DNA of 54,012 nt from Myxococcales bacterium (lineage in GTDB: Bacteria; Myxococcota_A; Polyangia; Polyangiales; Polyangiaceae). Positions 1 to 54,012 of the stretch are shown in pieces. The stretch is taken from the NCBI GenBank assembly GCA_013297655.1, contig JAAFHV010000025.1, positions 2,712 through 56,723 of the forward strand, in the 5' to 3' direction. Position 1 is the stretch's first letter; every line of letters starts with the position of its first letter. A program made the position numbers and the translations under genes. Below the pieces are notes generated by a model, which made no database searches, was not told the origin of the DNA, and saw nothing but the letters and a program-made list of their open reading frames with translations.

Positions 1-27
1 CCACGCGTCGTTTGGCTGCGGAAGCGC

Positions 28-3000
28 TCAGGCGCCGTCGAGCACGCGCTTGAGGCTCTTCGGCAAAAGATCGTAGGCCTCGGCGGCGGCGACGAGGCCC
101 GCGTTCTGCGCGACGTTGACGAGGAACTCGCGACCGTACGGCGTGCCTCGGAGCCCGTCGACCCGAAGCACGAGGCGCGGCATCGCACGTTCGATCGCGT
201 CCTTCGCCTCGCGAAGCCTCCCCAAGTCGACGTACGTGTCGTGGAGGGCGAGGAACGCGGGCGCTTCGTTCAGGAGCGAAGGTGAGCCGTCCTCGAGTAG
301 GGTCACCGCTTCGAGCGCGAGCTCGTGTGCGCGTTGCGGCTCGCCGAGTCGGCGCTCCGCTTCGGCCCAGACCCCGAGCGCGACGGGCACGAGGTCGAGC
401 ATCCTCGTCGAGCGGTACGCCCCCGCGGCGGTTCGGAGGAGGACACGCGCGCGCTCGACGTCGGACAGCTCGGCGCTGCGAAGGAGCTCGACCCCGCGGT
501 AGTAGAGCACCCCGAGCGTCGCGCGATCGTGAGGAACCCACCCACCGGACGCGGCGCCATCGGCGATGCGGCGCGGCTCCGCGAGCATCTCCGCGACGTC
601 GTCTTGGCCGCCGTAGGTGGACGCCCAGCAGAGCAGGATCATCTGCCCGTGGCGCACCACTCCCGCGCCGCCGACCGCTTGCCCGAGGGCGATGCCCGCG
701 TCGATCGCGAGGCGGGCTTCGGCGCGCGCGCCGACCGTCGTGAGCGCGAAGCCCACGTTGATCGTGAGCATCGCTTCTTGTGTCTTGAGACCCGCCTCGC
801 ACGCCGCTTGCGCAGCGCTTCGTCGCGCCTCGAGCGCCGCACCCACCTCGCCGCGCGCTTGGCGTACGACGGCGAGGGTCTGCCACGCGTCGACCGCGGC
901 GGCAGGGATCCGCTGACGCGCCGCGATCTCGAGCAGCTCCTCCGCCACGTCCGCGGCGCGATCGAGCTCACCGCCGAAGGCCGATCGCGACGCGAGCACC
1001 GCAGCGCTCTTCGCTTCTTCGTCGAAAAGCCCCAGCTTTCTCGCGGACTTACGAACCTCTTCGAGGCCCTGCGACGTGTCCGGTAGACCGCCTTTGGCGT
1101 CCTCGTAACGAAGCTTCGCGCCGAGCCAGCGCACCTCGCTCGCGGCGTCGAACTTGGCGTCCTCCATCGCCGCGATCGCGGTCTCGCGGTCGGCGGCGCG
1201 AGGGTCGAGGCGCACGTGAGCTTCGTCGAGGAGCTGCGCGCGAACGAACTGGGTCGGCTTGTCCTCCGCGAACGCGAGGGCCTTCTCCGCGAACGACGCG
1301 GCGTCGGCGTGGGCGCTCGTCGCGAGGGCGCGTCGCGCCGCGCGCTCGAGGAACGTGGCGGCCTCTTTGGGTTTTCCGCCGAGCTCGAGGTGGCGCGCCA
1401 CCGTCGCGTCGTCCTCGCCCATCTTGGCGAGCCAAAGGCCGGCCTTGGCGTGCAGATCGTGGAGATCGTCCTCCCCGAGCGACGCGTAGGCGACCTCGCG
1501 GGTGAGCGCGTGCTTGAAGGCCCACTCGCGCGTGTCGCGGAACCGCGAGCTCGCTTGTTCGACCAGGAGCTCCGCCGCCCCGAGCGCGCGCAAGGCCTCG
1601 TGCCCTCCGCGAACTCCGAGCGCTTCGAGCCCGGCGTCCCAGCCTTGGAGGCCGAACACCGAGAGGCGCGCGACGGACTCGCGGAGATCCTCGTCGAGCG
1701 CGTCGAGGTGCACTTGAATCGCCGCTTCGATCGTGAGCGCACCGGTCGCGTCGCGCCCTTGCGCCGCGAGACGCGAGAGCTCCTCCGCAAACAGGGGCGA
1801 GCCCGACGCCTGCGCGGCGATCGCCTCCAAAAGAGCCTCGCCGCTCTCTCCGAGGGCGCGCTCGCCGAGCATTGCCTTCGCGATCGCGCGCACGGTCCGC
1901 TTCGCGAGCGGCCGGAGCTCGATCCGCACGTGATCGCGGCCCGAGAAGCGCTTCCCGTTCTCACGGACGAACGCGGGGCGCGCGCTGATGAGCACGCAGA
2001 ACGGGTGCTTCACCGCGCGCCCCATCACGTGGTCGAGCCAGGCGAGGCTCTCCGAGTCGGCCCACTGCGCGTCCTCGAGGGCGAGCAACAGCGGGGCGCG
2101 CGCGGTGGAGCTCAGGGTGGCCTCGGTGAGCGCGAGCCAAAGGGCGTCGCGCGCGCCACGAATGTCGACCGACTCGGGGAGCGCCTCGTTCGTGAGGAGC
2201 CTCCCGAGCAAATCGCGTTGCAGCGAGTCGAACTGGGCGGGCCGATGAGGGATCAGCGCCGAGAGCGCGTCCATCAAGTCGTCGCGGCTCGCGCCTTTCG
2301 TGAGCCCGGTGAGGGCGCGCGCGATGTCGCTCATGACCCCGAGCGCTTGGCCCTTCGAGAACGACTCGCAGCGCACGAGGGCGAGCTTCGGCGACAGCGG
2401 ATGAGAGCCGATGCCCGCGAGCGCTTCACGAACGAGCCTTGTTTTTCCGATCCCGGGTAGGCCCGTGACGGTGATGAGGATCGCGGTCTTGTCATCGGCG
2501 CTGCGCTCGAAGCCGGACATGATCTGCGCGAGCTCGGCCTCGCGGCCCACGAACGGCGCGCCGCCGACGAGCTCGCGACGCGCGACGACCGCGTTGCCGA
2601 CGACCGCGGTTCCGTCGGCGCGGAGCAAAAACTCGTAGCGACCGCGGGCGAGCTCGCTCGTGGTCGTGTCGGCGAGGACCTGGCCACGACGTGCGTCGCG
2701 CGCGAGGGCCGCGGCGCGGTCGACCACTTCGCCGGTGGGCTTCGTGCGATCGATCCGCGACCTTCCGGTCGCGATCCCGACCGCGGAGTTGGTCTTCGCG
2801 AGGCGCATGCCCAAATCGAGGGCGCGCGCGGCTTCGTCCCCGAGGGTCTTTTGTACGCCGAAGTGCGCGACGATCGCGTCGCCGCCGAGCTCCGTCGCTT
2901 CGGCTCCGCGCGCACGGAGGTGCGAGAGCAGGCGATGGCGCGCGGGCCCCTTCGGGACGAACGTGGCCAAGATGCTCGTGACGAGGCGCTGCCCACCGAG

Positions 3001-3948
3001 GCCGCGCGAGGTGGAGAGCACGATGCTCCCGATGCTCATCGGCGGCTCGGTGCTCGTGTCGAACGCGCTCTGCGCCTCCGGGCTCTCGAGGTCGGCGCGG
3101 ATGCGGCGAAGCTCGCGCGACACGTCGGCCGCGCTCGACGGGCGCTCGTCGGGGAACGTGGAGAGGAGCTGGCCGATGAGCTCGTCGAGGGCGAGAGGCG
3201 CGTCGGGGAAGAGCTCGCGGAGGCGCGGGGCAGGGGTGGTCACCAGCTTCGCGAGGACCGCGATCGGCGTCGGCCCTACGTGAGGTGGTCGTCCGGTCAG
3301 CATCTCGAAGAGGGTCGCGCCGAGGCTGTAGATGTCGGACCGAATGTCGACCTCCGACTCGCCGCGCGCCTGCTCGGGCGCCATGTAGGCGGGGGTCCCC
3401 ACGATCGCGCCGGTCTTGGTGAGGCGCGCGTCTTCGGCGCTCGCGACCCCGAAGTCCACGAGCTTGATGGTCATTTCGCCGACTTGATTTTCGCCGGAGC
3501 CCACGAGGAACACGTTCGAGGGCTTCACGTCGCGGTGCACGATCCCGTGCTCGTGCGCGTTCGCGAGCGCATCGGACACTTGCGCGGCGATGTCGATCGC
3601 TTCTGCGACGGTGACCGGTTTGCGCTTTTGGCGCTGCGCGATGTCTTCCCCTTCGAGCCACTCCATCGCGACGAACGGCTGGCCCTCGTCGAGCTGGCCG
3701 AACGCGACGACCTTCACGATCCCGGGCGACGAGAGCCCCGCCAAGATGCGGCCCTCGCGCGCAAATCGAGCTTCTTCGCCCGCATCGACGCCGGAGATCG
3801 CGATGACCTTGAGCGCCACGGTCTGCGCCGTGATCCGATCGAGGGCGCGGAACACGATGCCGACGCCGCCGCGGCCCACCTCGCGCTCGATGACGAAGCG
3901 CCCGCCCATCACCAGCGCCGAGTCCGGGCTCTCCCCCAAGCCCATCAT
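28..3948 (-). CDS. Ser/Thr protein kinase fused to cyclase-like, AAA ATPase and TPR regions
   Basis: A 1306-residue cytosolic multidomain signalling protein. An N-terminal Hanks-type kinase (about residues 18-285) has the Gly loop GRGGVG at 25-30, the ATP lysine at 47, HRDVKPSN at 138-145, DFG at 165-167 and APE at 190-192, so it should be active. Residues about 305-455 resemble a class III nucleotidyl-cyclase fold but I see no convincing catalytic motif. A STAND/AAA-type ATPase follows, with Walker A GLPGIGKT at 496-503 and Walker B at about 620-631 (LALEDAQWAD). The rest is helical and TPR-like. This architecture is common in myxobacteria; its substrate cannot be read from sequence. It starts inside the rlmE stop region (ATGATG, 4-bp overlap), so translation is probably coupled. 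The second Met is an equally possible start. Confidence 0.93.
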   Translation of the reverse strand: MMGLGESPDSALVMGGRFVIEREVGRGGVGIVFRALDRITAQTVALKVIAISGVDAGEEARFAREGRILAGLSSPGIVKVVAFGQLDEGQPFVAMEWLEGEDIAQRQKRKPVTVAEAIDIAAQVSDALANAHEHGIVHRDVKPSNVFLVGSGENQVGEMTIKLVDFGVASAEDARLTKTGAIVGTPAYMAPEQARGESEVDIRSDIYSLGATLFEMLTGRPPHVGPTPIAVLAKLVTTPAPRLRELFPDAPLALDELIGQLLSTFPDERPSSAADVSRELRRIRADLESPEAQSAFDTSTEPPMSIGSIVLSTSRGLGGQRLVTSILATFVPKGPARHRLLSHLRARGAEATELGGDAIVAHFGVQKTLGDEAARALDLGMRLAKTNSAVGIATGRSRIDRTKPTGEVVDRAAALARDARRGQVLADTTTSELARGRYEFLLRADGTAVVGNAVVARRELVGGAPFVGREAELAQIMSGFERSADDKTAILITVTGLPGIGKTRLVREALAGIGSHPLSPKLALVRCESFSKGQALGVMSDIARALTGLTKGASRDDLMDALSALIPHRPAQFDSLQRDLLGRLLTNEALPESVDIRGARDALWLALTEATLSSTARAPLLLALEDAQWADSESLAWLDHVMGRAVKHPFCVLISARPAFVRENGKRFSGRDHVRIELRPLAKRTVRAIAKAMLGERALGESGEALLEAIAAQASGSPLFAEELSRLAAQGRDATGALTIEAAIQVHLDALDEDLRESVARLSVFGLQGWDAGLEALGVRGGHEALRALGAAELLVEQASSRFRDTREWAFKHALTREVAYASLGEDDLHDLHAKAGLWLAKMGEDDATVARHLELGGKPKEAATFLERAARRALATSAHADAASFAEKALAFAEDKPTQFVRAQLLDEAHVRLDPRAADRETAIAAMEDAKFDAASEVRWLGAKLRYEDAKGGLPDTSQGLEEVRKSARKLGLFDEEAKSAAVLASRSAFGGELDRAADVAEELLEIAARQRIPAAAVDAWQTLAVVRQARGEVGAALEARRSAAQAACEAGLKTQEAMLTINVGFALTTVGARAEARLAIDAGIALGQAVGGAGVVRHGQMILLCWASTYGGQDDVAEMLAEPRRIADGAASGGWVPHDRATLGVLYYRGVELLRSAELSDVERARVLLRTAAGAYRSTRMLDLVPVALGVWAEAERRLGEPQRAHELALEAVTLLEDGSPSLLNEAPAFLALHDTYVDLGRLREAKDAIERAMPRLVLRVDGLRGTPYGREFLVNVAQNAGLVAAAEAYDLLPKSLKRVLDGA

Positions 3949-4583
3949 CGTGGAGCCTCTGCGTTTTTCTCGGGGAGTGACGTGGCTCTGCGGTCCTCGC
4001 CGAGGAGGAACACCTCGTAGCTGTTCGCGCGAACGCCCTCGGGTCGCAAGGTGCGCTCCTTCGAGAAGTGCCGCTTCACCGCCGCCTGCGCGAGCGTGAA
4101 ATCCTCGCCCATGAAGATCTTGCCGACGAACGCGCCGCCCGGCTTGAGGAGCGCGACCGCCACGTCGAGCGCGCGCATGAACAAATCGAAGCTCCGCGTC
4201 TGGTCGCTCAGCCGGTTGCCGGTCGTGTTCGGGGCCATGTCCGATAGGACGACGTCGTAGGGCGAAAACTTCGACAGCGCCTCGGTCTCGAGCGAAAGAG
4301 CGTCACCGATGAAGAACTCGGCGTACGGCGGGAGCGCTACCTCGAGCGGCTTCAGGTCCATGGCGAGCAGGTGCCCTTTCGCGCCGATGCGTTGGGCAGC
4401 ATAGAGGGACCAGCTCCCCGGCGAGGCTCCCAAATCGAGGACACGCTGGCCCTGTCGCAAGAGCCGCACCCGGTGATCGATCTCCTCGAGCTTGAAGACG
4501 CTGCGCGCGGGGTAGCCCGCTTTTTTCGCCTCGGCGGTGAAGTGATCCTGGCCTTTGTAAGGGTTTTTACGCTTCACGTGCAC
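3945..4583 (-). CDS. rlmE: 23S rRNA (uridine-2'-O-)-methyltransferase RlmE/RrmJ
   Basis: Methylates the ribose of the A-loop uridine (U2552 in E. coli numbering) of 23S rRNA with SAM, in a late step of large-subunit assembly. Numbered from a Met at 4691, the protein shows the SAM motif DLGASPGSW at 86-94 and the K-D-K-E tetrad K67 (VFKLEEI), D151 (LSDMAPNTTG), K191 (GKIF) and E226 (SYEVF). The frame stays open to 4691, but the extra 36 residues do not look like RlmE. I therefore place the start at the GTG at 4583 (protein begins VHVKRKNPYKGQD), where family members normally start; no strong ribosome-binding site decides this. The stop overlaps the downstream kinase start by 4 bp. The function is well supported and the start is tentative. 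Confidence 0.92.
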   Translation of the reverse strand: MHVKRKNPYKGQDHFTAEAKKAGYPARSVFKLEEIDHRVRLLRQGQRVLDLGASPGSWSLYAAQRIGAKGHLLAMDLKPLEVALPPYAEFFIGDALSLETEALSKFSPYDVVLSDMAPNTTGNRLSDQTRSFDLFMRALDVAVALLKPGGAFVGKIFMGEDFTLAQAAVKRHFSKERTLRPEGVRANSYEVFLLGEDRRATSLPEKNAEAPR

Positions 4584-4826
4584 GCCCTTCGCTCGCTGCG
4601 CTCGGTCGGCATAGGCATCCCGTTCGCCTCCGGCTTCACTCGCATGTTCGCTCCGCAACGCGTGGGCGGCCTGCCCCACGAACACCAGCACGCCGCGATC
4701 CCATGGACCGGGGCCGAGGATCGAAACCGATCCACGGCCTCCCTCTTGTCGCCCCTTTCGTCGCGAAAATCACGGCATTTCTCGTTGGCCCCGCCGTTGC
4801 AATCCGTGGGAGCACGAGGTGTCGTC

Positions 4827-5003
4827 GTGACCATCAAGAGCCTTTTCCACGTCAAGTCGCGCTCGATTCGTCCCGCCCCGGCGAAGGATCCGGTCCCCGG
4901 CGAGGCCGTGGACGTCGCGGTCGAGTGGGAACAAGACCGCCCTCTTCGCGGCGTCTCGGAGGCTTCTTGGTCGCGCTCGCGCGGCTGGTCTACGGAAGAC
5001 TGA
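4827..5003 (+). CDS. possible small hypothetical protein (58 aa)
   Basis: A GTG-initiated frame preceded by a GAGGTG ribosome-binding-like sequence five bases upstream. The product begins VTIKSLFHVKSRSI and contains an acidic stretch EAVDVAVEWEQD. The first two thirds have the GC-rich third positions expected of coding DNA; the C-terminus is Ser/Arg-rich and looks like noise. No family is recognised. The rest of the interval 4584-5113 shows nothing convincing. It may be a remnant or a spurious frame. Confidence 0.3.
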   Translation: MTIKSLFHVKSRSIRPAPAKDPVPGEAVDVAVEWEQDRPLRGVSEASWSRSRGWSTED

Positions 5004-5113
5004 GCTCGGTCGAGGTCGTCGAGCAGGGAGAGAGGGCGCCGCGCACGAGCTCGACGCCCTCGCTTCATTTTTCGCCGCTGCGTCGGCCATAGCCCAGGTC
5101 TGAAACGCGGAAC

Positions 5114-5143
5114 AAAAAAGGCGACGAGCCGGTGCCCGTCGCC
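5114..5143 (-). terminator. rho-independent terminator of the 5167-5778 gene
   Basis: On the minus strand a perfect 7-bp stem (GGCGACG / CGTCGCC at 5137-5143 and 5120-5126) is followed directly by six T. It lies 24 bp past the stop of the exported-protein gene. Confidence 0.85.
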
Positions 5144-5166
5144 CTCGCGTCATGACGGCTCAGCCC

Positions 5167-5778
5167 TCAGAACGTGCCGACGACGCCCACGCTCCCAGGC
5201 CCGAACACGGGAGTGATGTTGATCTTCGCGAGGTCGTTTCGGACCGCGATCGTCTTCGGGGCGGCGAGGCCAGTGATGAGCATCGCGGCGCCGGCGGCCT
5301 GGGCGAGCCCGTCGATGACGAGGATGACCTTTCCGGATTGGCTCCCCGTCTCGCCGAGGTACATGAACGGGCCGGCGACCGGGACGTAGAGCACGCCCGC
5401 GTTGCCGCTGCTGGTGTCGTTGATCGCCGCAGCCGTGAGCGCGGTGAGGATGTACATGCTGCCGAACGTGACGGCGCCGCCGATGACGAGCCCTTTGCGA
5501 ATGCGGGTCTCGAGGTGGTAGCCGGGCGGCGGCGTGCGCTCGTCGTCCCAGTCCATGTGCGCGGGGCCGGACATGGCGATGCTCTGCGGCACGTACGAGG
5601 GCTGCGTCTGCTGAGCGAGCGGAGTGGGGTACTGGCCGTTCGCGTTCGGTTGAACGACAACGACTTGAGGAGGCTGCTGCTGCTCGGGGCCGGTGGCCGA
5701 CTGGGCCTGGGCGACACTGGGCAGCGCGGCGAGGGTAAGCGAGGCGGCGGTGAGGGCGAGGAAGGAGCGGAATTTCAT
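5167..5778 (-). CDS. exported hypothetical protein with two hydrophobic segments
   Basis: 203 residues. The N-terminus MKFRSFLALTAASLTLAALP followed by SVAQAQS is a clear Sec signal peptide with an AxA cleavage site near residue 25. A Gln/Pro-rich linker (about 26-75) precedes two hydrophobic stretches (about 96-115 and 150-170), so the mature protein is likely membrane-attached or membrane-embedded. No catalytic motif or family is recognised. It is a single-gene unit with its own strong terminator and an AT-richer upstream region than usual for this window, suggesting its own promoter. Function unknown. Confidence 0.8.
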   Translation of the reverse strand: MKFRSFLALTAASLTLAALPSVAQAQSATGPEQQQPPQVVVVQPNANGQYPTPLAQQTQPSYVPQSIAMSGPAHMDWDDERTPPPGYHLETRIRKGLVIGGAVTFGSMYILTALTAAAINDTSSGNAGVLYVPVAGPFMYLGETGSQSGKVILVIDGLAQAAGAAMLITGLAAPKTIAVRNDLAKINITPVFGPGSVGVVGTF

Positions 5779-5879
5779 GGGCAGTCCGATCCTATGCGAT
5801 CGGCGTGCCGGTGAAAGATCGACCTGCAGGCCTTGATTTTTAGCGGAATCGTGATTGTTACGGCGATGTTAGCTCGCAG

Positions 5880-5896
5880 TGTGACCGTTCCATCAC
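5880..5896. promoter_or_regulatory. imperfect palindrome, possible operator
   Basis: TGTGACCGTTCCATCAC carries GTGA/TCAC half-sites separated by 8 bp, about 100 bp upstream of the exported-protein gene at 5778, in a locally AT-richer stretch (about 5830-5920). The spacing does not match the classical CRP site. Its role is a guess. Confidence 0.22.
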
Positions 5897-5951
5897 GGTT
5901 CTACTGTCTGTTTCGTCACAGCCTCGAGCCTGCCAGGGAAGGCAGAGAGCG

Positions 5952-5991
5952 AAAAAACGAGAACGCCCCACACGAGCCGTGCGGGGCGTTC
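5952..5991 (-). terminator. rho-independent terminator after rplC
   Basis: The minus strand forms a 9-bp perfect stem (GAACGCCCC / GGGGCGTTC at 5983-5991 and 5961-5969), extended by GCAC/GTGT-like pairing, then TCG and a run of six T (5952-5957). It ends the rplC transcript, so no other ribosomal gene follows in the operon. Confidence 0.88.
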
Positions 5992-6017
5992 GACGATGGT
6001 CGCTGACGAACCTGCGA

Positions 6018-6683
6018 TCAGCCGCCGCGCTTGATGCGCTTCTTCACGGCGTGACGAACGGTGACGATGCCGGACTTGGAGCCGGGGATGCCGCCCTCGA
6101 TGAGGAGGAGGCCCTTCTCGGCGTCGACGCGGGCGATCTTGAGGTTCAACACGCTCACGGTCTCGTTGCCGTACTGTCCGCCCATCTTGAGGTTGGGGAG
6201 GGTACGACCGGGGGTCATGTTGGTACCGATCGAGCCACCGTGACGGCGGTACTCGTGCGTGCCGTGCGTCTGCACGCCGCCCGCGAAGTTCCAGCGGCGC
6301 ATGACGCCGGTGAAGCCGCGGCCGCGGGTGACGCCCTGCGCGTCGATGAACTGGCCCTCGGTGAAGACCTCGTCGAGCTTCACGGTCGCGCCGATCTCGA
6401 ATTTGGCGGCGAACTCGGCCTCGCAGCGGAGCTCACGGACGACGCGCTTGGGGGCGACGTTGGCCTTCTTGAAGGCGCCCATCTCGGGCTTGGTGACGTG
6501 CTTCTCTTTCACGTCGTCGAAGCCGTAGATGAGGGCGGTGTAGCCGTCCTTCTCGACGGTGCGCTTGCCGACGACGACGAGCGGGGCCGCCTTCACGACG
6601 CACACGCGCTTCACGGTGCCATCGGGGGTGAAGTACTGGGTAAAGCCGATTTTTTCGCCGATGACGCCGGGCTGCGTATTCAT
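6018..6683 (-). CDS. rplC: 50S ribosomal protein L3
   Basis: A 221-residue L3 protein, one of the first proteins bound to 23S rRNA. Core motifs are present: TRGRGFTGVMRRWNF, HEYRRHGGSIG, MTPGRT and KMGGQYGNE. The frame is open to 6842, but the start is fixed at the ATG at 6683 by the AAGGAAG ribosome-binding site seven bases upstream and by L3 homology. The residue matching E. coli Gln150, the PrmB methylation target, is Met156 here (TNMTPG). L3 normally sits in the S10 operon with rplD, rplW and rplB. Here it is alone, with a terminator just downstream and an unrelated gene upstream. It may be the only copy, moved out of the operon, or a paralogue. Confidence 0.97.
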   Translation of the reverse strand: MNTQPGVIGEKIGFTQYFTPDGTVKRVCVVKAAPLVVVGKRTVEKDGYTALIYGFDDVKEKHVTKPEMGAFKKANVAPKRVVRELRCEAEFAAKFEIGATVKLDEVFTEGQFIDAQGVTRGRGFTGVMRRWNFAGGVQTHGTHEYRRHGGSIGTNMTPGRTLPNLKMGGQYGNETVSVLNLKIARVDAEKGLLLIEGGIPGSKSGIVTVRHAVKKRIKRGG

Positions 6684-6937
6684 GTTCGATCTTCCTTGCG
6701 TACCCCAGAGGATCCCACTTCGGATCGCTGGCCGTTTGGCGTTTTCTCGGGTTTTTGCCCTAAAAACCGGTCCACCAGGGTACGCTGGACCAGGGAGAAG
6801 CTCCACGCCGCGAGCCACCTCGCGGGGCGCGCACCATGTCAAACGGCGGGGTACGCGTCAAGCTCGGCCCGCCCGGAATCTCACTCTCCCGCGACCGCCA
6901 TCGTGACCGTATCGCTCACGGAAGACTCGGCGCGTGA

Positions 6938-7258
6938 TCAGCGAAGCGCGGTGGCGGCGGCGAGCAGCACACCGCCCACGCCGAGCGCGGCGACGAGACC
7001 TGCGGGCATCGCCTTCTTCGTCTTCATGAACGCGGGCAAGAAGCGACCCACGAGCGCGAGCGACACGAGCCCGCTCAGCACCGCGGCGGCGACCGTGCGA
7101 CCGGTGCAGTAAAGACCCGAGGAGGCGAACAGCAGCGCACCAGAGGCGACCCCCGCGACGAGCGACGGTTTGCTCTTCGCCTTCACGAAGCCCATGACGC
7201 CGCCTCCCGCCGCGACGAGACCAAAGACCGCAAAGTACGTCGAGGCGAGGTAGCTCAT
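6938..7258 (-). CDS. TMEM14/UPF0136-family small membrane protein
   Basis: 106 residues in four hydrophobic helices. The Gly-rich pattern of the family is visible: FGLVAAGGGVMGFVKAKSKPSLVAG, then a short Lys/Pro turn and a C-terminal GLVAALGVGGVLL helix. Eukaryotic members transport fatty acids or heme intermediates; bacterial members are uncharacterised. The frame extends to 7738 in the same phase, but that extension overlaps the ABC ATPase gene on the same strand and is Arg-rich, so the ATG at 7258 is taken. It lies 62 bp downstream of the ABC ATPase stop and may share its transcript. Confidence 0.82.
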   Translation of the reverse strand: MSYLASTYFAVFGLVAAGGGVMGFVKAKSKPSLVAGVASGALLFASSGLYCTGRTVAAAVLSGLVSLALVGRFLPAFMKTKKAMPAGLVAALGVGGVLLAAATALR

Positions 7259-7320
7259 CGCCGTTGGATACTCGAGAAGGCACGGCGCGTCTCGCGCGAC
7301 GAGCGCGTGACGGCGGACCT

Positions 7321-7980
7321 TCAGGCGTCGGTGAGCTTGCCCGCCGCCATCGTGTAGCGAGCGTGCGCCGCGTTCGAGAGCCCCTCGTCGTGGGTGACCG
7401 CGATCACGGTCGTCCCCGCTTCGGCCTGCTCTCGAAAGATAGCCGCGATTTCTACTTTGCGCTTCGGATCGAGGGCGCTCGTAGGCTCGTCGAGGAGGAG
7501 CACCTTGGGCTTCAGCACGAGGGCACGCGCGAGCGCGACCCGCTGCGCTTGTCCACCCGAGAGCGACTCCGGCATCGCGGTACGTTTTGGTGCGAGCCCG
7601 AGCCTGTCGAGGGTCGCGTGCGCGCGTGCCTCTGCCTCTTGGGCACCCAGTCCGCAAACGTGGCGGAGGGCGAGCGTCACGTTCGTCGTCACGTCGAGGT
7701 GAGGGAAGAGGTTCGCGTCTTGGAGCACGAGCACACACGCGCGTCGGAGCGCGACCTTCGTCGCCTCGGGCGTCGCGCCCGCCGCGAGGGAAATCCCCGC
7801 GACCGAGACCTTCCCCTTGGCGAACGGCAGGAACCCCGAAAGCACCCGGAGCAACGTCGATTTCCCGGATCCGGACTCGCCGACGAGCGCGGCGAACACG
7901 CCTTTTTCGAGGGTCATCGACACGTCGTCGAGGCGCAGCGTGTCGCCGTCGCGCACCGTCACGTTTTCGATCGTGATCAC
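7321..7980 (-). CDS. amino-acid ABC transporter ATP-binding protein
   Basis: A 219-residue ATPase energising uptake through the permease encoded just upstream. Visible motifs are Walker A GESGSGKST (34-42), Q-loop (VLQDAN, about 86-90), signature LSGGQ (140-144), Walker B LLLDEP (161-166) and H-loop His197. It is short for the GlnQ/HisP family (usually about 240 residues). The GTG start at 7980 overlaps the TGA stop of the permease by 4 bp (GTGA), so translation is coupled and subunit stoichiometry is probably fixed this way. Confidence 0.94.
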   Translation of the reverse strand: MITIENVTVRDGDTLRLDDVSMTLEKGVFAALVGESGSGKSTLLRVLSGFLPFAKGKVSVAGISLAAGATPEATKVALRRACVLVLQDANLFPHLDVTTNVTLALRHVCGLGAQEAEARAHATLDRLGLAPKRTAMPESLSGGQAQRVALARALVLKPKVLLLDEPTSALDPKRKVEIAAIFREQAEAGTTVIAVTHDEGLSNAAHARYTMAAGKLTDA

Positions 7981-9578
7981 GTCTCCACCTCCACGTTCTC
8001 GACCTTGGCCTTCTTTTCGAAGCGTCGCGCGAGGCGGGAGAGCGGGTAGCTCATGGCCAAGTACAAGATCGCGCAGGCGAGCCCGGGACCGCCCCACGCC
8101 CGCACGTCCACCGCCGTGATCGACATCTGCTTCGTGAGCTCCACGACCGTGATCACCGAGACGAGCGAGCTGTCTTTCAAGAGCGACACGAAGTCCGACG
8201 TGACGTTCGGAAGCGCGAGGCGCACGGCTTGCGGGATGACCACGCTCCGCACCACACGAAGGCGCGTCATGCCGAGCGCGAGCCCCGCCTCCACGTGACC
8301 ATGAGGCACGGCTTGGATCCCCGCGCGGTACGCCTCGGCCTCGTAAGCGGCGTAGTTCATCCCGAGGGCGAGCACCGCCGCGGCGGGGGCGGGCAGCTTG
8401 AGCCAAGGCGCGAGCCCGAAGTAGAGCAAGTAGAGTTGGAGCAAGAGCGGTGTGCCACGCATGATCTCCACGTAGGTCGTCGTCGCGTAGGCGAGCGTCT
8501 TTCCACCGTAGGTACGCGCACATGCGAGCAGCAAGCCGAGCGGCGCCGCGATCGCCATCCCCGCGAGCGAAAGCGACAGCGTGACGAGCGCGGCGCGCAC
8601 GAGGAGCAGAAAGCGCGACGCGTCGAAGCGGGCCTCGTCGGCCTCTGGAGCCTGCGGCAGCGCCGAGATCGTGGGGGGGGGCCCCGCGCCGCCGTCGATG
8701 CCGCCGTCGCTCTCCGTCTCGCGCACGGGCTGTCCGAGGGCGCGCGCCTGGTCTTGTGCGGTCCACGTGAGGAGGCGCTCGTCGCGGGCCTCCCACAGCT
8801 TCGCGCGCTCCAGGATTTTGCGGAGCTCACCCACGCTCTCCATTTCGGCGAGCGCGCGATCGACCGCGTCGCGGAGCCCGGGCTCGCTACGTTTCGTCGC
8901 GACCGCGTAATTTCCCTGCTCCACGTCGCCGGCGACGACGAGCCCCTTGCGTCCGACCGAGTACCGCGCGGCGATGAGATCGTCGAGGAGCACCCCGTCG
9001 ATGCGACCCTGCTCCAAATCGATGTAGGGCTCGAGGCAGCCCTCGTACGGCACGGCCTCGCCGCCGCTCTCGCGCACGATCTCGAAGGAGCGCGTGCCCG
9101 AGAGGGAGCCGATCCGCTTCTTGGCCATCCCCTCGCGCGTGGCGGGGAGTCTCGCGTTCGCGCGCACGGTGAGCCGGGATGCGTACGTCTTGTACGGACG
9201 CGTGTAGAGTACACGTTTCGCGCGCGACGCGGTCATCTCGAAGCCGTTCAGGACGACGTCGAACGAGTCGCGCTCGAGCGACGGGACGAGGTTCGACCAG
9301 TCGTTCTGGACGAACTCCGCCTTCGCACCGAGGCGCTTGGCGATCCCGTCCGCGATCTCGACCTCGAAGCCGACCCGCTCGCCCTTGGCGTTCTCGTGCA
9401 CGAAGGGCTCGCCGCCTTGCACGTCGCCTCCCCAGCGGAGCACCTTCGTGCGCGATATCCGCGCGAGGCCCGGGTCCGGAACGAGGAGCGGACCTTCGGC
9501 GCGCGCCGGCACCGTGAGCACGGTGACGAGCGCGCACGGCAGGAGCGTGAGGGCCACGAGGCACGTTCGAGCAGACAC
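7977..9578 (-). CDS. fused polar amino-acid binding protein and ABC permease
   Basis: 533 residues. A signal-peptide-like N-terminus (VSARTCLVALTLLPCALVTV then VPARAEG) leads to a periplasmic solute-binding domain (about 40-290) of the polar amino-acid family. After a Gly/Pro linker, the permease spans about 320-525 with the EAA loop (EAGLALGMTRLRVVRSVVIP). It thus resembles the binding-protein/permease fusions of GlnP type, importing a polar amino acid with the ATPase encoded next. The frame is open to 9911, but only the GTG at 9578 puts the signal peptide at the N-terminus; there is no strong ribosome-binding site there. Substrate not determinable. Confidence 0.92.
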   Translation of the reverse strand: MSARTCLVALTLLPCALVTVLTVPARAEGPLLVPDPGLARISRTKVLRWGGDVQGGEPFVHENAKGERVGFEVEIADGIAKRLGAKAEFVQNDWSNLVPSLERDSFDVVLNGFEMTASRAKRVLYTRPYKTYASRLTVRANARLPATREGMAKKRIGSLSGTRSFEIVRESGGEAVPYEGCLEPYIDLEQGRIDGVLLDDLIAARYSVGRKGLVVAGDVEQGNYAVATKRSEPGLRDAVDRALAEMESVGELRKILERAKLWEARDERLLTWTAQDQARALGQPVRETESDGGIDGGAGPPPTISALPQAPEADEARFDASRFLLLVRAALVTLSLSLAGMAIAAPLGLLLACARTYGGKTLAYATTTYVEIMRGTPLLLQLYLLYFGLAPWLKLPAPAAAVLALGMNYAAYEAEAYRAGIQAVPHGHVEAGLALGMTRLRVVRSVVIPQAVRLALPNVTSDFVSLLKDSSLVSVITVVELTKQMSITAVDVRAWGGPGLACAILYLAMSYPLSRLARRFEKKAKVENVEVET

Positions 9579-9957
9579 GCGCCCGAGCCTACCGAGGGTC
9601 GACGGCGAGGATCGCTTCCATTCTCGAAAGGCGCGCCCGCCGCAAGGCAGGGACGCGGGCGCCTTCGTGTCCGATGGCAACGCGTGCGACGCGTCGTTCT
9701 CTGCCGATACTGATCCGCCTCGTCCGACGAGGTGCGCGCGAAGACGCATAAAAATAGCGCGATCGACCCGGGCATCGAACGTTCGGGGGGCCGTCTTCAT
9801 TTTGGAGCGCATCGAAACGCGGGCGGTCGTGATGGCGGTTCGCGACCTTGGGGGTTCCTGTTCCACGCCGGCCCCATCACGGTCCACGGTCGGCGCGACT
9901 ACCCGTCGCACGGAGCCCGTCGAACCCCCGTGCCGGCTTGCGGCCGAGTGAGCGCGG
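9579..9957. other. 379-bp intergenic stretch upstream of the ABC importer
   Basis: No convincing gene. It contains a GC-rich imperfect hairpin (arms 9630-9640 and 9655-9663) about 50 bp upstream of the transporter start, which could be a leader structure, and a short AT-rich patch near 9748-9760. It should hold the importer promoter. Confidence 0.5.
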
Positions 9958-11406
9958 TCAGCTCTTGAAGTCGCCCGGCTTGAGGTCGAGGCGCCGCAGA
10001 AGATCGTAGAAGTCGGTGCGGTTCCGCCCCGCGACCTTCGCCGCGGAAGTCACGTTGCCGGCGCAGCGCGCGAGCACGGCGGTGAGGTAGGCGCGCTCGA
10101 ACGCGTCGCGCGCGTCCTTCAATGGCGGAGGCTCGGGCGACGTGGGATCGGCGTACCCGAGGAACACCTCCGCGAGCGCGCGACCGAGCGCCTTCGGTGC
10201 GGCCGTGCTCGAGGACCCTGGGAGACCGATGCCGGGGAGGCGCTCGACGTCGACGGTGTCGCCGCGGGCGAGGAGGACCGCCGCTTCCATCGCGTTCGCG
10301 AGCTCGCGCACGTTGCCCGGCCATGGGTGGCTCGAGATCGCCGCGAGCGCTTCGGGGCCGAGGCTCGGCGTGGAGCGCTTGTGGCGCGCGGCGGCGCGCT
10401 CGAGGAAGAGCTCGGCGAGGAGCGGGATGTCGTCGGTGCGCTCGCGGAGGGGCGGCATCGCGACGGGGACCACACAGAGCCGATAGAAGAGGTCTTCGCG
10501 GAAGCGCTTCTCGGTCACTTCGACCCGCAAATCACGGTTCGTCGCGGCGACGATTCGCGCGTCGGTCTCTTCTTCTTTCGTGGATCCTACACGCGAAAAT
10601 CGTCGCGTCTCGAGGACACGGAGCAGCTTCGCTTGAACCTCGAGCGACGCCTCGCCGACCTCGTCGAGGAAGAGGGTGCCCTTCCGCGCCGCGGCGAACA
10701 GGCCCTCGCGCGCCTCGCCCGCGCCGGTGAACGCGCCCTTCAGGTGGCCGAAGAGGGTGCTCTCGAGCAACGTGGGCGCGAGCGCGGCGCAGTTCACGGC
10801 GACGAACGGGCCGCCCGCACGATCCGAGAGCGTGTGGAGCGTTCGCGCGGCGAGCTCCTTCCCGGTCCCGGACTCACCGAGGAGGAGGACCGTCGCCTCG
10901 GAAGGGCCGAGGCGCGAGAGCACCTCGCGTACCTCGCGGATCGCGGCGCTCACGCCCACGATCGTGTCGCCTTGCGCCTCGTCGCCGACGAGCCTCCGCA
11001 GCCCACGCACCTCCCGGCGGAGCCGCGACGCCAGCGCGGCGTGCTCGACGTGCTGCAGGAGCTCGTGGTCGGAGAACGGCTTGAGCAAGAACCCGAAGGC
11101 TCCGCTTTGCATCGCGCGCACCGCCGTTTCGACCGAGCCGTGCGCGGTGAGCACGATGACGGCGACCTCCGGGCAACGCTCGCGCGCCTCGCGGAGCACG
11201 TCGAGGCCGTCCTCCGTGCCGAGGCGCAGGTCGAGCAGGACCACGTCGAGCGCCTCACGACCGAGCCGGTCTACCGCCGAACGCACGTCGTGCGCCATCG
11301 ACACGTCGTAGCCTTTCGCAGTGAACCGCAAGTCGAGCAGCTCGCACAGCTCGACGTCGTCGTCCACCAGTAGAATGTTTCGGGAATCGTTCATGTTTTT
11401 GCTCAT
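9958..11406 (-). CDS. sigma-54-dependent response regulator (NtrC family)
   Basis: A 482-residue DNA-binding activator. The receiver domain (about 10-125) has the acidic pocket DDD at 15-17 and the phospho-acceptor Asp59. The AAA+ domain (about 148-370) has Walker A GESGTGKE at 177-184, an intact GAFTGA sigma-54 contact loop at 224-229 and Walker B LFLDE at 245-249. A Fis-type helix-turn-helix closes the protein (AGNVTSAAKVAGRNRTDFYDLL). All activating parts are intact, so it should open sigma-54 promoters after phosphorylation by the adjacent sensor kinase. Its ATG overlaps the kinase stop by 4 bp (ATGA). Confidence 0.96.
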   Translation of the reverse strand: MSKNMNDSRNILLVDDDVELCELLDLRFTAKGYDVSMAHDVRSAVDRLGREALDVVLLDLRLGTEDGLDVLREARERCPEVAVIVLTAHGSVETAVRAMQSGAFGFLLKPFSDHELLQHVEHAALASRLRREVRGLRRLVGDEAQGDTIVGVSAAIREVREVLSRLGPSEATVLLLGESGTGKELAARTLHTLSDRAGGPFVAVNCAALAPTLLESTLFGHLKGAFTGAGEAREGLFAAARKGTLFLDEVGEASLEVQAKLLRVLETRRFSRVGSTKEEETDARIVAATNRDLRVEVTEKRFREDLFYRLCVVPVAMPPLRERTDDIPLLAELFLERAAARHKRSTPSLGPEALAAISSHPWPGNVRELANAMEAAVLLARGDTVDVERLPGIGLPGSSSTAAPKALGRALAEVFLGYADPTSPEPPPLKDARDAFERAYLTAVLARCAGNVTSAAKVAGRNRTDFYDLLRRLDLKPGDFKS

Positions 11407-12860
11407 GATAGTTTCTCCGCGGGCAGGCTCATTCGAAAGGTGGACCCTGTCTCGTCGGACCGCTCGAGGTCGACGTCGCCGTCGTGGGCGCGGAGCACCT
11501 CGCGCGCGAACGCGAGCCCGAGGCCGAGGCTGAAGGGGCGCTCCACGCCGCTGACGGGAGCCGCCGCGAAGGGCGAGAAGAGATCCTTGCGCACGGCCTC
11601 GGGTACGCCGGGGCCATGGTCACTTACGCGCACCGTCACGATGCCATCGACGTCCTCGGCCTCCACGACCACCACGCCCCCCGTCGCGGTCACGCTCGCC
11701 GCGTTTCGGAGCAGGTTCGCGAGCGCGCGCTCGAGGAGCGAGGCGTCGGCCCACACCGCCCGCTTCGGCGCATGCTCCACGCGGAAGGTGATTTCTCGTC
11801 GCGCGGCCGCCTCGCGCTCCGACACGATCGCCGCGTCGACGATCGCGCTCACGGTCGTGTCGCACGCGACCTTGAGCGGCTGCCCGGAGCGGAGACGCGA
11901 GAGATCGAGCAGCGTCGTGACGAGGCGCACCTCTTCTTCGCAGGCGCGCCGCGCGAGGGCGAGGACCCGGTTTTGTTTCGGGGTGAGCTCGCCCAAGGTG
12001 CCGTCGCCGAGGAGGGCCAGCGCTTCGCGAAGGCGCGCGAGCGGCGTGCGTAGCTCGTGCGAGACGTTCGCCAAGAAGCCTTGTTTCAGCTCGTCGATCT
12101 CCTGGATCCGAAGGCGCATGCGCTCGAGATCGCGGCCGAGCTCGCGCACCTCGTGAGGACCGGCGAGGACCTCGATCGGCTCGAACGACCCTTCGCCGAG
12201 GCGGGTCGCGGCGCTCGCGAGGGCGCCGATCGGCTTGGTCACGCTCGCGGCGGTGGTGCGCGCGACGACGACGGCGACGATGGCGGCGAGGACCGCGACG
12301 ACACCACCGAGGGTCGCGCTCGTCACGCCGATGCGACGCGCCTCGTCCTCGTCCTCGCGGATCCTCACGTGGAGCTCGTTCAGCCGCGCGACCCACGCGT
12401 CAGTGAGATCTTCGTCGAGCTGGATGCGATCGCGCTCGACGCTAGGATCGCGGAGCGTCTTGCAGGTGTCGCCCGCGGTCGCCTTCACCGCGAAATCCCT
12501 GTAGCGCGTCGCCGACACGATCACGGCGCCGGCAGCCTTCACCTGTTGCTCGTGCACCCCCGCGGTTCGAAGCACACGATCGAGCTCGTCGCGCGCAGCG
12601 ACGAGATCCGCCCGCGCGATCCCTTCGCTCCCGAGATCGCAGCGCGCGCGCCCGTGACGAGCGGCGACCTCGACCGCCCATGCGGCGCGGTGCACACCCT
12701 CCTCCGCGTCGAGACCGGAGAGCTCGTCTTGGCGCACGACCGCGACGAGGCCCACCATGCGAAGCAGCCCCTGCAGCGTAGCGACGAGCGCGAGCACCAC
12801 CAAGATGGCGAGCGCGCCGTGGCTCATGAGGAGTCGGCTCGCGAGAGATCGCGCCTTCAT
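11403..12860 (-). CDS. membrane sensor histidine kinase
   Basis: 485 residues. Two membrane helices (about 11-35 and 182-200) frame a periplasmic sensor of about 145 residues that contains two Cys. A HAMP linker, the dimerisation/H-box with His268 (ANVSHELRTPLARLR), an N-box (LLRNAASV) and G-boxes (DHGPGVP, GLGLAF) follow. It should phosphorylate the coupled sigma-54 regulator. The frame stays open to 13679 over the antiporter gene, but the ATG at 12860 gives the first membrane helix and is preferred. It lies 95 bp after the antiporter stop, consistent with one operon. The signal sensed is unknown. Confidence 0.94.
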   Translation of the reverse strand: MKARSLASRLLMSHGALAILVVLALVATLQGLLRMVGLVAVVRQDELSGLDAEEGVHRAAWAVEVAARHGRARCDLGSEGIARADLVAARDELDRVLRTAGVHEQQVKAAGAVIVSATRYRDFAVKATAGDTCKTLRDPSVERDRIQLDEDLTDAWVARLNELHVRIREDEDEARRIGVTSATLGGVVAVLAAIVAVVVARTTAASVTKPIGALASAATRLGEGSFEPIEVLAGPHEVRELGRDLERMRLRIQEIDELKQGFLANVSHELRTPLARLREALALLGDGTLGELTPKQNRVLALARRACEEEVRLVTTLLDLSRLRSGQPLKVACDTTVSAIVDAAIVSEREAAARREITFRVEHAPKRAVWADASLLERALANLLRNAASVTATGGVVVVEAEDVDGIVTVRVSDHGPGVPEAVRKDLFSPFAAAPVSGVERPFSLGLGLAFAREVLRAHDGDVDLERSDETGSTFRMSLPAEKLS

Positions 12861-12955
12861 CGGCGCGGAGCATAGTCCTTCGCGCGCGTAACCATGCGCG
12901 TTCTCGGCTTGTCGGTGGGGGCCGACGCTGGCTCGCGCGTCTCCACGGAACGGGC

Positions 12956-14395
12956 TCAGCCGGATGCTTCGGAGGTCTCTCCCTCGCGAGGCGCGGCCTC
13001 CTCCGCGCGGCCACGCTGGAGCAGGTGGAGGATCGGTGTCGTCGCGAACGTGGTCACGAGCGCCATCACGACCATCATCGCGAAGAGCGTGGGAGAGAGC
13101 ACGCGCAAGTCGAGCCCGATGTTGAGCACGATGAGCTCCATCAGGCCGCGCGTGTTCATGAGCACGCCGATCGTGGCCGCGTCGCGTCCGTCGAGTCCCG
13201 TGAGTCGCGCCGCGAGCGCGCTGCCGCCGAACTTTCCGAGGCAGGCGACGACGATGATCACGCCGCAAATCAGCCAGTTTTGGAGACCACTCACGAGCCC
13301 GATCTGGGTGCGCATTCCCGTGAACGCGAAGAACGCGGGGAGGAGGAACACGACGACCACGTCCTCGAGGCGCTGCTTCATGCTCTTCGCCAAGAGCGAC
13401 TCGTGGGGCACGATCGCGCCCAACAGGAACGCCCCGAAGAGCGCGTGCACACCGATGCACTCCGTGGCGAGCGACGACAGCAGGAGCCCCACGAGCACGA
13501 GCGCGGTCGTCTGCTGGGTCACGTTGCGGACGAGCTCGTGGCGACGAACGGCGCGTTCGAGGAGCGGACGAACCACCGCGAGCATCACCGCGACGTACAC
13601 GACCGTGAGCCCGATCGTCACGGTCGCGTGTCCTACCTTCGATTTGGCCACGCTCACCACGAAGGCGAGCAGGCACCACGCTGTCACGTCGTCGACGGCG
13701 GCGCAGCTAATCGCGATGACGCCAATGCGTGTCTTTTGAATTCCGCGGTCGGTGAGGATGCGCGCGAGCACCGGGAACGCGGTGACCGACATCGACAAGC
13801 CCATGAACAGCGCAAAAATGCCGAACGGAACGTCGCTCGACGACACCTGCGGGTAAATCCAAAGCGCGGCGACGGAGCCGAGCACGAACGGCGCGAGGAT
13901 GCTCGCGTGCGAGATCGCGATCGTCGTGTGCGTCTTCTTGCGGAGGAGCGACGTGTCGAGCTCCAGTCCGACGAGGAACATGAAGAGCACCACCCCGACC
14001 TGCGCCAAGATCCCCAAGTAGGGCGCGACGGCAGGTGGCAGCAGGTATCCGGAGACGGAAGGAGCGAAGCGGCCGAGGAGCGACGGGCCGAGCATGATCC
14101 CGGCGATGACCTCGCCGACGACGGCCGGCTGCTGGAACCACTTGAAGGCCATGCCGAGCAGACGCGACGCGACGATGACGACGGCGAGCGCGAGCAGCAC
14201 GTGGAAGAGCGTGTCGTTGTGAGCGGCCGGCGAGCCCTGCCCGAACGTCGCGGGCGAGGTGGGCGCGGGCGCGACGAGACCGGCGCCCGCCTTTCGAACG
14301 AGCTGGAACAGCGCCACCGTGACAACGACCATGACGCCGTAGGCGAGTAGCGTCTTTCCTTGGGTGGCGGGCGCAGGAGGGGGAGCCGAGCTCAT
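12956..14395 (-). CDS. CPA2-type cation/proton antiporter
   Basis: 479 residues with about 12-13 membrane helices after a Pro/Ala-rich N-terminus. Family marks include GEVIAGIMLGPSLLG, the FLVGLELD segment (140-147) and the Asp-Asp pair at 235-236 (CAAVDDVTAW) in the ion-binding helix. It lacks the C-terminal RCK/TrkA domain of KefB/KefC, so nucleotide or thiol gating is unlikely. It should exchange Na+ or K+ for protons. In-frame Met codons at 14404 and 14407 are alternative starts, and none has a good ribosome-binding site. It is followed by the sensor kinase and regulator, which suggests ion or pH stress control (inference). Confidence 0.93.
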   Translation of the reverse strand: MSSAPPPAPATQGKTLLAYGVMVVVTVALFQLVRKAGAGLVAPAPTSPATFGQGSPAAHNDTLFHVLLALAVVIVASRLLGMAFKWFQQPAVVGEVIAGIMLGPSLLGRFAPSVSGYLLPPAVAPYLGILAQVGVVLFMFLVGLELDTSLLRKKTHTTIAISHASILAPFVLGSVAALWIYPQVSSSDVPFGIFALFMGLSMSVTAFPVLARILTDRGIQKTRIGVIAISCAAVDDVTAWCLLAFVVSVAKSKVGHATVTIGLTVVYVAVMLAVVRPLLERAVRRHELVRNVTQQTTALVLVGLLLSSLATECIGVHALFGAFLLGAIVPHESLLAKSMKQRLEDVVVVFLLPAFFAFTGMRTQIGLVSGLQNWLICGVIIVVACLGKFGGSALAARLTGLDGRDAATIGVLMNTRGLMELIVLNIGLDLRVLSPTLFAMMVVMALVTTFATTPILHLLQRGRAEEAAPREGETSEASG

Positions 14396-14586
14396 TCGCC
14401 GCATCATGCCGAGGCCGTGTCCGCGAGTCGACCCGAAGCGCCTATGCCGCCCACGCCGCCATCTGCGAACGACAGAATTAAAGACCACGAGTGTATCTAA
14501 AATGTCTCGCCGCGTGCGTGTGGGCTCGTGCGTTCGAAAGAACGAACCCGCCGAGCCACGCGGACGAGCGCGGCGCGGCGGGTGCT

Positions 14587-14628
14587 CTAGAGCCCCGAAT
14601 AGGTTGAATCCGTCGGGTTAGGGCGTGG
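14587..14628 (+). repeat. solo copy of the CTAGAGC-type interspersed repeat
   Basis: Starts CTAGAGCCCCGAATAGG and continues TTGAATCC. It matches, in the same register, the two arms at 32374-32415 (+) and 32491-32532 (complement). Just before it, GGTGCTCTAG matches the outer end of the 32.5-kb arm, so the junction GCTCTAGAGC is a palindrome. It overlaps the stop codon of the 14618-16540 gene. Confidence 0.6.
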
Positions 14629-16540
14629 GGTACGCGCAGCGGAAGCCGAGCTTGCCGTACTTGTTCAGCAGGTGCGACGAGTGAGTCGAGCCTACGCCGT
14701 GGCCCTCGAAGGAGCCGTTCTTCGCCCACGTCATCGACGACGCGAAGGGGGTCGCGGCGGTGGGAGCGCTGATCGTGCCCGTGATCTCCATGAGGCCGTC
14801 GTTGAGCGAGTGCCCGTTGGGGCCCCGTCCGCGGAGGCGACCCGGAGCCCCGACGAACACCATGTAGTCGGTGCCGATCATGTTCGGGTACTCGTAGCTG
14901 TAGTTGAAGTTCGCGAACTCGATCGACTGGCTCGCGTTAGGCGCGAACGGGCTGCCCGCGGCGCGGAGGCTCGCGTCGGTCGCGGTGGGGAAGCGGTTGC
15001 CCGCGAACGTGGCCGAGCCCTGTCCCTTCGGCGTCGGTGTCGCGCCCCAGGCGTAGGTGCTCGCGCCCCAGGCCGCGTTGTACTCCGCGACCGTCTGAAG
15101 GCGGCCGCCGTCCCAGATGCAGAACGCCTGCGCCATGAGGTAGTTCACGCACTGGAGGCCCTTGGTGTCGGCCGTGTCTTGGCTCTGCCCGTGGGCCGAG
15201 TCTTGGAGAGACGTCTGCACCGCGGGGGTCATCCAGTAGGTGTGGGTACCGGGCGAGTTGACGTAACAACCCGTGAGCGTCTGGGTGTTGTTGCGGAAGA
15301 TGAAGCCGCCGAGATGGCGGTTCACGCTGGTGTACACACCTGCGATCGGCGTGGCATCGTTCTGCGAGCCCTCCGCGAGCTCCCCGGCGCCACCACCAGC
15401 GAAGCTCGTGGGGAGATAGGGGTCCCACGTCGCCGCCATCGGGCCCGCGGCGGTGATGCGCCCCGCGGCGCGCTCCGCTTGGATGAACGCGCGGACGTTG
15501 CCGCTCACAGCCGCGAGGAACGCGCGCATGCGCCCCGCGGTGACGCCGTACTTGCCGAGGTTCACTCCCGGCATGCCGGGCACCGGCGCCGTCGCGCAGC
15601 AGCTCTCGTGGTCGGCGCCTACTTGGCCGACCTCACCGCGCCCGCACGTGTTGCCTCCGTTGCGGACCACGCAGCTCGGTCGTGGTGCGCACTTGAAGTC
15701 GAACGCGCAGCCGTCCGAGGCGCAGTCGCTCGCCACTTTGCACACCTTGGCGGTCGTGCATTTCGGGTTGCCGGCGCCGCCGCAGTCGACGTCGGTCTCG
15801 TCGCCGTTCTTCACGGTGTCGGTCGGCGACGGAGCACGGCAGGTGCCGCCGGTGCACACGAGGCTCGTGCAATCGGAGCCGACGCCGCACATCTTGGTGT
15901 CGGCGCACGCGGGAGCGGTGGGGCCACCACAGTCGATGTCCGTCTCGGTGCCGTTCTGCACGCCGTCGATCGCAGGGGCGGAGCACAGGTTCGCGGTGCA
16001 CACGCCGCTCGCGCAGTCGAGCTTGGCGCCGCACTTGAGGCCGGTGGCGCACTTCGGAGCGTTCGCCCCGCCGCAGTCGATGTCGGTCTCGTCGCCGTTG
16101 CGCGTGAGGTCGGTGCCGGTGGGCGGTTGGCAACGCAGGCCCTGCCCGTCGCCCGTGTCTTTGCAGACGATGCTCTTGCAGTCGTTCCGCGTGAGACACT
16201 TCTTTCCGTCCTCACAAAGCTTCCGCGAGATGCCGCCGCAGTCGACGTCGGTCTCGTCGTTGTTCTGGACGCCGTCGGTCAACGAGGCGGTCGCGCACTT
16301 GCCGGTGGGGAGGCAAATGTTGGAAGAGCAGTCGGCGGGCTTCTCGCAGTCCGGCTTGGGGCCGTCCGGCGAGGCGTCGGTCGACGGCGTGGTGCCCGTA
16401 GGGTTGGTCGTTGGCTCCGTTGTGGAGGTGGGGGCGGCGTCCGGATCGCCCCCGCCGGGCGTGGGGGTGCTGCTGCACGCCACCGGGACGGCCACGAGGC
16501 CAGCCAACATCACGAACCCGATCAGCCGTGTACGATTCAT
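14618..16540 (-). CDS. Cys-rich repeat lipoprotein with FGE-sulfatase-like C-terminal domain
   Basis: 640 residues, outer-envelope lipoprotein: signal peptide with lipidation Cys22 (VPVACSS). After a Thr/Pro linker come about four tandem Cys-rich units (about 85-320), each with a D-x-V-x-N-G/N-D/T-E-T-D-x-D-C-G-G core and a following DCxSxxC. These are typical of myxobacterial surface proteins. The C-terminal half (about 330-640) resembles the formylglycine-generating-enzyme fold (GVTAGRMRAFL, NYLMAQAFCIWDGGRLQTV, LGFRC) but lacks the paired catalytic Cys, so it is more likely a binding domain than an enzyme. The start at 16540 is set by GGAGGAAC just upstream. The stop lies in a dispersed repeat. 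Confidence 0.88.
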   Translation of the reverse strand: MNRTRLIGFVMLAGLVAVPVACSSTPTPGGGDPDAAPTSTTEPTTNPTGTTPSTDASPDGPKPDCEKPADCSSNICLPTGKCATASLTDGVQNNDETDVDCGGISRKLCEDGKKCLTRNDCKSIVCKDTGDGQGLRCQPPTGTDLTRNGDETDIDCGGANAPKCATGLKCGAKLDCASGVCTANLCSAPAIDGVQNGTETDIDCGGPTAPACADTKMCGVGSDCTSLVCTGGTCRAPSPTDTVKNGDETDVDCGGAGNPKCTTAKVCKVASDCASDGCAFDFKCAPRPSCVVRNGGNTCGRGEVGQVGADHESCCATAPVPGMPGVNLGKYGVTAGRMRAFLAAVSGNVRAFIQAERAAGRITAAGPMAATWDPYLPTSFAGGGAGELAEGSQNDATPIAGVYTSVNRHLGGFIFRNNTQTLTGCYVNSPGTHTYWMTPAVQTSLQDSAHGQSQDTADTKGLQCVNYLMAQAFCIWDGGRLQTVAEYNAAWGASTYAWGATPTPKGQGSATFAGNRFPTATDASLRAAGSPFAPNASQSIEFANFNYSYEYPNMIGTDYMVFVGAPGRLRGRGPNGHSLNDGLMEITGTISAPTAATPFASSMTWAKNGSFEGHGVGSTHSSHLLNKYGKLGFRCAYPTP

Positions 16541-16683
16541 GTTCCTCCGGCGCCGAGGCGCTCCATCCTCGAGACTACGAGGAGTGGATGCGCGGCGCAC
16601 GTGACGTGTTCGCGAAATTAGAAAATTCCGTTCTCGGTGGCACGCGTCACGCGTCCCGGCGCCAGAAATCGCGTCGGGCGGGC

Positions 16684-17151
16684 TCAGCGGGGGAGGGTGG
16701 CGAGCAAGGCGCGCACGCCCTCGACGTGGCGCTTCGCGCTGAGCTCGCCCTCGATGACGCCGGCGATCTTGCCCGCCTTGTCGATCACGATGGTGACCCG
16801 CTTCACGCGCCCGAACAGCCCCGACAGGAAGCTCTGTGCGCCGTACTTGTCGGCGAGGGCGCGGCTCTCGTCGGCGACGAGCGGGAAGGGGATTTTGTGC
16901 TCCCCGCGAAACCGCTCGTGCGACGCGTTGGAGTCGGTCGAGACGCCGATGACCTCGGTGTCGTGGCTCGTCAGCTCCGCGTACATGTCACGGAAGCCGC
17001 ACGTCTCGCGGGTGCACACGAGCGTGAAATCCGCGGGATAAAAATAGAGCACCACGTTCTTCCGGCCGCGAAGCTCGGACAGCCGCAGCGCGCGTCCGTC
17101 GCTCGAGACCACGTCGAAATCGGGGGCGCGCTGTCCGACGGTAAGGCTCAC
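16684..17151 (-). CDS. bcp: Bcp/PrxQ-type thioredoxin-dependent peroxiredoxin
   Basis: Reduces peroxides in the cytosol using thioredoxin. The active-site segment FTLVCTRETCGFRD holds both the peroxidatic Cys and a resolving Cys five residues later, as in alpha-2 Bcp proteins. The fold continues through VIGVSTDS and FPLVAD to the C-terminus. From the GTG at 17151 the protein has 155 residues, the usual family length. An upstream ATG at 17190 in the same frame would add 13 residues (MRAVALKLGHAAR); no ribosome-binding site decides between them. Monocistronic in appearance. Confidence 0.92.
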   Translation of the reverse strand: MSLTVGQRAPDFDVVSSDGRALRLSELRGRKNVVLYFYPADFTLVCTRETCGFRDMYAELTSHDTEVIGVSTDSNASHERFRGEHKIPFPLVADESRALADKYGAQSFLSGLFGRVKRVTIVIDKAGKIAGVIEGELSAKRHVEGVRALLATLPR

Positions 17152-17241
17152 ACGCGCAGCATGCCCAAGTTTAAGGGCGACCGCCCTCATGAAGCGCGCA
17201 GGTGGCACTTTTTGTGTACCCGTGACACGACCGTGGTCGAC

Positions 17242-17279
17242 AAAAGAGGAAACGCGGCGACCTCGGGAGGTGCCGCGTT
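17242..17279 (-). terminator. rho-independent terminator after rplS
   Basis: The minus strand has a perfect 8-bp stem AACGCGGC / GCCGCGTT (17272-17279 and 17251-17258) with an inner ACCTC/GAGGT extension, followed by TCC and a T-rich tract (17242-17249). It lies about 22 bp past the rplS stop. Confidence 0.82.
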
Positions 17280-17301
17280 CTTCTCCTCGCGAGGCGCGGG
17301 A

Positions 17302-17652
17302 TCAGGCGTCTTTTTGGTCGCGAACGCGGGCGGCTTTGCCCTGGTGCTCGCGGAGGTAGAAGAGGCGGGCGCGGCGGACGACACCACGGGACACGACCTC
17401 GACCTTGTCGATGCGGGGCGAGTGCGAGAGGAAGACGCGCTCGACGCCCACTCCGAAGCTCACCTTGCGGACCGAGAACGTGCTGCGCGCGCCAGCACGG
17501 TGGCGCTTGAGCACCACGCCCTGGAAGACCTGAATGCGGTCTTTGTCGCCTTCGACGATCTTGTAGTGGACGCGGACGGTGTCACCGACGCGAAAATCGG
17601 GAAGCTCGCGAAGCTGAGAAGACTCGAGGTCCGCAATGATGGGGATGTTCAT
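17302..17652 (-). CDS. rplS: 50S ribosomal protein L19
   Basis: 116 residues, full length for L19, which sits at the 30S-50S interface. Family sequence is clear: [45 protein letters not shown] and the C-terminal [10 protein letters not shown]. In many bacteria it lies with rpsP, rimM and trmD; here it stands alone, with its own terminator and a 184-bp upstream gap that should contain its promoter. It is the second solitary ribosomal protein gene in the window. Confidence 0.97.
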
Positions 17653-17836
17653 GATGTCTTATGATCCGTTTCTTCTCGGTACGCTGTCACCCGGCTCGAG
17701 CAGACGCTCGACGTGGTGGTCAACCACGGCACGGGCGAGGTCTCTCTAGGGAGGCGCGGAGTTATCATTCGCGCCGAACACTGTCAATGGACCCCAGAGC
17801 CGGTTTTTCCAGGGCTCGAGGCCGGTCTGGTTGCGA

Positions 17837-18367
17837 TCAGGCCTTCTTCGGGGCGACGAGCTGCCAGCGCTCACCGAGGTACGAGCCGATGAGGGTGAAG
17901 AGCACGCCGATCCCGCCCATGATGACATAGAGGAACGAGGGCAGGGTGCGCACCGTCTGGCTCGCGTGGAGCAGGTAAGTCGACGGAATCGCTACCAAAA
18001 AGCTGGCGATCATCGGCTCGATGAAGGTGCGGCCGGGGGAGATCATGCCGACGAGGAGCCCGCCCATGAACCACACCGGGATGCACACGATCATGCCGTT
18101 GCCGCCCTCGAAGTCGAGCGCCCGAATGAGCCAGGGGAGGCCGAAGACGACCGCGCCCGTGAGGAGCGCCTGCACCGCGAGGGCGATCAGGGTCCACTGC
18201 ACCGAGAGCCCGTCTTGCTGATAGCGCCGCTCGACCTCTTCTTCCTTGGTGCGCCCACCCTTCTCGAGGGAGTCCATTTTGGCGCCGCACGAGCCACATC
18301 GCGTGGAGCCTTCGGGGTTCTTGTTGAAGCCGCAGGAGGGGCACGACACGAGCTTGTTCGAGGCCAT
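17837..18367 (-). CDS. zinc-ribbon membrane protein
   Basis: 176 residues. An N-terminal zinc ribbon (CPSC at 9-12 and CGSC at 24-27) is followed by a charged helix and four membrane helices (about 57-80, 93-110, 118-135, 143-165). The zinc ribbon should face the cytosol. No enzymatic motif and no named family is recognised; similar small zinc-ribbon/TM proteins are common in myxobacteria and uncharacterised. It is transcribed in the same direction as rplS, upstream of it, with a gap of 184 bp. Confidence 0.82.
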   Translation of the reverse strand: MASNKLVSCPSCGFNKNPEGSTRCGSCGAKMDSLEKGGRTKEEEVERRYQQDGLSVQWTLIALAVQALLTGAVVFGLPWLIRALDFEGGNGMIVCIPVWFMGGLLVGMISPGRTFIEPMIASFLVAIPSTYLLHASQTVRTLPSFLYVIMGGIGVLFTLIGSYLGERWQLVAPKKA

Positions 18368-18436
18368 CGGCGAAAAGCATACGCGGGGTCTTGGCCCGTT
18401 CGCAAAGTCTTTCCGGGAACCTCGGCCGTGCGCCCT

Positions 18437-18464
18437 TTGTCGGTACGGTGTACGTTCCCATAAA
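18437..18464 (+). promoter_or_regulatory. possible sigma-70-like promoter
   Basis: TTGTCG and CATAAA are separated by 16 bp, about 65 bp upstream of the GTG at 18530, in the divergent gap between two membrane-protein genes. Confidence 0.28.
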
Positions 18465-18529
18465 GAGCGACGAATCGTTCGCTCTCCCGCCCTTTCGCTG
18501 CGCCTCCCGCGCCCTCGCCCGGATCTCTC

Positions 18530-19216
18530 GTGCCCGCCGCTTCTCACTCGCCGTCCCACCCGCCGCTCTCGGAGGGGCCCTCCTCTCGGCCGTCGCGCGC
18601 GTCCGAGGAAGAGCTCGATCCGGAGCTTTTGGCGCTTCCGGACCCGCCAAAACAGGCACTCTGGGCCACCTTGCTCGTCCTCACGGTGACGGCCCTCGCG
18701 TCGGTCGCGATGGTGTTCGCGCTCCGTCGCGACGTGGCCTACGCGTTCGCGTCTCCGGTTCCGCGGGAGCTCGGTGACCTCGGCGCCGTCGTGCTCGACA
18801 ACGCGAAGGGCAACGAGCTCGTGCACGGCAAGGCCATGCTCGCGGGCGGCGGCGCGATCCGCTACGAGCGCCCGTTCGACTCCGGCAGCTACCGCCTCGC
18901 GCCGGTCGTCGGCCACCCCAACGTGTGGGTGGAGATGCAAGTGCCCGCCGGCGCGGAGTCCGGTCGTTTCGTTCCCCCACAAGACTTCTACGGTCGCCTC
19001 GTGCCCTTCGCGAAGTCCGGCCCGAAGCACCGCGGGCTCGAGCACGCCATCTCCGACGCGACCGGCACCGTCGTGCCCGAGGGCGCGTGGCTGCTCGCCG
19101 AGGGGGAGCGCCCCGAGAACGCGCGCTGGGCCGTCGCGCTCGTCGTGCTCTTCTCCGCGTTCGCCCTCTGGAACCTGATGACCGCCGCGAAGCTCCTTCG
19201 TCCCGTCAAGGAGTGA
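18530..19216 (+). CDS. hypothetical membrane protein with two membrane helices
   Basis: 228 residues from a GTG start. A Ser/Pro/Glu-rich cytosolic N-terminus (about 1-40) precedes a membrane helix (about 43-66), an extracytoplasmic domain of about 130 residues, and a second helix near the C-terminus (about 199-218). The middle domain has an even beta-type pattern with no motif I recognise. The gene is divergent from the zinc-ribbon protein and convergent with the beta-CASP nuclease. In-frame codons continue upstream to 18391, so the exact start is not certain. Confidence 0.7.
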   Translation: MPAASHSPSHPPLSEGPSSRPSRASEEELDPELLALPDPPKQALWATLLVLTVTALASVAMVFALRRDVAYAFASPVPRELGDLGAVVLDNAKGNELVHGKAMLAGGGAIRYERPFDSGSYRLAPVVGHPNVWVEMQVPAGAESGRFVPPQDFYGRLVPFAKSGPKHRGLEHAISDATGTVVPEGAWLLAEGERPENARWAVALVVLFSAFALWNLMTAAKLLRPVKE

Positions 19217-19268
19217 CGCGCGTCGAGCCTCGCGTCGCTCTCGTTCTCGCCGTCGCGTCAGCCAAGCA

Positions 19269-20618
19269 TCAGCGCACGCGGAGGCCTTGCTCGTCGACGT
19301 AACGCGCGAAGGCCTCTTGGGCGTCCGGATCGCCGTGGTGGAGGGCGATGCGCTTCGGGGTCGGGAGGTGCGAGAGCCACGCGAGCAGCTCACGACGATC
19401 GGCGTGCGCGGAGAGCCCTCGCAGCGTCTCGATGCGCGCGCGCACGAGCAGTTCTTGGCCGTCGAGGTGCACGCGTCCGCCGCGCTTGCCCGCCTCTTGG
19501 ATGCGGCGCCCAGGAGTGCCCTCGGCTTGGTGACCCACGAAGAGCACGGTGGTGCTCGGATCGGGGAGCCCGTCGATGAGGTGGTTCACGATCCGACCTC
19601 CGGAGCACATCCCGCTCCCGGCGATGATGACGAGCGGCCCCGGCAGGTCCATGAGGCGGCGCGAGTCTTTCCCGCGCTCGACGGCGAAGAGGCTCTCCCA
19701 GTCGAGCACGTCGTCGCCGTGGGCCATCTTGTCCACGCTCTCTTTGTCGAAGAGCCGGTTGAAGCGCTTGTAGGTGTCGGTGACCGCGAGCCCCATCGGC
19801 GTGTCTACGGCGACGGGGAGCTCGGGCACACGTTTGCTCTCGACGAGCTCGTTCAAAAAATAGAGCAGCGTCTGGGTGCGCCCGATCGCGAAGCTCGGGA
19901 CGAGGACGCGGCTCTTTCGCGTGATGGCGTCGAGGAGCACTTTCTCGAAATCGGCGAGCACGTCGTCGTGGCCGTGGGCGTGCTCGCGGCTGCCGTAGGT
20001 GGTCTCGACGACCACGAGATCGAGGGGCCGATCCTTGTCCCAGGTGGTGCACGGGTCGCGGAGGATCGGCGCGCCGGGGCGCCCGAGATCGCCGGAGACC
20101 ACCACCCGCGAGCCCTTCGAGATCACGTCTACGCTCGCCGACCCGAGGATGTGCCCTGCCTCTCGAAATGCGAGCGATATCCCGAGCTTGCCCTCTTTCG
20201 GAGTGTCGTAGGGAAACGGCCGCGAGAGGGCGTCGAAGCGCTTCAAGAACGCGCGCACCTCGCCGGGTGACACCCGTTGCATCTCGAGGCTGTCCTCGAG
20301 CGAGAGGCGTGTCACGGCGAGGGTGGCGGGGGTCGCGAAGACGGGCCCGTCGTAGCCGGCCTCGAAGAGCATCGGGAGGCTGCCCACGTGATCGTTGTGA
20401 CCGTGGGTGAGCACCACCGCGTCCACGTCCTTCGCGGTGTCGGGGAGGGTGTAGCCGTGGGCGTCGCGGCCTTGCGGCACGCCGCAGTCGACGAGCACCG
20501 CGCCCTCGCGCGTCTCGATGCGGGTCATCGCGCCCGTGACCTGCGCGTGCGCGCCGAGGAGGGTGACCTCGCCGTCGGGGATCGGGTGGAGGCGCTCGCA
20601 GGGGACGACGGTGGTCAT
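19269..20618 (-). CDS. metallo-beta-lactamase / beta-CASP nuclease family protein
   Basis: 449 residues. The zinc motif HGHNDH (72-77), the later metal ligands (AGHILGSAS, VSGDLGR) and a beta-CASP domain with TYGSREH, the FAIGRTQTLLYFL motif, the ITGS-like IIAGSGMCSGGRIV and the C-terminal SAHADR place it among CPSF-73/YSH1-like prokaryotic RNA nucleases (YsgA/MBL-fold RNA-processing exonucleases). It should cleave RNA in the cytosol. It lacks the C-terminal domain of RNase J. It faces the 18530-19216 gene and lies 42 bp downstream of the transpeptidase-like gene. Confidence 0.9.
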   Translation of the reverse strand: MTTVVPCERLHPIPDGEVTLLGAHAQVTGAMTRIETREGAVLVDCGVPQGRDAHGYTLPDTAKDVDAVVLTHGHNDHVGSLPMLFEAGYDGPVFATPATLAVTRLSLEDSLEMQRVSPGEVRAFLKRFDALSRPFPYDTPKEGKLGISLAFREAGHILGSASVDVISKGSRVVVSGDLGRPGAPILRDPCTTWDKDRPLDLVVVETTYGSREHAHGHDDVLADFEKVLLDAITRKSRVLVPSFAIGRTQTLLYFLNELVESKRVPELPVAVDTPMGLAVTDTYKRFNRLFDKESVDKMAHGDDVLDWESLFAVERGKDSRRLMDLPGPLVIIAGSGMCSGGRIVNHLIDGLPDPSTTVLFVGHQAEGTPGRRIQEAGKRGGRVHLDGQELLVRARIETLRGLSAHADRRELLAWLSHLPTPKRIALHHGDPDAQEAFARYVDEQGLRVR

Positions 20619-20660
20619 CGAGCGAGAATCGCAGGGCGGGGCCCGGCCCTCAAGCCCGGA

Positions 20661-22313
20661 TCAGTAGCGGACGGAGACGGTGGTGCCCTTGTTGTCGTTC
20701 GAGATCGCGCCGTGGAACCCTTCGGGGACCGGCGGATCGGTCCACATGAACACGCGCCGCGCGTCGATCGGCGCGAGGTTCACGCAGCCGTGGCTTCGCA
20801 TGGTGCCGAACACGTCGTGCCAGTACGAGGCGTGGAGCGCGTAGGCGCCCTCGAAGTACTGAACCCAGGGCACGTCGCGGAGCTCGAAGGTGCCGTGGCC
20901 GCGGCGGAGCTTCTTGCCGTCTTTTTCCTGCTTGCCGTCGCCGCCGGGCTCGCCGCCCGCTTTGCTGTTCGAGTCCATCGTCGCGGTGACGTGCTTGTTC
21001 TTGATCCGAAACGTGCCCTGGATGGTGGACTTCGTGGTCTTCGGATCGCCAGCGCCGTCTTGGCCCGTGGAAACCAGTGTAGCGTACACGGGTTTCTTTC
21101 CTTCCCACATCACGAGCACCTGGTTCTCGATCGAGACGTCGACCCACTTCTCGCCTTTGGCGGCGACGGGGGGCAGCTCGCCGGGGGCGCGCGCGACGTG
21201 CAGATCTTTGGATTTCATCCAGGTTCCGCCTTCGATCTCGCGCTCCTGTGACTCGTCTTTTCCGCGGATCTGGCCGGTGAGCTTCACCGGCGTGCGCGCC
21301 TTCTTGTTGCCTTCGTCGTGCTTCAAGAAGGCCATCGGGAAGCCGAACTTTTCGAGCTCGACCCCGTGGAAACGAGACGCGGCGTCCGGCTTCACCTTCG
21401 TGGTGGGAATCAGACGGAGATCGACGGTGACGGCGAAGGGGCGATCGAGGTGGGCCTTGTCGGTCTTGAAGTAACCCACGAACGCGATGCCCGAGTGACG
21501 GATGACGCGGTTCGCGAAGATGGCGCCATCGGGGACGGTGAAGCCGGAGATGTTCGGGATCGACCGCTTGCTGCCTTCGAGCCAAAACGGCGGCGGATCG
21601 GAGTCCGCTTTTCCACCGAAGAGCTCCGCCGCGCTCATCTCCGTGGAGAGCTTGGTGGGCTTGTGGCCGAACACCTCGACGTCGTTCGCGCCGAGGGTGG
21701 CCTGGTTCATCATCTCGCCCTTCTTGGACCACGTCGCGAGGTGCTCCTTGAGGCTCATCTCGCTCGCGAGCTGCATCTCCTTCGTGGGGATGCGAAGGTA
21801 TTGCGGAGCGACCGCGCGCACGAATCCGTAGGCGTAGGGAAGGGGATTTTCGAGGTTCGGGCGCACGCTGGAGGCGCGGACGAGGGGCGCTTCGAGGTCG
21901 AACGTGGCGCTCTTGCCGACGCACACGTAGCCGCCGACCTCGAGCTTCACGAACCCACCTGGCGCGGGGCAATCGCCGTTCGCGATCGGGCCGCCGGAGC
22001 GAGGGACGATCGCGCCCATGCGCAGGTAGCCAATCTTCGGCGACGAGGTGCTCGGCTTCTCGTAGACGTGGGTCGTCATGTCGAGCGCGGCGATGCACTG
22101 GCCCTTGCACGCGGGGTTCGGCTTGCTCGGCGCGACCGCGGAGCTGAGGGCCGCGGCGCTCACCGCGTCGGCGTCGTCGGGGCCGCCGTCGGCGCCGGCG
22201 GAAGACTTTCCGCACCCGGTCGCGCCGAGGCTCGTCACCATGGCGGTCGCGAGGAGGGCGAGGCGCGCGCCTCCGGAGCGTCCGAGGATGAGGGAGGGGT
22301 ACAGCGTTCTCAC
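20661..22313 (-). CDS. L,D-transpeptidase (YkuD) lipoprotein
   Basis: 550 residues. The N-terminus is a signal peptide with a lipidation Cys (SLGATGCGK). A long central domain with an SH3-like segment follows. The C-terminal YkuD domain carries the pattern HASYWHDVFGT and SHGCVNL, where Cys is the catalytic nucleophile and His the base. Such enzymes make 3-3 peptidoglycan cross-links or anchor proteins to peptidoglycan in the periplasm. At 550 residues it is much longer than typical YkuD proteins, so the N-terminal half may dock it elsewhere. It is divergent from the methyltransferase gene, with a 32-bp gap. Confidence 0.9.
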   Translation of the reverse strand: MRTLYPSLILGRSGGARLALLATAMVTSLGATGCGKSSAGADGGPDDADAVSAAALSSAVAPSKPNPACKGQCIAALDMTTHVYEKPSTSSPKIGYLRMGAIVPRSGGPIANGDCPAPGGFVKLEVGGYVCVGKSATFDLEAPLVRASSVRPNLENPLPYAYGFVRAVAPQYLRIPTKEMQLASEMSLKEHLATWSKKGEMMNQATLGANDVEVFGHKPTKLSTEMSAAELFGGKADSDPPPFWLEGSKRSIPNISGFTVPDGAIFANRVIRHSGIAFVGYFKTDKAHLDRPFAVTVDLRLIPTTKVKPDAASRFHGVELEKFGFPMAFLKHDEGNKKARTPVKLTGQIRGKDESQEREIEGGTWMKSKDLHVARAPGELPPVAAKGEKWVDVSIENQVLVMWEGKKPVYATLVSTGQDGAGDPKTTKSTIQGTFRIKNKHVTATMDSNSKAGGEPGGDGKQEKDGKKLRRGHGTFELRDVPWVQYFEGAYALHASYWHDVFGTMRSHGCVNLAPIDARRVFMWTDPPVPEGFHGAISNDNKGTTVSVRY

Positions 22314-22345
22314 GGCGGGGCCACCATGATGCGACTTTCTCGGAC

Positions 22346-23101
22346 ATGCCAGAAAATTGCGGCGATTGTGGTACGCCGCCCACGATGCTCCTCGATCCGT
22401 CGGACACGGCCGCGCGCCCGCTTCGATCCGTCGCCGAGGAGCGACAGTTCGTCGCCGCGCACACGACGCGCGCGCCGGTCCCGCTCGTGCCCGAAATTTC
22501 GGTCCGCGTCGCGAGCGAGGTCACTCCGCTGTGGCACGCGACGGAAGCGTGGCTCTCGCAGCGCGGAATCGAGCCGCCCTTCTGGGCGTTCCCATGGGCC
22601 GGCGGGCAGGTGCTCGCCCGCTACGTGCTCGATACGCCGAACCTCGTGCGCGGCCTGCGTGTGCTCGATTTTGCGTGCGGAGGCGGGCTCGTCGGAATGG
22701 CGGCGTGCCTCGCGGGCGCGGCGCACGTGAGCGCGATCGACACGGACTCCCTCGCGCTCACCGCCGCGACGATGAACGCGGAGGATGCGGGGCTCACGCT
22801 CGAGACTCCCTCGCGCGAGAGCGACGATCACGACTACGTGGGCCACGATCTGACGCAGCGCTTCGACGTGCTCCTCGCCGGCGACGTGTTCTACGATGCA
22901 CACGCCGCGGCCCGATTTGTCCCGTGGTTCCGAGAGCTTGCGGGCGGCGGGCTGCGCGTGTTGGTCGGGGACCCGGGCCGCACCTACGCGCCGCACGAAG
23001 GTGTCACGGTGCGCTTCGAGGCCGACGTGCCGGTGCCGGAGGGGCTCGAGGGAAAGACGACGCTGCGCGCGCGGGTGCTGGAGGTTCACTCCGCGCGGTA
23101 G
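22346..23101 (+). CDS. class I methyltransferase resembling ETFB lysine methyltransferase
   Basis: 251 residues. The segment from PPFWAFPWAGGQ through RYVLD, VRGLRVLDFACGGG (SAM motif I), SAIDTD, LLAGDVFYD and VLVGDPGR follows the ETFBKMT/METTL20 family, which methylates lysines of electron-transfer flavoprotein beta. GDVFYD is the family's substrate-side motif. A second in-frame ATG at 22385 would shorten it by 13 residues, and the first 13 (MPENCGDCGTPPT) match nothing familiar, so 22385 is a real alternative. It faces the Cys-rich lipoprotein, leaving only a few base pairs between stops. The function is inferred from sequence alone. Confidence 0.85.
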   Translation: MPENCGDCGTPPTMLLDPSDTAARPLRSVAEERQFVAAHTTRAPVPLVPEISVRVASEVTPLWHATEAWLSQRGIEPPFWAFPWAGGQVLARYVLDTPNLVRGLRVLDFACGGGLVGMAACLAGAAHVSAIDTDSLALTAATMNAEDAGLTLETPSRESDDHDYVGHDLTQRFDVLLAGDVFYDAHAAARFVPWFRELAGGGLRVLVGDPGRTYAPHEGVTVRFEADVPVPEGLEGKTTLRARVLEVHSAR

Positions 23102-23105
23102 CGAC

Positions 23106-23480
23106 TCACTTCTTGCACTCGCCGAGGCACACCTTGCAGTCGCCGGTGGGCGCCGACGTGACCGTGGGGGCGGCGCCGTCCTTGCGACGGATCGTGCCCT
23201 TGGCTTCGTCGAAGCAGCGGGCGGTGCAGTCGCTCGACTCGGCGCAGTCGACGTCGCAGGTGGACCCCTTCTGGCATTTTGCGTTGCAGCTCTCGCCTGC
23301 TTTGCAGGTCATCGAGCACGTCTTGCCCTCGGGGCACTCGCAGCCCTTGGAGTCGCAAGCGACCTTCAGCACGCCCGAGTCGGCCTCGGTGACGACGATC
23401 TCGTCGTCGCAGGCGGGCAAAAAGACGAACGCCGAGAGGGCAGCGAACGAGAGCGAAGCGACGAGCCGAGCAGACGACAT
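23106..23480 (-). CDS. small Cys-rich lipoprotein
   Basis: 124 residues. Signal peptide MSSARLVASLSFAALSAF followed by a lipidation Cys (FLPACDD). The mature part carries about 15 Cys in short CxxxC and CxxxxC spacings (CECPEGKTCSMTCKAGESC and so on), suggesting a disulphide-rich or metal-binding surface domain. An earlier in-frame ATG at 23516 would add 12 polar residues ahead of the signal peptide and is less likely. Function unknown. Confidence 0.75.
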   Translation of the reverse strand: MSSARLVASLSFAALSAFVFLPACDDEIVVTEADSGVLKVACDSKGCECPEGKTCSMTCKAGESCNAKCQKGSTCDVDCAESSDCTARCFDEAKGTIRRKDGAAPTVTSAPTGDCKVCLGECKK

Positions 23481-23544
23481 CCGGGCACTACTAGTGCCAC
23501 TCTCGGGCGAGTTCAATCGCGTAAGGGTGACCGGGCGGCGGTGC

Positions 23545-24573
23545 TCAGAGGCGGCTGAGCCAGCCGAGAAACGCCCTTTCGGCCTCGAGCGGCGTCTGGC
23601 CGGTCACCTTCTTGAAGCTCGCCTCGCCGGTGGGATCCTCGGCCCGGCCGTCGCGGAACGCATGGTAAAAATCCCAGAGCTTGCCGCGCTCGTCGAGCCA
23701 TTGGCAGAAGTAGCGCGCGAGCGAATAGTGGAGCGACTCGTCGTCGTTGCGGAACGTGTCGTCACTCATCCCGAAGAGCACGTGCGGCAAGGCCTTCGGT
23801 CGCTCCGCCGAGCCCAGCGCTTGGCGAAGACGCGGGAGGCGCCAGTTCTTCACGCCGTGGATCTCGCCCGCCTTCGGGAGCGATGGCGCTTCGAAGATCG
23901 ACGCGATTCCCTCGTTGATCCAGGTGGGCGCGCGAGGAAAATCGGCCTCCACGAGCGGGTGCACGAGCTCGTGGGTGAGGGTGCCGATCCCGAGGCCGTT
24001 GTTCATCACCATCCAACGCTCGCTCGGCCAGTAAAATCCATAGACCGAGATGCACGGCTCGCCGAGGTTGCCCTTGCAGAAGCTCGTGTAGTTTCCCGCG
24101 TCACCGAAGAGGTAGACCGTGATCGCCTGCGCGGGCTTCTTGTCGAAGCGGCCGTTGTAGAACGCGGCGAGCGCGCGCGTGACGAGGTCGCGGCTCGCGG
24201 CGAACCCAGGGCCCGTGTAGCCGCGCGCGCCGACGAGGAGGAACACGTCGCCGACGACCGCCGTCTCGATGCCTTTCCCGAGGCGCTTCTTGGCGTCGGC
24301 GTCCCGCGCGACGAGATCCTTCGCGAGGTCGTAGGGCGCCTTTGCCGGAGCCGCGTTGACCGCGTCGAGCGGCGCGAGCAGCCCCGCGTCGACGACCGCG
24401 ACGGCGTCCGCGTGCGCGACTGAGGCCTCCGCGACCATCGGAATCGGCGTGGTGGTCTTTGCTCCTCCGCCGCTCGGTGCGGGCGAACCAGGTGGGCCGC
24501 TCGCGCAGCCGATCGAGAAACACGCTGCGCCGAGCGCGACGCACGCGAGCAAACGAGGGACGAAGCTTCGCAT
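23545..24573 (-). CDS. gluzincin-like metallopeptidase lipoprotein
   Basis: 342 residues. Signal peptide with lipidation Cys23 (FSIGCASG). The zinc site HELVH (201-205) is followed by WINEGIASIFE, with the third ligand Glu in NEG (220-222), the pattern of peptidase MA/gluzincin families (DUF1570-like). It should act in the periplasm or at the outer membrane. The frame extends one GTG upstream (24588), but GGAGAG lies nine bases before the ATG at 24573, so that start is chosen. The C-terminus ends in a TPR-like helix pattern. Substrate unknown. Confidence 0.86.
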   Translation of the reverse strand: MRSFVPRLLACVALGAACFSIGCASGPPGSPAPSGGGAKTTTPIPMVAEASVAHADAVAVVDAGLLAPLDAVNAAPAKAPYDLAKDLVARDADAKKRLGKGIETAVVGDVFLLVGARGYTGPGFAASRDLVTRALAAFYNGRFDKKPAQAITVYLFGDAGNYTSFCKGNLGEPCISVYGFYWPSERWMVMNNGLGIGTLTHELVHPLVEADFPRAPTWINEGIASIFEAPSLPKAGEIHGVKNWRLPRLRQALGSAERPKALPHVLFGMSDDTFRNDDESLHYSLARYFCQWLDERGKLWDFYHAFRDGRAEDPTGEASFKKVTGQTPLEAERAFLGWLSRL

Positions 24574-24705
24574 CGATGTTCTCTCCACGAAGGGTCGTCG
24601 CGCGACCGGTCTCGTTCGTGACGAAGCGCCGTGCTTTTCCTCGTCGGCGGAGCCCGAAGGCGATCCGAGCCTCTCAACCCGAGGAAAGTACGGCTCTTTT
24701 CGTCG

Positions 24706-25890
24706 TCAAGCGGAGACGGCGGCGCGCAGATCGGTCGGCGGCTCGAAGTGGGCGGGCTTCCCCTCGAGGCTCCTCGAGACCACCTTGCGCCAATAGGTGG
24801 AGCCGAGCGCCTCGGCCTGCGCGCGTCGCGAGGGAGAGAGCGCGTGCACCAAGTCGCGCGCGCGAGTGAGGCCGCGCACGACGGGGAGCAAATGGCGGAA
24901 CCCGTTCTTCTCGAGGGCGAGGCGGTCGCTCAGCTCGTCGCCGAGGAGCATCCGGGTGACGGCCGCTCCGAACGCCGCGCGTGAGGGCGCGGTGAGCTTT
25001 TCGACGCTCGACCGTGCCGTCTCGATCGGCGTGCGAAGGAGGGCATGGGTGAGCTTCTTCGCGTCCTCGTCGGGGGGCTCTTGTGTCGCGGCGATGAGCT
25101 CGGCGAGGGCGAATGCGTCGGACTCGCTGGTCGGCAAGATCTCTTCGTCGACGCCCATCAGGCGACCTATCACGCGCCACAAATGGATGTAGTCGTCGGC
25201 CTCCTCGCGCGAGACACGAGCGCCGAGAGTGCGAAGACCATCGATGACCGCGATCGAAAAGAGGAGCGTGGTGCCGGCCATATCGTGCTGGTTGATCGGC
25301 CTCCCCCAAGCCGGCCCGTTCCAGCGGTCCGAGCGCTCGATCATGCGCCGCACCTGCGCGTGCATGTAGCGGACCTTCAAGGTGATTTGGTAGCCGTCGG
25401 CGCCCACGTCCATGCCGTGGGGCTCGCTTATCGCCTGCACGAAGCGGCTCGTCTCGGCGAGCCTTCGTGGGGCCTGCGCCTCCAGGCGACCGGAGAGCAC
25501 GAGCGGCTTGTTGCCTGCAGGAGACATGTAGCCGAGCACGAGCGAGCGGCCGCCGAGCACGATCCCGGCGAGGAGCCCATAGCGGAGAAAGAGGCGACGC
25601 CCACGCTCGACCCGGATCGGATCGACCCACGCGGGTACTCGCTCCGTCTCGGCGAAGAGCGCGCGGAACGCGGCGGGCGCCTCGGGCACGCTCGCGATGC
25701 CACGGGCGGCGGCCTTCTCGAAGAGCGCGAACCCCATCCCCCGTGGCATCGCGGCGGAGGCCTCGACGGCGGCGTCGGCGAGCGGGTCGGCGCGGGTGAG
25801 GAACGGCGCGATGCGGTCGACACGATCGCCGAAGCGAGCCCGCGCGGCCTCGACGCGCACGTAGCGAGAGGGGTACGTCACGTCGTTCAT
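24706..25890 (-). CDS. DUF2236 oxygenase (MpaB / rubber-oxygenase-like)
   Basis: 394 residues. The fold-defining residues of the DUF2236 / latex-clearing oxygenase family are visible: the Arg-x-x-Met-His segment (VRYMHAQVRRM) and NQHDMAGTTLLFS with its conserved His. Family members bind b-type heme and cleave carbon-carbon double bonds (Lcp), or act on meroterpenoids (MpaB). There is no signal peptide, so it is cytosolic or membrane-associated rather than secreted like Lcp. The ATG at 25890 is preferred over the longer frame to 25986, which overlaps no other gene but begins with a low-quality extension. The natural substrate cannot be inferred. Confidence 0.88.
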   Translation of the reverse strand: MNDVTYPSRYVRVEAARARFGDRVDRIAPFLTRADPLADAAVEASAAMPRGMGFALFEKAAARGIASVPEAPAAFRALFAETERVPAWVDPIRVERGRRLFLRYGLLAGIVLGGRSLVLGYMSPAGNKPLVLSGRLEAQAPRRLAETSRFVQAISEPHGMDVGADGYQITLKVRYMHAQVRRMIERSDRWNGPAWGRPINQHDMAGTTLLFSIAVIDGLRTLGARVSREEADDYIHLWRVIGRLMGVDEEILPTSESDAFALAELIAATQEPPDEDAKKLTHALLRTPIETARSSVEKLTAPSRAAFGAAVTRMLLGDELSDRLALEKNGFRHLLPVVRGLTRARDLVHALSPSRRAQAEALGSTYWRKVVSRSLEGKPAHFEPPTDLRAAVSA

Positions 25891-25996
25891 GGTAGCAGCC
25901 CGCGGAGAAACACCCGTGCGGCTTAGGGCGCATGTGGGGTCTAGCCAAGCCTCGATCGCGCCCGCTTCCGCGAGCGCGGCCCGCACCCTTGCCCGC

Positions 25997-28894
25997 CTAC
26001 TTGGGCATCACGCGAGGCAGGAAAAACTCGTACGAGACGGGCACCATCTTGCCCTCGAAGGGCCCCATGTCGGCGCGTCTCAAGAGCGCGGCCACGCACT
26101 CCCCTTCTTTTGCGGTGCGGTAGGGAGGGCCGAGCATGATGTCGGAGACCTTGCCGTCGGGGGTGAACTTCACGGTGGCTCCGCCCGTGCCCCAGAGGCC
26201 CTTCTTCTCGGTGCGGCACGACGGGAGATCTTGCGCGACGCGATCGAGCGCTGCGCGCGCGGCCCTTACTTGGTAGCGCGGCACGCTGCCGGGCGCGGCG
26301 GGCGCGGCGGGGGGCGGGAGGTCCGCGGTGACCGAGGGCGAGACCTTGGTGGTCGGAGGAGGCGCCGCGGTGGGCACGCTCGACGGCCCGTGGGCTGTCG
26401 CGCTCGTCGTGGCGGGCGGTGGCGCGCTCGAGACGGGATGGCCGCCCAGGCTCGGATCCGGCTTCGCGCTCACCCGTTGGATGAACCCGACCGCCCCGAG
26501 GCCGACGAGGACACACGCCGCCACGCCGACGACGACGGGCCATCGCCGCTGCTCGGGAGCTTGCACGCGCCTCTGAGTGGGCTCGGCGCTCGGCGCGATC
26601 TTGGGAGCCGCGGCAGAGGCCGGGGAGGCGACGGGGTCCTTCTTTGCGCTCACTTCGGCTTGGCGGCGGATCTCGGCGGCGAGCTCGCGCGTGAAGTCGG
26701 ACTGGAGCGGCGTGGGGATCGCTTGGATCGCCCGCTTGGTGACCTGCGCGGACACGGGCACGGTGGGCTCGTCCGTCGCGAGGTTGGGCATGAGCGGCGC
26801 CTTCGGGACCGATCCGAGCTCCTCGGTGATCGGGCTTACGTCGAGCCCATCGAGGGACGCGAACGTGGGCGGCCCGTCTTCCGGCTCGTGCCCCCGGCGC
26901 GCTTCCTCGGGAAGGAGCGGCGGGGCCGGGATCGTCACGGTGTTGCTCAGCGCCTCGACCTGCTCCAGATCTTCCGGAGGGTGACTCACGGGGAGCTTCG
27001 GACCGCTCGCCGGCTGCGCGCGGGTGAGCGCGGGCGGAGGCGCTCCCGTGGTTGGTGGCTTCGACGACCAGCGTCGAGGGCGGTAAGGCGGGGGCCGATC
27101 CGAGCGCCGCACCGAAAAGAGCGAGCGAAACGCAGGTGGCACGCTCTTCCGGACCGATTCTTCGGGGGTCGGGAGCGGCGGTCCGTTGCGGAAATTCTTC
27201 GTAATTTCGTCCTCTTGGCGGACGAGCGTCGCATCCGGGCGCGCGATCGGAGCGATCGGCGGGATCGGCGGGATCGGCGCGAGGCTGTCGGCGGTCGCGG
27301 GCGGCAGCGAGGGCGGAGGTGGCACCCTCACCGGGCCCTCGGGCGGGAGCGACGCGACCTTCGGCGGATCGAGCACCGGCGGGAGGGACGCGAGCTCTGG
27401 AGGCATGCTGTCGGCGGCCACGGGCTGGCTGCCCTCGGCGCGCGCGAGCGGAGCTGGAGTCGATTGCGAAGCAGCGGCGGTTGGCGCGCTCGTCGCGACG
27501 CGAGCGGGCGGCGCTCGGGTCGGGGCCTCGACCGGGTCCGGCGCTGGGAGTCGAGGTGACGGCGCGATGGCGTGTGGCGCTTCGGCCCTGGGCTCGGTCG
27601 ACTGCGGCTCGGGTGTCTCTTCCGGATCGGCCCAGCCGAGGTCGAGGTCCTGCGGCTCGCTCTTGGCTTCGGCGCTCGCGGGCTTGGCGACGGGAGGCGG
27701 CACGCTCTCGCTCGGCGCCAGCAGATCCCCGGGCGGCTGCGTGCGCGCGACCTTCGCGGGCTCGAAGTCCATCTCGATCGCTGCGGGCGGGATCGACATC
27801 ACGGCGACCTTGGCGGTGCCCGGCTCTTCGGTCGCCGTGAACGCCTCGGCGTCGCGTCGGCGGAACGTTCGGAGGCGATCGTTGAGGGCCTTGCTCTTGC
27901 GGGGGTTCGCGAGGGCGGGGCGAATTCGGAGGCCCTCGCCGACCTGCGCCTCGCGGAGGGCGTTCCACAGCGCGCGCGCGTTCGGTTGCCGTCCCGTCGG
28001 ATCGAGCGAGAGCGCCTTCTCGAGCACGAGCTCGACCGCGGGCGGAAGCGAAATTCCCATGCCCCGCGGGGTGGGACGGGCTTCCCGGTCGAGGACCTTG
28101 AGCACCGCTTTTTGCACGTCCGGCTCGTCGATCACGGGCCGGTCGGCGAGGATCTCGAGGAGCAAAAGCGCGAGCGCGTACACGTCCGACGGCGGCCCCG
28201 GATCGCCGAGCGTGCGCATGAGCTGCTCCGGCGCGGCGTAGCCCGGGTAGAGGATTTGGGTGCGCGGCGTAGGGAGCCGCTGGTTCGCCTGGTCGAGCGC
28301 GCGCCCGAGGCCAAAATCGAGGATCTTCGAGCGTCGCGTGCCCTCCGTCATGGCGAGGAACACGTTGCTCGGGCGAAGCGCGAGGTGGCAAATGCCGCGA
28401 TCGTGGGCGTACGAGAGGCCGTCGGCGACGTGATCGAGCATGCCGAGCGCCTGCGCGAGTGAACGCTTCGGTGGCACGGGATCGGGCACGTAAATGGGGG
28501 TGCCAGCCTCGTCTGTCTCGCGGGAGGGGCGCCGCCGCGCGAGGTCGGCCGCGAGCGACTCGCCCTCGAACCACTCGCGGACCAGGTAAGGAACCGTGGC
28601 CCCCGTTCGGGGAGCGATCGTGCTGCCGCTCGCGAGGGTCTGCGCGATGTTCAGGTTTCCGCGCGCGAGCTCGTAGTGGAGGCGGCAGCCCTCTTGGAAG
28701 GTCTCGATGATCGGCTTCGCGAGCTCTGCGTCGAGGGTCGTAGGGAGAGAGAGGCACTTCACCGCGACGTTGGCGTCGACCTCGGCGTGACGACCCCGGT
28801 AGACCACGCTGAGCAGCCCCTCGCCCGCGAACGCCTCGATGCGAAAATGATCGCCGAGGACGTCACCGACTAGGTCGAGGGGATCGTCGTCCAT
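25997..28894 (-). CDS. kinase-fold protein with degenerate catalytic loop and TonB-like C-terminus
   Basis: 965 residues. The N-terminal domain (about 15-330) is a Hanks-type kinase fold: Gly loop GEGLLS at 24-29, Lys46, DFG at 193-195, APE at 221-223. The catalytic loop reads HLALRPSN at 170-177, so the HRD Arg and catalytic Asp are replaced; it is probably a pseudokinase. A long Pro/Ala/Ser-rich region (about 360-725) precedes one membrane helix (about 735-755). The C-terminal domain (about 860-965) resembles the TonB/AgmX-type C-terminal fold (GTGGATVKFTPDGKVSDI). It may pass a signal across the membrane by binding rather than phosphorylation. Function inferred. Confidence 0.9.
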   Translation of the reverse strand: MDDDPLDLVGDVLGDHFRIEAFAGEGLLSVVYRGRHAEVDANVAVKCLSLPTTLDAELAKPIIETFQEGCRLHYELARGNLNIAQTLASGSTIAPRTGATVPYLVREWFEGESLAADLARRRPSRETDEAGTPIYVPDPVPPKRSLAQALGMLDHVADGLSYAHDRGICHLALRPSNVFLAMTEGTRRSKILDFGLGRALDQANQRLPTPRTQILYPGYAAPEQLMRTLGDPGPPSDVYALALLLLEILADRPVIDEPDVQKAVLKVLDREARPTPRGMGISLPPAVELVLEKALSLDPTGRQPNARALWNALREAQVGEGLRIRPALANPRKSKALNDRLRTFRRRDAEAFTATEEPGTAKVAVMSIPPAAIEMDFEPAKVARTQPPGDLLAPSESVPPPVAKPASAEAKSEPQDLDLGWADPEETPEPQSTEPRAEAPHAIAPSPRLPAPDPVEAPTRAPPARVATSAPTAAASQSTPAPLARAEGSQPVAADSMPPELASLPPVLDPPKVASLPPEGPVRVPPPPSLPPATADSLAPIPPIPPIAPIARPDATLVRQEDEITKNFRNGPPLPTPEESVRKSVPPAFRSLFSVRRSDRPPPYRPRRWSSKPPTTGAPPPALTRAQPASGPKLPVSHPPEDLEQVEALSNTVTIPAPPLLPEEARRGHEPEDGPPTFASLDGLDVSPITEELGSVPKAPLMPNLATDEPTVPVSAQVTKRAIQAIPTPLQSDFTRELAAEIRRQAEVSAKKDPVASPASAAAPKIAPSAEPTQRRVQAPEQRRWPVVVGVAACVLVGLGAVGFIQRVSAKPDPSLGGHPVSSAPPPATTSATAHGPSSVPTAAPPPTTKVSPSVTADLPPPAAPAAPGSVPRYQVRAARAALDRVAQDLPSCRTEKKGLWGTGGATVKFTPDGKVSDIMLGPPYRTAKEGECVAALLRRADMGPFEGKMVPVSYEFFLPRVMPK

Positions 28895-29029
28895 CCTGGA
28901 CGATTGTCACACCTTCTCTGCCCCGTGCAAAAGAACCATCTGTTCGCACACTTCCGAGCACATGGGCCCAGGCCGGGCAGGCGCAAGTTTTGGGACCGAT
29001 TCGACTCGACTTTTCCGAAAACGCCTCGT

Positions 29030-30190
29030 TCAGGCTTCGGCGGGCACGAGCTCGATCTCGGTTATCTCGGCGGGGGCTCCGACGCGCATCGGAGGGCCCC
29101 AGTAACCGGTGCCGCGGCTCACGTAGACCTGGGTCCCCTCGTGGCGGTAGAGGCCCGCGACGAAGGGCTGCTGCAGCTTCACCGCGTGGTTCCACGGGAC
29201 CATCTGGCCGCCGTGGGTGTGGCCCGAGAGCACGAGATCGACCTTGTGCTTCGCGGCCTCGAACGTGGTGAGCGGCTGGTGCGCGAGCAGCACGAGGGCG
29301 CGCGACGGATCGCGACCCGCGACGGCGCCGGGGACGTCTTCGCCGTGACCTTTCCACCCCTTCGCGGAGTGATCGTCGACGCCGGCGAGGTCGAACCCTC
29401 CCGCGCCACCGACGCTCACCCGTTCGTTGCGGAGTACACGTATCCCGAGGGTGGCGAGGTGCGCGATCCACGCGTCAGCGCCGGAGTAGTACTCGTGGTT
29501 GCCGGTGACGAAGAACACGCCGTCCTTGGCGCGGATGTCGGCGAGCGGTGCGACGTGGTCCTTCAGCTCCGCGACCGAGCCGTCGACGAGATCGCCGGTG
29601 ATGACGACCACGTCGGGAGAGAGAGCGTTGATCTTCGCGACGATGTCTCTCACGAACGCGACGCCGATCGTGGGTCCGACGTGGACGTCCGAAATCTGCA
29701 CGATGCGGTACCCCGGTCGACCGAGGCCGGAGAGCACGATCTTCACCTTCGCGATCGCGGTGTCACCGAGCGCGCTCTTCATGCCTGCGGCGGCGAAGCC
29801 GAGCCCCGAGACCGCAGCGAGACCGCCGAGCACGCGCGACAGAAAAAGCCGTCGCTCGGGCTCGCGGAGACCTGGGCTCGCGATCGCGGCGATCCGCACG
29901 CCGAGCCGAACGAGATCTCCCGCGAAGACGCCGAGGAGAAGGAACGCCGCGAGCCCCATCCACACGTAGGCGACCCACGCGACCGGGCTCGCGATCTCGC
30001 GCCGCCCGCGCACGAAGGCGAGACCGGCGACGGTGAATACCGGCATCGCGACGAGGAACGCGGTGGCGACCTTGGACCACGGGAGCGGGAGCGCGGGATC
30101 ACGAACGAGGCGCGCGTAGAGGTAGTAGTGCCCGCCGCCGAAGACGACGATCAGCACCAACATGAAGATCAGCATCCGGGGAAGGCTCAC
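29030..30190 (-). CDS. membrane-anchored metallophosphoesterase (YaeI-like)
   Basis: 386 residues. About four membrane helices at the N-terminus (to about residue 130) lead to a calcineurin-like domain with all metal motifs: ISDVHVG, GDLVDGS, GNHEYY and GHTHGGQ. Relatives cleave phosphoesters of lipids or lipid precursors at the membrane. The start is set at the GTG at 30190 because GGAGG lies seven bases upstream; the ATG at 30175 is internal. The upstream 30191-30450 stretch carries no gene and should hold its promoter. Confidence 0.9.
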   Translation of the reverse strand: MSLPRMLIFMLVLIVVFGGGHYYLYARLVRDPALPLPWSKVATAFLVAMPVFTVAGLAFVRGRREIASPVAWVAYVWMGLAAFLLLGVFAGDLVRLGVRIAAIASPGLREPERRLFLSRVLGGLAAVSGLGFAAAGMKSALGDTAIAKVKIVLSGLGRPGYRIVQISDVHVGPTIGVAFVRDIVAKINALSPDVVVITGDLVDGSVAELKDHVAPLADIRAKDGVFFVTGNHEYYSGADAWIAHLATLGIRVLRNERVSVGGAGGFDLAGVDDHSAKGWKGHGEDVPGAVAGRDPSRALVLLAHQPLTTFEAAKHKVDLVLSGHTHGGQMVPWNHAVKLQQPFVAGLYRHEGTQVYVSRGTGYWGPPMRVGAPAEITEIELVPAEA

Positions 30191-30540
30191 GCGGGATCCT
30201 CCGATGTCCTCGTCGCGCCGCGTTCGGTAGGAAGCGCGAGGAGCGTGCTCGCAGCATAGGCCGAGCGCTGTAGCCGAGGGTGTTTCGAGGGGTAAAGTTC
30301 GGTAAAAACGGGCACATTCGCGCGGGGTGCGCCGCGCGTTCCGCCATCGCCACGCGCTGCACGCGGCGCGCCTCCCGCTGCGAGTTGCCACGACGTGGCA
30401 TCCACCGGCCTCGCTTGCGGGCGATCGACAACCACGTTCGGACACGAGCCCTAGCAGGCTGCTGAAGAGTCCCGTCGTCCGTCCGCCGGCGCATCCGCAA
30501 GAGCTTCGTTGCGATCCTCCGGTGCGTGCTCACCTAGAAA

Positions 30541-30569
30541 ACGACCCTTGGAAGTCCCTGACGAGGGAC
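30541..30569 (+). repeat. first copy of 29-bp direct repeat inside the MITE
   Basis: Starts ACGACCCTTGGAAGTC and ends with GTCCCTGACGAGGGAC, a perfect 6-bp hairpin. Identical to 30620-30648, spaced 79 bp apart. Confidence 0.85.
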
Positions 30570-30619
30570 TAGGCTCCGCGCGCTCCTCGGATCGACGCCT
30601 CGCTCTTGCGGCGCGGACG

Positions 30620-30648
30620 ACGACCCTTGGAAGTCCCTGACGAGGGAC
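30620..30648 (+). repeat. second copy of 29-bp direct repeat inside the MITE
   Basis: Identical over 29 bases to 30541-30569, with the same GTCCCT/AGGGAC hairpin. Both lie within the terminal inverted repeats. Confidence 0.85.
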
Positions 30649-30940
30649 GGACGGACTCGGTCCCATTTTCAGCAGCCTGCTAGAAGCAAAGGCCCGACGA
30701 TGATGTCCGAAAGTGAGCGCCACACGTGACGACGGCGACCGCGACGAACGGCGCGAGCCACCTGATTTCGAGGGTCGGCATCTCCTGAATTCCTTCTCCT
30801 GCGCGAGGTGCGCAGCCGCCGGTTTTGGCAGCCGCGCAGTCTCGTCGTCGCGGGTGAGATTTAGGGAGGGGCCCCGTCGTCGCAATCTCCCGCGGGAGCT
30901 TTCGGGGCGCTCGACTTCCGTCTCGCGCGTGGCGTCCGAT

Positions 30941-31366
30941 TCACGGCAGCTTCGTCTCGGCGAGGCCGAGCACCAGATCGAGCTCGACCTTGCTGACCTT
31001 CGTCACGCTGATGCGAGACCGCTTCACGACGGCCATTTCTTTCAGCGTGGGGTGCGCTTTCAACGTCGCGAGGGTGACGGTCGCCTTCAGCGTGAGGACC
31101 GGCGCGAGATCGACCACGCTCCAGTCTTCTTCCGTCGTCGGATCTTGGTAGTGCGCCTTCATCACCTTCGCGAGGCCGACGATCTCTTTGCCCTCGTTCG
31201 AGTGGTAAAAAAGCACGAGCTCGCCCTTCTTCATCGCGCGAAGGTTGTTCCGCGCCTCGAAGTTCCGCACCCCGTCCCAGTGCGTCTTTTTGTCGGTGAG
31301 GAGCTTCGACCAGGGGTACTTGGACGGCTCGCTCTTCACGAGCCAAGAGGATTCCGTGTCGACCAT
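30941..31366 (-). CDS. EVE domain protein
   Basis: 141 residues, essentially one EVE domain: WLVKSEPSKYPWSKL at the start, then HWDGVRNFEARNNLRAM and GELVLFYHSNEG. EVE domains are PUA-like and bind modified bases in DNA or RNA. It is the size of stand-alone bacterial EVE proteins. The start codon overlaps, on the opposite strand, the region of the deoxynucleoside kinase start, so both are likely read from a shared divergent promoter zone. No restriction gene is adjacent. Confidence 0.92.
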   Translation of the reverse strand: MVDTESSWLVKSEPSKYPWSKLLTDKKTHWDGVRNFEARNNLRAMKKGELVLFYHSNEGKEIVGLAKVMKAHYQDPTTEEDWSVVDLAPVLTLKATVTLATLKAHPTLKEMAVVKRSRISVTKVSKVELDLVLGLAETKLP

Positions 31367-31382
31367 GCGAGGAGGCTACCTC

Positions 31383-31388
31383 TATAAT
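31383..31388 (+). promoter_or_regulatory. consensus -10 box TATAAT just upstream of the dNK gene
   Basis: TATAAT lies ten bases before the chosen GTG start (31398) of the deoxynucleoside kinase. A start of transcription near 31395 would give an almost leaderless mRNA. The -35 region is poor. In DNA of this GC content the exact hexamer is notable but may be chance. Confidence 0.3.
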
Positions 31389-31397
31389 CTCGGGTCG

Positions 31398-32027
31398 GTG
31401 AAGACGAAGCGCCGCTACGTGGCCGTGGCAGGAACCATCGGCGCAGGGAAGACCTCGCTCACCGCGTGGCTCGTGAAAAACTACGGCTTTCGGCCGTTCT
31501 ACGAGCCCAACGACGAGAACCCCTACCTCGCCGACTTCTACGCCGACATGAAGGCGTACGCGCTCCGGAGCCAGCTCTTTTTCCTCGCCCACAAAACGAA
31601 GCTCCACCAAGAGCTCGACCGCGCCGCGACGCACGGTCACGTCGTCATCGACCGCACGATCTACGAGGACGCCGAGATCTTCGCGCGGAACCTCCATCGC
31701 CAGAAGATCCTCGACGATCGCGACTTCGGTGTATATTACACTCTCTACGAGAGCATCCGCGAGGCGCTCCGTCCGCCCGATTTGCTCATCGCTCTCACGT
31801 GCTCGCTGAAGGCCACGAAGCGACGAATCGCGAGCCGAGGTCGCGCGATGGAGGCGGCGATCCCGGACACGTACCTGCGACGTCTCCATCGTCTCTACGA
31901 GGAGTGGTTCTCGAGCTACTCGCTGTCGCCCGTCGTCCGCATCGACACGACCGACCTCGACTACGTCGAGAACCTCGTCGACCTCATCGAGCTACGATCC
32001 CGGATCGATCGCGCGCTCGCGGAATGA
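31398..32027 (+). CDS. deoxynucleoside kinase
   Basis: 209 residues. Phosphorylates a deoxynucleoside for salvage. P-loop GTIGAGKT at 12-19, substrate segment YEPNDENPYLADFY, the DRT motif (VIDRTIYED), and an Arg-rich lid (KRRIASRGRAME) place it in the dNK/dGK family (deoxyadenosine/deoxyguanosine kinase-like). The frame is open upstream to an ATG at 31365, which overlaps the divergent EVE start and would add 11 residues; GTG at 31398 (VKTKRRYVAVAG) fits the family N-terminus better. There is no Shine-Dalgarno at the usual spacing. Confidence 0.9.
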   Translation: MKTKRRYVAVAGTIGAGKTSLTAWLVKNYGFRPFYEPNDENPYLADFYADMKAYALRSQLFFLAHKTKLHQELDRAATHGHVVIDRTIYEDAEIFARNLHRQKILDDRDFGVYYTLYESIREALRPPDLLIALTCSLKATKRRIASRGRAMEAAIPDTYLRRLHRLYEEWFSSYSLSPVVRIDTTDLDYVENLVDLIELRSRIDRALAE

Positions 32028-32073
32028 CGAAAGCTTGCCGCGAGGGCCTCCGCCCGGGCACGATCCGAATCGC

Positions 32074-32394
32074 GTGAAGCCGACCGACGCCCAAGATGCC
32101 ACCGAGCCCCTCGCCGATCGCGCCGTCGCCGACGCCGAGCGCGTGCGTCTCGTGCTCGCGGTCCGTGCCGCCATCGCGCTCGTGCGGGTGTACCGCGCAG
32201 AAGAAGGGCCCGCGGGCGAGCGTGAGGTCGCCTGCCTCGCCGAGGTCGCGCGCCTCCGCGAGGTGCTCTCGACGCGACGCCGCGCCAAGCACGCGCGAGG
32301 CTCGGTCCCGGCCGGGCCTGGCCTCGCGAAGACCGACGACGCGCGCGCGCTCGACCCGCCGAAACCCTCCAAGCTAGAGCGCCGATCAGGTTGA
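32074..32394 (+). CDS. hypothetical protein (106 aa), 46 bp after the dNK gene
   Basis: A GTG-initiated frame with strongly GC-biased third positions throughout, a good sign of coding in this genome. Residues about 10-70 form Ala/Glu/Arg/Leu-rich helices; the C-terminus is Pro/Lys/Arg-rich and basic. No family is recognised. The last codons and the TGA lie inside the left arm of the CTAGAGC inverted doublet, so the end may have been changed by that element. It may be co-transcribed with the dNK gene. Confidence 0.5.
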   Translation: MKPTDAQDATEPLADRAVADAERVRLVLAVRAAIALVRVYRAEEGPAGEREVACLAEVARLREVLSTRRRAKHARGSVPAGPGLAKTDDARALDPPKPSKLERRSG

Positions 32395-32532
32395 AGGACC
32401 GAGGATTTCGTGCGGTTAGCAAGGCGGTAGGCGCGACGACGACGGATAGTCTTCGATCTTAGGAGGAGCAACGACCCGCAGCGCCGGTAAACGCGCGAAA
32501 GCCGATGGGATTCAACCTGTTCGGTGCTCTAG
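32374..32532. repeat. 159-bp inverted repeat doublet with CTAG ends (REP/MITE-like)
   Basis: Two imperfect arms of about 42 bp point toward each other: left 32374-32415 (CTAGAGCGCCGATCAGG then TTGAA) and right 32491-32532, whose complement reads CTAGAGCACCGAACAGG then TTGAATCC. The ends are CTAGAGC and GCTCTAG. The ~75-bp centre carries no frame. A third, solo copy of the same arm is at 14587. Confidence 0.62.
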
Positions 32533-32588
32533 TAGCTCCAGCGAAAAACGCGTTCCATCCCGCGCTCCGCGTATGCTCGAGCGGGTCG

Positions 32589-33851
32589 ATGCGACGTACG
32601 AAGGCCAAGGTGACCGTGCTCGACGTCGTCGAGGGCGTGTACGCGGGCCTCGCAGGCAGTTCCCCGAGCGCGTGGCTCGCCGAGGCCCTCGCCCTCGTCG
32701 AAGGGTATGTCGGTGAAGATCTCGGGGGCATCGCGCACGCGTACGACGTCTCCGGCCCGCCCGCCTCGTGGACGTTCTCGCGGCCGGTGGTGCACGGGAA
32801 GGACGCCTCGCTCGGCAACGCCGTGCTCGAGAGCTTCGCGATGCTTCCTCCTCGGGTGCTCGAGCGCTGCTACCGCGAGGCCGGGCCGGCGGGCACCTTC
32901 AGCCGCCTCACCGGGATGACCGTCGCCGATCTGCCGTCGGCGAAGGAGAGCGTCGCGTCGGCGCGCGACATCGCCGACCAGCTCTACGTAAACGCGCAGA
33001 ACCCGGACGATCGCGGGATGATCGTCGTCGTCAACGTCGCGAAGCGCCGTCCGTTCGGGGCCGAGTCCGTGCGCAAGCTCGCGCAGGTCGCCGCCCATCT
33101 CGCCGCCGCGCAGCGCATCGCGATGGGGGTCAGAAAGCTCGAAGCGCCGGCAGCCGTGCTCGAGGCGGACGGCAAATTGGCCGACGTCGACCGGGCACAC
33201 GAGGGCGCGATAGAGCTCCTCCGTCGCGCGGTGGTCAAGCTCGATCGTGCGCGCGCGACGGCGTCGCGACGACACGCCGACGAGGTCGTCGCGGAGTGGA
33301 CGGCGCTCCTCGCGGGCCGTTATTCGCTCGTCGACCGCCACGAGTCGGATGGCCGAAGATAGGTGCTCGCGATCGAGAACTCGCCCGACGTCCGCGATCC
33401 CCGCGGGCTGACGCGCAGCGAGGCGATCGTCGCGAGCTTGGCCGCGCGCGGCCACTCCGACAAGCTCGTCGCCTACGAGCTCGGCACGCGGATCGGGACG
33501 GTGAGCGCGCTCTTGGCGCGTGTGTACCGCAAGCTCCGTGTCCGCACCCGCGCCGATCTCGTCGACCGCCTGCGCGCCCCGCGCGAAGCCGTACCGCTCC
33601 ACCTCCCCGGCGGAGAGACGGTGCTCGCGTTCACGCAGCCGACGCCGACCCCGAGCCCGTTCCTCGCGAAGCTCTCGCCGGCGGAGCGCGAGGTCGTGGC
33701 GCTCGTCACGAAAGGCCATCGAAACGACGAAATCGCGGAGCTCCGCGGCACGAGCCCACGCACCGTCGCCCATCAGCTCACCCGCATCTACGAGAAGCTC
33801 GGCGTCGGCTCTCGTGCGGAGCTGTGCGTGCGTGTCGGCACGAACGCATAA
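32589..33851 (+). pseudogene. tandem-HTH LuxR-type regulator split by an in-frame TAG
   Basis: One reading frame runs from the ATG at 32589 to 33851 except for a TAG at 33360-33362. The first part (257 aa) is a sensory N-terminal domain ending YSLVDRHESDGRR. After the TAG, the GTG at 33363 continues VLAIENSPDVRDPRGLTRSE, with two LuxR-type helix-turn-helix domains (about 33396-33580 and 33678-33845). Both DNA-binding domains follow the stop, so a truncated first product could not bind DNA. In related proteins I would expect a Tyr here, so TAG probably came from TAC or TAT (inference). The second half might be translated separately from the GTG touching the stop. An earlier start at 32505 lies in a repeat and is disfavoured. 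Confidence 0.72.
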
Positions 33852-33963
33852 GGGATCGTCCCCTAGCGTGCATCACTCCGCGCTCCGTAGCCTCAGAGCA
33901 GTGCCCACGGCCCGAAATGCCCGAATGATCAGGGAATCTTGGCGGTGGAGCGGGAGGCTTCTC

Positions 33964-35358
33964 ATGCGCGTATCACGCTCTTCGTTCGTCGCGGCGCTGC
34001 CGTTGGTCTTGCTTGCGTGCTCATCTCCGTCCGGCTCGACGCCTCCCACCGGCGACGGTGGACCTCCTCCGGAAGGGGGTGTCGTCACCAACCCCGACGG
34101 GGGAGCCCCCGGCCTCGACGCGAGCATCGACGCCGCGCCGATCCCGGTCGGACCAGGGGGCAAGCTCGACACCGCGTTCGGCACGAACGGCATCGCCAAG
34201 ATGCAACCTCAGTCGTTCGACTTCACTCCGACGACCGGGCTCGTCCTCCGCGATGACCGCATCCTCACGATCGGGAGCGGCAAGGACGCGATCGCGAAGG
34301 CCGACGTCGTCATCGGGCGCTTCACCGCCGAGGGCAAGGATGACGCGCCGATGGGGAGCAACGCTTCCGTGAAGTATACACGTACTGGCGCCTACGACGT
34401 CGTCCCGGTCGGAGCGATCGAGCTCGCCGATGGTCGGGTCGCATACTACGGGCAAGCGTCGTCCGGCACGAACGGCGGGGTGAAAAACGGGTTCCTCGAG
34501 CTTCACCGGCCCGCCGACGGCGCGTGCGACGGGTTCCGGAACAGCCTCTGCTGGGCGATCCCGAACCCGACGTACCTCGAGTACTCGCCTTCCGGCCTCG
34601 GCGCGGTCCACCCCACCGCGGCGGGCGATTTCCTCGTCGGCGGCCTCGTGAGCCCGAGCGCTTCCAACTTCGCGTTGATGAAGCTCGGCGCTGGCGGCTT
34701 CGAGGACACCACCTTCGGCGAGCCTCCCGCCGGCATCGGCTTCACCGCGACCGACCTCGGCGGCAACGACGGCATCTCGCTGCTCGACGTCGACGCCCAG
34801 GGCCGCATCGTCGCGTACGGCGGAACGAGCAACCCGAGCAAGCCGGGGGTCGCGATGGCGCGTTACTCGGCGAGCGGCGTGCTCGACACGACCTTCGGCG
34901 ACAACGGCAAGGCGCTCCTCGGGGTACCCTCCGAGCGCTTCGTGCGTCTCGCGAATGGCAACGTGCTCGGAGCCTTCCGCGACAGCGCCACCCGCGGCAC
35001 CGGCTTCGTCCGGATCACACCCGGAGGCACCCTCGACGCGACCTTTGGAACGAACGGGGTCGTGATGGCGACCGGTCCCGCCGCGAGCCGACTCGTCACC
35101 GCCCTCGTCGTGCAGGCGAACGGCACGATCCTCGTCGGCTACGACGACTTCACCGTCGGTCGCTTCAGCGCCACCGGCGTCGCAGACACCACGTTCGGTG
35201 CGGCCGGTTTCGTCACGATCCCCGCCGCCGATCTGGGGCCGGATGCCGGGCTCTATGCGCTCGGCGTGCAATCGACGGGGAAGATCGTCGCGATGGGCGG
35301 GCAACGGAAGACCGGAAACATGGATCGTTACATGCTCGTCGCGCGCTTGCTCCCGTGA
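33964..35358 (+). CDS. delta-60 repeat lipoprotein
   Basis: 464 residues. Signal peptide with lipidation Cys (LVLLACSSP) and a Gly/Pro/Asp linker. The body has several delta-60 repeats, marked by LDTTFGxNG and its variants (LDTAFGTNGIA, LDTTFGDNGKA, LDATFGTNGVV, ADTTFGAAGFV), which fold as a beta-propeller-like surface domain. Function of such proteins is unknown; they are frequent in myxobacteria. The ATG at 33964 is preceded at six bases by GGGAGG, which decides the start. It lies about 110 bp after the split LuxR gene. Confidence 0.9.
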   Translation: MRVSRSSFVAALPLVLLACSSPSGSTPPTGDGGPPPEGGVVTNPDGGAPGLDASIDAAPIPVGPGGKLDTAFGTNGIAKMQPQSFDFTPTTGLVLRDDRILTIGSGKDAIAKADVVIGRFTAEGKDDAPMGSNASVKYTRTGAYDVVPVGAIELADGRVAYYGQASSGTNGGVKNGFLELHRPADGACDGFRNSLCWAIPNPTYLEYSPSGLGAVHPTAAGDFLVGGLVSPSASNFALMKLGAGGFEDTTFGEPPAGIGFTATDLGGNDGISLLDVDAQGRIVAYGGTSNPSKPGVAMARYSASGVLDTTFGDNGKALLGVPSERFVRLANGNVLGAFRDSATRGTGFVRITPGGTLDATFGTNGVVMATGPAASRLVTALVVQANGTILVGYDDFTVGRFSATGVADTTFGAAGFVTIPAADLGPDAGLYALGVQSTGKIVAMGGQRKTGNMDRYMLVARLLP

Positions 35359-35395
35359 GCGACGGGATGCAAAGACGCGCCTGACGGATTTGAAT

Positions 35396-35426
35396 CGCCG
35401 CGAAAGGCTTAGCGTTTTTCGCGGCG
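35396..35426. terminator. 10-bp stem-loop at a convergent gene junction, possible terminator
   Basis: CGCCGCGAAA (35396-35405) and TTTCGCGGCG (35417-35426) form a perfect 10-bp stem with an 11-base loop. It lies between the delta-60 gene (+) and the Cys-rich lipoprotein gene (-), overlapping the stop of the latter. There is no clear T tract, so termination is uncertain; part of the palindrome simply encodes RREKR. Confidence 0.35.
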
Positions 35427-36104
35427 GAGCATTTTCGCCACCTCGCCGCACATGGGCGCGGGGCTCACGTCTTCTTTGCCGACGCAGGCGTCGACCACGC
35501 TCGACGCGAGGCAGCTCCCGAGCTGGGCCATCGGGCGCTCGGCGCCGTTCTTCGCGCAGGCGAGGGCACCGAAGCAGTCACGGGTGCCGGAGAAACACGC
35601 CGCCACGATCGACTGCTCGGTGAGCTTCCAGGGCGTGAAGCGCTGGAGCACCGAGTCGCACAACGTCTCGCCGTCTTTGCCAGGGCAGGCGTTGAGGCAC
35701 ATCGCTCGCGCGTCGGTGATCGCGCGGCTCTTCGGAGAGATACGCGCGACCTCGAGCTTGCAGTCGGCCCCGCAGGTCGCGCGGGTGCGGCAGATCATGT
35801 AGCGATCGACCGCCTCTTTTTCCCAGAGCTCTTCGAGGCACGCGCGCTCTCCGAGGCACACCTTCGCGAGCACGTCGGCGTTGGCGGGGTTGAGCCCATC
35901 GCAGCCTTTTTCATGCTCTTTTCGCGCATTGCACGCGTCGGCGTCGGTGAGCGCGGCGCCCGTCAGCGAGAGCGGCGGGCGCTTCGGGGCCTCCGGCGCG
36001 GGCGGCTCGCCTCCACAGCCGAGCGCCATCGCCGACACCCCCGCGAAGAGGGTGACGACGAAGGTGCGGACGTGGACGCGAACGCGAACGCGTGTGGGGT
36101 TCAT
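35409..36104 (-). CDS. Cys-rich exported lipoprotein
   Basis: 231 residues. Signal peptide and lipidation Cys ([12 protein letters not shown]), then a Pro-rich linker and a helical domain with about 15 Cys arranged in pairs ([42 protein letters not shown]). This spacing suggests disulphide-linked helical hairpins. No known function. Its ATG overlaps the pckG stop by 4 bp (ATGA), so it is translationally coupled to a central-metabolism enzyme, an odd pairing. Confidence 0.82.
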
Positions 36105-37891
36105 CCCGCGGCTTCGACCGCTTCGATGCGGGCGAGGAGCAGATCGCGGTTGAGCTTGAGCGCCTTCGGCATCGTGTCGCCGATGGTGCCGAAGAACTCG
36201 TCGAGGGAGGTGAGCTCGTTCTTCCACTCGGCCAAGTCGATGTTCGTCGCTTCGTCGACTTGCTCGCTCGGGATGTTGAGGCCGGAGAGGTCGAGATCGC
36301 CCGCCCTCGGGACCCAGCCGAAGAGCGTCTCTTGGCCGCCGACGCGGAGGCGCGCACGATCGACGATCCACTTGAGAACACGCATGTTTTCGCCGAAGCC
36401 GGGCCAGAGGAACTTGCCGTCTTTGCTCTTCCGGAACCAGTTGACCAAGAAGATCTTGGGCGGGTTCGTTATCTTCGACTGCATCGAGAGCCAGTGCTGG
36501 AAGTACTCGCCCATGTTGTAGCCGCAGAAGGGCAGCATCGCGAACGGGTCGCGGCGCACGACGCCGACCTTGCCCGTCGCCGCCGCGGTGGTCTCCGAGC
36601 CGAGGGTGGAGCCGAAGAACACGCCATTCAGCCAGTTGAAGGCCTGCATGACGAGCGGCACCGTGGTCGCGCGGCGCCCGCCGAAGATGATCGCCGAGAT
36701 CGGCACCCCGGCCGGGTCGTCGTAGAACTTCGAGAGGGCGGGGTTGTTCTGCGCCGGCGCGGTGAAGCGCGAGTTCGGGTGCGCCGCTTTTTCGGTCGAC
36801 TTGGAGCTCCAAGGCTGGCCTTTCCAGTCGATGAGCTCGGGCGGGATCGGGCCGTCTTTGCCCTCCCACCACACGTCGCCGTCGGGGGTCTTCGCGACGT
36901 TCGTGAAGATGGTGTCACGCGACACGGTGGTGACCGCGTTCGGGTTCGACTCGTTGCTCGTTCCGGGGGCGACGCCGAAGTAGCCGAACTCCGGGTTCAC
37001 CGCGAAGAGGCGTCCGTCCTCGCCGACGCGCATCCACGCGATGTCGTCGCCGACGGTCCAGATCTTCCAGCCCTTGAAGCGCTTGGGCGGGATCATCATC
37101 GCGAAGTTGGTCTTGCCGCACGCGCTCGGGAACGCGGCCGCGACGTAGGTCATCTCGCCTTCGGGGCTCTCGACGCCGAGGATGAGCATGTGCTCCGCGA
37201 GCCAGCCTTCCTTCTTGCCGAGGTAGCTGCCGATGCGGAGGGCGAGGCACTTCTTGCCGAGCAGCACGTTGCCGCCGTAGCCCGAGCCCACGCTCCAGAT
37301 CGTGTTGTCCTGCGGGAAGTGACAGATGAAGCGCCGCTCCGGGTTCACGTCGAGCGTGCAGTGGAGGCCGCGGTTGAAGTCGTTCGACGCGCCGAGCATG
37401 TCGAGCGCCGCTTTCCCCATCCGCGTCATGATGCGCATGTTGAGTGCAACATACACGCTGTCGGTGAGCTCGACGCCGACCTTGCTCATCGGCGAGCCGA
37501 GCGGGCCCATGACGTACGGGATGACGTACATGGTGCGGCCCTTCATCGAGCCGTCGAAGAGCTTGCCGAGCTTGTCGTAGGCGTCTTTCGGCGCCATCCA
37601 GTTGTTGGTCGGGCCCGCTTCTTCCTTCGTCGGGGTGCAGATGAAGGTGAGGTGCTCGACGCGCGCGACGTCGTTCGGGTTCGAACGATGAAGGAAACAG
37701 CCGGGGAGCTTCTCTGCGTTGAGGGGCTCCAAGATGCCCTCCTTCACGGAGAGCTCGGTGAACCTCTGCTTCTCGGCCTCCGTGCCGTCGCACCACACGA
37801 TGTGGTCGGGCTTCGTGAGCTGGGCCATTTCGGTGACCCATGAAAGGAGGTGTTGGTTCGTGGAGGGCGGGGCGCTGGGAGAGGAAGTCAT
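36101..37891 (-). CDS. pckG: phosphoenolpyruvate carboxykinase (GTP)
   Basis: 596 residues, the usual length of GTP-type PEPCK. It converts oxaloacetate and GTP to PEP, GDP and CO2 in gluconeogenesis. The P-loop ACGKTN (257-262) contains the hyper-reactive Cys258. The second nucleotide/metal motif is GDDIAWM (281-287). [12 protein letters not shown] and [11 protein letters not shown] are further PEPCK marks. The ATG at 37891 is preceded by GGGAGAG, eight bases upstream. The downstream lipoprotein overlaps by 4 bp. Confidence 0.97.
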
Positions 37892-38094
37892 GGCGAGGCT
37901 CTCCCGCATATCCCAGAACGGCGCCCGCCGCACCCCGCCGCGACACCCTTTTCGTCGATTCGAGGGGCGCTCGTTTCGGCACGTCGTTCGCACGGCGGCT
38001 TCCGCGCCTTCCACACACGCCCGGCATGACAGATGCGTTCGAACGGTGCATCTTTGAGGAAGCCAATGGCCCGCTCCGGCATGTGTCCCACGCA

Positions 38095-38128
38095 AACGAT
38101 GCGTACCCTCCGCGAACGATGCGTACCC
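38095..38128 (+). repeat. tandem duplication of 14 bp across a start region
   Basis: AACGATGCGTACCC occurs at 38095-38108 and again at 38115-38128, a 20-bp period. Each copy contains an ATG, in different frames. The first (38099) opens the lipoprotein gene. Confidence 0.75.
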
Positions 38129-38887
38129 GCAACTCTTCCCTGCGTTGCGAGGCTCGCGGCGGTCCTCGCGTCGTTCACGGCCCTGACGACCCTCGTGTCG
38201 CTCACGGGGTGCAGCGGTCCGCCGCCCACACCGAAGGTTCAGGTGGCCGCCGCTGCTCCGCCACGCGACGACGGCGGCGCCGCGAAGGGTGGCACCGGGG
38301 GAGACGAGCACGCGGCAGCGCTCGAGCAGCTCCTCGCCGCTCCTATCGTTACGACCCAGCGCGATCGTCAGCAATCGATCCGGGTCCCGCTCCCTGACGC
38401 AAAATCCTGGGTCCGCGTGAAGTTTTGGAGCGTGCCGAGCCTCGTCGGCTTTCGCTACGGCAAGCAGCACCACGCCGTGGTTGGCGCGTTCGTCACCCAC
38501 GTCGACGACAACACCGTGCCTGGCGCGTGCACCAAGTCGTTCGAGGCCTGGGCCAACCCGTGGATGGAGGCCTTCGAGGTGGAGCTCTCGCGTGAGCCCC
38601 CGGTCGCCATCGGCTGGCGTCCGTCGATCGAGCCCACCGCGCCGGCGGCGATCGTCGAGATCGAGTCCGTGTTCGCAAAGACGGCCACCTTGCTCGCGCG
38701 CGACAGCTACGCAGGAGCGTACGGCGCGTACCCGGTCTGGGGGAAGACCACGTGCCTCATCGTCGGCTTCGCGGCCCCGTCCCGCGGGGAAGACGCGCGC
38801 GCCAAGGCCGTGCGCGACAGGTTCGTGAAGGAGATCTTCTCCAAGGTCGAGATCCTCTCCGCGACGGAGCCCAAAGAGCGTTACTGA
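38099..38887 (+). CDS. hypothetical lipoprotein
   Basis: 262 residues from the ATG at 38099. A basic start is followed by a hydrophobic stretch and a lipidation Cys (SLTGCSGPP). The mature part is a compact alpha/beta domain with [22 protein letters not shown], a central acidic segment and a helical C-terminus. No family is recognised. Upstream in-frame ATGs exist (38033, 38066, 38081), so the start is tentative. Divergent from pckG, with a 207-bp gap. Confidence 0.65.
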
Positions 38888-39170
38888 GGCTCGGCCCGCG
38901 CGGGACGACGCTCGCGTCGCGAGATGGCACGAGGCCTCGCGGCTGAGCGGCTGCTGGAGCGGTCCGCGTTGGCTCGCGCGGCGTGCATAGCGTGGCGGGC
39001 GCTCGTCGTCGGCGACGTGAACAGCAGATGACAGTGGGCGCGTTCGGGGTGCCCGCTCCCGAGCCCGTGCGTCCAGCGCGCGTGGAAAAAGACGTGATCT
39101 GCGCGCGCGCGCATCGCTGAGCATGCAGCTTGCTATCCGGTCGACTGGTTGAACCATTCAAGGAGAAGCC

Positions 39171-40805
39171 ATGATCGATTCGGAGCGTGTGCGACGTCGT
39201 CGCATCGTCGCGCTAGGGGTGAGCGTCGCGCTCGCGGGGACCTTCTCGGGCGCGCACGCACAGCCGGCGGGGGTGTCGCGTCAGGTGGCGTCGGAGTTGC
39301 GTGAAGGCACCGTCGTCGCGATCGACGCCGGAGAGCTCGTGATCGATCTCGGGCTCACGAAGGGCGTGAAGGCTGGTGACAAGGTCGAGCTCTGGCGTCC
39401 GATCCGCGTGCGGCATCCCGTGACGGGCGCGATGCTCAACGAGCGCTTCCGGATCGGCACGCTCCGCCTCGTGCAGGCGCGCGGTTCGCTCTCCCTCGCC
39501 GCGGTCGAAGGTGCCCCGACCCGGCCCCCCGCGACGGGAGACTACGTGGTCGCCGAGTCCGCGGTCCCGGTCGTCGTCGCGCCGGAGCCCACCAAGGCGG
39601 TCGGCGCGGCGACCTCTCCAGGGACCGCGTCGCCCGCGCTCGCGAACGAAACCAAGGTCGTCACGGTACCTACCGATCCGGAGGCGGAGGCGCTCTCCAC
39701 CCTGATGAAGCACCTCGGAGGCGCGCCTCCCGCGAGCCGCGCGCGCGCGTATTTGACCTTCGTTTCACTCCACCCGGACAGCCCGTACGCGGCCGTGCTC
39801 CGTCAGGAGGCGCACGATCTCACGACCGAGCGCGCGCCGTCGGCCGCTCCCCCCGAGCTCCGCGGCTCTCTCCCTCGCTTCTCGCGCGCCCGGGCCGGAG
39901 TGGCACAAGCGTACGCGCTCGAGCTCGATCCGCGGTTCGTCGGCGCCGTGATTCACGCGCGGCGAAAGGGCACCCCTGCGTACCGATCGATCGCGATGGG
40001 CAGCTTCGGAGAGCGTTACTTCGCGGCCACCCTGCCGGGGGACACGCTCGCCGATCCTGGCCTCGAGTACTTCGTGGAGGGGGTCCTCGCGAACGGGACC
40101 ACGGTCGCGCTCGTGGGCTCCGCGCAAGAGCCGCGCGACGTCGAGGTCGAGACGCCCGAGACGAGCGTGCGCGAGCCGGGCCAGGTCGCGCAGGTGGGGC
40201 TCATGACCGAGATCGCGTCGTTCAACGTGAAAAAAGCGAACGACTATGTGTTCCAGACCGAGGGCACCGTCGGCTGGCGTTTGCACGACGAGGGCATTCG
40301 CGCGATCCGCTCGGGCTTCGGCGTGCTGCGCGGCGAGGGCGGAAGTCTGCGCGATCTCGACGAGCTCGGGCTCGCGCCGACGAGCGTGGGCCTCACGTAC
40401 GGCTACCTCGAAGCCGAGGTCGCGTTCACCCCGCGACTCTCGATCATCGGCCGGCCGATCGTCGCGCTCCGCGACGGCGGCGTAACGGGCGGGGCGCAAG
40501 GCTTCGTCCGCTTCGGGAGCGACCTCGGGACGAACCTTTCCATCGGCGGCGAGGTGCTCGGCACGGTGGGGCAGCGCGGGATCGTGCAGCTCGAATGGAA
40601 GACGATCCCACGCGTGCCGATCGTCCTTCGAACCGAGGTCACGAACCAACCCTCGAGCTCCCCCGACTACGGCGCGCGCGCGATCGCGCAGGTCGGCTAC
40701 CAGCTCGTGCGCGATTTCACGGTCGCCGCGCGTGTCTCGTACCAGGGCAGGACGATCAACCACGCCGGTCCAGGGGCCGGCCTCGCGGTGGGGTACCAAT
40801 GGTGA
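39171..40805 (+). CDS. exported barrel-like protein with FlgT-like N-terminal domain
   Basis: 544 residues. Signal peptide (RRRIVALGVSVALAGTFSGA, then HAQPA). An N-terminal beta domain (about 45-130) with GTVVAIDAGELVIDLGLTKGV and AGDKVELWRPIRV resembles the FlgT C-terminal / SH3-like fold. A linker and TPR-like segment follow, and a C-terminal region (about 340-544) of alternating hydrophobic strands ends in an aromatic residue (GLAVGYQW), as outer-membrane barrels do. AAGGAGAA lies close upstream of the ATG. The stop overlaps the next gene, so the two are coupled. Function unknown. Confidence 0.82.
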   Translation: MIDSERVRRRRIVALGVSVALAGTFSGAHAQPAGVSRQVASELREGTVVAIDAGELVIDLGLTKGVKAGDKVELWRPIRVRHPVTGAMLNERFRIGTLRLVQARGSLSLAAVEGAPTRPPATGDYVVAESAVPVVVAPEPTKAVGAATSPGTASPALANETKVVTVPTDPEAEALSTLMKHLGGAPPASRARAYLTFVSLHPDSPYAAVLRQEAHDLTTERAPSAAPPELRGSLPRFSRARAGVAQAYALELDPRFVGAVIHARRKGTPAYRSIAMGSFGERYFAATLPGDTLADPGLEYFVEGVLANGTTVALVGSAQEPRDVEVETPETSVREPGQVAQVGLMTEIASFNVKKANDYVFQTEGTVGWRLHDEGIRAIRSGFGVLRGEGGSLRDLDELGLAPTSVGLTYGYLEAEVAFTPRLSIIGRPIVALRDGGVTGGAQGFVRFGSDLGTNLSIGGEVLGTVGQRGIVQLEWKTIPRVPIVLRTEVTNQPSSSPDYGARAIAQVGYQLVRDFTVAARVSYQGRTINHAGPGAGLAVGYQW

Positions 40806-42007
40806 ACCTGAGACGTCACGCGATGCTCGCCTTCGGAGCGCTCGCTCTCCTCGCCTCCACGAACGCGCGCGCGGACGAGCCGACGAACCTCGTCGCGCCG
40901 ACGAACCTCGTCGCGCCGGCGTCGCCGAAGGAGCCGAGCGCCGTCGTCGCCGCGCCGGACGGGCAGACGGAGGGCGATCGTAAGCGGCCGGAACCAAAAG
41001 AAAAACCCGCCGTTCATCACGCCCCGGTGCTGACCGCGGCGATGGCGGAGGATCTCGTCATCGAGGCGACCCTCGATCGGCCGCACAAGCTCCGCCGCGC
41101 CGTCGTCGTGTTCCGCGGGGGTGGCACCCATGGTGAGGTCACCCTCGCGCGTTCCTCGTCCTCGGCCGACGGCTACGTCGCGGTGATCCCGGCGGCGGCC
41201 GTCCGTGGGCGCCTCGCGTACGCGATCGAGCTCGAGACCACGGACGGCGAGGTCCTGCCCGCGTTCGCTACTCGCGCGACACCCTACGAGGTCACCGTGC
41301 TCGACGACGTCCGCGATCGACGCGAGGCTGCGCTGCTCGAGCGGCTCGGTGGCCGTCGCTCCGTGGTGGAGACCTCGACCGAGTACGCGAGCTTCGGCGG
41401 CGCGCGCGTCACGCTCCCCGGTCAGGGCGGCGCGCCGGAGCGCACGATCGACGTAAAGGACCAGTTCTACCGGTTCGAGGGAAGCTACACGTATCGGCTG
41501 CTCGGGCTCGTGTCGGAGCTCGGCATTCGCGCCGGCGCGGTGCGCGGTGTCTCCGCCGTGCGCGGCGAGACCGATCCGTCGAAGTACGAGGTCGGCTTGA
41601 ACTACGGAGCGCCTCGGATCCGCGTGTCCGCGACGAACTGGCTCCATTTCGACGCCGAGCTGCTCACGAGCGTCACCGAGGTCGGCTTCGCGGTCGGCGG
41701 CGGCGGCGCGGTGCTCATCGGCGATCCCTACGGCTCGAAGATCGTGTTCGGAGCAGAAGGGATCGAGGTGTTCGGCGCGCGCGGGTACACCCGCCTCGAC
41801 GTGGTCGCGCACAAGCGTGTGCTCGTCTCGCCGATGGTGGAGGTGACCGGCATGCCGCACGCCGAGACGGTGGGTGTGCGGCTCCTCGGCGAGGGTCGCT
41901 TCGACCTCGGGCGCGGCTTCGGCATGTCGCTTCGTGGTGGTTACCAAGCGCGAACGTTCGACCGCGGTGGACCCACGCTCGGAGCGGGCGTGGCCTACGC
42001 GTTCTGA
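40799..42007 (+). CDS. exported barrel-like protein, paralogue of the upstream gene
   Basis: 402 residues. Signal peptide (LRRHAMLAFGALALLASTNA, then RADEP). An 18-bp tandem repeat encodes PTNLVAPTNLVAP. The middle resembles the region of the upstream protein that follows its linker. The C-terminal strands (FGMSLRGGYQARTFDRGG, LGAGVAYAF) match those of its neighbour (ARVSYQGRTINHAGP, LAVGYQW), so the two are probably paralogues. Ends in Phe, fitting an outer-membrane barrel. ATG at 40799 overlaps the previous stop by 7 bp; GTG at 40802 is also possible. Confidence 0.8.
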   Translation: MVNLRRHAMLAFGALALLASTNARADEPTNLVAPTNLVAPASPKEPSAVVAAPDGQTEGDRKRPEPKEKPAVHHAPVLTAAMAEDLVIEATLDRPHKLRRAVVVFRGGGTHGEVTLARSSSSADGYVAVIPAAAVRGRLAYAIELETTDGEVLPAFATRATPYEVTVLDDVRDRREAALLERLGGRRSVVETSTEYASFGGARVTLPGQGGAPERTIDVKDQFYRFEGSYTYRLLGLVSELGIRAGAVRGVSAVRGETDPSKYEVGLNYGAPRIRVSATNWLHFDAELLTSVTEVGFAVGGGGAVLIGDPYGSKIVFGAEGIEVFGARGYTRLDVVAHKRVLVSPMVEVTGMPHAETVGVRLLGEGRFDLGRGFGMSLRGGYQARTFDRGGPTLGAGVAYAF

Positions 42008-42043
42008 GCGCGCGAACGCGACGAGGACGGGGCGAAGCGAGGC

Positions 42044-42793
42044 TTACTTCGTGGGGCTCACGCAGCCGTCGATCGTCGCGAAGTAGTCGGTCATCAGCTC
42101 TTGGTTGAACTGGTGGCCGAGACCCGCGTAGGTCTTGATCGTCGCGTCGGCGCCGTTCCGCGCGAAGCTCTCCACCGTCGCGGTGCCCCATTTGGAGGCG
42201 ATCACGGTGTCGGCTTCGCCGTGGAACGCGCGCGTCTTCGCGGCCTTCTGCTTCTCTCCGGGGAGGAGGGGGCCCGGGAGCGAGCCGGCAATCGGGATCG
42301 CGCACACGACCTCGTTCGCGTACTTCGAGGCGAAGCCGTACGAGAGGATCGCGCCCTGCGAGAACCCGGTGACGACGTACTTCTTGCCGCCCACCGCCGC
42401 CGCGACCGACTTGTGGAGCTTCTCGAGCGCTTCGCCCACGCTCGCACCCAGCTCCGCGTCGGTCATGCCCTCTTTCAGCGCGAACCACGAGAAGCCGTCC
42501 CCGAACGGGGTGTACCCGCGCGCGGTGAGCACGTGCACCTTGCCGCCGTAACGCTTGTAGAGTGCACTGAACGCGGCGGGCGTGTCGCCGCGGCCGTGGA
42601 TCGCGACGACGATCGGCGCGTTGTCCGGCGCGTCGTTCGTGAAGGTCTCGATCATCTCGGTGCCTTCGACGGTGAACGTGCGCGACTCGGGGCGTGGCGC
42701 TTTTTTCGGCTCTTCGGTCTCGCTCGCGGGCTGGGTGCGGCAGCCGGTGATGACGAAGAGGGTGGCGCAGGCGAGGGCAGCGAGGCGCTTCAT
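42044..42793 (-). CDS. phospholipase/carboxylesterase-family lipoprotein, third of three
   Basis: 249 residues. Signal peptide with lipidation Cys18 (VITGCRT). Alpha/beta hydrolase with HGRGDTP (66-72), nucleophile Ser145 in GFSQG, Asp195 (HGEADTV) and His227 (GLGHQF). It should hydrolyse an ester in the periplasm. It is paralogous to the gene just upstream (HGRSDTP, GFSQGG). Last in an operon of three lipoprotein hydrolases, each overlapping by 4 bp. Substrate unknown. Confidence 0.87.
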   Translation of the reverse strand: MKRLAALACATLFVITGCRTQPASETEEPKKAPRPESRTFTVEGTEMIETFTNDAPDNAPIVVAIHGRGDTPAAFSALYKRYGGKVHVLTARGYTPFGDGFSWFALKEGMTDAELGASVGEALEKLHKSVAAAVGGKKYVVTGFSQGAILSYGFASKYANEVVCAIPIAGSLPGPLLPGEKQKAAKTRAFHGEADTVIASKWGTATVESFARNGADATIKTYAGLGHQFNQELMTDYFATIDGCVSPTK

Positions 42794-43584
42794 GGGCGCG
42801 AGGGTAGCGCGTGTGCGTCCTTCGTGAGCGTTTCCAGACACGTATCGAGCGCGACGTAGAAGTCTCCCCGCTCCTTCGCGGTCGTCGTGTGGGCGACCCC
42901 CGGATACTCCACGAGGCGCGCCGTTCCTCCTGCGGCTACGAACGCGGCCACCGTCTCGCGGTCGTGCGCGATCGCCACCCGACCGTCGTCGACCCCGTGG
43001 AACGCGAAGATCGGGGGAAGCACCGCCGGCGCTCGCGGGCGCATCGGCGCGGGCAACATGCCGGCGATCGGAAGCGCGCAGGCGACCTCGTCGGGATACT
43101 TCGCGGCGAAAGCGAACGCGAGGAAGCCGCCTTGCGAGAAGCCCACGATCGCATAGCGCCGGCCCTTGGCGATCTTCGTCACGCGCTCGTGAAGAGCGTC
43201 GCGCGCGGCGGTGAGCCCCTTCGTGACGGCCTCGGCGCTCGACGTGGCCCCGAGGTCGAACCACGAGAAGCCCTCGCCGTACGTGGCCGTACCGCGGGGG
43301 AACACGATCGTGGCGCGGGTGCGGTACTGGTCGAACGTGTCGGAGAAGCTCTCCGGCGTGTCGCTCCTCCCGTGGACCGCAAAAACGAGCGGTGAGGACG
43401 TCGCTCCGGAGTCGACGAGCGCGGCGTTCTCGAGCACGAGCGCCCCGACGTCGTCGCGATGGGTGAGGGATGCACGCTTCTCCTTGCTCGTCCCGTCGCC
43501 GCCCCCGCGGCCACAAGACGAGCCGCACGCCGAGCACGCGAACGCGAACGCGAACGCAGCCAGCGCCCCCGCGCGTAGCGTCAT
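42790..43584 (-). CDS. phospholipase/carboxylesterase-family lipoprotein, second of three
   Basis: 264 residues. Signal peptide with a lipidation Cys (Cys20 or Cys17; FACSACG). Hydrolase core HGRSDTP (71-77), nucleophile Ser150 (VGFSQGG), Asp199 or Asp200 (HGVDDG), His232 (GVAHTTT). It is paralogous to the downstream gene, sharing GFSWF near residue 105. ATG overlaps the upstream stop by 4 bp, and the stop overlaps the downstream start by 4 bp. Middle gene of the hydrolase operon. Confidence 0.87.
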   Translation of the reverse strand: MTLRAGALAAFAFAFACSACGSSCGRGGGDGTSKEKRASLTHRDDVGALVLENAALVDSGATSSPLVFAVHGRSDTPESFSDTFDQYRTRATIVFPRGTATYGEGFSWFDLGATSSAEAVTKGLTAARDALHERVTKIAKGRRYAIVGFSQGGFLAFAFAAKYPDEVACALPIAGMLPAPMRPRAPAVLPPIFAFHGVDDGRVAIAHDRETVAAFVAAGGTARLVEYPGVAHTTTAKERGDFYVALDTCLETLTKDAHALPSRP

Positions 43585-44624
43585 CGCTTCGGGTGCGCGG
43601 CGAAGAACTCGATCACCTTCTCGCCCCACGTGAACGCGTTCGGTCCCTTGCAGGGGACGGCGTACTGCGGGGAGAGGGGCGGCATCTTGGAGCCGGGGAA
43701 GCAGTGCCCACGCGAGCTGCCGAAAGGTCCCGTCGGCTCCGTCTCGTAGCCGTGCTCGAACACCTCGAGGGTGCCGCCGCCGGTCTTGGTCCACCGTCGA
43801 TGGGTGTAGTTTGCATCGGATGCGACGACGGTGGGGGCCGGCAGCGCGTAGTCCGTGATCAGCGCGTCGCGAATGCCGGTCATCGTAGAGAACGGGACGG
43901 GGACGTCGGTGCGGCCGACGAGGAACACGACGTCGGCCTTGCGCGCGGGGGAGCGCCCTTGCGCGAAGCAGGTGGTCTCGCCGTTCCCGTTTCCGGCGGC
44001 GGCGGGCGCGAACGACGCGAACAGATCGGAGGCGTCGCACAAGAGGCGCCAGATCACGAAGCCACCGCGGGAGAACCCGGTCGCGTGGATGCGTTTGTCG
44101 TCGACGCGGAACACTTGCGCGAAGAGGCGCGTGATCGCGACGAGCTTGGGGTCCTCCGCGCGTGTCCACGTGGAGCCGGGCTGACCGCCGCCGAACGCGG
44201 GGCCAGTGGGGGATATCACCACGTAACCCTTTTGCTTTCCGAGGGCGTGAAGGTTCGTGTTTTGGTCGACGAGCTTGCCGTTCCCGGTGTCGCCGTGGAG
44301 CTGCAAAATGAGACCGCAGCCCGGAGCGAGGCACGCCTCGGGGATCGTCGCGTCGACGGCCAGACCTTCGCACGTGTAGACACGATCGCCCGCCGTCACG
44401 TCGGTGATGCAGCCGCTCGCGGTGGGAGGTGGAGGTCTTGCGGCGTCGACCGCGGCGTCGCTCGACGTTGGCGGTGGGCTCGCGTCGCCGATGGGTGAGC
44501 TGGTCGACGGCGAAGGCGACGTGCTCGTCGACGCGGGGCCGGTTTTCAGCGGCGGAGGGTCGTCGTTGGACGAGCAGGCGACGAGAGCGGCGAGGGCGAG
44601 CCACGCAGCGTGAGGGATCCGCAT
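43581..44624 (-). CDS. PHB-depolymerase-like esterase lipoprotein, first of three
   Basis: 347 residues. Signal peptide with lipidation Cys17 (LVACSSN), a Thr/Ser/Pro linker, and an LpqC-type hydrolase domain: LQLHGDTGNG, nucleophile Ser185 (ATGFSRGGF), Asp in VGRTDVPVP and a late His near GSSRGHCFPGS. Six or more Cys suggest disulphides. Family members cleave polyhydroxybutyrate or plant feruloyl esters; the true substrate is not known. First gene of the three-hydrolase operon; it lies 50 bp downstream of the LysR gene on the same strand. Confidence 0.86.
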   Translation of the reverse strand: MRIPHAAWLALAALVACSSNDDPPPLKTGPASTSTSPSPSTSSPIGDASPPPTSSDAAVDAARPPPPTASGCITDVTAGDRVYTCEGLAVDATIPEACLAPGCGLILQLHGDTGNGKLVDQNTNLHALGKQKGYVVISPTGPAFGGGQPGSTWTRAEDPKLVAITRLFAQVFRVDDKRIHATGFSRGGFVIWRLLCDASDLFASFAPAAAGNGNGETTCFAQGRSPARKADVVFLVGRTDVPVPFSTMTGIRDALITDYALPAPTVVASDANYTHRRWTKTGGGTLEVFEHGYETEPTGPFGSSRGHCFPGSKMPPLSPQYAVPCKGPNAFTWGEKVIEFFAAHPKR

Positions 44625-44674
44625 CGCCAGAGCGTACCTCGGCACGCGAACGTGGGCGCCGTGTGCGTGCCGGA

Positions 44675-45622
44675 CTACGCTTTTTTCCGTCGAGCGCGTG
44701 GTCTCGTCGGAGTCGTTCCGAGACCACCGAGGCGCTCGACGACCCACGCGAGCGGGAGGCGCGCTTCGGCGTCGCGACGATGGACCGCGAACCACGTCTC
44801 GGCCAAGCCGTCGCGCGTGAACCGGCGCGTCACGATCTCGCCTCGCGCGACGTTGGCGGCGACGGCCCACCGCGGCACGAGGCCGACCCCGTGCCCCGCC
44901 GCGACGAGACCGACCAACACCTCCGTGAGCGGCACTCGAACGACACGCGGCATCGGGGCGCGTTCGGCCGCGAGCCGCTCGCGGAGGCGCTCCACGTCGC
45001 TCCGGGGCGCATCGGGAGAGAACAGCGTCTCCGCGCCGAGCTCCACCGCGGTCACGAAGGGGCGCGCGCTCGTGGCGCGCGTGGCGAGACGGTGCGTCGG
45101 CGCGAGGATCACCGTCCACTCGTCGTCCAAGAGCGCGGTCGTCACGAGATCGCGATCGCGCACCGTGGAGCTCACGATCGCCAGGTCGAGGGTGCCCCGC
45201 AGCAGCGCGGCGAGCGGCTCACGGGTCGCTTCGAGCACGATCCTGGGCTCGACGTGGGGGTGCTCCTTCGCGAGGCTCGCCACCAGCGAGGGCAAGAACG
45301 GGTAGCTCGTGAAGCACTCGACCGCGAGGCGGAGGGGCTCCCGTGCGCGCTCCCCGACCCGATGGAGCTCGTGCTCCACACGCGAGAGCTCGGCGAGCAT
45401 CGTGCGCGCAGCGTCGAGGAGCTTCTCGCCCGCGCGGGTGAGCGCGAGCCTGCGCCGCACCCGCGTGAAGAGCGCCACGCCGAGGCGCGCCTCGAGCTCC
45501 GCGAGCTGATGGCTCACCGCCGATTGCGACAGGTGCAGCCGCGCCGCCGCGCGGGTGGGGCCGCCCTCTTCCGCGATCGCGCGGACGAGACGAAGGTGCC
45601 GTAGCTCGAGGGTCGATGACAT
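44675..45622 (-). CDS. LysR-family transcriptional regulator (MetR-like)
   Basis: 315 residues. N-terminal winged helix-turn-helix (LRLVRAIAEEGGPTRAAARLH and SQSAVSHQLAELE), then a LysR effector domain (about 95-300). The overall sequence is closest to MetR-type regulators in my reading, but this is not certain. It is divergent from the cupin gene and lies just upstream of the hydrolase operon on its own strand, so it may control either. The start codon lies in a palindromic region that may be its own operator. Confidence 0.92.
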   Translation of the reverse strand: MSSTLELRHLRLVRAIAEEGGPTRAAARLHLSQSAVSHQLAELEARLGVALFTRVRRRLALTRAGEKLLDAARTMLAELSRVEHELHRVGERAREPLRLAVECFTSYPFLPSLVASLAKEHPHVEPRIVLEATREPLAALLRGTLDLAIVSSTVRDRDLVTTALLDDEWTVILAPTHRLATRATSARPFVTAVELGAETLFSPDAPRSDVERLRERLAAERAPMPRVVRVPLTEVLVGLVAAGHGVGLVPRWAVAANVARGEIVTRRFTRDGLAETWFAVHRRDAEARLPLAWVVERLGGLGTTPTRPRARRKKA

Positions 45623-45656
45623 GCGTGAGCATCATGATCTCATGAGAAACATGCGT
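45619..45656. promoter_or_regulatory. palindromic region between LysR and cupin genes, likely LysR operator
   Basis: TCATGATCTCATGA (45632-45645) consists of two TCATGA units around TC. It is framed by direct repeats ACATGCGT at 45619-45626 and 45649-45656. The first repeat contains the LysR start codon. This is where a LysR protein would control a divergent gene. Confidence 0.45.
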
Positions 45657-45691
45657 TGGCCACATGAGCCGCGAAGGCGCACGGTAGCGGC

Positions 45692-46069
45692 ATGACACAG
45701 CTCGCTCCTCATGGTTTCCCCGTTCTTCCGTTCCTCCCCGTCGCGCCCGGCGTCGAGATGCGCGTCCTGCGTCGTGACGAGGCGCAAGGCATGACCTTCG
45801 TGATTCGCATGGCGGAGGGCGCACACGCGCCGCTCCACGAGCACCCCGGCGGCGAGGAGACCTATGTGCTCTCGGGCAAGCTCCGGATCGAGCATCGCCT
45901 CGACGCGGACGGTCACGCGCTCCCCGATCTCGCGCTCGCCGAGGGCGACTACGCGTGCGTCGAACCGGGCGAGACGCACGACGGAGTCGCGGTCGAGGCG
46001 TGTACGTTCTTCGTCGTCGCGAGGGGAGGCGTCGCGCTCAAAAGCGGCGCGCGCGCCGACGCCCCGTGA
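45692..46069 (+). CDS. cupin-domain protein
   Basis: 125 residues, a single cupin barrel of ChrR type. Likely metal ligands are His49, His51 and Glu55 (HEHPGGEETYVLSGKL) and His96 (PGETHDG). Small cupins may sense or detoxify, or form anti-sigma partners as in ChrR; no sigma gene is adjacent. Divergent from the LysR gene with a palindrome between, so it is probably a LysR target. Confidence 0.85.
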   Translation: MTQLAPHGFPVLPFLPVAPGVEMRVLRRDEAQGMTFVIRMAEGAHAPLHEHPGGEETYVLSGKLRIEHRLDADGHALPDLALAEGDYACVEPGETHDGVAVEACTFFVVARGGVALKSGARADAP

Positions 46070-46149
46070 GCCGCGCGCGAGCGTGCGAGTGCACGGAGCT
46101 GGCGAGGCGCGAGTAACGGCTTCGCGCGGATCGCTTCGCTCGGCGCGAG

Positions 46150-47157
46150 CTACAGCTTCGCGACGCGCTCGCAGATGGCTTCCGCGAACTGGGTCGTGCT
46201 CGCGCTGCCGCCGAGATCCGGGGTCGTGATGCCGCGCTCTTGGAAGTGCTCGGTGAGGGCGCGCTCGAGCTTCTCGCCCGCAGCCATCTCGCCGATGTGA
46301 AAGAGCATCATGACGGCGCTTTGGATGAGCGCGGTGGGGTTCGCGAGGCCCTTGCCGGCGATGTCCGGGGCGGTGCCGTGCACGGCCTCGAAGATCGCGT
46401 AGTCCTTGCCGATGTTGCTGCCCGGCACGATGCCGAGGCCGCCCACGAGGCCGGCGCCGAGATCGCTCAAGATGTCGCCGTAGAGGTTCTCCGTCACGAT
46501 GACGTCGAGCCTGTTCGCGCTGCGGACCATCTGCATCGCGCACGCGTCGACGATGACCTCGGCCGGCTCGATCTTGGGGTACTTGGCGGCGATCTTGCGG
46601 AAGCACTCGAGGAGGAGGCCGTCCGAGAGCTTCATGATGTTCGCCTTGTGCACCACGCTGACCCGCTTGCGGTTCATGCGCGTGGCGTAGTCGAAGGCGT
46701 ACTCGCAGATGCGGAGGCAGCTTCGCTCGGTGATGAGCTTGATGCTCTGCGCGATGCCGGGCATGATCATGAGCTCGAGGCCGGCGTAGAGATCTTCCGT
46801 GTTTTCTCGGACGATCACGATGTCGGTGCCCTCGAAGCGCGGCTCCAAGAAGGGCAAGCTGCGAATGGGCCGCACGTTGGCGTAGAGGTCGAGCTCTTGG
46901 CGGAGCGTGACGTTCACCGAGCGGAAGCCCTTGCCGATCGGAGTGCCGATCGGCCCCTTCAGGCCCACCTTGTTGCGGCGCACCGACTCGAGCACCTCGG
47001 GCGGGAGAGTGGTGCCACGCGCTTCGGCGACCGCGGCGCCGGCGTTGTGTACGTCCCACTCGATTTTCACTCCCGTCGCCTCGAGAACCCGCGCCGTCGC
47101 GTCCGAAACTTCGGGACCGATGCCATCCCCCGGGATGAGCGTGATCGTGTGTGCCAT
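46150..47157 (-). CDS. isocitrate dehydrogenase, NAD-type (IDH/IPMDH family)
   Basis: 335 residues. N-terminal LIPGDGIGPEV, substrate segment RSVNVTLRQELDLYANVRP, ENTEDLYAG and the coenzyme region (GTAPDIAGKGLANPTA) fit homodimeric NAD-type isocitrate dehydrogenase of the 3-IPMDH/IDH family. It oxidises isocitrate to 2-oxoglutarate and CO2. The segment RSVNVTLRQ favours isocitrate over isopropylmalate or tartrate. It stands alone; the neighbours are not TCA genes. Cofactor use is inferred. Confidence 0.92.
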   Translation of the reverse strand: MAHTITLIPGDGIGPEVSDATARVLEATGVKIEWDVHNAGAAVAEARGTTLPPEVLESVRRNKVGLKGPIGTPIGKGFRSVNVTLRQELDLYANVRPIRSLPFLEPRFEGTDIVIVRENTEDLYAGLELMIMPGIAQSIKLITERSCLRICEYAFDYATRMNRKRVSVVHKANIMKLSDGLLLECFRKIAAKYPKIEPAEVIVDACAMQMVRSANRLDVIVTENLYGDILSDLGAGLVGGLGIVPGSNIGKDYAIFEAVHGTAPDIAGKGLANPTALIQSAVMMLFHIGEMAAGEKLERALTEHFQERGITTPDLGGSASTTQFAEAICERVAKL

Positions 47158-47266
47158 GGCAGGCCCACGCTACCGCGCCTGCTCGCGATGCGAAACATCA
47201 GAACGCGCGATCGTGAGGACAAAACACGGGATTTTTGCGCTGCGACCGCGCTAACGTGACGCGCCA

Positions 47267-48133
47267 ATGGAGCGGATTACGCAAGTTGTGCGCGCGAACG
47301 GGCTCGACCATCGTGTCATCGAGTGGCGCGGTCCGTCGTCGTCGCGCACCGTCGTGCTGCTCCACGGGTTCATGGACGCGCCGGGCACCTTCGCCGACGT
47401 GGTGCCCGCCCTCCTCGACGTCGGCTTTCGTGTTCTCGCGCCGCACCAGCGCGGCTTCGGTGAGGGGCCTCGCGCGTCGGCCGGCGGGTACTACCACTTC
47501 CCCGACTACGCGTTCGATCTCGCCGACGTCGTCGACGCGTGCGCCCCCGGAGAGAACATCCACCTCGTCGGTCACTCGATGGGCGGCACCGTCGCGACCC
47601 TCTTCGCTGGCGCGTTCCCGGAGCGGATCGAGAAGCTCGTGCTCCTCGAGGGCACGGGTCCCTTGGATAACCCGCCCGGCGTCGCGCCGATCCGCATGCG
47701 CAAGTGGATCGAGGACGTTCGTGGCCTCGCCAAAAAGGCACAAAAACCGCTGAAATCACGCGAAGAGGCGCTTCAGCGGCTCGCGCAGAACCACAGCACG
47801 GTGCCCCTCGAGAGCCTCGCGCGGCGCGTCGACGACCTCCTCGAGGAGAAGCCCTCCGGCGAGCTCGTGTGGCGCTTCGATCCGCTCCACCGCACCCTCT
47901 CGCCGACGCCGTTCTTCGTTGCATCCTACAACGAGTTCGCGAAGCGGATCGCGTGCCCCGTGCTCATCGTGGATGGCGGCGCGTCCGGCTATCAGCCCCC
48001 GGACGAGCTCGAGCGGGTCAAGTGCTTCGCCAACGTTCGCAAGACGAGCATCGCCGCTGCCGGGCACATGATGCACTGGACGTGTCCGGCCGAGGTCGCC
48101 GCCCTGCTCGTCGACTTCTTCGGCCCCGCCTGA
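47267..48133 (+). CDS. alpha/beta hydrolase
   Basis: 288 residues, cytosolic (no signal peptide). LHGFMDAPG forms the oxyanion loop, Ser in VGHSMGGT is the nucleophile, and an Asp and the late His in AAGHMMHW complete the triad. Residues about 145-205 look like a cap. It could act on small esters or related substrates; the family is too broad to say more. Divergent from the isocitrate dehydrogenase with a 109-bp gap. Confidence 0.9.
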   Translation: MERITQVVRANGLDHRVIEWRGPSSSRTVVLLHGFMDAPGTFADVVPALLDVGFRVLAPHQRGFGEGPRASAGGYYHFPDYAFDLADVVDACAPGENIHLVGHSMGGTVATLFAGAFPERIEKLVLLEGTGPLDNPPGVAPIRMRKWIEDVRGLAKKAQKPLKSREEALQRLAQNHSTVPLESLARRVDDLLEEKPSGELVWRFDPLHRTLSPTPFFVASYNEFAKRIACPVLIVDGGASGYQPPDELERVKCFANVRKTSIAAAGHMMHWTCPAEVAALLVDFFGPA

Positions 48134-48243
48134 GCTTCGCGCTTTAGAGGGCGTCGTCTCGCGCGTCCGTCCGTCGGTGAGGAGCGCGGCCGAGACGATG
48201 CCGCGCTCGTTTCCGGGGCTCCGAAGGCTCGGCGGAGAAGCGC

Positions 48244-49554
48244 CTACTTGTAGCTCTTCACGAGGTCGGAGAGCTTCTTGCCCTCGCCGTCGTCGAGCAT
48301 GCCGACCGCGAGCACGTTGAGGCGCTCGGGCTTCGCGAGCTCGCCCACGAGATCGCGGATCGCCTCTTTGGTGACGGCGAAGTTCTTCTCGAGCCGCTCT
48401 TCGATCGTCTCGACGCGGTCGAAGAGGAACCCGCCAGCGTAGTAGCTGCCGAGATCCTCCGGCGAGTCGAGCATCGCCTCCACGTCCCAGGCGTTCCGGT
48501 TGCGGGCCTTGTCGAGCTCCGCTTCGGTAGGGCCGTGCTCCGCGAGCTCGCGCACGAGATCGAGGATCTCTTTGGCGACCACGGTGGTGCGCGTGTGTTG
48601 GGTGCCGGCGGCGAAGTCGATGACCCCCTCGTCCTCGTAGCCGTCGAAGGCGGCGCCGACGTCGTAGCAGAGGCCCTGGGAGTCGCAGATGCGGTGATAG
48701 AGGCGGGTCGACATGCCGTCGTCGAGCACGCGCATGAGCATGTCGATCGTGGCGCGGTGAGGGCTCGCCTCCGAGTGCGCGCGGAGGGAGACACGGAGCT
48801 CGGTCTGGCTCGTGACGTTCTCCACCAGCTTGAGACGCGGCTTCTTCTGCGTGTTCGTGAACGGCTGCGCGACGACGCGGGTGCCGTTCGGGAGCGACGT
48901 GAACGCCTCCGCCGCGACGCGCGCTTCTTCGAGGGTGACTTGCCCCGAGAACGCGAGCACGCAGTTCTCGACCGTGTAGTGCTTGCGATGATGGGCGTGC
49001 AGCATGCCCGCGTCGAACGAGCGCACGCGGGCCTCGTCGCCCGTGATCGTGAAGCCGAGCGGGTGGTTCGGGAAGAGCAGCTCGCGGCAGAGGTTGTCCG
49101 CGTCGACTTGGCGACCTTCGTCGTCCAAATCTTCGAGGATCTCCTCGGAAACGATGCCCTTTTCGACCTCGATGTCGAAGAAGCCGGGGTCGGTGAGCAC
49201 CTCGCCGAAGAGGCCGCAGGCGGTGCCGAGGCTGGCCTTCGGGAGGGTGACCGAGAACACGCCGAAGTCGGAGTGGGTAGCGGCGTAGAGGTACCCGCCG
49301 AGGCGCTCGAACGCGAGGTTCACCTCGTGTGCGCTCGGGCGCTTGGAGGTGCCCCGGTAGAGCATGTGCTCGAGGAAGTGGGAGAGCCCGTTCGTCTTGG
49401 TGTCCTCGAAGCGGGAGCCGACGCGCACGTAGAGGCCCACGTGCGCGCGGTGGAGCGCGGGCTGCGGCACGACGACGGTGCGGAGCCCGTTCGAGAGGGT
49501 GAACGTTTCGAGCGGGACGCTTGGGAAGGCAGGGTGCTGTGTCACGGTCCTCAC
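48244..49554 (-). CDS. M16-family zinc metallopeptidase
   Basis: 436 residues. Inverted zinc motif HFLEH (59-63) with the third ligand Glu137 (GIVSEEIL) 74 residues on. The C-terminal half is the non-catalytic M16 repeat (residues about 220-420). It probably degrades or processes peptides; there is no signal peptide, so it is cytosolic as written. It begins at a GTG overlapping the stop of the SurA-like gene by 4 bp (GTGA), so the two are coupled, suggesting a shared role in envelope protein quality (inference). Confidence 0.93.
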   Translation of the reverse strand: MRTVTQHPAFPSVPLETFTLSNGLRTVVVPQPALHRAHVGLYVRVGSRFEDTKTNGLSHFLEHMLYRGTSKRPSAHEVNLAFERLGGYLYAATHSDFGVFSVTLPKASLGTACGLFGEVLTDPGFFDIEVEKGIVSEEILEDLDDEGRQVDADNLCRELLFPNHPLGFTITGDEARVRSFDAGMLHAHHRKHYTVENCVLAFSGQVTLEEARVAAEAFTSLPNGTRVVAQPFTNTQKKPRLKLVENVTSQTELRVSLRAHSEASPHRATIDMLMRVLDDGMSTRLYHRICDSQGLCYDVGAAFDGYEDEGVIDFAAGTQHTRTTVVAKEILDLVRELAEHGPTEAELDKARNRNAWDVEAMLDSPEDLGSYYAGGFLFDRVETIEERLEKNFAVTKEAIRDLVGELAKPERLNVLAVGMLDDGEGKKLSDLVKSYK

Positions 49555-51314
49555 ATGCCGTCGTCGTCGTCGAGCGGGCCGGCGCCGGCGTCGCCCTTGC
49601 GCTTCTGACCGACGAGCAGATCCATGTTGGTCTTGATGGCGTCCTTCGAGGTCTCGCGGAGGCGCTTCACGTAGACGGCGAGCGCTTCGGCTTGTTTCGC
49701 GGCGAGGAGCATCGCGGTGTAGGTGTCGCGGTCCTTCTCGAAGTCGGCGAACGTGGCGGGCTTCTGCTCGCGGATGAGCACGATCATGAACCCGTCGTCC
49801 ACGCGGAGGGGCTCCTCCATGATCGCGCCGGGCTTCGCCCCGAAGGCGAACAGTCGAACCTTCGCGTCGGCCTCGTCGGCGAGGCCGGGGATCGGCGGGG
49901 CTTGGCGGTTCACCGAGCTGCCGGTGAGCGGCTGCGGGCGGTCCTGGTCGGTGTCGGCGACGTAGACCTTGGCCGGAGCCGCGCCACCGTCGCCGCTCGT
50001 CGCCGCGTCTCCCGCGCCCGCGTCTTTCGGACCGGCGGCGGGGGTGGCGGGAGCTGCGGGGGCGGGCGGGGCAGCCTTCACGAGCGGCGCGATGGCCGCC
50101 TTCGCGGCGTCCTCGGGGCTCTTGCCGGCCTTCACGTCGGCGAGGATTTTCGTGGCGAGGTCTTTGGCGGCCTCGAGCGATTTTGCCTTGAGATACGCCT
50201 TCTTACGCTTGCTCTTGGCGTCGTCGTCCTTCTTGATGACGTGGAAGCCGAACTGGCTCTCGACCGCGCCGCTCATCTCGCCGGGCTTGAGCGCGTCGGC
50301 GGCCTTCTTGAACGACTCGACGAACCCATCGGTCTTCGTGCCCACGTCGCCGCCGCGGATCGCGGAGCCCGTGTCGTTCGAGATCTCCTTCGCGATCGCC
50401 TCGAAGGACTCGCCCTTCTTGATGCGCTCGATCGCCTTCTCGAGCTTCGCCTTGGCGGCGGCCTTCTCGTCGTCCTTCGCGCCTTTTTCGATCTTCACGA
50501 GCACGTGACGGATCGTGGAGCCTTCGACGGTGGCTGCGTTGGTCTGATCCTTCGCCCACTCCTCGACTTGCGCGTCGGTCGCGGTGACGGCGTACTTCTC
50601 CATGTACGTTGCACGTACCGGAATGTAGTTGAGCGCGGCGGTGGACTTCTCGTCGAGGTACCGGTCCCACGCCTCGGACTCCGAGATGCGGACGGGGGCG
50701 CGCACGAGGTCCCTCATGCGGGCGGCGAGGAGCTCGCGCTGCTGCCACTCGCGGAACTCGGTCGGCGAACGACCCGTCATCGCGCGGATGGTGCGCTCGT
50801 AGACCTTCGTGTCGAACACCTTCGTCTTCGGATCGCGGAACGCGCCGTAGAGCATGGGGTTCACGCGGCCGTCGCGCACGCCGAGCGAGAACGCGAGCTG
50901 CGGGTTGTCCGAAGGCACGCTCACGAGGATGAACCCCGCGAAGATCGACTCCGTCACTTCGTCGTCGCTGACGGCGAGGCCGAGGCGGGCCGCTTCACCA
51001 GCGAGGAGCTCGCGCTCCACGAGGCCGTCGAGCGAAATCTTCCCGAGGCCCATGCTCTCCGCGCGGGCGGTGAGGAGCTCGCCGGAGCCGCCGCGCGGGA
51101 TGAGGAGGCGGTAGGCGGCCCGCTGGGTGCGCGGATCGATGCAGTTTCCATGCACCTCGGCGACGCACTCCTGCTTGATGGACCCGAGCTTTTGACCCGA
51201 GTTCGGGCGGAAGCCGATGACGAAGACGAGGATCGTAGCGACGATGATGGCGCCGTAGACGACCGACGTGAGACCGCGCTTGCGAAAGAGGTCCAACATG
51301 GGGAGGGCGGCCAT
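49551..51314 (-). CDS. SurA/PpiD-like peptidyl-prolyl isomerase chaperone
   Basis: About 587 residues. One N-terminal membrane helix (VVYGAIIVATILVFVIGF), a SurA-N-like helical domain (about 80-240), a parvulin domain (about 260-380: RHVLVKIEKG, GGDVGTK, ESQFGFHVIK), a Pro/Ala linker and a helical C-terminus. It should fold exported proteins while anchored in the inner membrane, like PpiD. GGGGGG lies just before the ATG at 51314; the ATG at 51299 (MLDLFRKRG) matches PpiD N-termini better, so the start is undecided. Its stop overlaps the M16 gene start. Confidence 0.9.
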   Translation of the reverse strand: MAALPMLDLFRKRGLTSVVYGAIIVATILVFVIGFRPNSGQKLGSIKQECVAEVHGNCIDPRTQRAAYRLLIPRGGSGELLTARAESMGLGKISLDGLVERELLAGEAARLGLAVSDDEVTESIFAGFILVSVPSDNPQLAFSLGVRDGRVNPMLYGAFRDPKTKVFDTKVYERTIRAMTGRSPTEFREWQQRELLAARMRDLVRAPVRISESEAWDRYLDEKSTAALNYIPVRATYMEKYAVTATDAQVEEWAKDQTNAATVEGSTIRHVLVKIEKGAKDDEKAAAKAKLEKAIERIKKGESFEAIAKEISNDTGSAIRGGDVGTKTDGFVESFKKAADALKPGEMSGAVESQFGFHVIKKDDDAKSKRKKAYLKAKSLEAAKDLATKILADVKAGKSPEDAAKAAIAPLVKAAPPAPAAPATPAAGPKDAGAGDAATSGDGGAAPAKVYVADTDQDRPQPLTGSSVNRQAPPIPGLADEADAKVRLFAFGAKPGAIMEEPLRVDDGFMIVLIREQKPATFADFEKDRDTYTAMLLAAKQAEALAVYVKRLRETSKDAIKTNMDLLVGQKRKGDAGAGPLDDDDGM

Positions 51315-51505
51315 ACCACGGCCCCCCGCCAAATTCGAGGGCGACCTCCGTACGCCTCGTGAACTGCCCGCGGATCGTGCGGGTGTTCGCGATCTTCGCG
51401 TTCGGGCGTGGGTGCCCCCGGACGCAACGAGGATCGGACGTAACGAGGCTCGCGCTGCGCAGGCGGGCGCTCTCTTGGCCGCGGGAACGAGGGCGAAGGG
51501 GCCGC

Positions 51506-51940
51506 TCAGCGGGTGGTGGCGGCGCTCTTCTCGAGTCCGAGGGCGAAGCGTGCGTCGAGGCAGGCCTCGTCGATGGTGGCAGCTTCGCGGGTGTAGATGA
51601 CCTCGTAGAAGGTATCCAACGTGCGCTCGTGGTCGGCGGGGTCCCGCATCGGCGTGGCCTGGGTGCCGAGCTCCGAGAAGCCGCGTTCGACCGCCGAGAC
51701 CGAGAGCGCGCGTGCCCTCTCGAAGAGCTGCTCTGGCGACTCTCCCGAGAACGCAGAGGCTTCTGCGCGCAGCACGAGGCGAAGACGGAAGGTTCCGTTG
51801 AGTGGGGTTCTCACGCGAACGCCGGAGTCCAAGATGAGATTTTCCCGCGGGCGATCCGCGAGCACGATCTCGTCACCGAGGGTGCGATACACCTCGAGTC
51901 CGGCTTCGATGAGAGCTTTCTTGAGCTGTTGAGGAGTCAC
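51506..51940 (-). CDS. conserved-looking hypothetical protein (144 aa)
   Basis: GTG start at 51940. Short alpha/beta protein: MTPQQLKKALIEAGLEVYRT, a beta strand region (LILDSGVRVRTP, FRLRLVLRA), then helices (EQLFERARALSVSAVERGF). Even amino-acid usage and GC-biased third positions indicate a real gene. No family or motif is recognised. It is divergent from the PilZ gene and about 190 bp upstream, on the same strand, of the SurA-like gene. Confidence 0.72.
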   Translation of the reverse strand: MTPQQLKKALIEAGLEVYRTLGDEIVLADRPRENLILDSGVRVRTPLNGTFRLRLVLRAEASAFSGESPEQLFERARALSVSAVERGFSELGTQATPMRDPADHERTLDTFYEVIYTREAATIDEACLDARFALGLEKSAATTR

Positions 51941-52105
51941 GCGAACGCCCGAGCCTCAGGTCTCTGCACACGCGGAAAAGTGGATTTTACCCACCCCCCG
52001 GACGCCGCGCAGCGCCCTCGAATCGTTCACATCAAAGGATCTGTGCTGGTTCGCGTCAAGCACCATCTCGATGAGAATGGTCTCGAAATGCCTCGTGGAA
52101 CATTC

Positions 52106-52135
52106 TTGGTGCGCCTGTTTCGCCCTTGCTATCCT
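52106..52135 (+). promoter_or_regulatory. possible sigma-70-like promoter of the PilZ gene
   Basis: TTGGTG (52106-52111) and TATCCT (52130-52135) with an 18-bp spacer, about 70 bp before the PilZ ATG, in the divergent gap 51941-52204, where I see no gene. Confidence 0.33.
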
Positions 52136-52204
52136 CGCAAAACCTTGTCGAAACGCACTCATCTCACGCCCCCCCACGGACTCGCGGAGCCGGGCGTCCA
52201 CGCC

Positions 52205-52510
52205 ATGCGGCGAGGGGGCGCTCGGCGCGAAGTGACCGAACGTGTCGTCCTTCGCCGCGGAGAGACCCGCTTCGAGGGGTGGGCGCTCAACGTGAGCCGA
52301 GGAGGCGTACGCCTCATCCTCGAAGACGCGATCGAGCTCGGGGAGACGTTCGAGGTCACCCTCGGCGACGATCCGTTCGAGCGGACCGGCAAGGTCGTGT
52401 GGCTCCAGGAAGAGCCGGACGGCGTCGTGTGCGGCCTCGCGTACAAGCTCGGCGCAGGCGAGGGCCCGAAGACGGTGCCGCCGCCTCCGCCCGGTTCACG
52501 CAGTCTCTGA
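52205..52510 (+). CDS. PilZ-domain protein
   Basis: 101 residues, one PilZ domain, which binds cyclic di-GMP. The RRxxxR-type N-terminus (RRGGARREVTERVVLRRG) is followed by the LNVSRGGVRL motif (N/DxSxxG) and the barrel strands to KVVWLQEE. Single-domain PilZ proteins act as adaptors for motility or polysaccharide output. The frame is open far upstream; ATG at 52205 gives just the domain, and an in-frame ATG at 52088 would add 39 low-quality residues. The C-terminal tail is Pro-rich. Confidence 0.83.
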   Translation: MRRGGARREVTERVVLRRGETRFEGWALNVSRGGVRLILEDAIELGETFEVTLGDDPFERTGKVVWLQEEPDGVVCGLAYKLGAGEGPKTVPPPPPGSRSL

Positions 52511-52579
52511 ACGCTCGTCGTCGCGCGGCGAGCCTGCGCGCGGCACACCCCTGACGAGTCGTGCGGACGGCGTTCGTGC

Positions 52580-52597
52580 GACGGACCGCTGTCCGTC
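52580..52597 (+). terminator. possible terminator hairpin after the PilZ gene
   Basis: GACGGAC and GTCCGTC form a perfect 7-bp stem with a 4-base loop, followed by ATTTCG. The T tract is short, so efficiency is uncertain. It overlaps the stop of the convergent lipoprotein gene. Confidence 0.35.
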
Positions 52598-53393
52598 ATT
52601 TCGCGCAGGCGAGCGCGATCGTCTTCGATTTCCCTGCGATCGTGAGCTTTGCCTCGGTCGTCCCGTCGAACGCGAGCGCGGTGGTGGTCCCGCCGCCTTC
52701 GATCGTGACGGAGCCCCCTGCCTCGGGGCACGCCGCGCGGCACCGCTTCACTTTGTCGAGGGTGACCTTGAGGGCCTCTTCGCCGACCGAGCCCTCGGAA
52801 GTGCCGCTCGCTTCGATGCAGCTCTCGCCGGTGGAGAACAGGAGGGTGCGATCGACGACCCGTTTGAAGGCGCGGTCGCGCGCGCTCTGGCCTTCGACCT
52901 CGGCGTGCCACGCCGCTCGGCGGGTGGTTCCCTCGGCCGTGATTTCGGCCTTCGCGTCGAGCCGAAGCGTCGCGCGCCCGATGGCGAGCTTCTCGGCGAC
53001 GATCGTGAGCGAGAGCCCGGCGTTCGACGTGGCCGCCCTCGCGTACGTGATGGTGACGACGCCGGTGAGCTTGCGGAGCCCGAAGGGACCGGCACAGTCG
53101 GTGAACGTGTAGGACACGGTGCGCGTCGCGGCGTCGTGGCGCGGAGCGACGCATCCGCGAGGGAAAAAGAAGGCTCGCGCGCCTTCTCCGGTGTCCTGTG
53201 GCCCGCTGGTGCCGACCAGGGCCGCGGTGAGCAGCTCGGTGTCTCCTTCGTGGCTCACGAGGTCGGTGCCGTCGCGCGCGCGCTGCGTCTCGGGGTCGTC
53301 GGTGGCGCTGGGGGCGCACGCCGCGCTCGCGAGGCCGACGAGGGCCACGAGGCACGTGCGCGCGACGAGCGATGGAGAGCGTGAAGAGTGCAC
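52596..53393 (-). CDS. hypothetical lipoprotein
   Basis: 265 residues from a GTG at 53393, preceded by GGAGGAGGAG at a suitable distance. Signal peptide with lipidation Cys (VGLASAACAPS). The mature domain has a strand-rich pattern and four Cys that could pair (RGCVAPRH, TDCAGPF, ESCIEASG, RCRAACPEAGG). No family is recognised. The frame runs upstream to 53846 across the FHA gene, which is a shadow. Convergent with the PilZ gene. Confidence 0.78.
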   Translation of the reverse strand: MHSSRSPSLVARTCLVALVGLASAACAPSATDDPETQRARDGTDLVSHEGDTELLTAALVGTSGPQDTGEGARAFFFPRGCVAPRHDAATRTVSYTFTDCAGPFGLRKLTGVVTITYARAATSNAGLSLTIVAEKLAIGRATLRLDAKAEITAEGTTRRAAWHAEVEGQSARDRAFKRVVDRTLLFSTGESCIEASGTSEGSVGEEALKVTLDKVKRCRAACPEAGGSVTIEGGGTTTALAFDGTTEAKLTIAGKSKTIALACAK

Positions 53394-53513
53394 CTGTCGG
53401 CTCCTCCTCCAGGAGTAGCACGTCTCGTTCCGTCCGCCGGAGGGCGAGGCGGCGCGAGAGAACGTGACAACCACGGTGAACCTGGCCGCGTCCGAGGGGA
53501 CCTCGAATGGTTC

Positions 53514-54012
53514 ATGCCGTCCGGCAGCGCTTTGCGCTACGACGAGACCATGGTCGAGACCCGGACTCGGGCCCTGAACTGGTTCGTTCGTGGCGGCATG
53601 CTCGTATGCGAGGGCCGGGAGCGTGTGCCGATCGACGTCGATCCGCTCGTCGTGGGGCGCGCCGAGGGCGCCCACGTCGTGCTCGACGATCCGGAGATCA
53701 GCGCGCTCCACTGCGAGCTCCGCGCGACGACCGAAGGCGTGGTCCTCCGCGATCTCGGGAGCACGAACGGCACGTTCATCGGCAAGATCCGAGTCCGCGA
53801 CGTGCTGCTCGGCGAGCGCACCGAGATCACCGTCGGACAGACCCACCTCGTGGTGGAGCCCACCGGCAAGAAGCGCGTGGACGTGGGGTTCTCGGCGAGC
53901 TTCGGCTCGCTCGTCGGTACGTCGCCCAAAATGCGTCGCCTGTATGGCGTGCTCGAGAAGGTCGCGCCGACGCCGCTGAGCCTGCTCATCCTCGGCGAGA
54001 CCGGTACCGGCA
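53514..54012 (+). CDS. FHA-domain sigma-54-dependent transcriptional activator (5' part)
   Basis: Partial: the gene runs off the window. The FHA domain (about residues 30-110) has LVVGR, the H of LHCEL, and GSTNGT, the phosphothreonine-binding motifs. After a linker, an AAA+ sigma-54 activation domain begins (SLVGTSPKMRRLYGVLEKV) and reaches the Walker A GETGTG at the last base. FHA-sigma-54 activators are frequent in myxobacteria and are probably phosphothreonine-controlled, possibly by kinases of the kind found in this window. ATG at 53514 or 53550 could be the start. Confidence 0.93.
   Translation, partial: MPSGSALRYDETMVETRTRALNWFVRGGMLVCEGRERVPIDVDPLVVGRAEGAHVVLDDPEISALHCELRATTEGVVLRDLGSTNGTFIGKIRVRDVLLGERTEITVGQTHLVVEPTGKKRVDVGFSASFGSLVGTSPKMRRLYGVLEKVAPTPLSLLILGETGTG

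Follow-up and report, generated by a model that had tools for sequence, protein, structure and literature searches.

A CTAG-ended inverted repeat family in a Myxococcales genome as a probable MITE mobilised in trans by an IS1182-type transposase

The window analysed here, a stretch of 54,012 nucleotides from contig JAAFHV010000025.1 of a Myxococcales bacterium (assembly GCA_013297655.1), contains a doublet of inverted arms at positions 32374–32532 and a solitary arm at 14587–14608. A sequence-only reading of this DNA had likened the arrangement to REP doublets or MITEs but did not recognise the family. The locus raises the question of which of these it represents, which enzyme moved it and why its copies lie at gene ends.

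The doublet is a complete copy of 159 bp, to which no strand is assigned, and belongs to the subfamily with the arm form AGGTTGAA. Its terminal inverted repeats are 22 nt long with CTAG outermost: the left one, CTAGAGCGCCGATCAGGTTGAA, occupies 32374–32395 on the forward strand (outer CTAG at 32374–32377), and the right one, CTAGAGCACCGAACAGGTTGAA, occupies 32511–32532 on the reverse strand (outer CTAG at 32529–32532). The interior (32396–32510, likewise without strand) is free of the cassettes described below and is partly self-complementary, as the arms reach 45 nt. These 45-nt arms are 76% complementary around a spacer of 69 nt and agree with each other at 20 of the first 22 nt and at 14 of the next 23. 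No ORF of at least 100 aa was found within the 159 bp. When up to three mismatches were allowed, three arm matches were present in the window (14587–14608 and 32374–32395 on the forward strand, 32511–32532 on the reverse strand) against 0.01 expected from 100 shuffles. The three arm copies claimed earlier thus exceed chance, and the inverted pair with CTAG at each outer end is borne out.

The solo arm, CTAGAGCCCCGAATAGGTTGAA (14587–14608, forward strand), had been described as abutting a GCTCTAG end. Indeed, its CTAG (14587–14590) doubles as part of a GGTGCTCTAG end, which the sequence reads as a 10-nt remnant of an opposite end at 14581–14590 on the reverse strand. The solo arm matches the doublet arms at 19–20 of the first 22 nt but at only 7–10 of the next 23, so the proposed arm of about 42 bp holds for the doublet, while for the solo copy the likeness is confined to the first 22 nt. 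The solo copy is presumably a truncated relic beside another element end.

The genome from which the window derives is available as a 9.9 Mb draft of 546 contigs (97.6% complete), in which arms were counted with up to three mismatches. The AGGTTGAA form gave 39 + 42 matches (one for the reversed control), and the dominant form CTAGAGCACCGAACMGYTYGAT gave 66 + 81, that is 147 sites (none for the control), whereby the two sets of matches overlap. The repeat is thus not limited to three copies of background similarity. The element catalogue was drawn from about 100 of the 147 dominant-arm places, those that were listed, and all counts of pairs are therefore lower bounds. The fetched stretches yielded 65 candidate pairs, sought only up to 420 nt, and 44 unpaired arms; 53 pairs with at most three mismatches per arm and a length of 100–260 nt were kept as elements, and 12 were dropped. 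Their sizes cluster at 160 bp (18 elements), 194 bp (10), 187 bp (4) and 221 bp (3). Over 160 bp, the copies on contigs C312 and C252 do not differ, and the C223 copy agrees with both at the inner 152 positions; therefore, the family has spread recently. The elements are accordingly short and without a transposase gene of their own, carry terminal inverted repeats and occur as many dispersed copies, some of them near-identical, as is typical of a MITE family. Two near-perfect palindromes of 29 nt in the same genome (C198:2717–2745 and C25:22327–22355) consist of two element ends only. Such mini-copies, C198:2717–2745 for instance, probably arose by deletion between the GTTCG or CGAAC repeats of both arms.

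The placing of these copies was compared with that of CTAG itself. This tetramer occurs 14 times in the window compared with 157 expected from base composition, an approximately 11-fold depletion, and its density is 0.09 per kb in predicted genes versus 1.38 per kb in intergenic DNA. The doublet family accounts for three of the 14 sites and another repeat for two, in each case as element ends. Intergenic positions account for 37 of the 53 elements; a further 13 fall on the TAG stop of a predicted gene and 3 within genes, while other CTAG sites in the same flanks number 27, 4 and 13, respectively; these counts are approximate, as genes were called by a simple codon-usage model and one CTAG was set at each junction regardless of the real end. 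The window doublet is one of the three in-gene elements, and its removal joins two frames. The codon-usage call places it between a predicted upstream gene (32074–32394, forward strand) and a predicted downstream gene (32589–33362, forward strand), as it places the solo copy outside predicted genes, and the in-frame TGA of the upstream ORF (32392–32394) is contributed by the left arm of the doublet, which agrees with the reported position between genes or at gene ends. Copies would thus lie at gene ends because CTAG is rare and concentrated between genes or at TAG stops, and because disruptive insertions are presumably lost.

A likely source of the ends, intact IS1182-family ISs, was found in related genomes. 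In Polyangium sp. 15x6 (order Polyangiales), an arm lies 11 nt past the stop codon of an IS1182-type C-terminal transposase fragment. A search with the IS1182 model (NF033551) in 59 genomes, the source genome and 58 relatives, gave matches in 38, of which 10 contained matches above the curated cut-off. At the best locus of six of these ten relatives (L083, L085, L087, L088, L089 and L090; 1730–1786 bp), CTAGA(G/A)..CGA ends flank the transposase on both sides, those of L089 and L090 being the most divergent; the best loci of the other four (L082, L084, L086 and L091) showed no such pair. Second IS copies with ends of this type are present in relatives G020 and G014. Furthermore, locus L055 is a 609-bp derivative in which an IS1182 N-terminal fragment (E 4.7e-19) lies between arms matching the AGGTTGA arms of the window. 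Of the 59 genomes, 37 contain one or more matches to the arm pattern, in many cases no more than the control; relatives G003, G022, G028, G057 and G058 exceed 25 matches each. The arm-rich G022 and G058 gave no IS1182 match.

On this basis, the doublet is very probably a MITE mobilised in trans by a DDE transposase of the IS1182 family that joins it to a CTAG-type tetramer. Such a transposase would recognise inverted ends of some 20-odd nt and join the element to the tetramer, leaving CTAG on both sides, and disruptive insertions would presumably be selected out, so that the surviving copies lie at gene ends. Movement of the copies studied here by an IS1182-type transposase is inferred, as are the present place of the enzyme and its chemistry. 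Beyond the ends, homology between the MITE interior and the ISs is not established, as the arm-ancestry scores are mixed: against composition shuffles, the inner arm positions of the 160-bp form reach z 4.2 and 3.3 with the IS start-side ends but 2.9 (left arm) and −0.9 (right arm) with the stop-side ends, and the window doublet arms reach 0.8 and 1.3 with the start-side and 0.9 and 3.6 with the stop-side ends.

In the draft of the source genome itself, the models IS1182 (NF033551), DDE_Tnp_1_6, DUF772 and DDE_Tnp_1 had no match. An IS with these ends, sought as the sequence-only reading had suggested, is accordingly detected in relatives only, and so is the sharing of ends with an autonomous element. 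Six of the fetched contigs of the source genome begin inside an element copy, so the repeats break this assembly and the IS may be missing from it. Possible explanations for the gap are such an omission, MITEs that are now orphans, or an engine of another family beyond the models tried.

To follow the target, filled and empty sites of ISs were compared. Three IS1182-type ISs have one CTAG-type tetramer at their empty sites and CTAG at both ends when filled, whereby a palindromic CTAG makes a 4-bp duplication indistinguishable from a 2-bp (TA) duplication. The IS of G020 interrupts one unit of a local repeat, whose neighbouring unit is uninterrupted and has a single CTAG (159 aligned columns, gapless); in the stretch aligned as a third unit, CTAG is absent through a gap. 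ISMgi3 of Mycolicibacterium carries CTAG on both flanks, and its joined site is covered to at least 80% by nine Rhodococcus plasmid records, the two examined showing CCAG once. A Nostoc element, with a transposase 42% identical and unannotated there, carries CTAG at each end, and its plasmid contains, at another place, a similar site with a single CTAG. In all three plasmid IS copies examined, the ISMgi3 and Nostoc elements included, the inverted ends adjoin CTAG on both sides. For the second IS copy of G020 (L172), GTAACCACTCCGCCTCATGGC was seen by eye in the flanks on both sides, a local direct repeat; insertion of the IS into tandem repeats may be common in the G020 setting. For the MITE copies, no empty site was present within the fetched stretches, the four matches obtained being copies that abut another end.

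The outer tetramers of the MITE copies do not all fit this picture. CTAG forms 77 of the 106 ends of the 53 elements, being present at both ends of 29 elements, at one end of 19 and at neither end of 5, and wherever an end is not CTAG (24 elements), the outer tetramers of the element differ from each other (0 of 24 agree). Among copies with at least 96% inner identity, CTAG is found at 27 of 38 ends, compared with 18 of 19 for an internal CTAG (Fisher p 0.045); lowering the identity to 90% gives 56 of 78 versus 36 of 39 (p 0.015), and to 80% gives 65 of 90 versus 39 of 45 (p 0.08). CTAG is thus less constant at the ends than at the internal site, and the outer tetramer therefore seems to derive from the target rather than from the element. 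The discordant ends possibly reflect inexact joining, adjacent deletions made by the transposase or later loss of CTAG. Replacement of stem-loops in the manner of IS1272 was also considered and rejected, as the empty IS sites retain the tetramer and the flanks carry no hairpin signal: stems in the flanks of the 53 copies scored 4.91 versus 5.05 (sd 0.15) for re-paired flanks, and no hairpin preference was detected.

Three other explanations were weighed against the IS1182 reading. The best of them, unlikely in our view, is a MITE of another transposase family (e.g. IS5-type or IS630-type) whose ends resemble those of IS1182 elements by convergence on CTAG. IS5 is reported to use a Py-T-A-Pu target and most often to duplicate CTAG (PMC5493358), and the source genome, scanned for a limited set of families, gave no IS1182 match; DDE_Tnp_1 and DUF772, however, are equally without a match there. 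Moreover, the likeness between the MITE and the IS1182-type ends spans most of about 20 nt and not CTAG alone, L055 carries arms of the window type on either side of an IS1182 fragment, and the transposase of the relatives, despite the shared CTAG preference, scores 314.5 bits with the IS1182 model compared with 65.2 and 50.5 bits with IS5 models.

Less likely still is an RNA structure or terminator retained because it is functional, for which spread would be secondary. As the sequence-only reading had proposed to check, the 171-nt stretch around the doublet was folded, giving −80.1 kcal/mol, a more stable fold than that of all 200 shuffles (z −5.9), and an alignment of 30 of the 53 copies showed changes on both sides in 13 of 40 consensus pairs, some within the outer 22 nt and some further in. 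A single transposase that reads two ends would, however, lead one to expect paired changes at the ends just as much. In addition, the neighbours of 36 intergenic copies are convergent in 12 cases, divergent in 11 and co-directional in 13, which is unlike terminators; no Rfam family reached the gathering threshold in the window, and several copies are near-identical and recent.

A REP doublet or BIME, in which a domesticated Y1 transposase (TnpA-REP, RAYT) spreads single-strand palindromes, resembles the family in its dispersed, palindromic and often intergenic inverted pairs but is hardly credible and was rejected, because the Y1 transposase sought at the suggestion of the sequence-only reading (PF01797) has no match in the source genome (three candidates scored; control positive in 5 of 14 known genomes), because reported REPs are 20–50 nt long behind GTAG (PMC8266576) whereas the present element measures about 160 bp and has CTAG at each end, and because such ends flank DDE transposases in the relatives. 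Of the earlier suggestion of REP doublets or MITEs, the second part is thus retained, given the many copies, the ends shared with intact ISs of relatives and the tetramer present once at empty and twice at filled sites of related ISs, and the first is abandoned.

More than half of the MITE copies (28 of 53) contain additional segments, for the most part 27 or 34 nt long, that share AAGTCCCTGACGAGGGAC. These cassettes occupy slots at about positions 50, 65 and 106 of the 160-bp form and at 67 and 130 of the window form; most have direct repeats of 2–5 nt, those at slot 50 are inverted, and both lengths occur at four of the five slots. The cassette core has 76 + 72 matches in the source genome (control 0). 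The fetched stretches contain 93 distinct cassette contexts, which a motif rule assigned to the doublet MITE family (48), to two other repeat families (20), to tandem arrays (12) or to none of these (13), some of the last resembling diverged MITE copies. A 26-nt cassette form has 93 sites in the source genome, 5, 3 and 3 in three relatives, and none in the other 55 searched. A tentative explanation, which we consider possible but doubtful, is that the MITEs serve as platforms whose fixed slots receive independently moving hairpin cassettes of 27 or 34 nt, which would insert at CG/ACG/GACGA with direct repeats of 2–5 nt in either orientation and would also have spread into other repeat families and reading frames. 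Alternatively, the cassettes may be exchanged between copies. If the platform explanation is true, they would rank among the smallest mobile sequences that we know of, and as a separate lead they may prove more surprising than the MITE. We know of no cassettes in the ISMac2-related MITEs compared below.

Head-to-tail arrays of the 27-nt cassette were observed at L204 (contig C274), L210 (C201), L216 (C287) and L223 (C503) of the source genome. At L210, an open frame runs through two cassette units and repeats DDPWKSLTR by eye; the cassette may there add in-frame peptides, as Rickettsia palindromic elements do. Cassette relatives at L230 and L231 (relatives G021 and G013) read AGTCCCCGACGGGGGAC, and by eye their small-stem changes are paired on both sides with respect to AGTCCCTGACGAGGGAC. 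Another repeat element of the window (30451–30683) carries CTAG at each end; its 16-nt inverted ends, CTAGCAGGCTGCTGAA, match perfectly and lie 201 nt apart. Two copies of the 26-nt cassette core ACCCTTGGAAGTCCCTGACGAGGGAC lie inside it (30544–30569 and 30623–30648), a cassette that is present in many copies of the doublet family and absent from the window doublet. At L102 in relative G043, 21-nt ends CTAGCAGGCTGCTGAAAAACC (95%) surround a 363-aa transposase matching the IS1182 model; because of this, the element at 30451–30683 may be a second CTAG-linked MITE family.

Combined, these results supply a likely engine and a target rule for an otherwise unnamed repeat of these genomes. Landing on a rare tetramer that ends in TAG explains positions at gene ends and stop codons without a broken gene, and comparing filled with empty sites allows CTAG duplication in this IS1182 group to be checked directly. 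The family is a new member of a known MITE type, unusual in its end pattern and its cassettes. No description of it was found in the open-licence PMC literature, and the words IS1182, CTAG and Myxococc are absent from a MITE review (PMC10969869).

In Methanosarcina acetivorans, MITEs have been tabled with ISMac2 (IS1182) as a possible autonomous partner (PMC3852290), one of 160 bp in 14 copies with the figures 26 and 4, read as the sizes of inverted and direct repeat, and one of 169 bp in 7 copies with the figures 25 and 0. The first shares its 160-bp size with the present family, and both share the possible IS1182 partner; the host is archaeal, and the likeness is drawn from the table entries. 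Within the IS1182 family, ISPsy36 is reported with the target GGCC (PMC8027508) and ISPse1 is tabled with an apparent 4-bp repeat (PMC3281130). IS1272 is described as replacing stem-loops, targeting and deleting hairpins with no duplication (passages of PMC5678879 and PMC4923244); it has the family name of its transposase in common with the proposed engine, but hairpin targeting or replacement was not seen for the doublet family. The closest counterparts in target use are ISMgi3 and the Nostoc element, which likewise have CTAG beside their inverted ends and a single tetramer at empty sites. Unlike the MITE, these ISs encode a transposase, are about 1.7–1.8 kb long and differ in their end sequences after CTAG.
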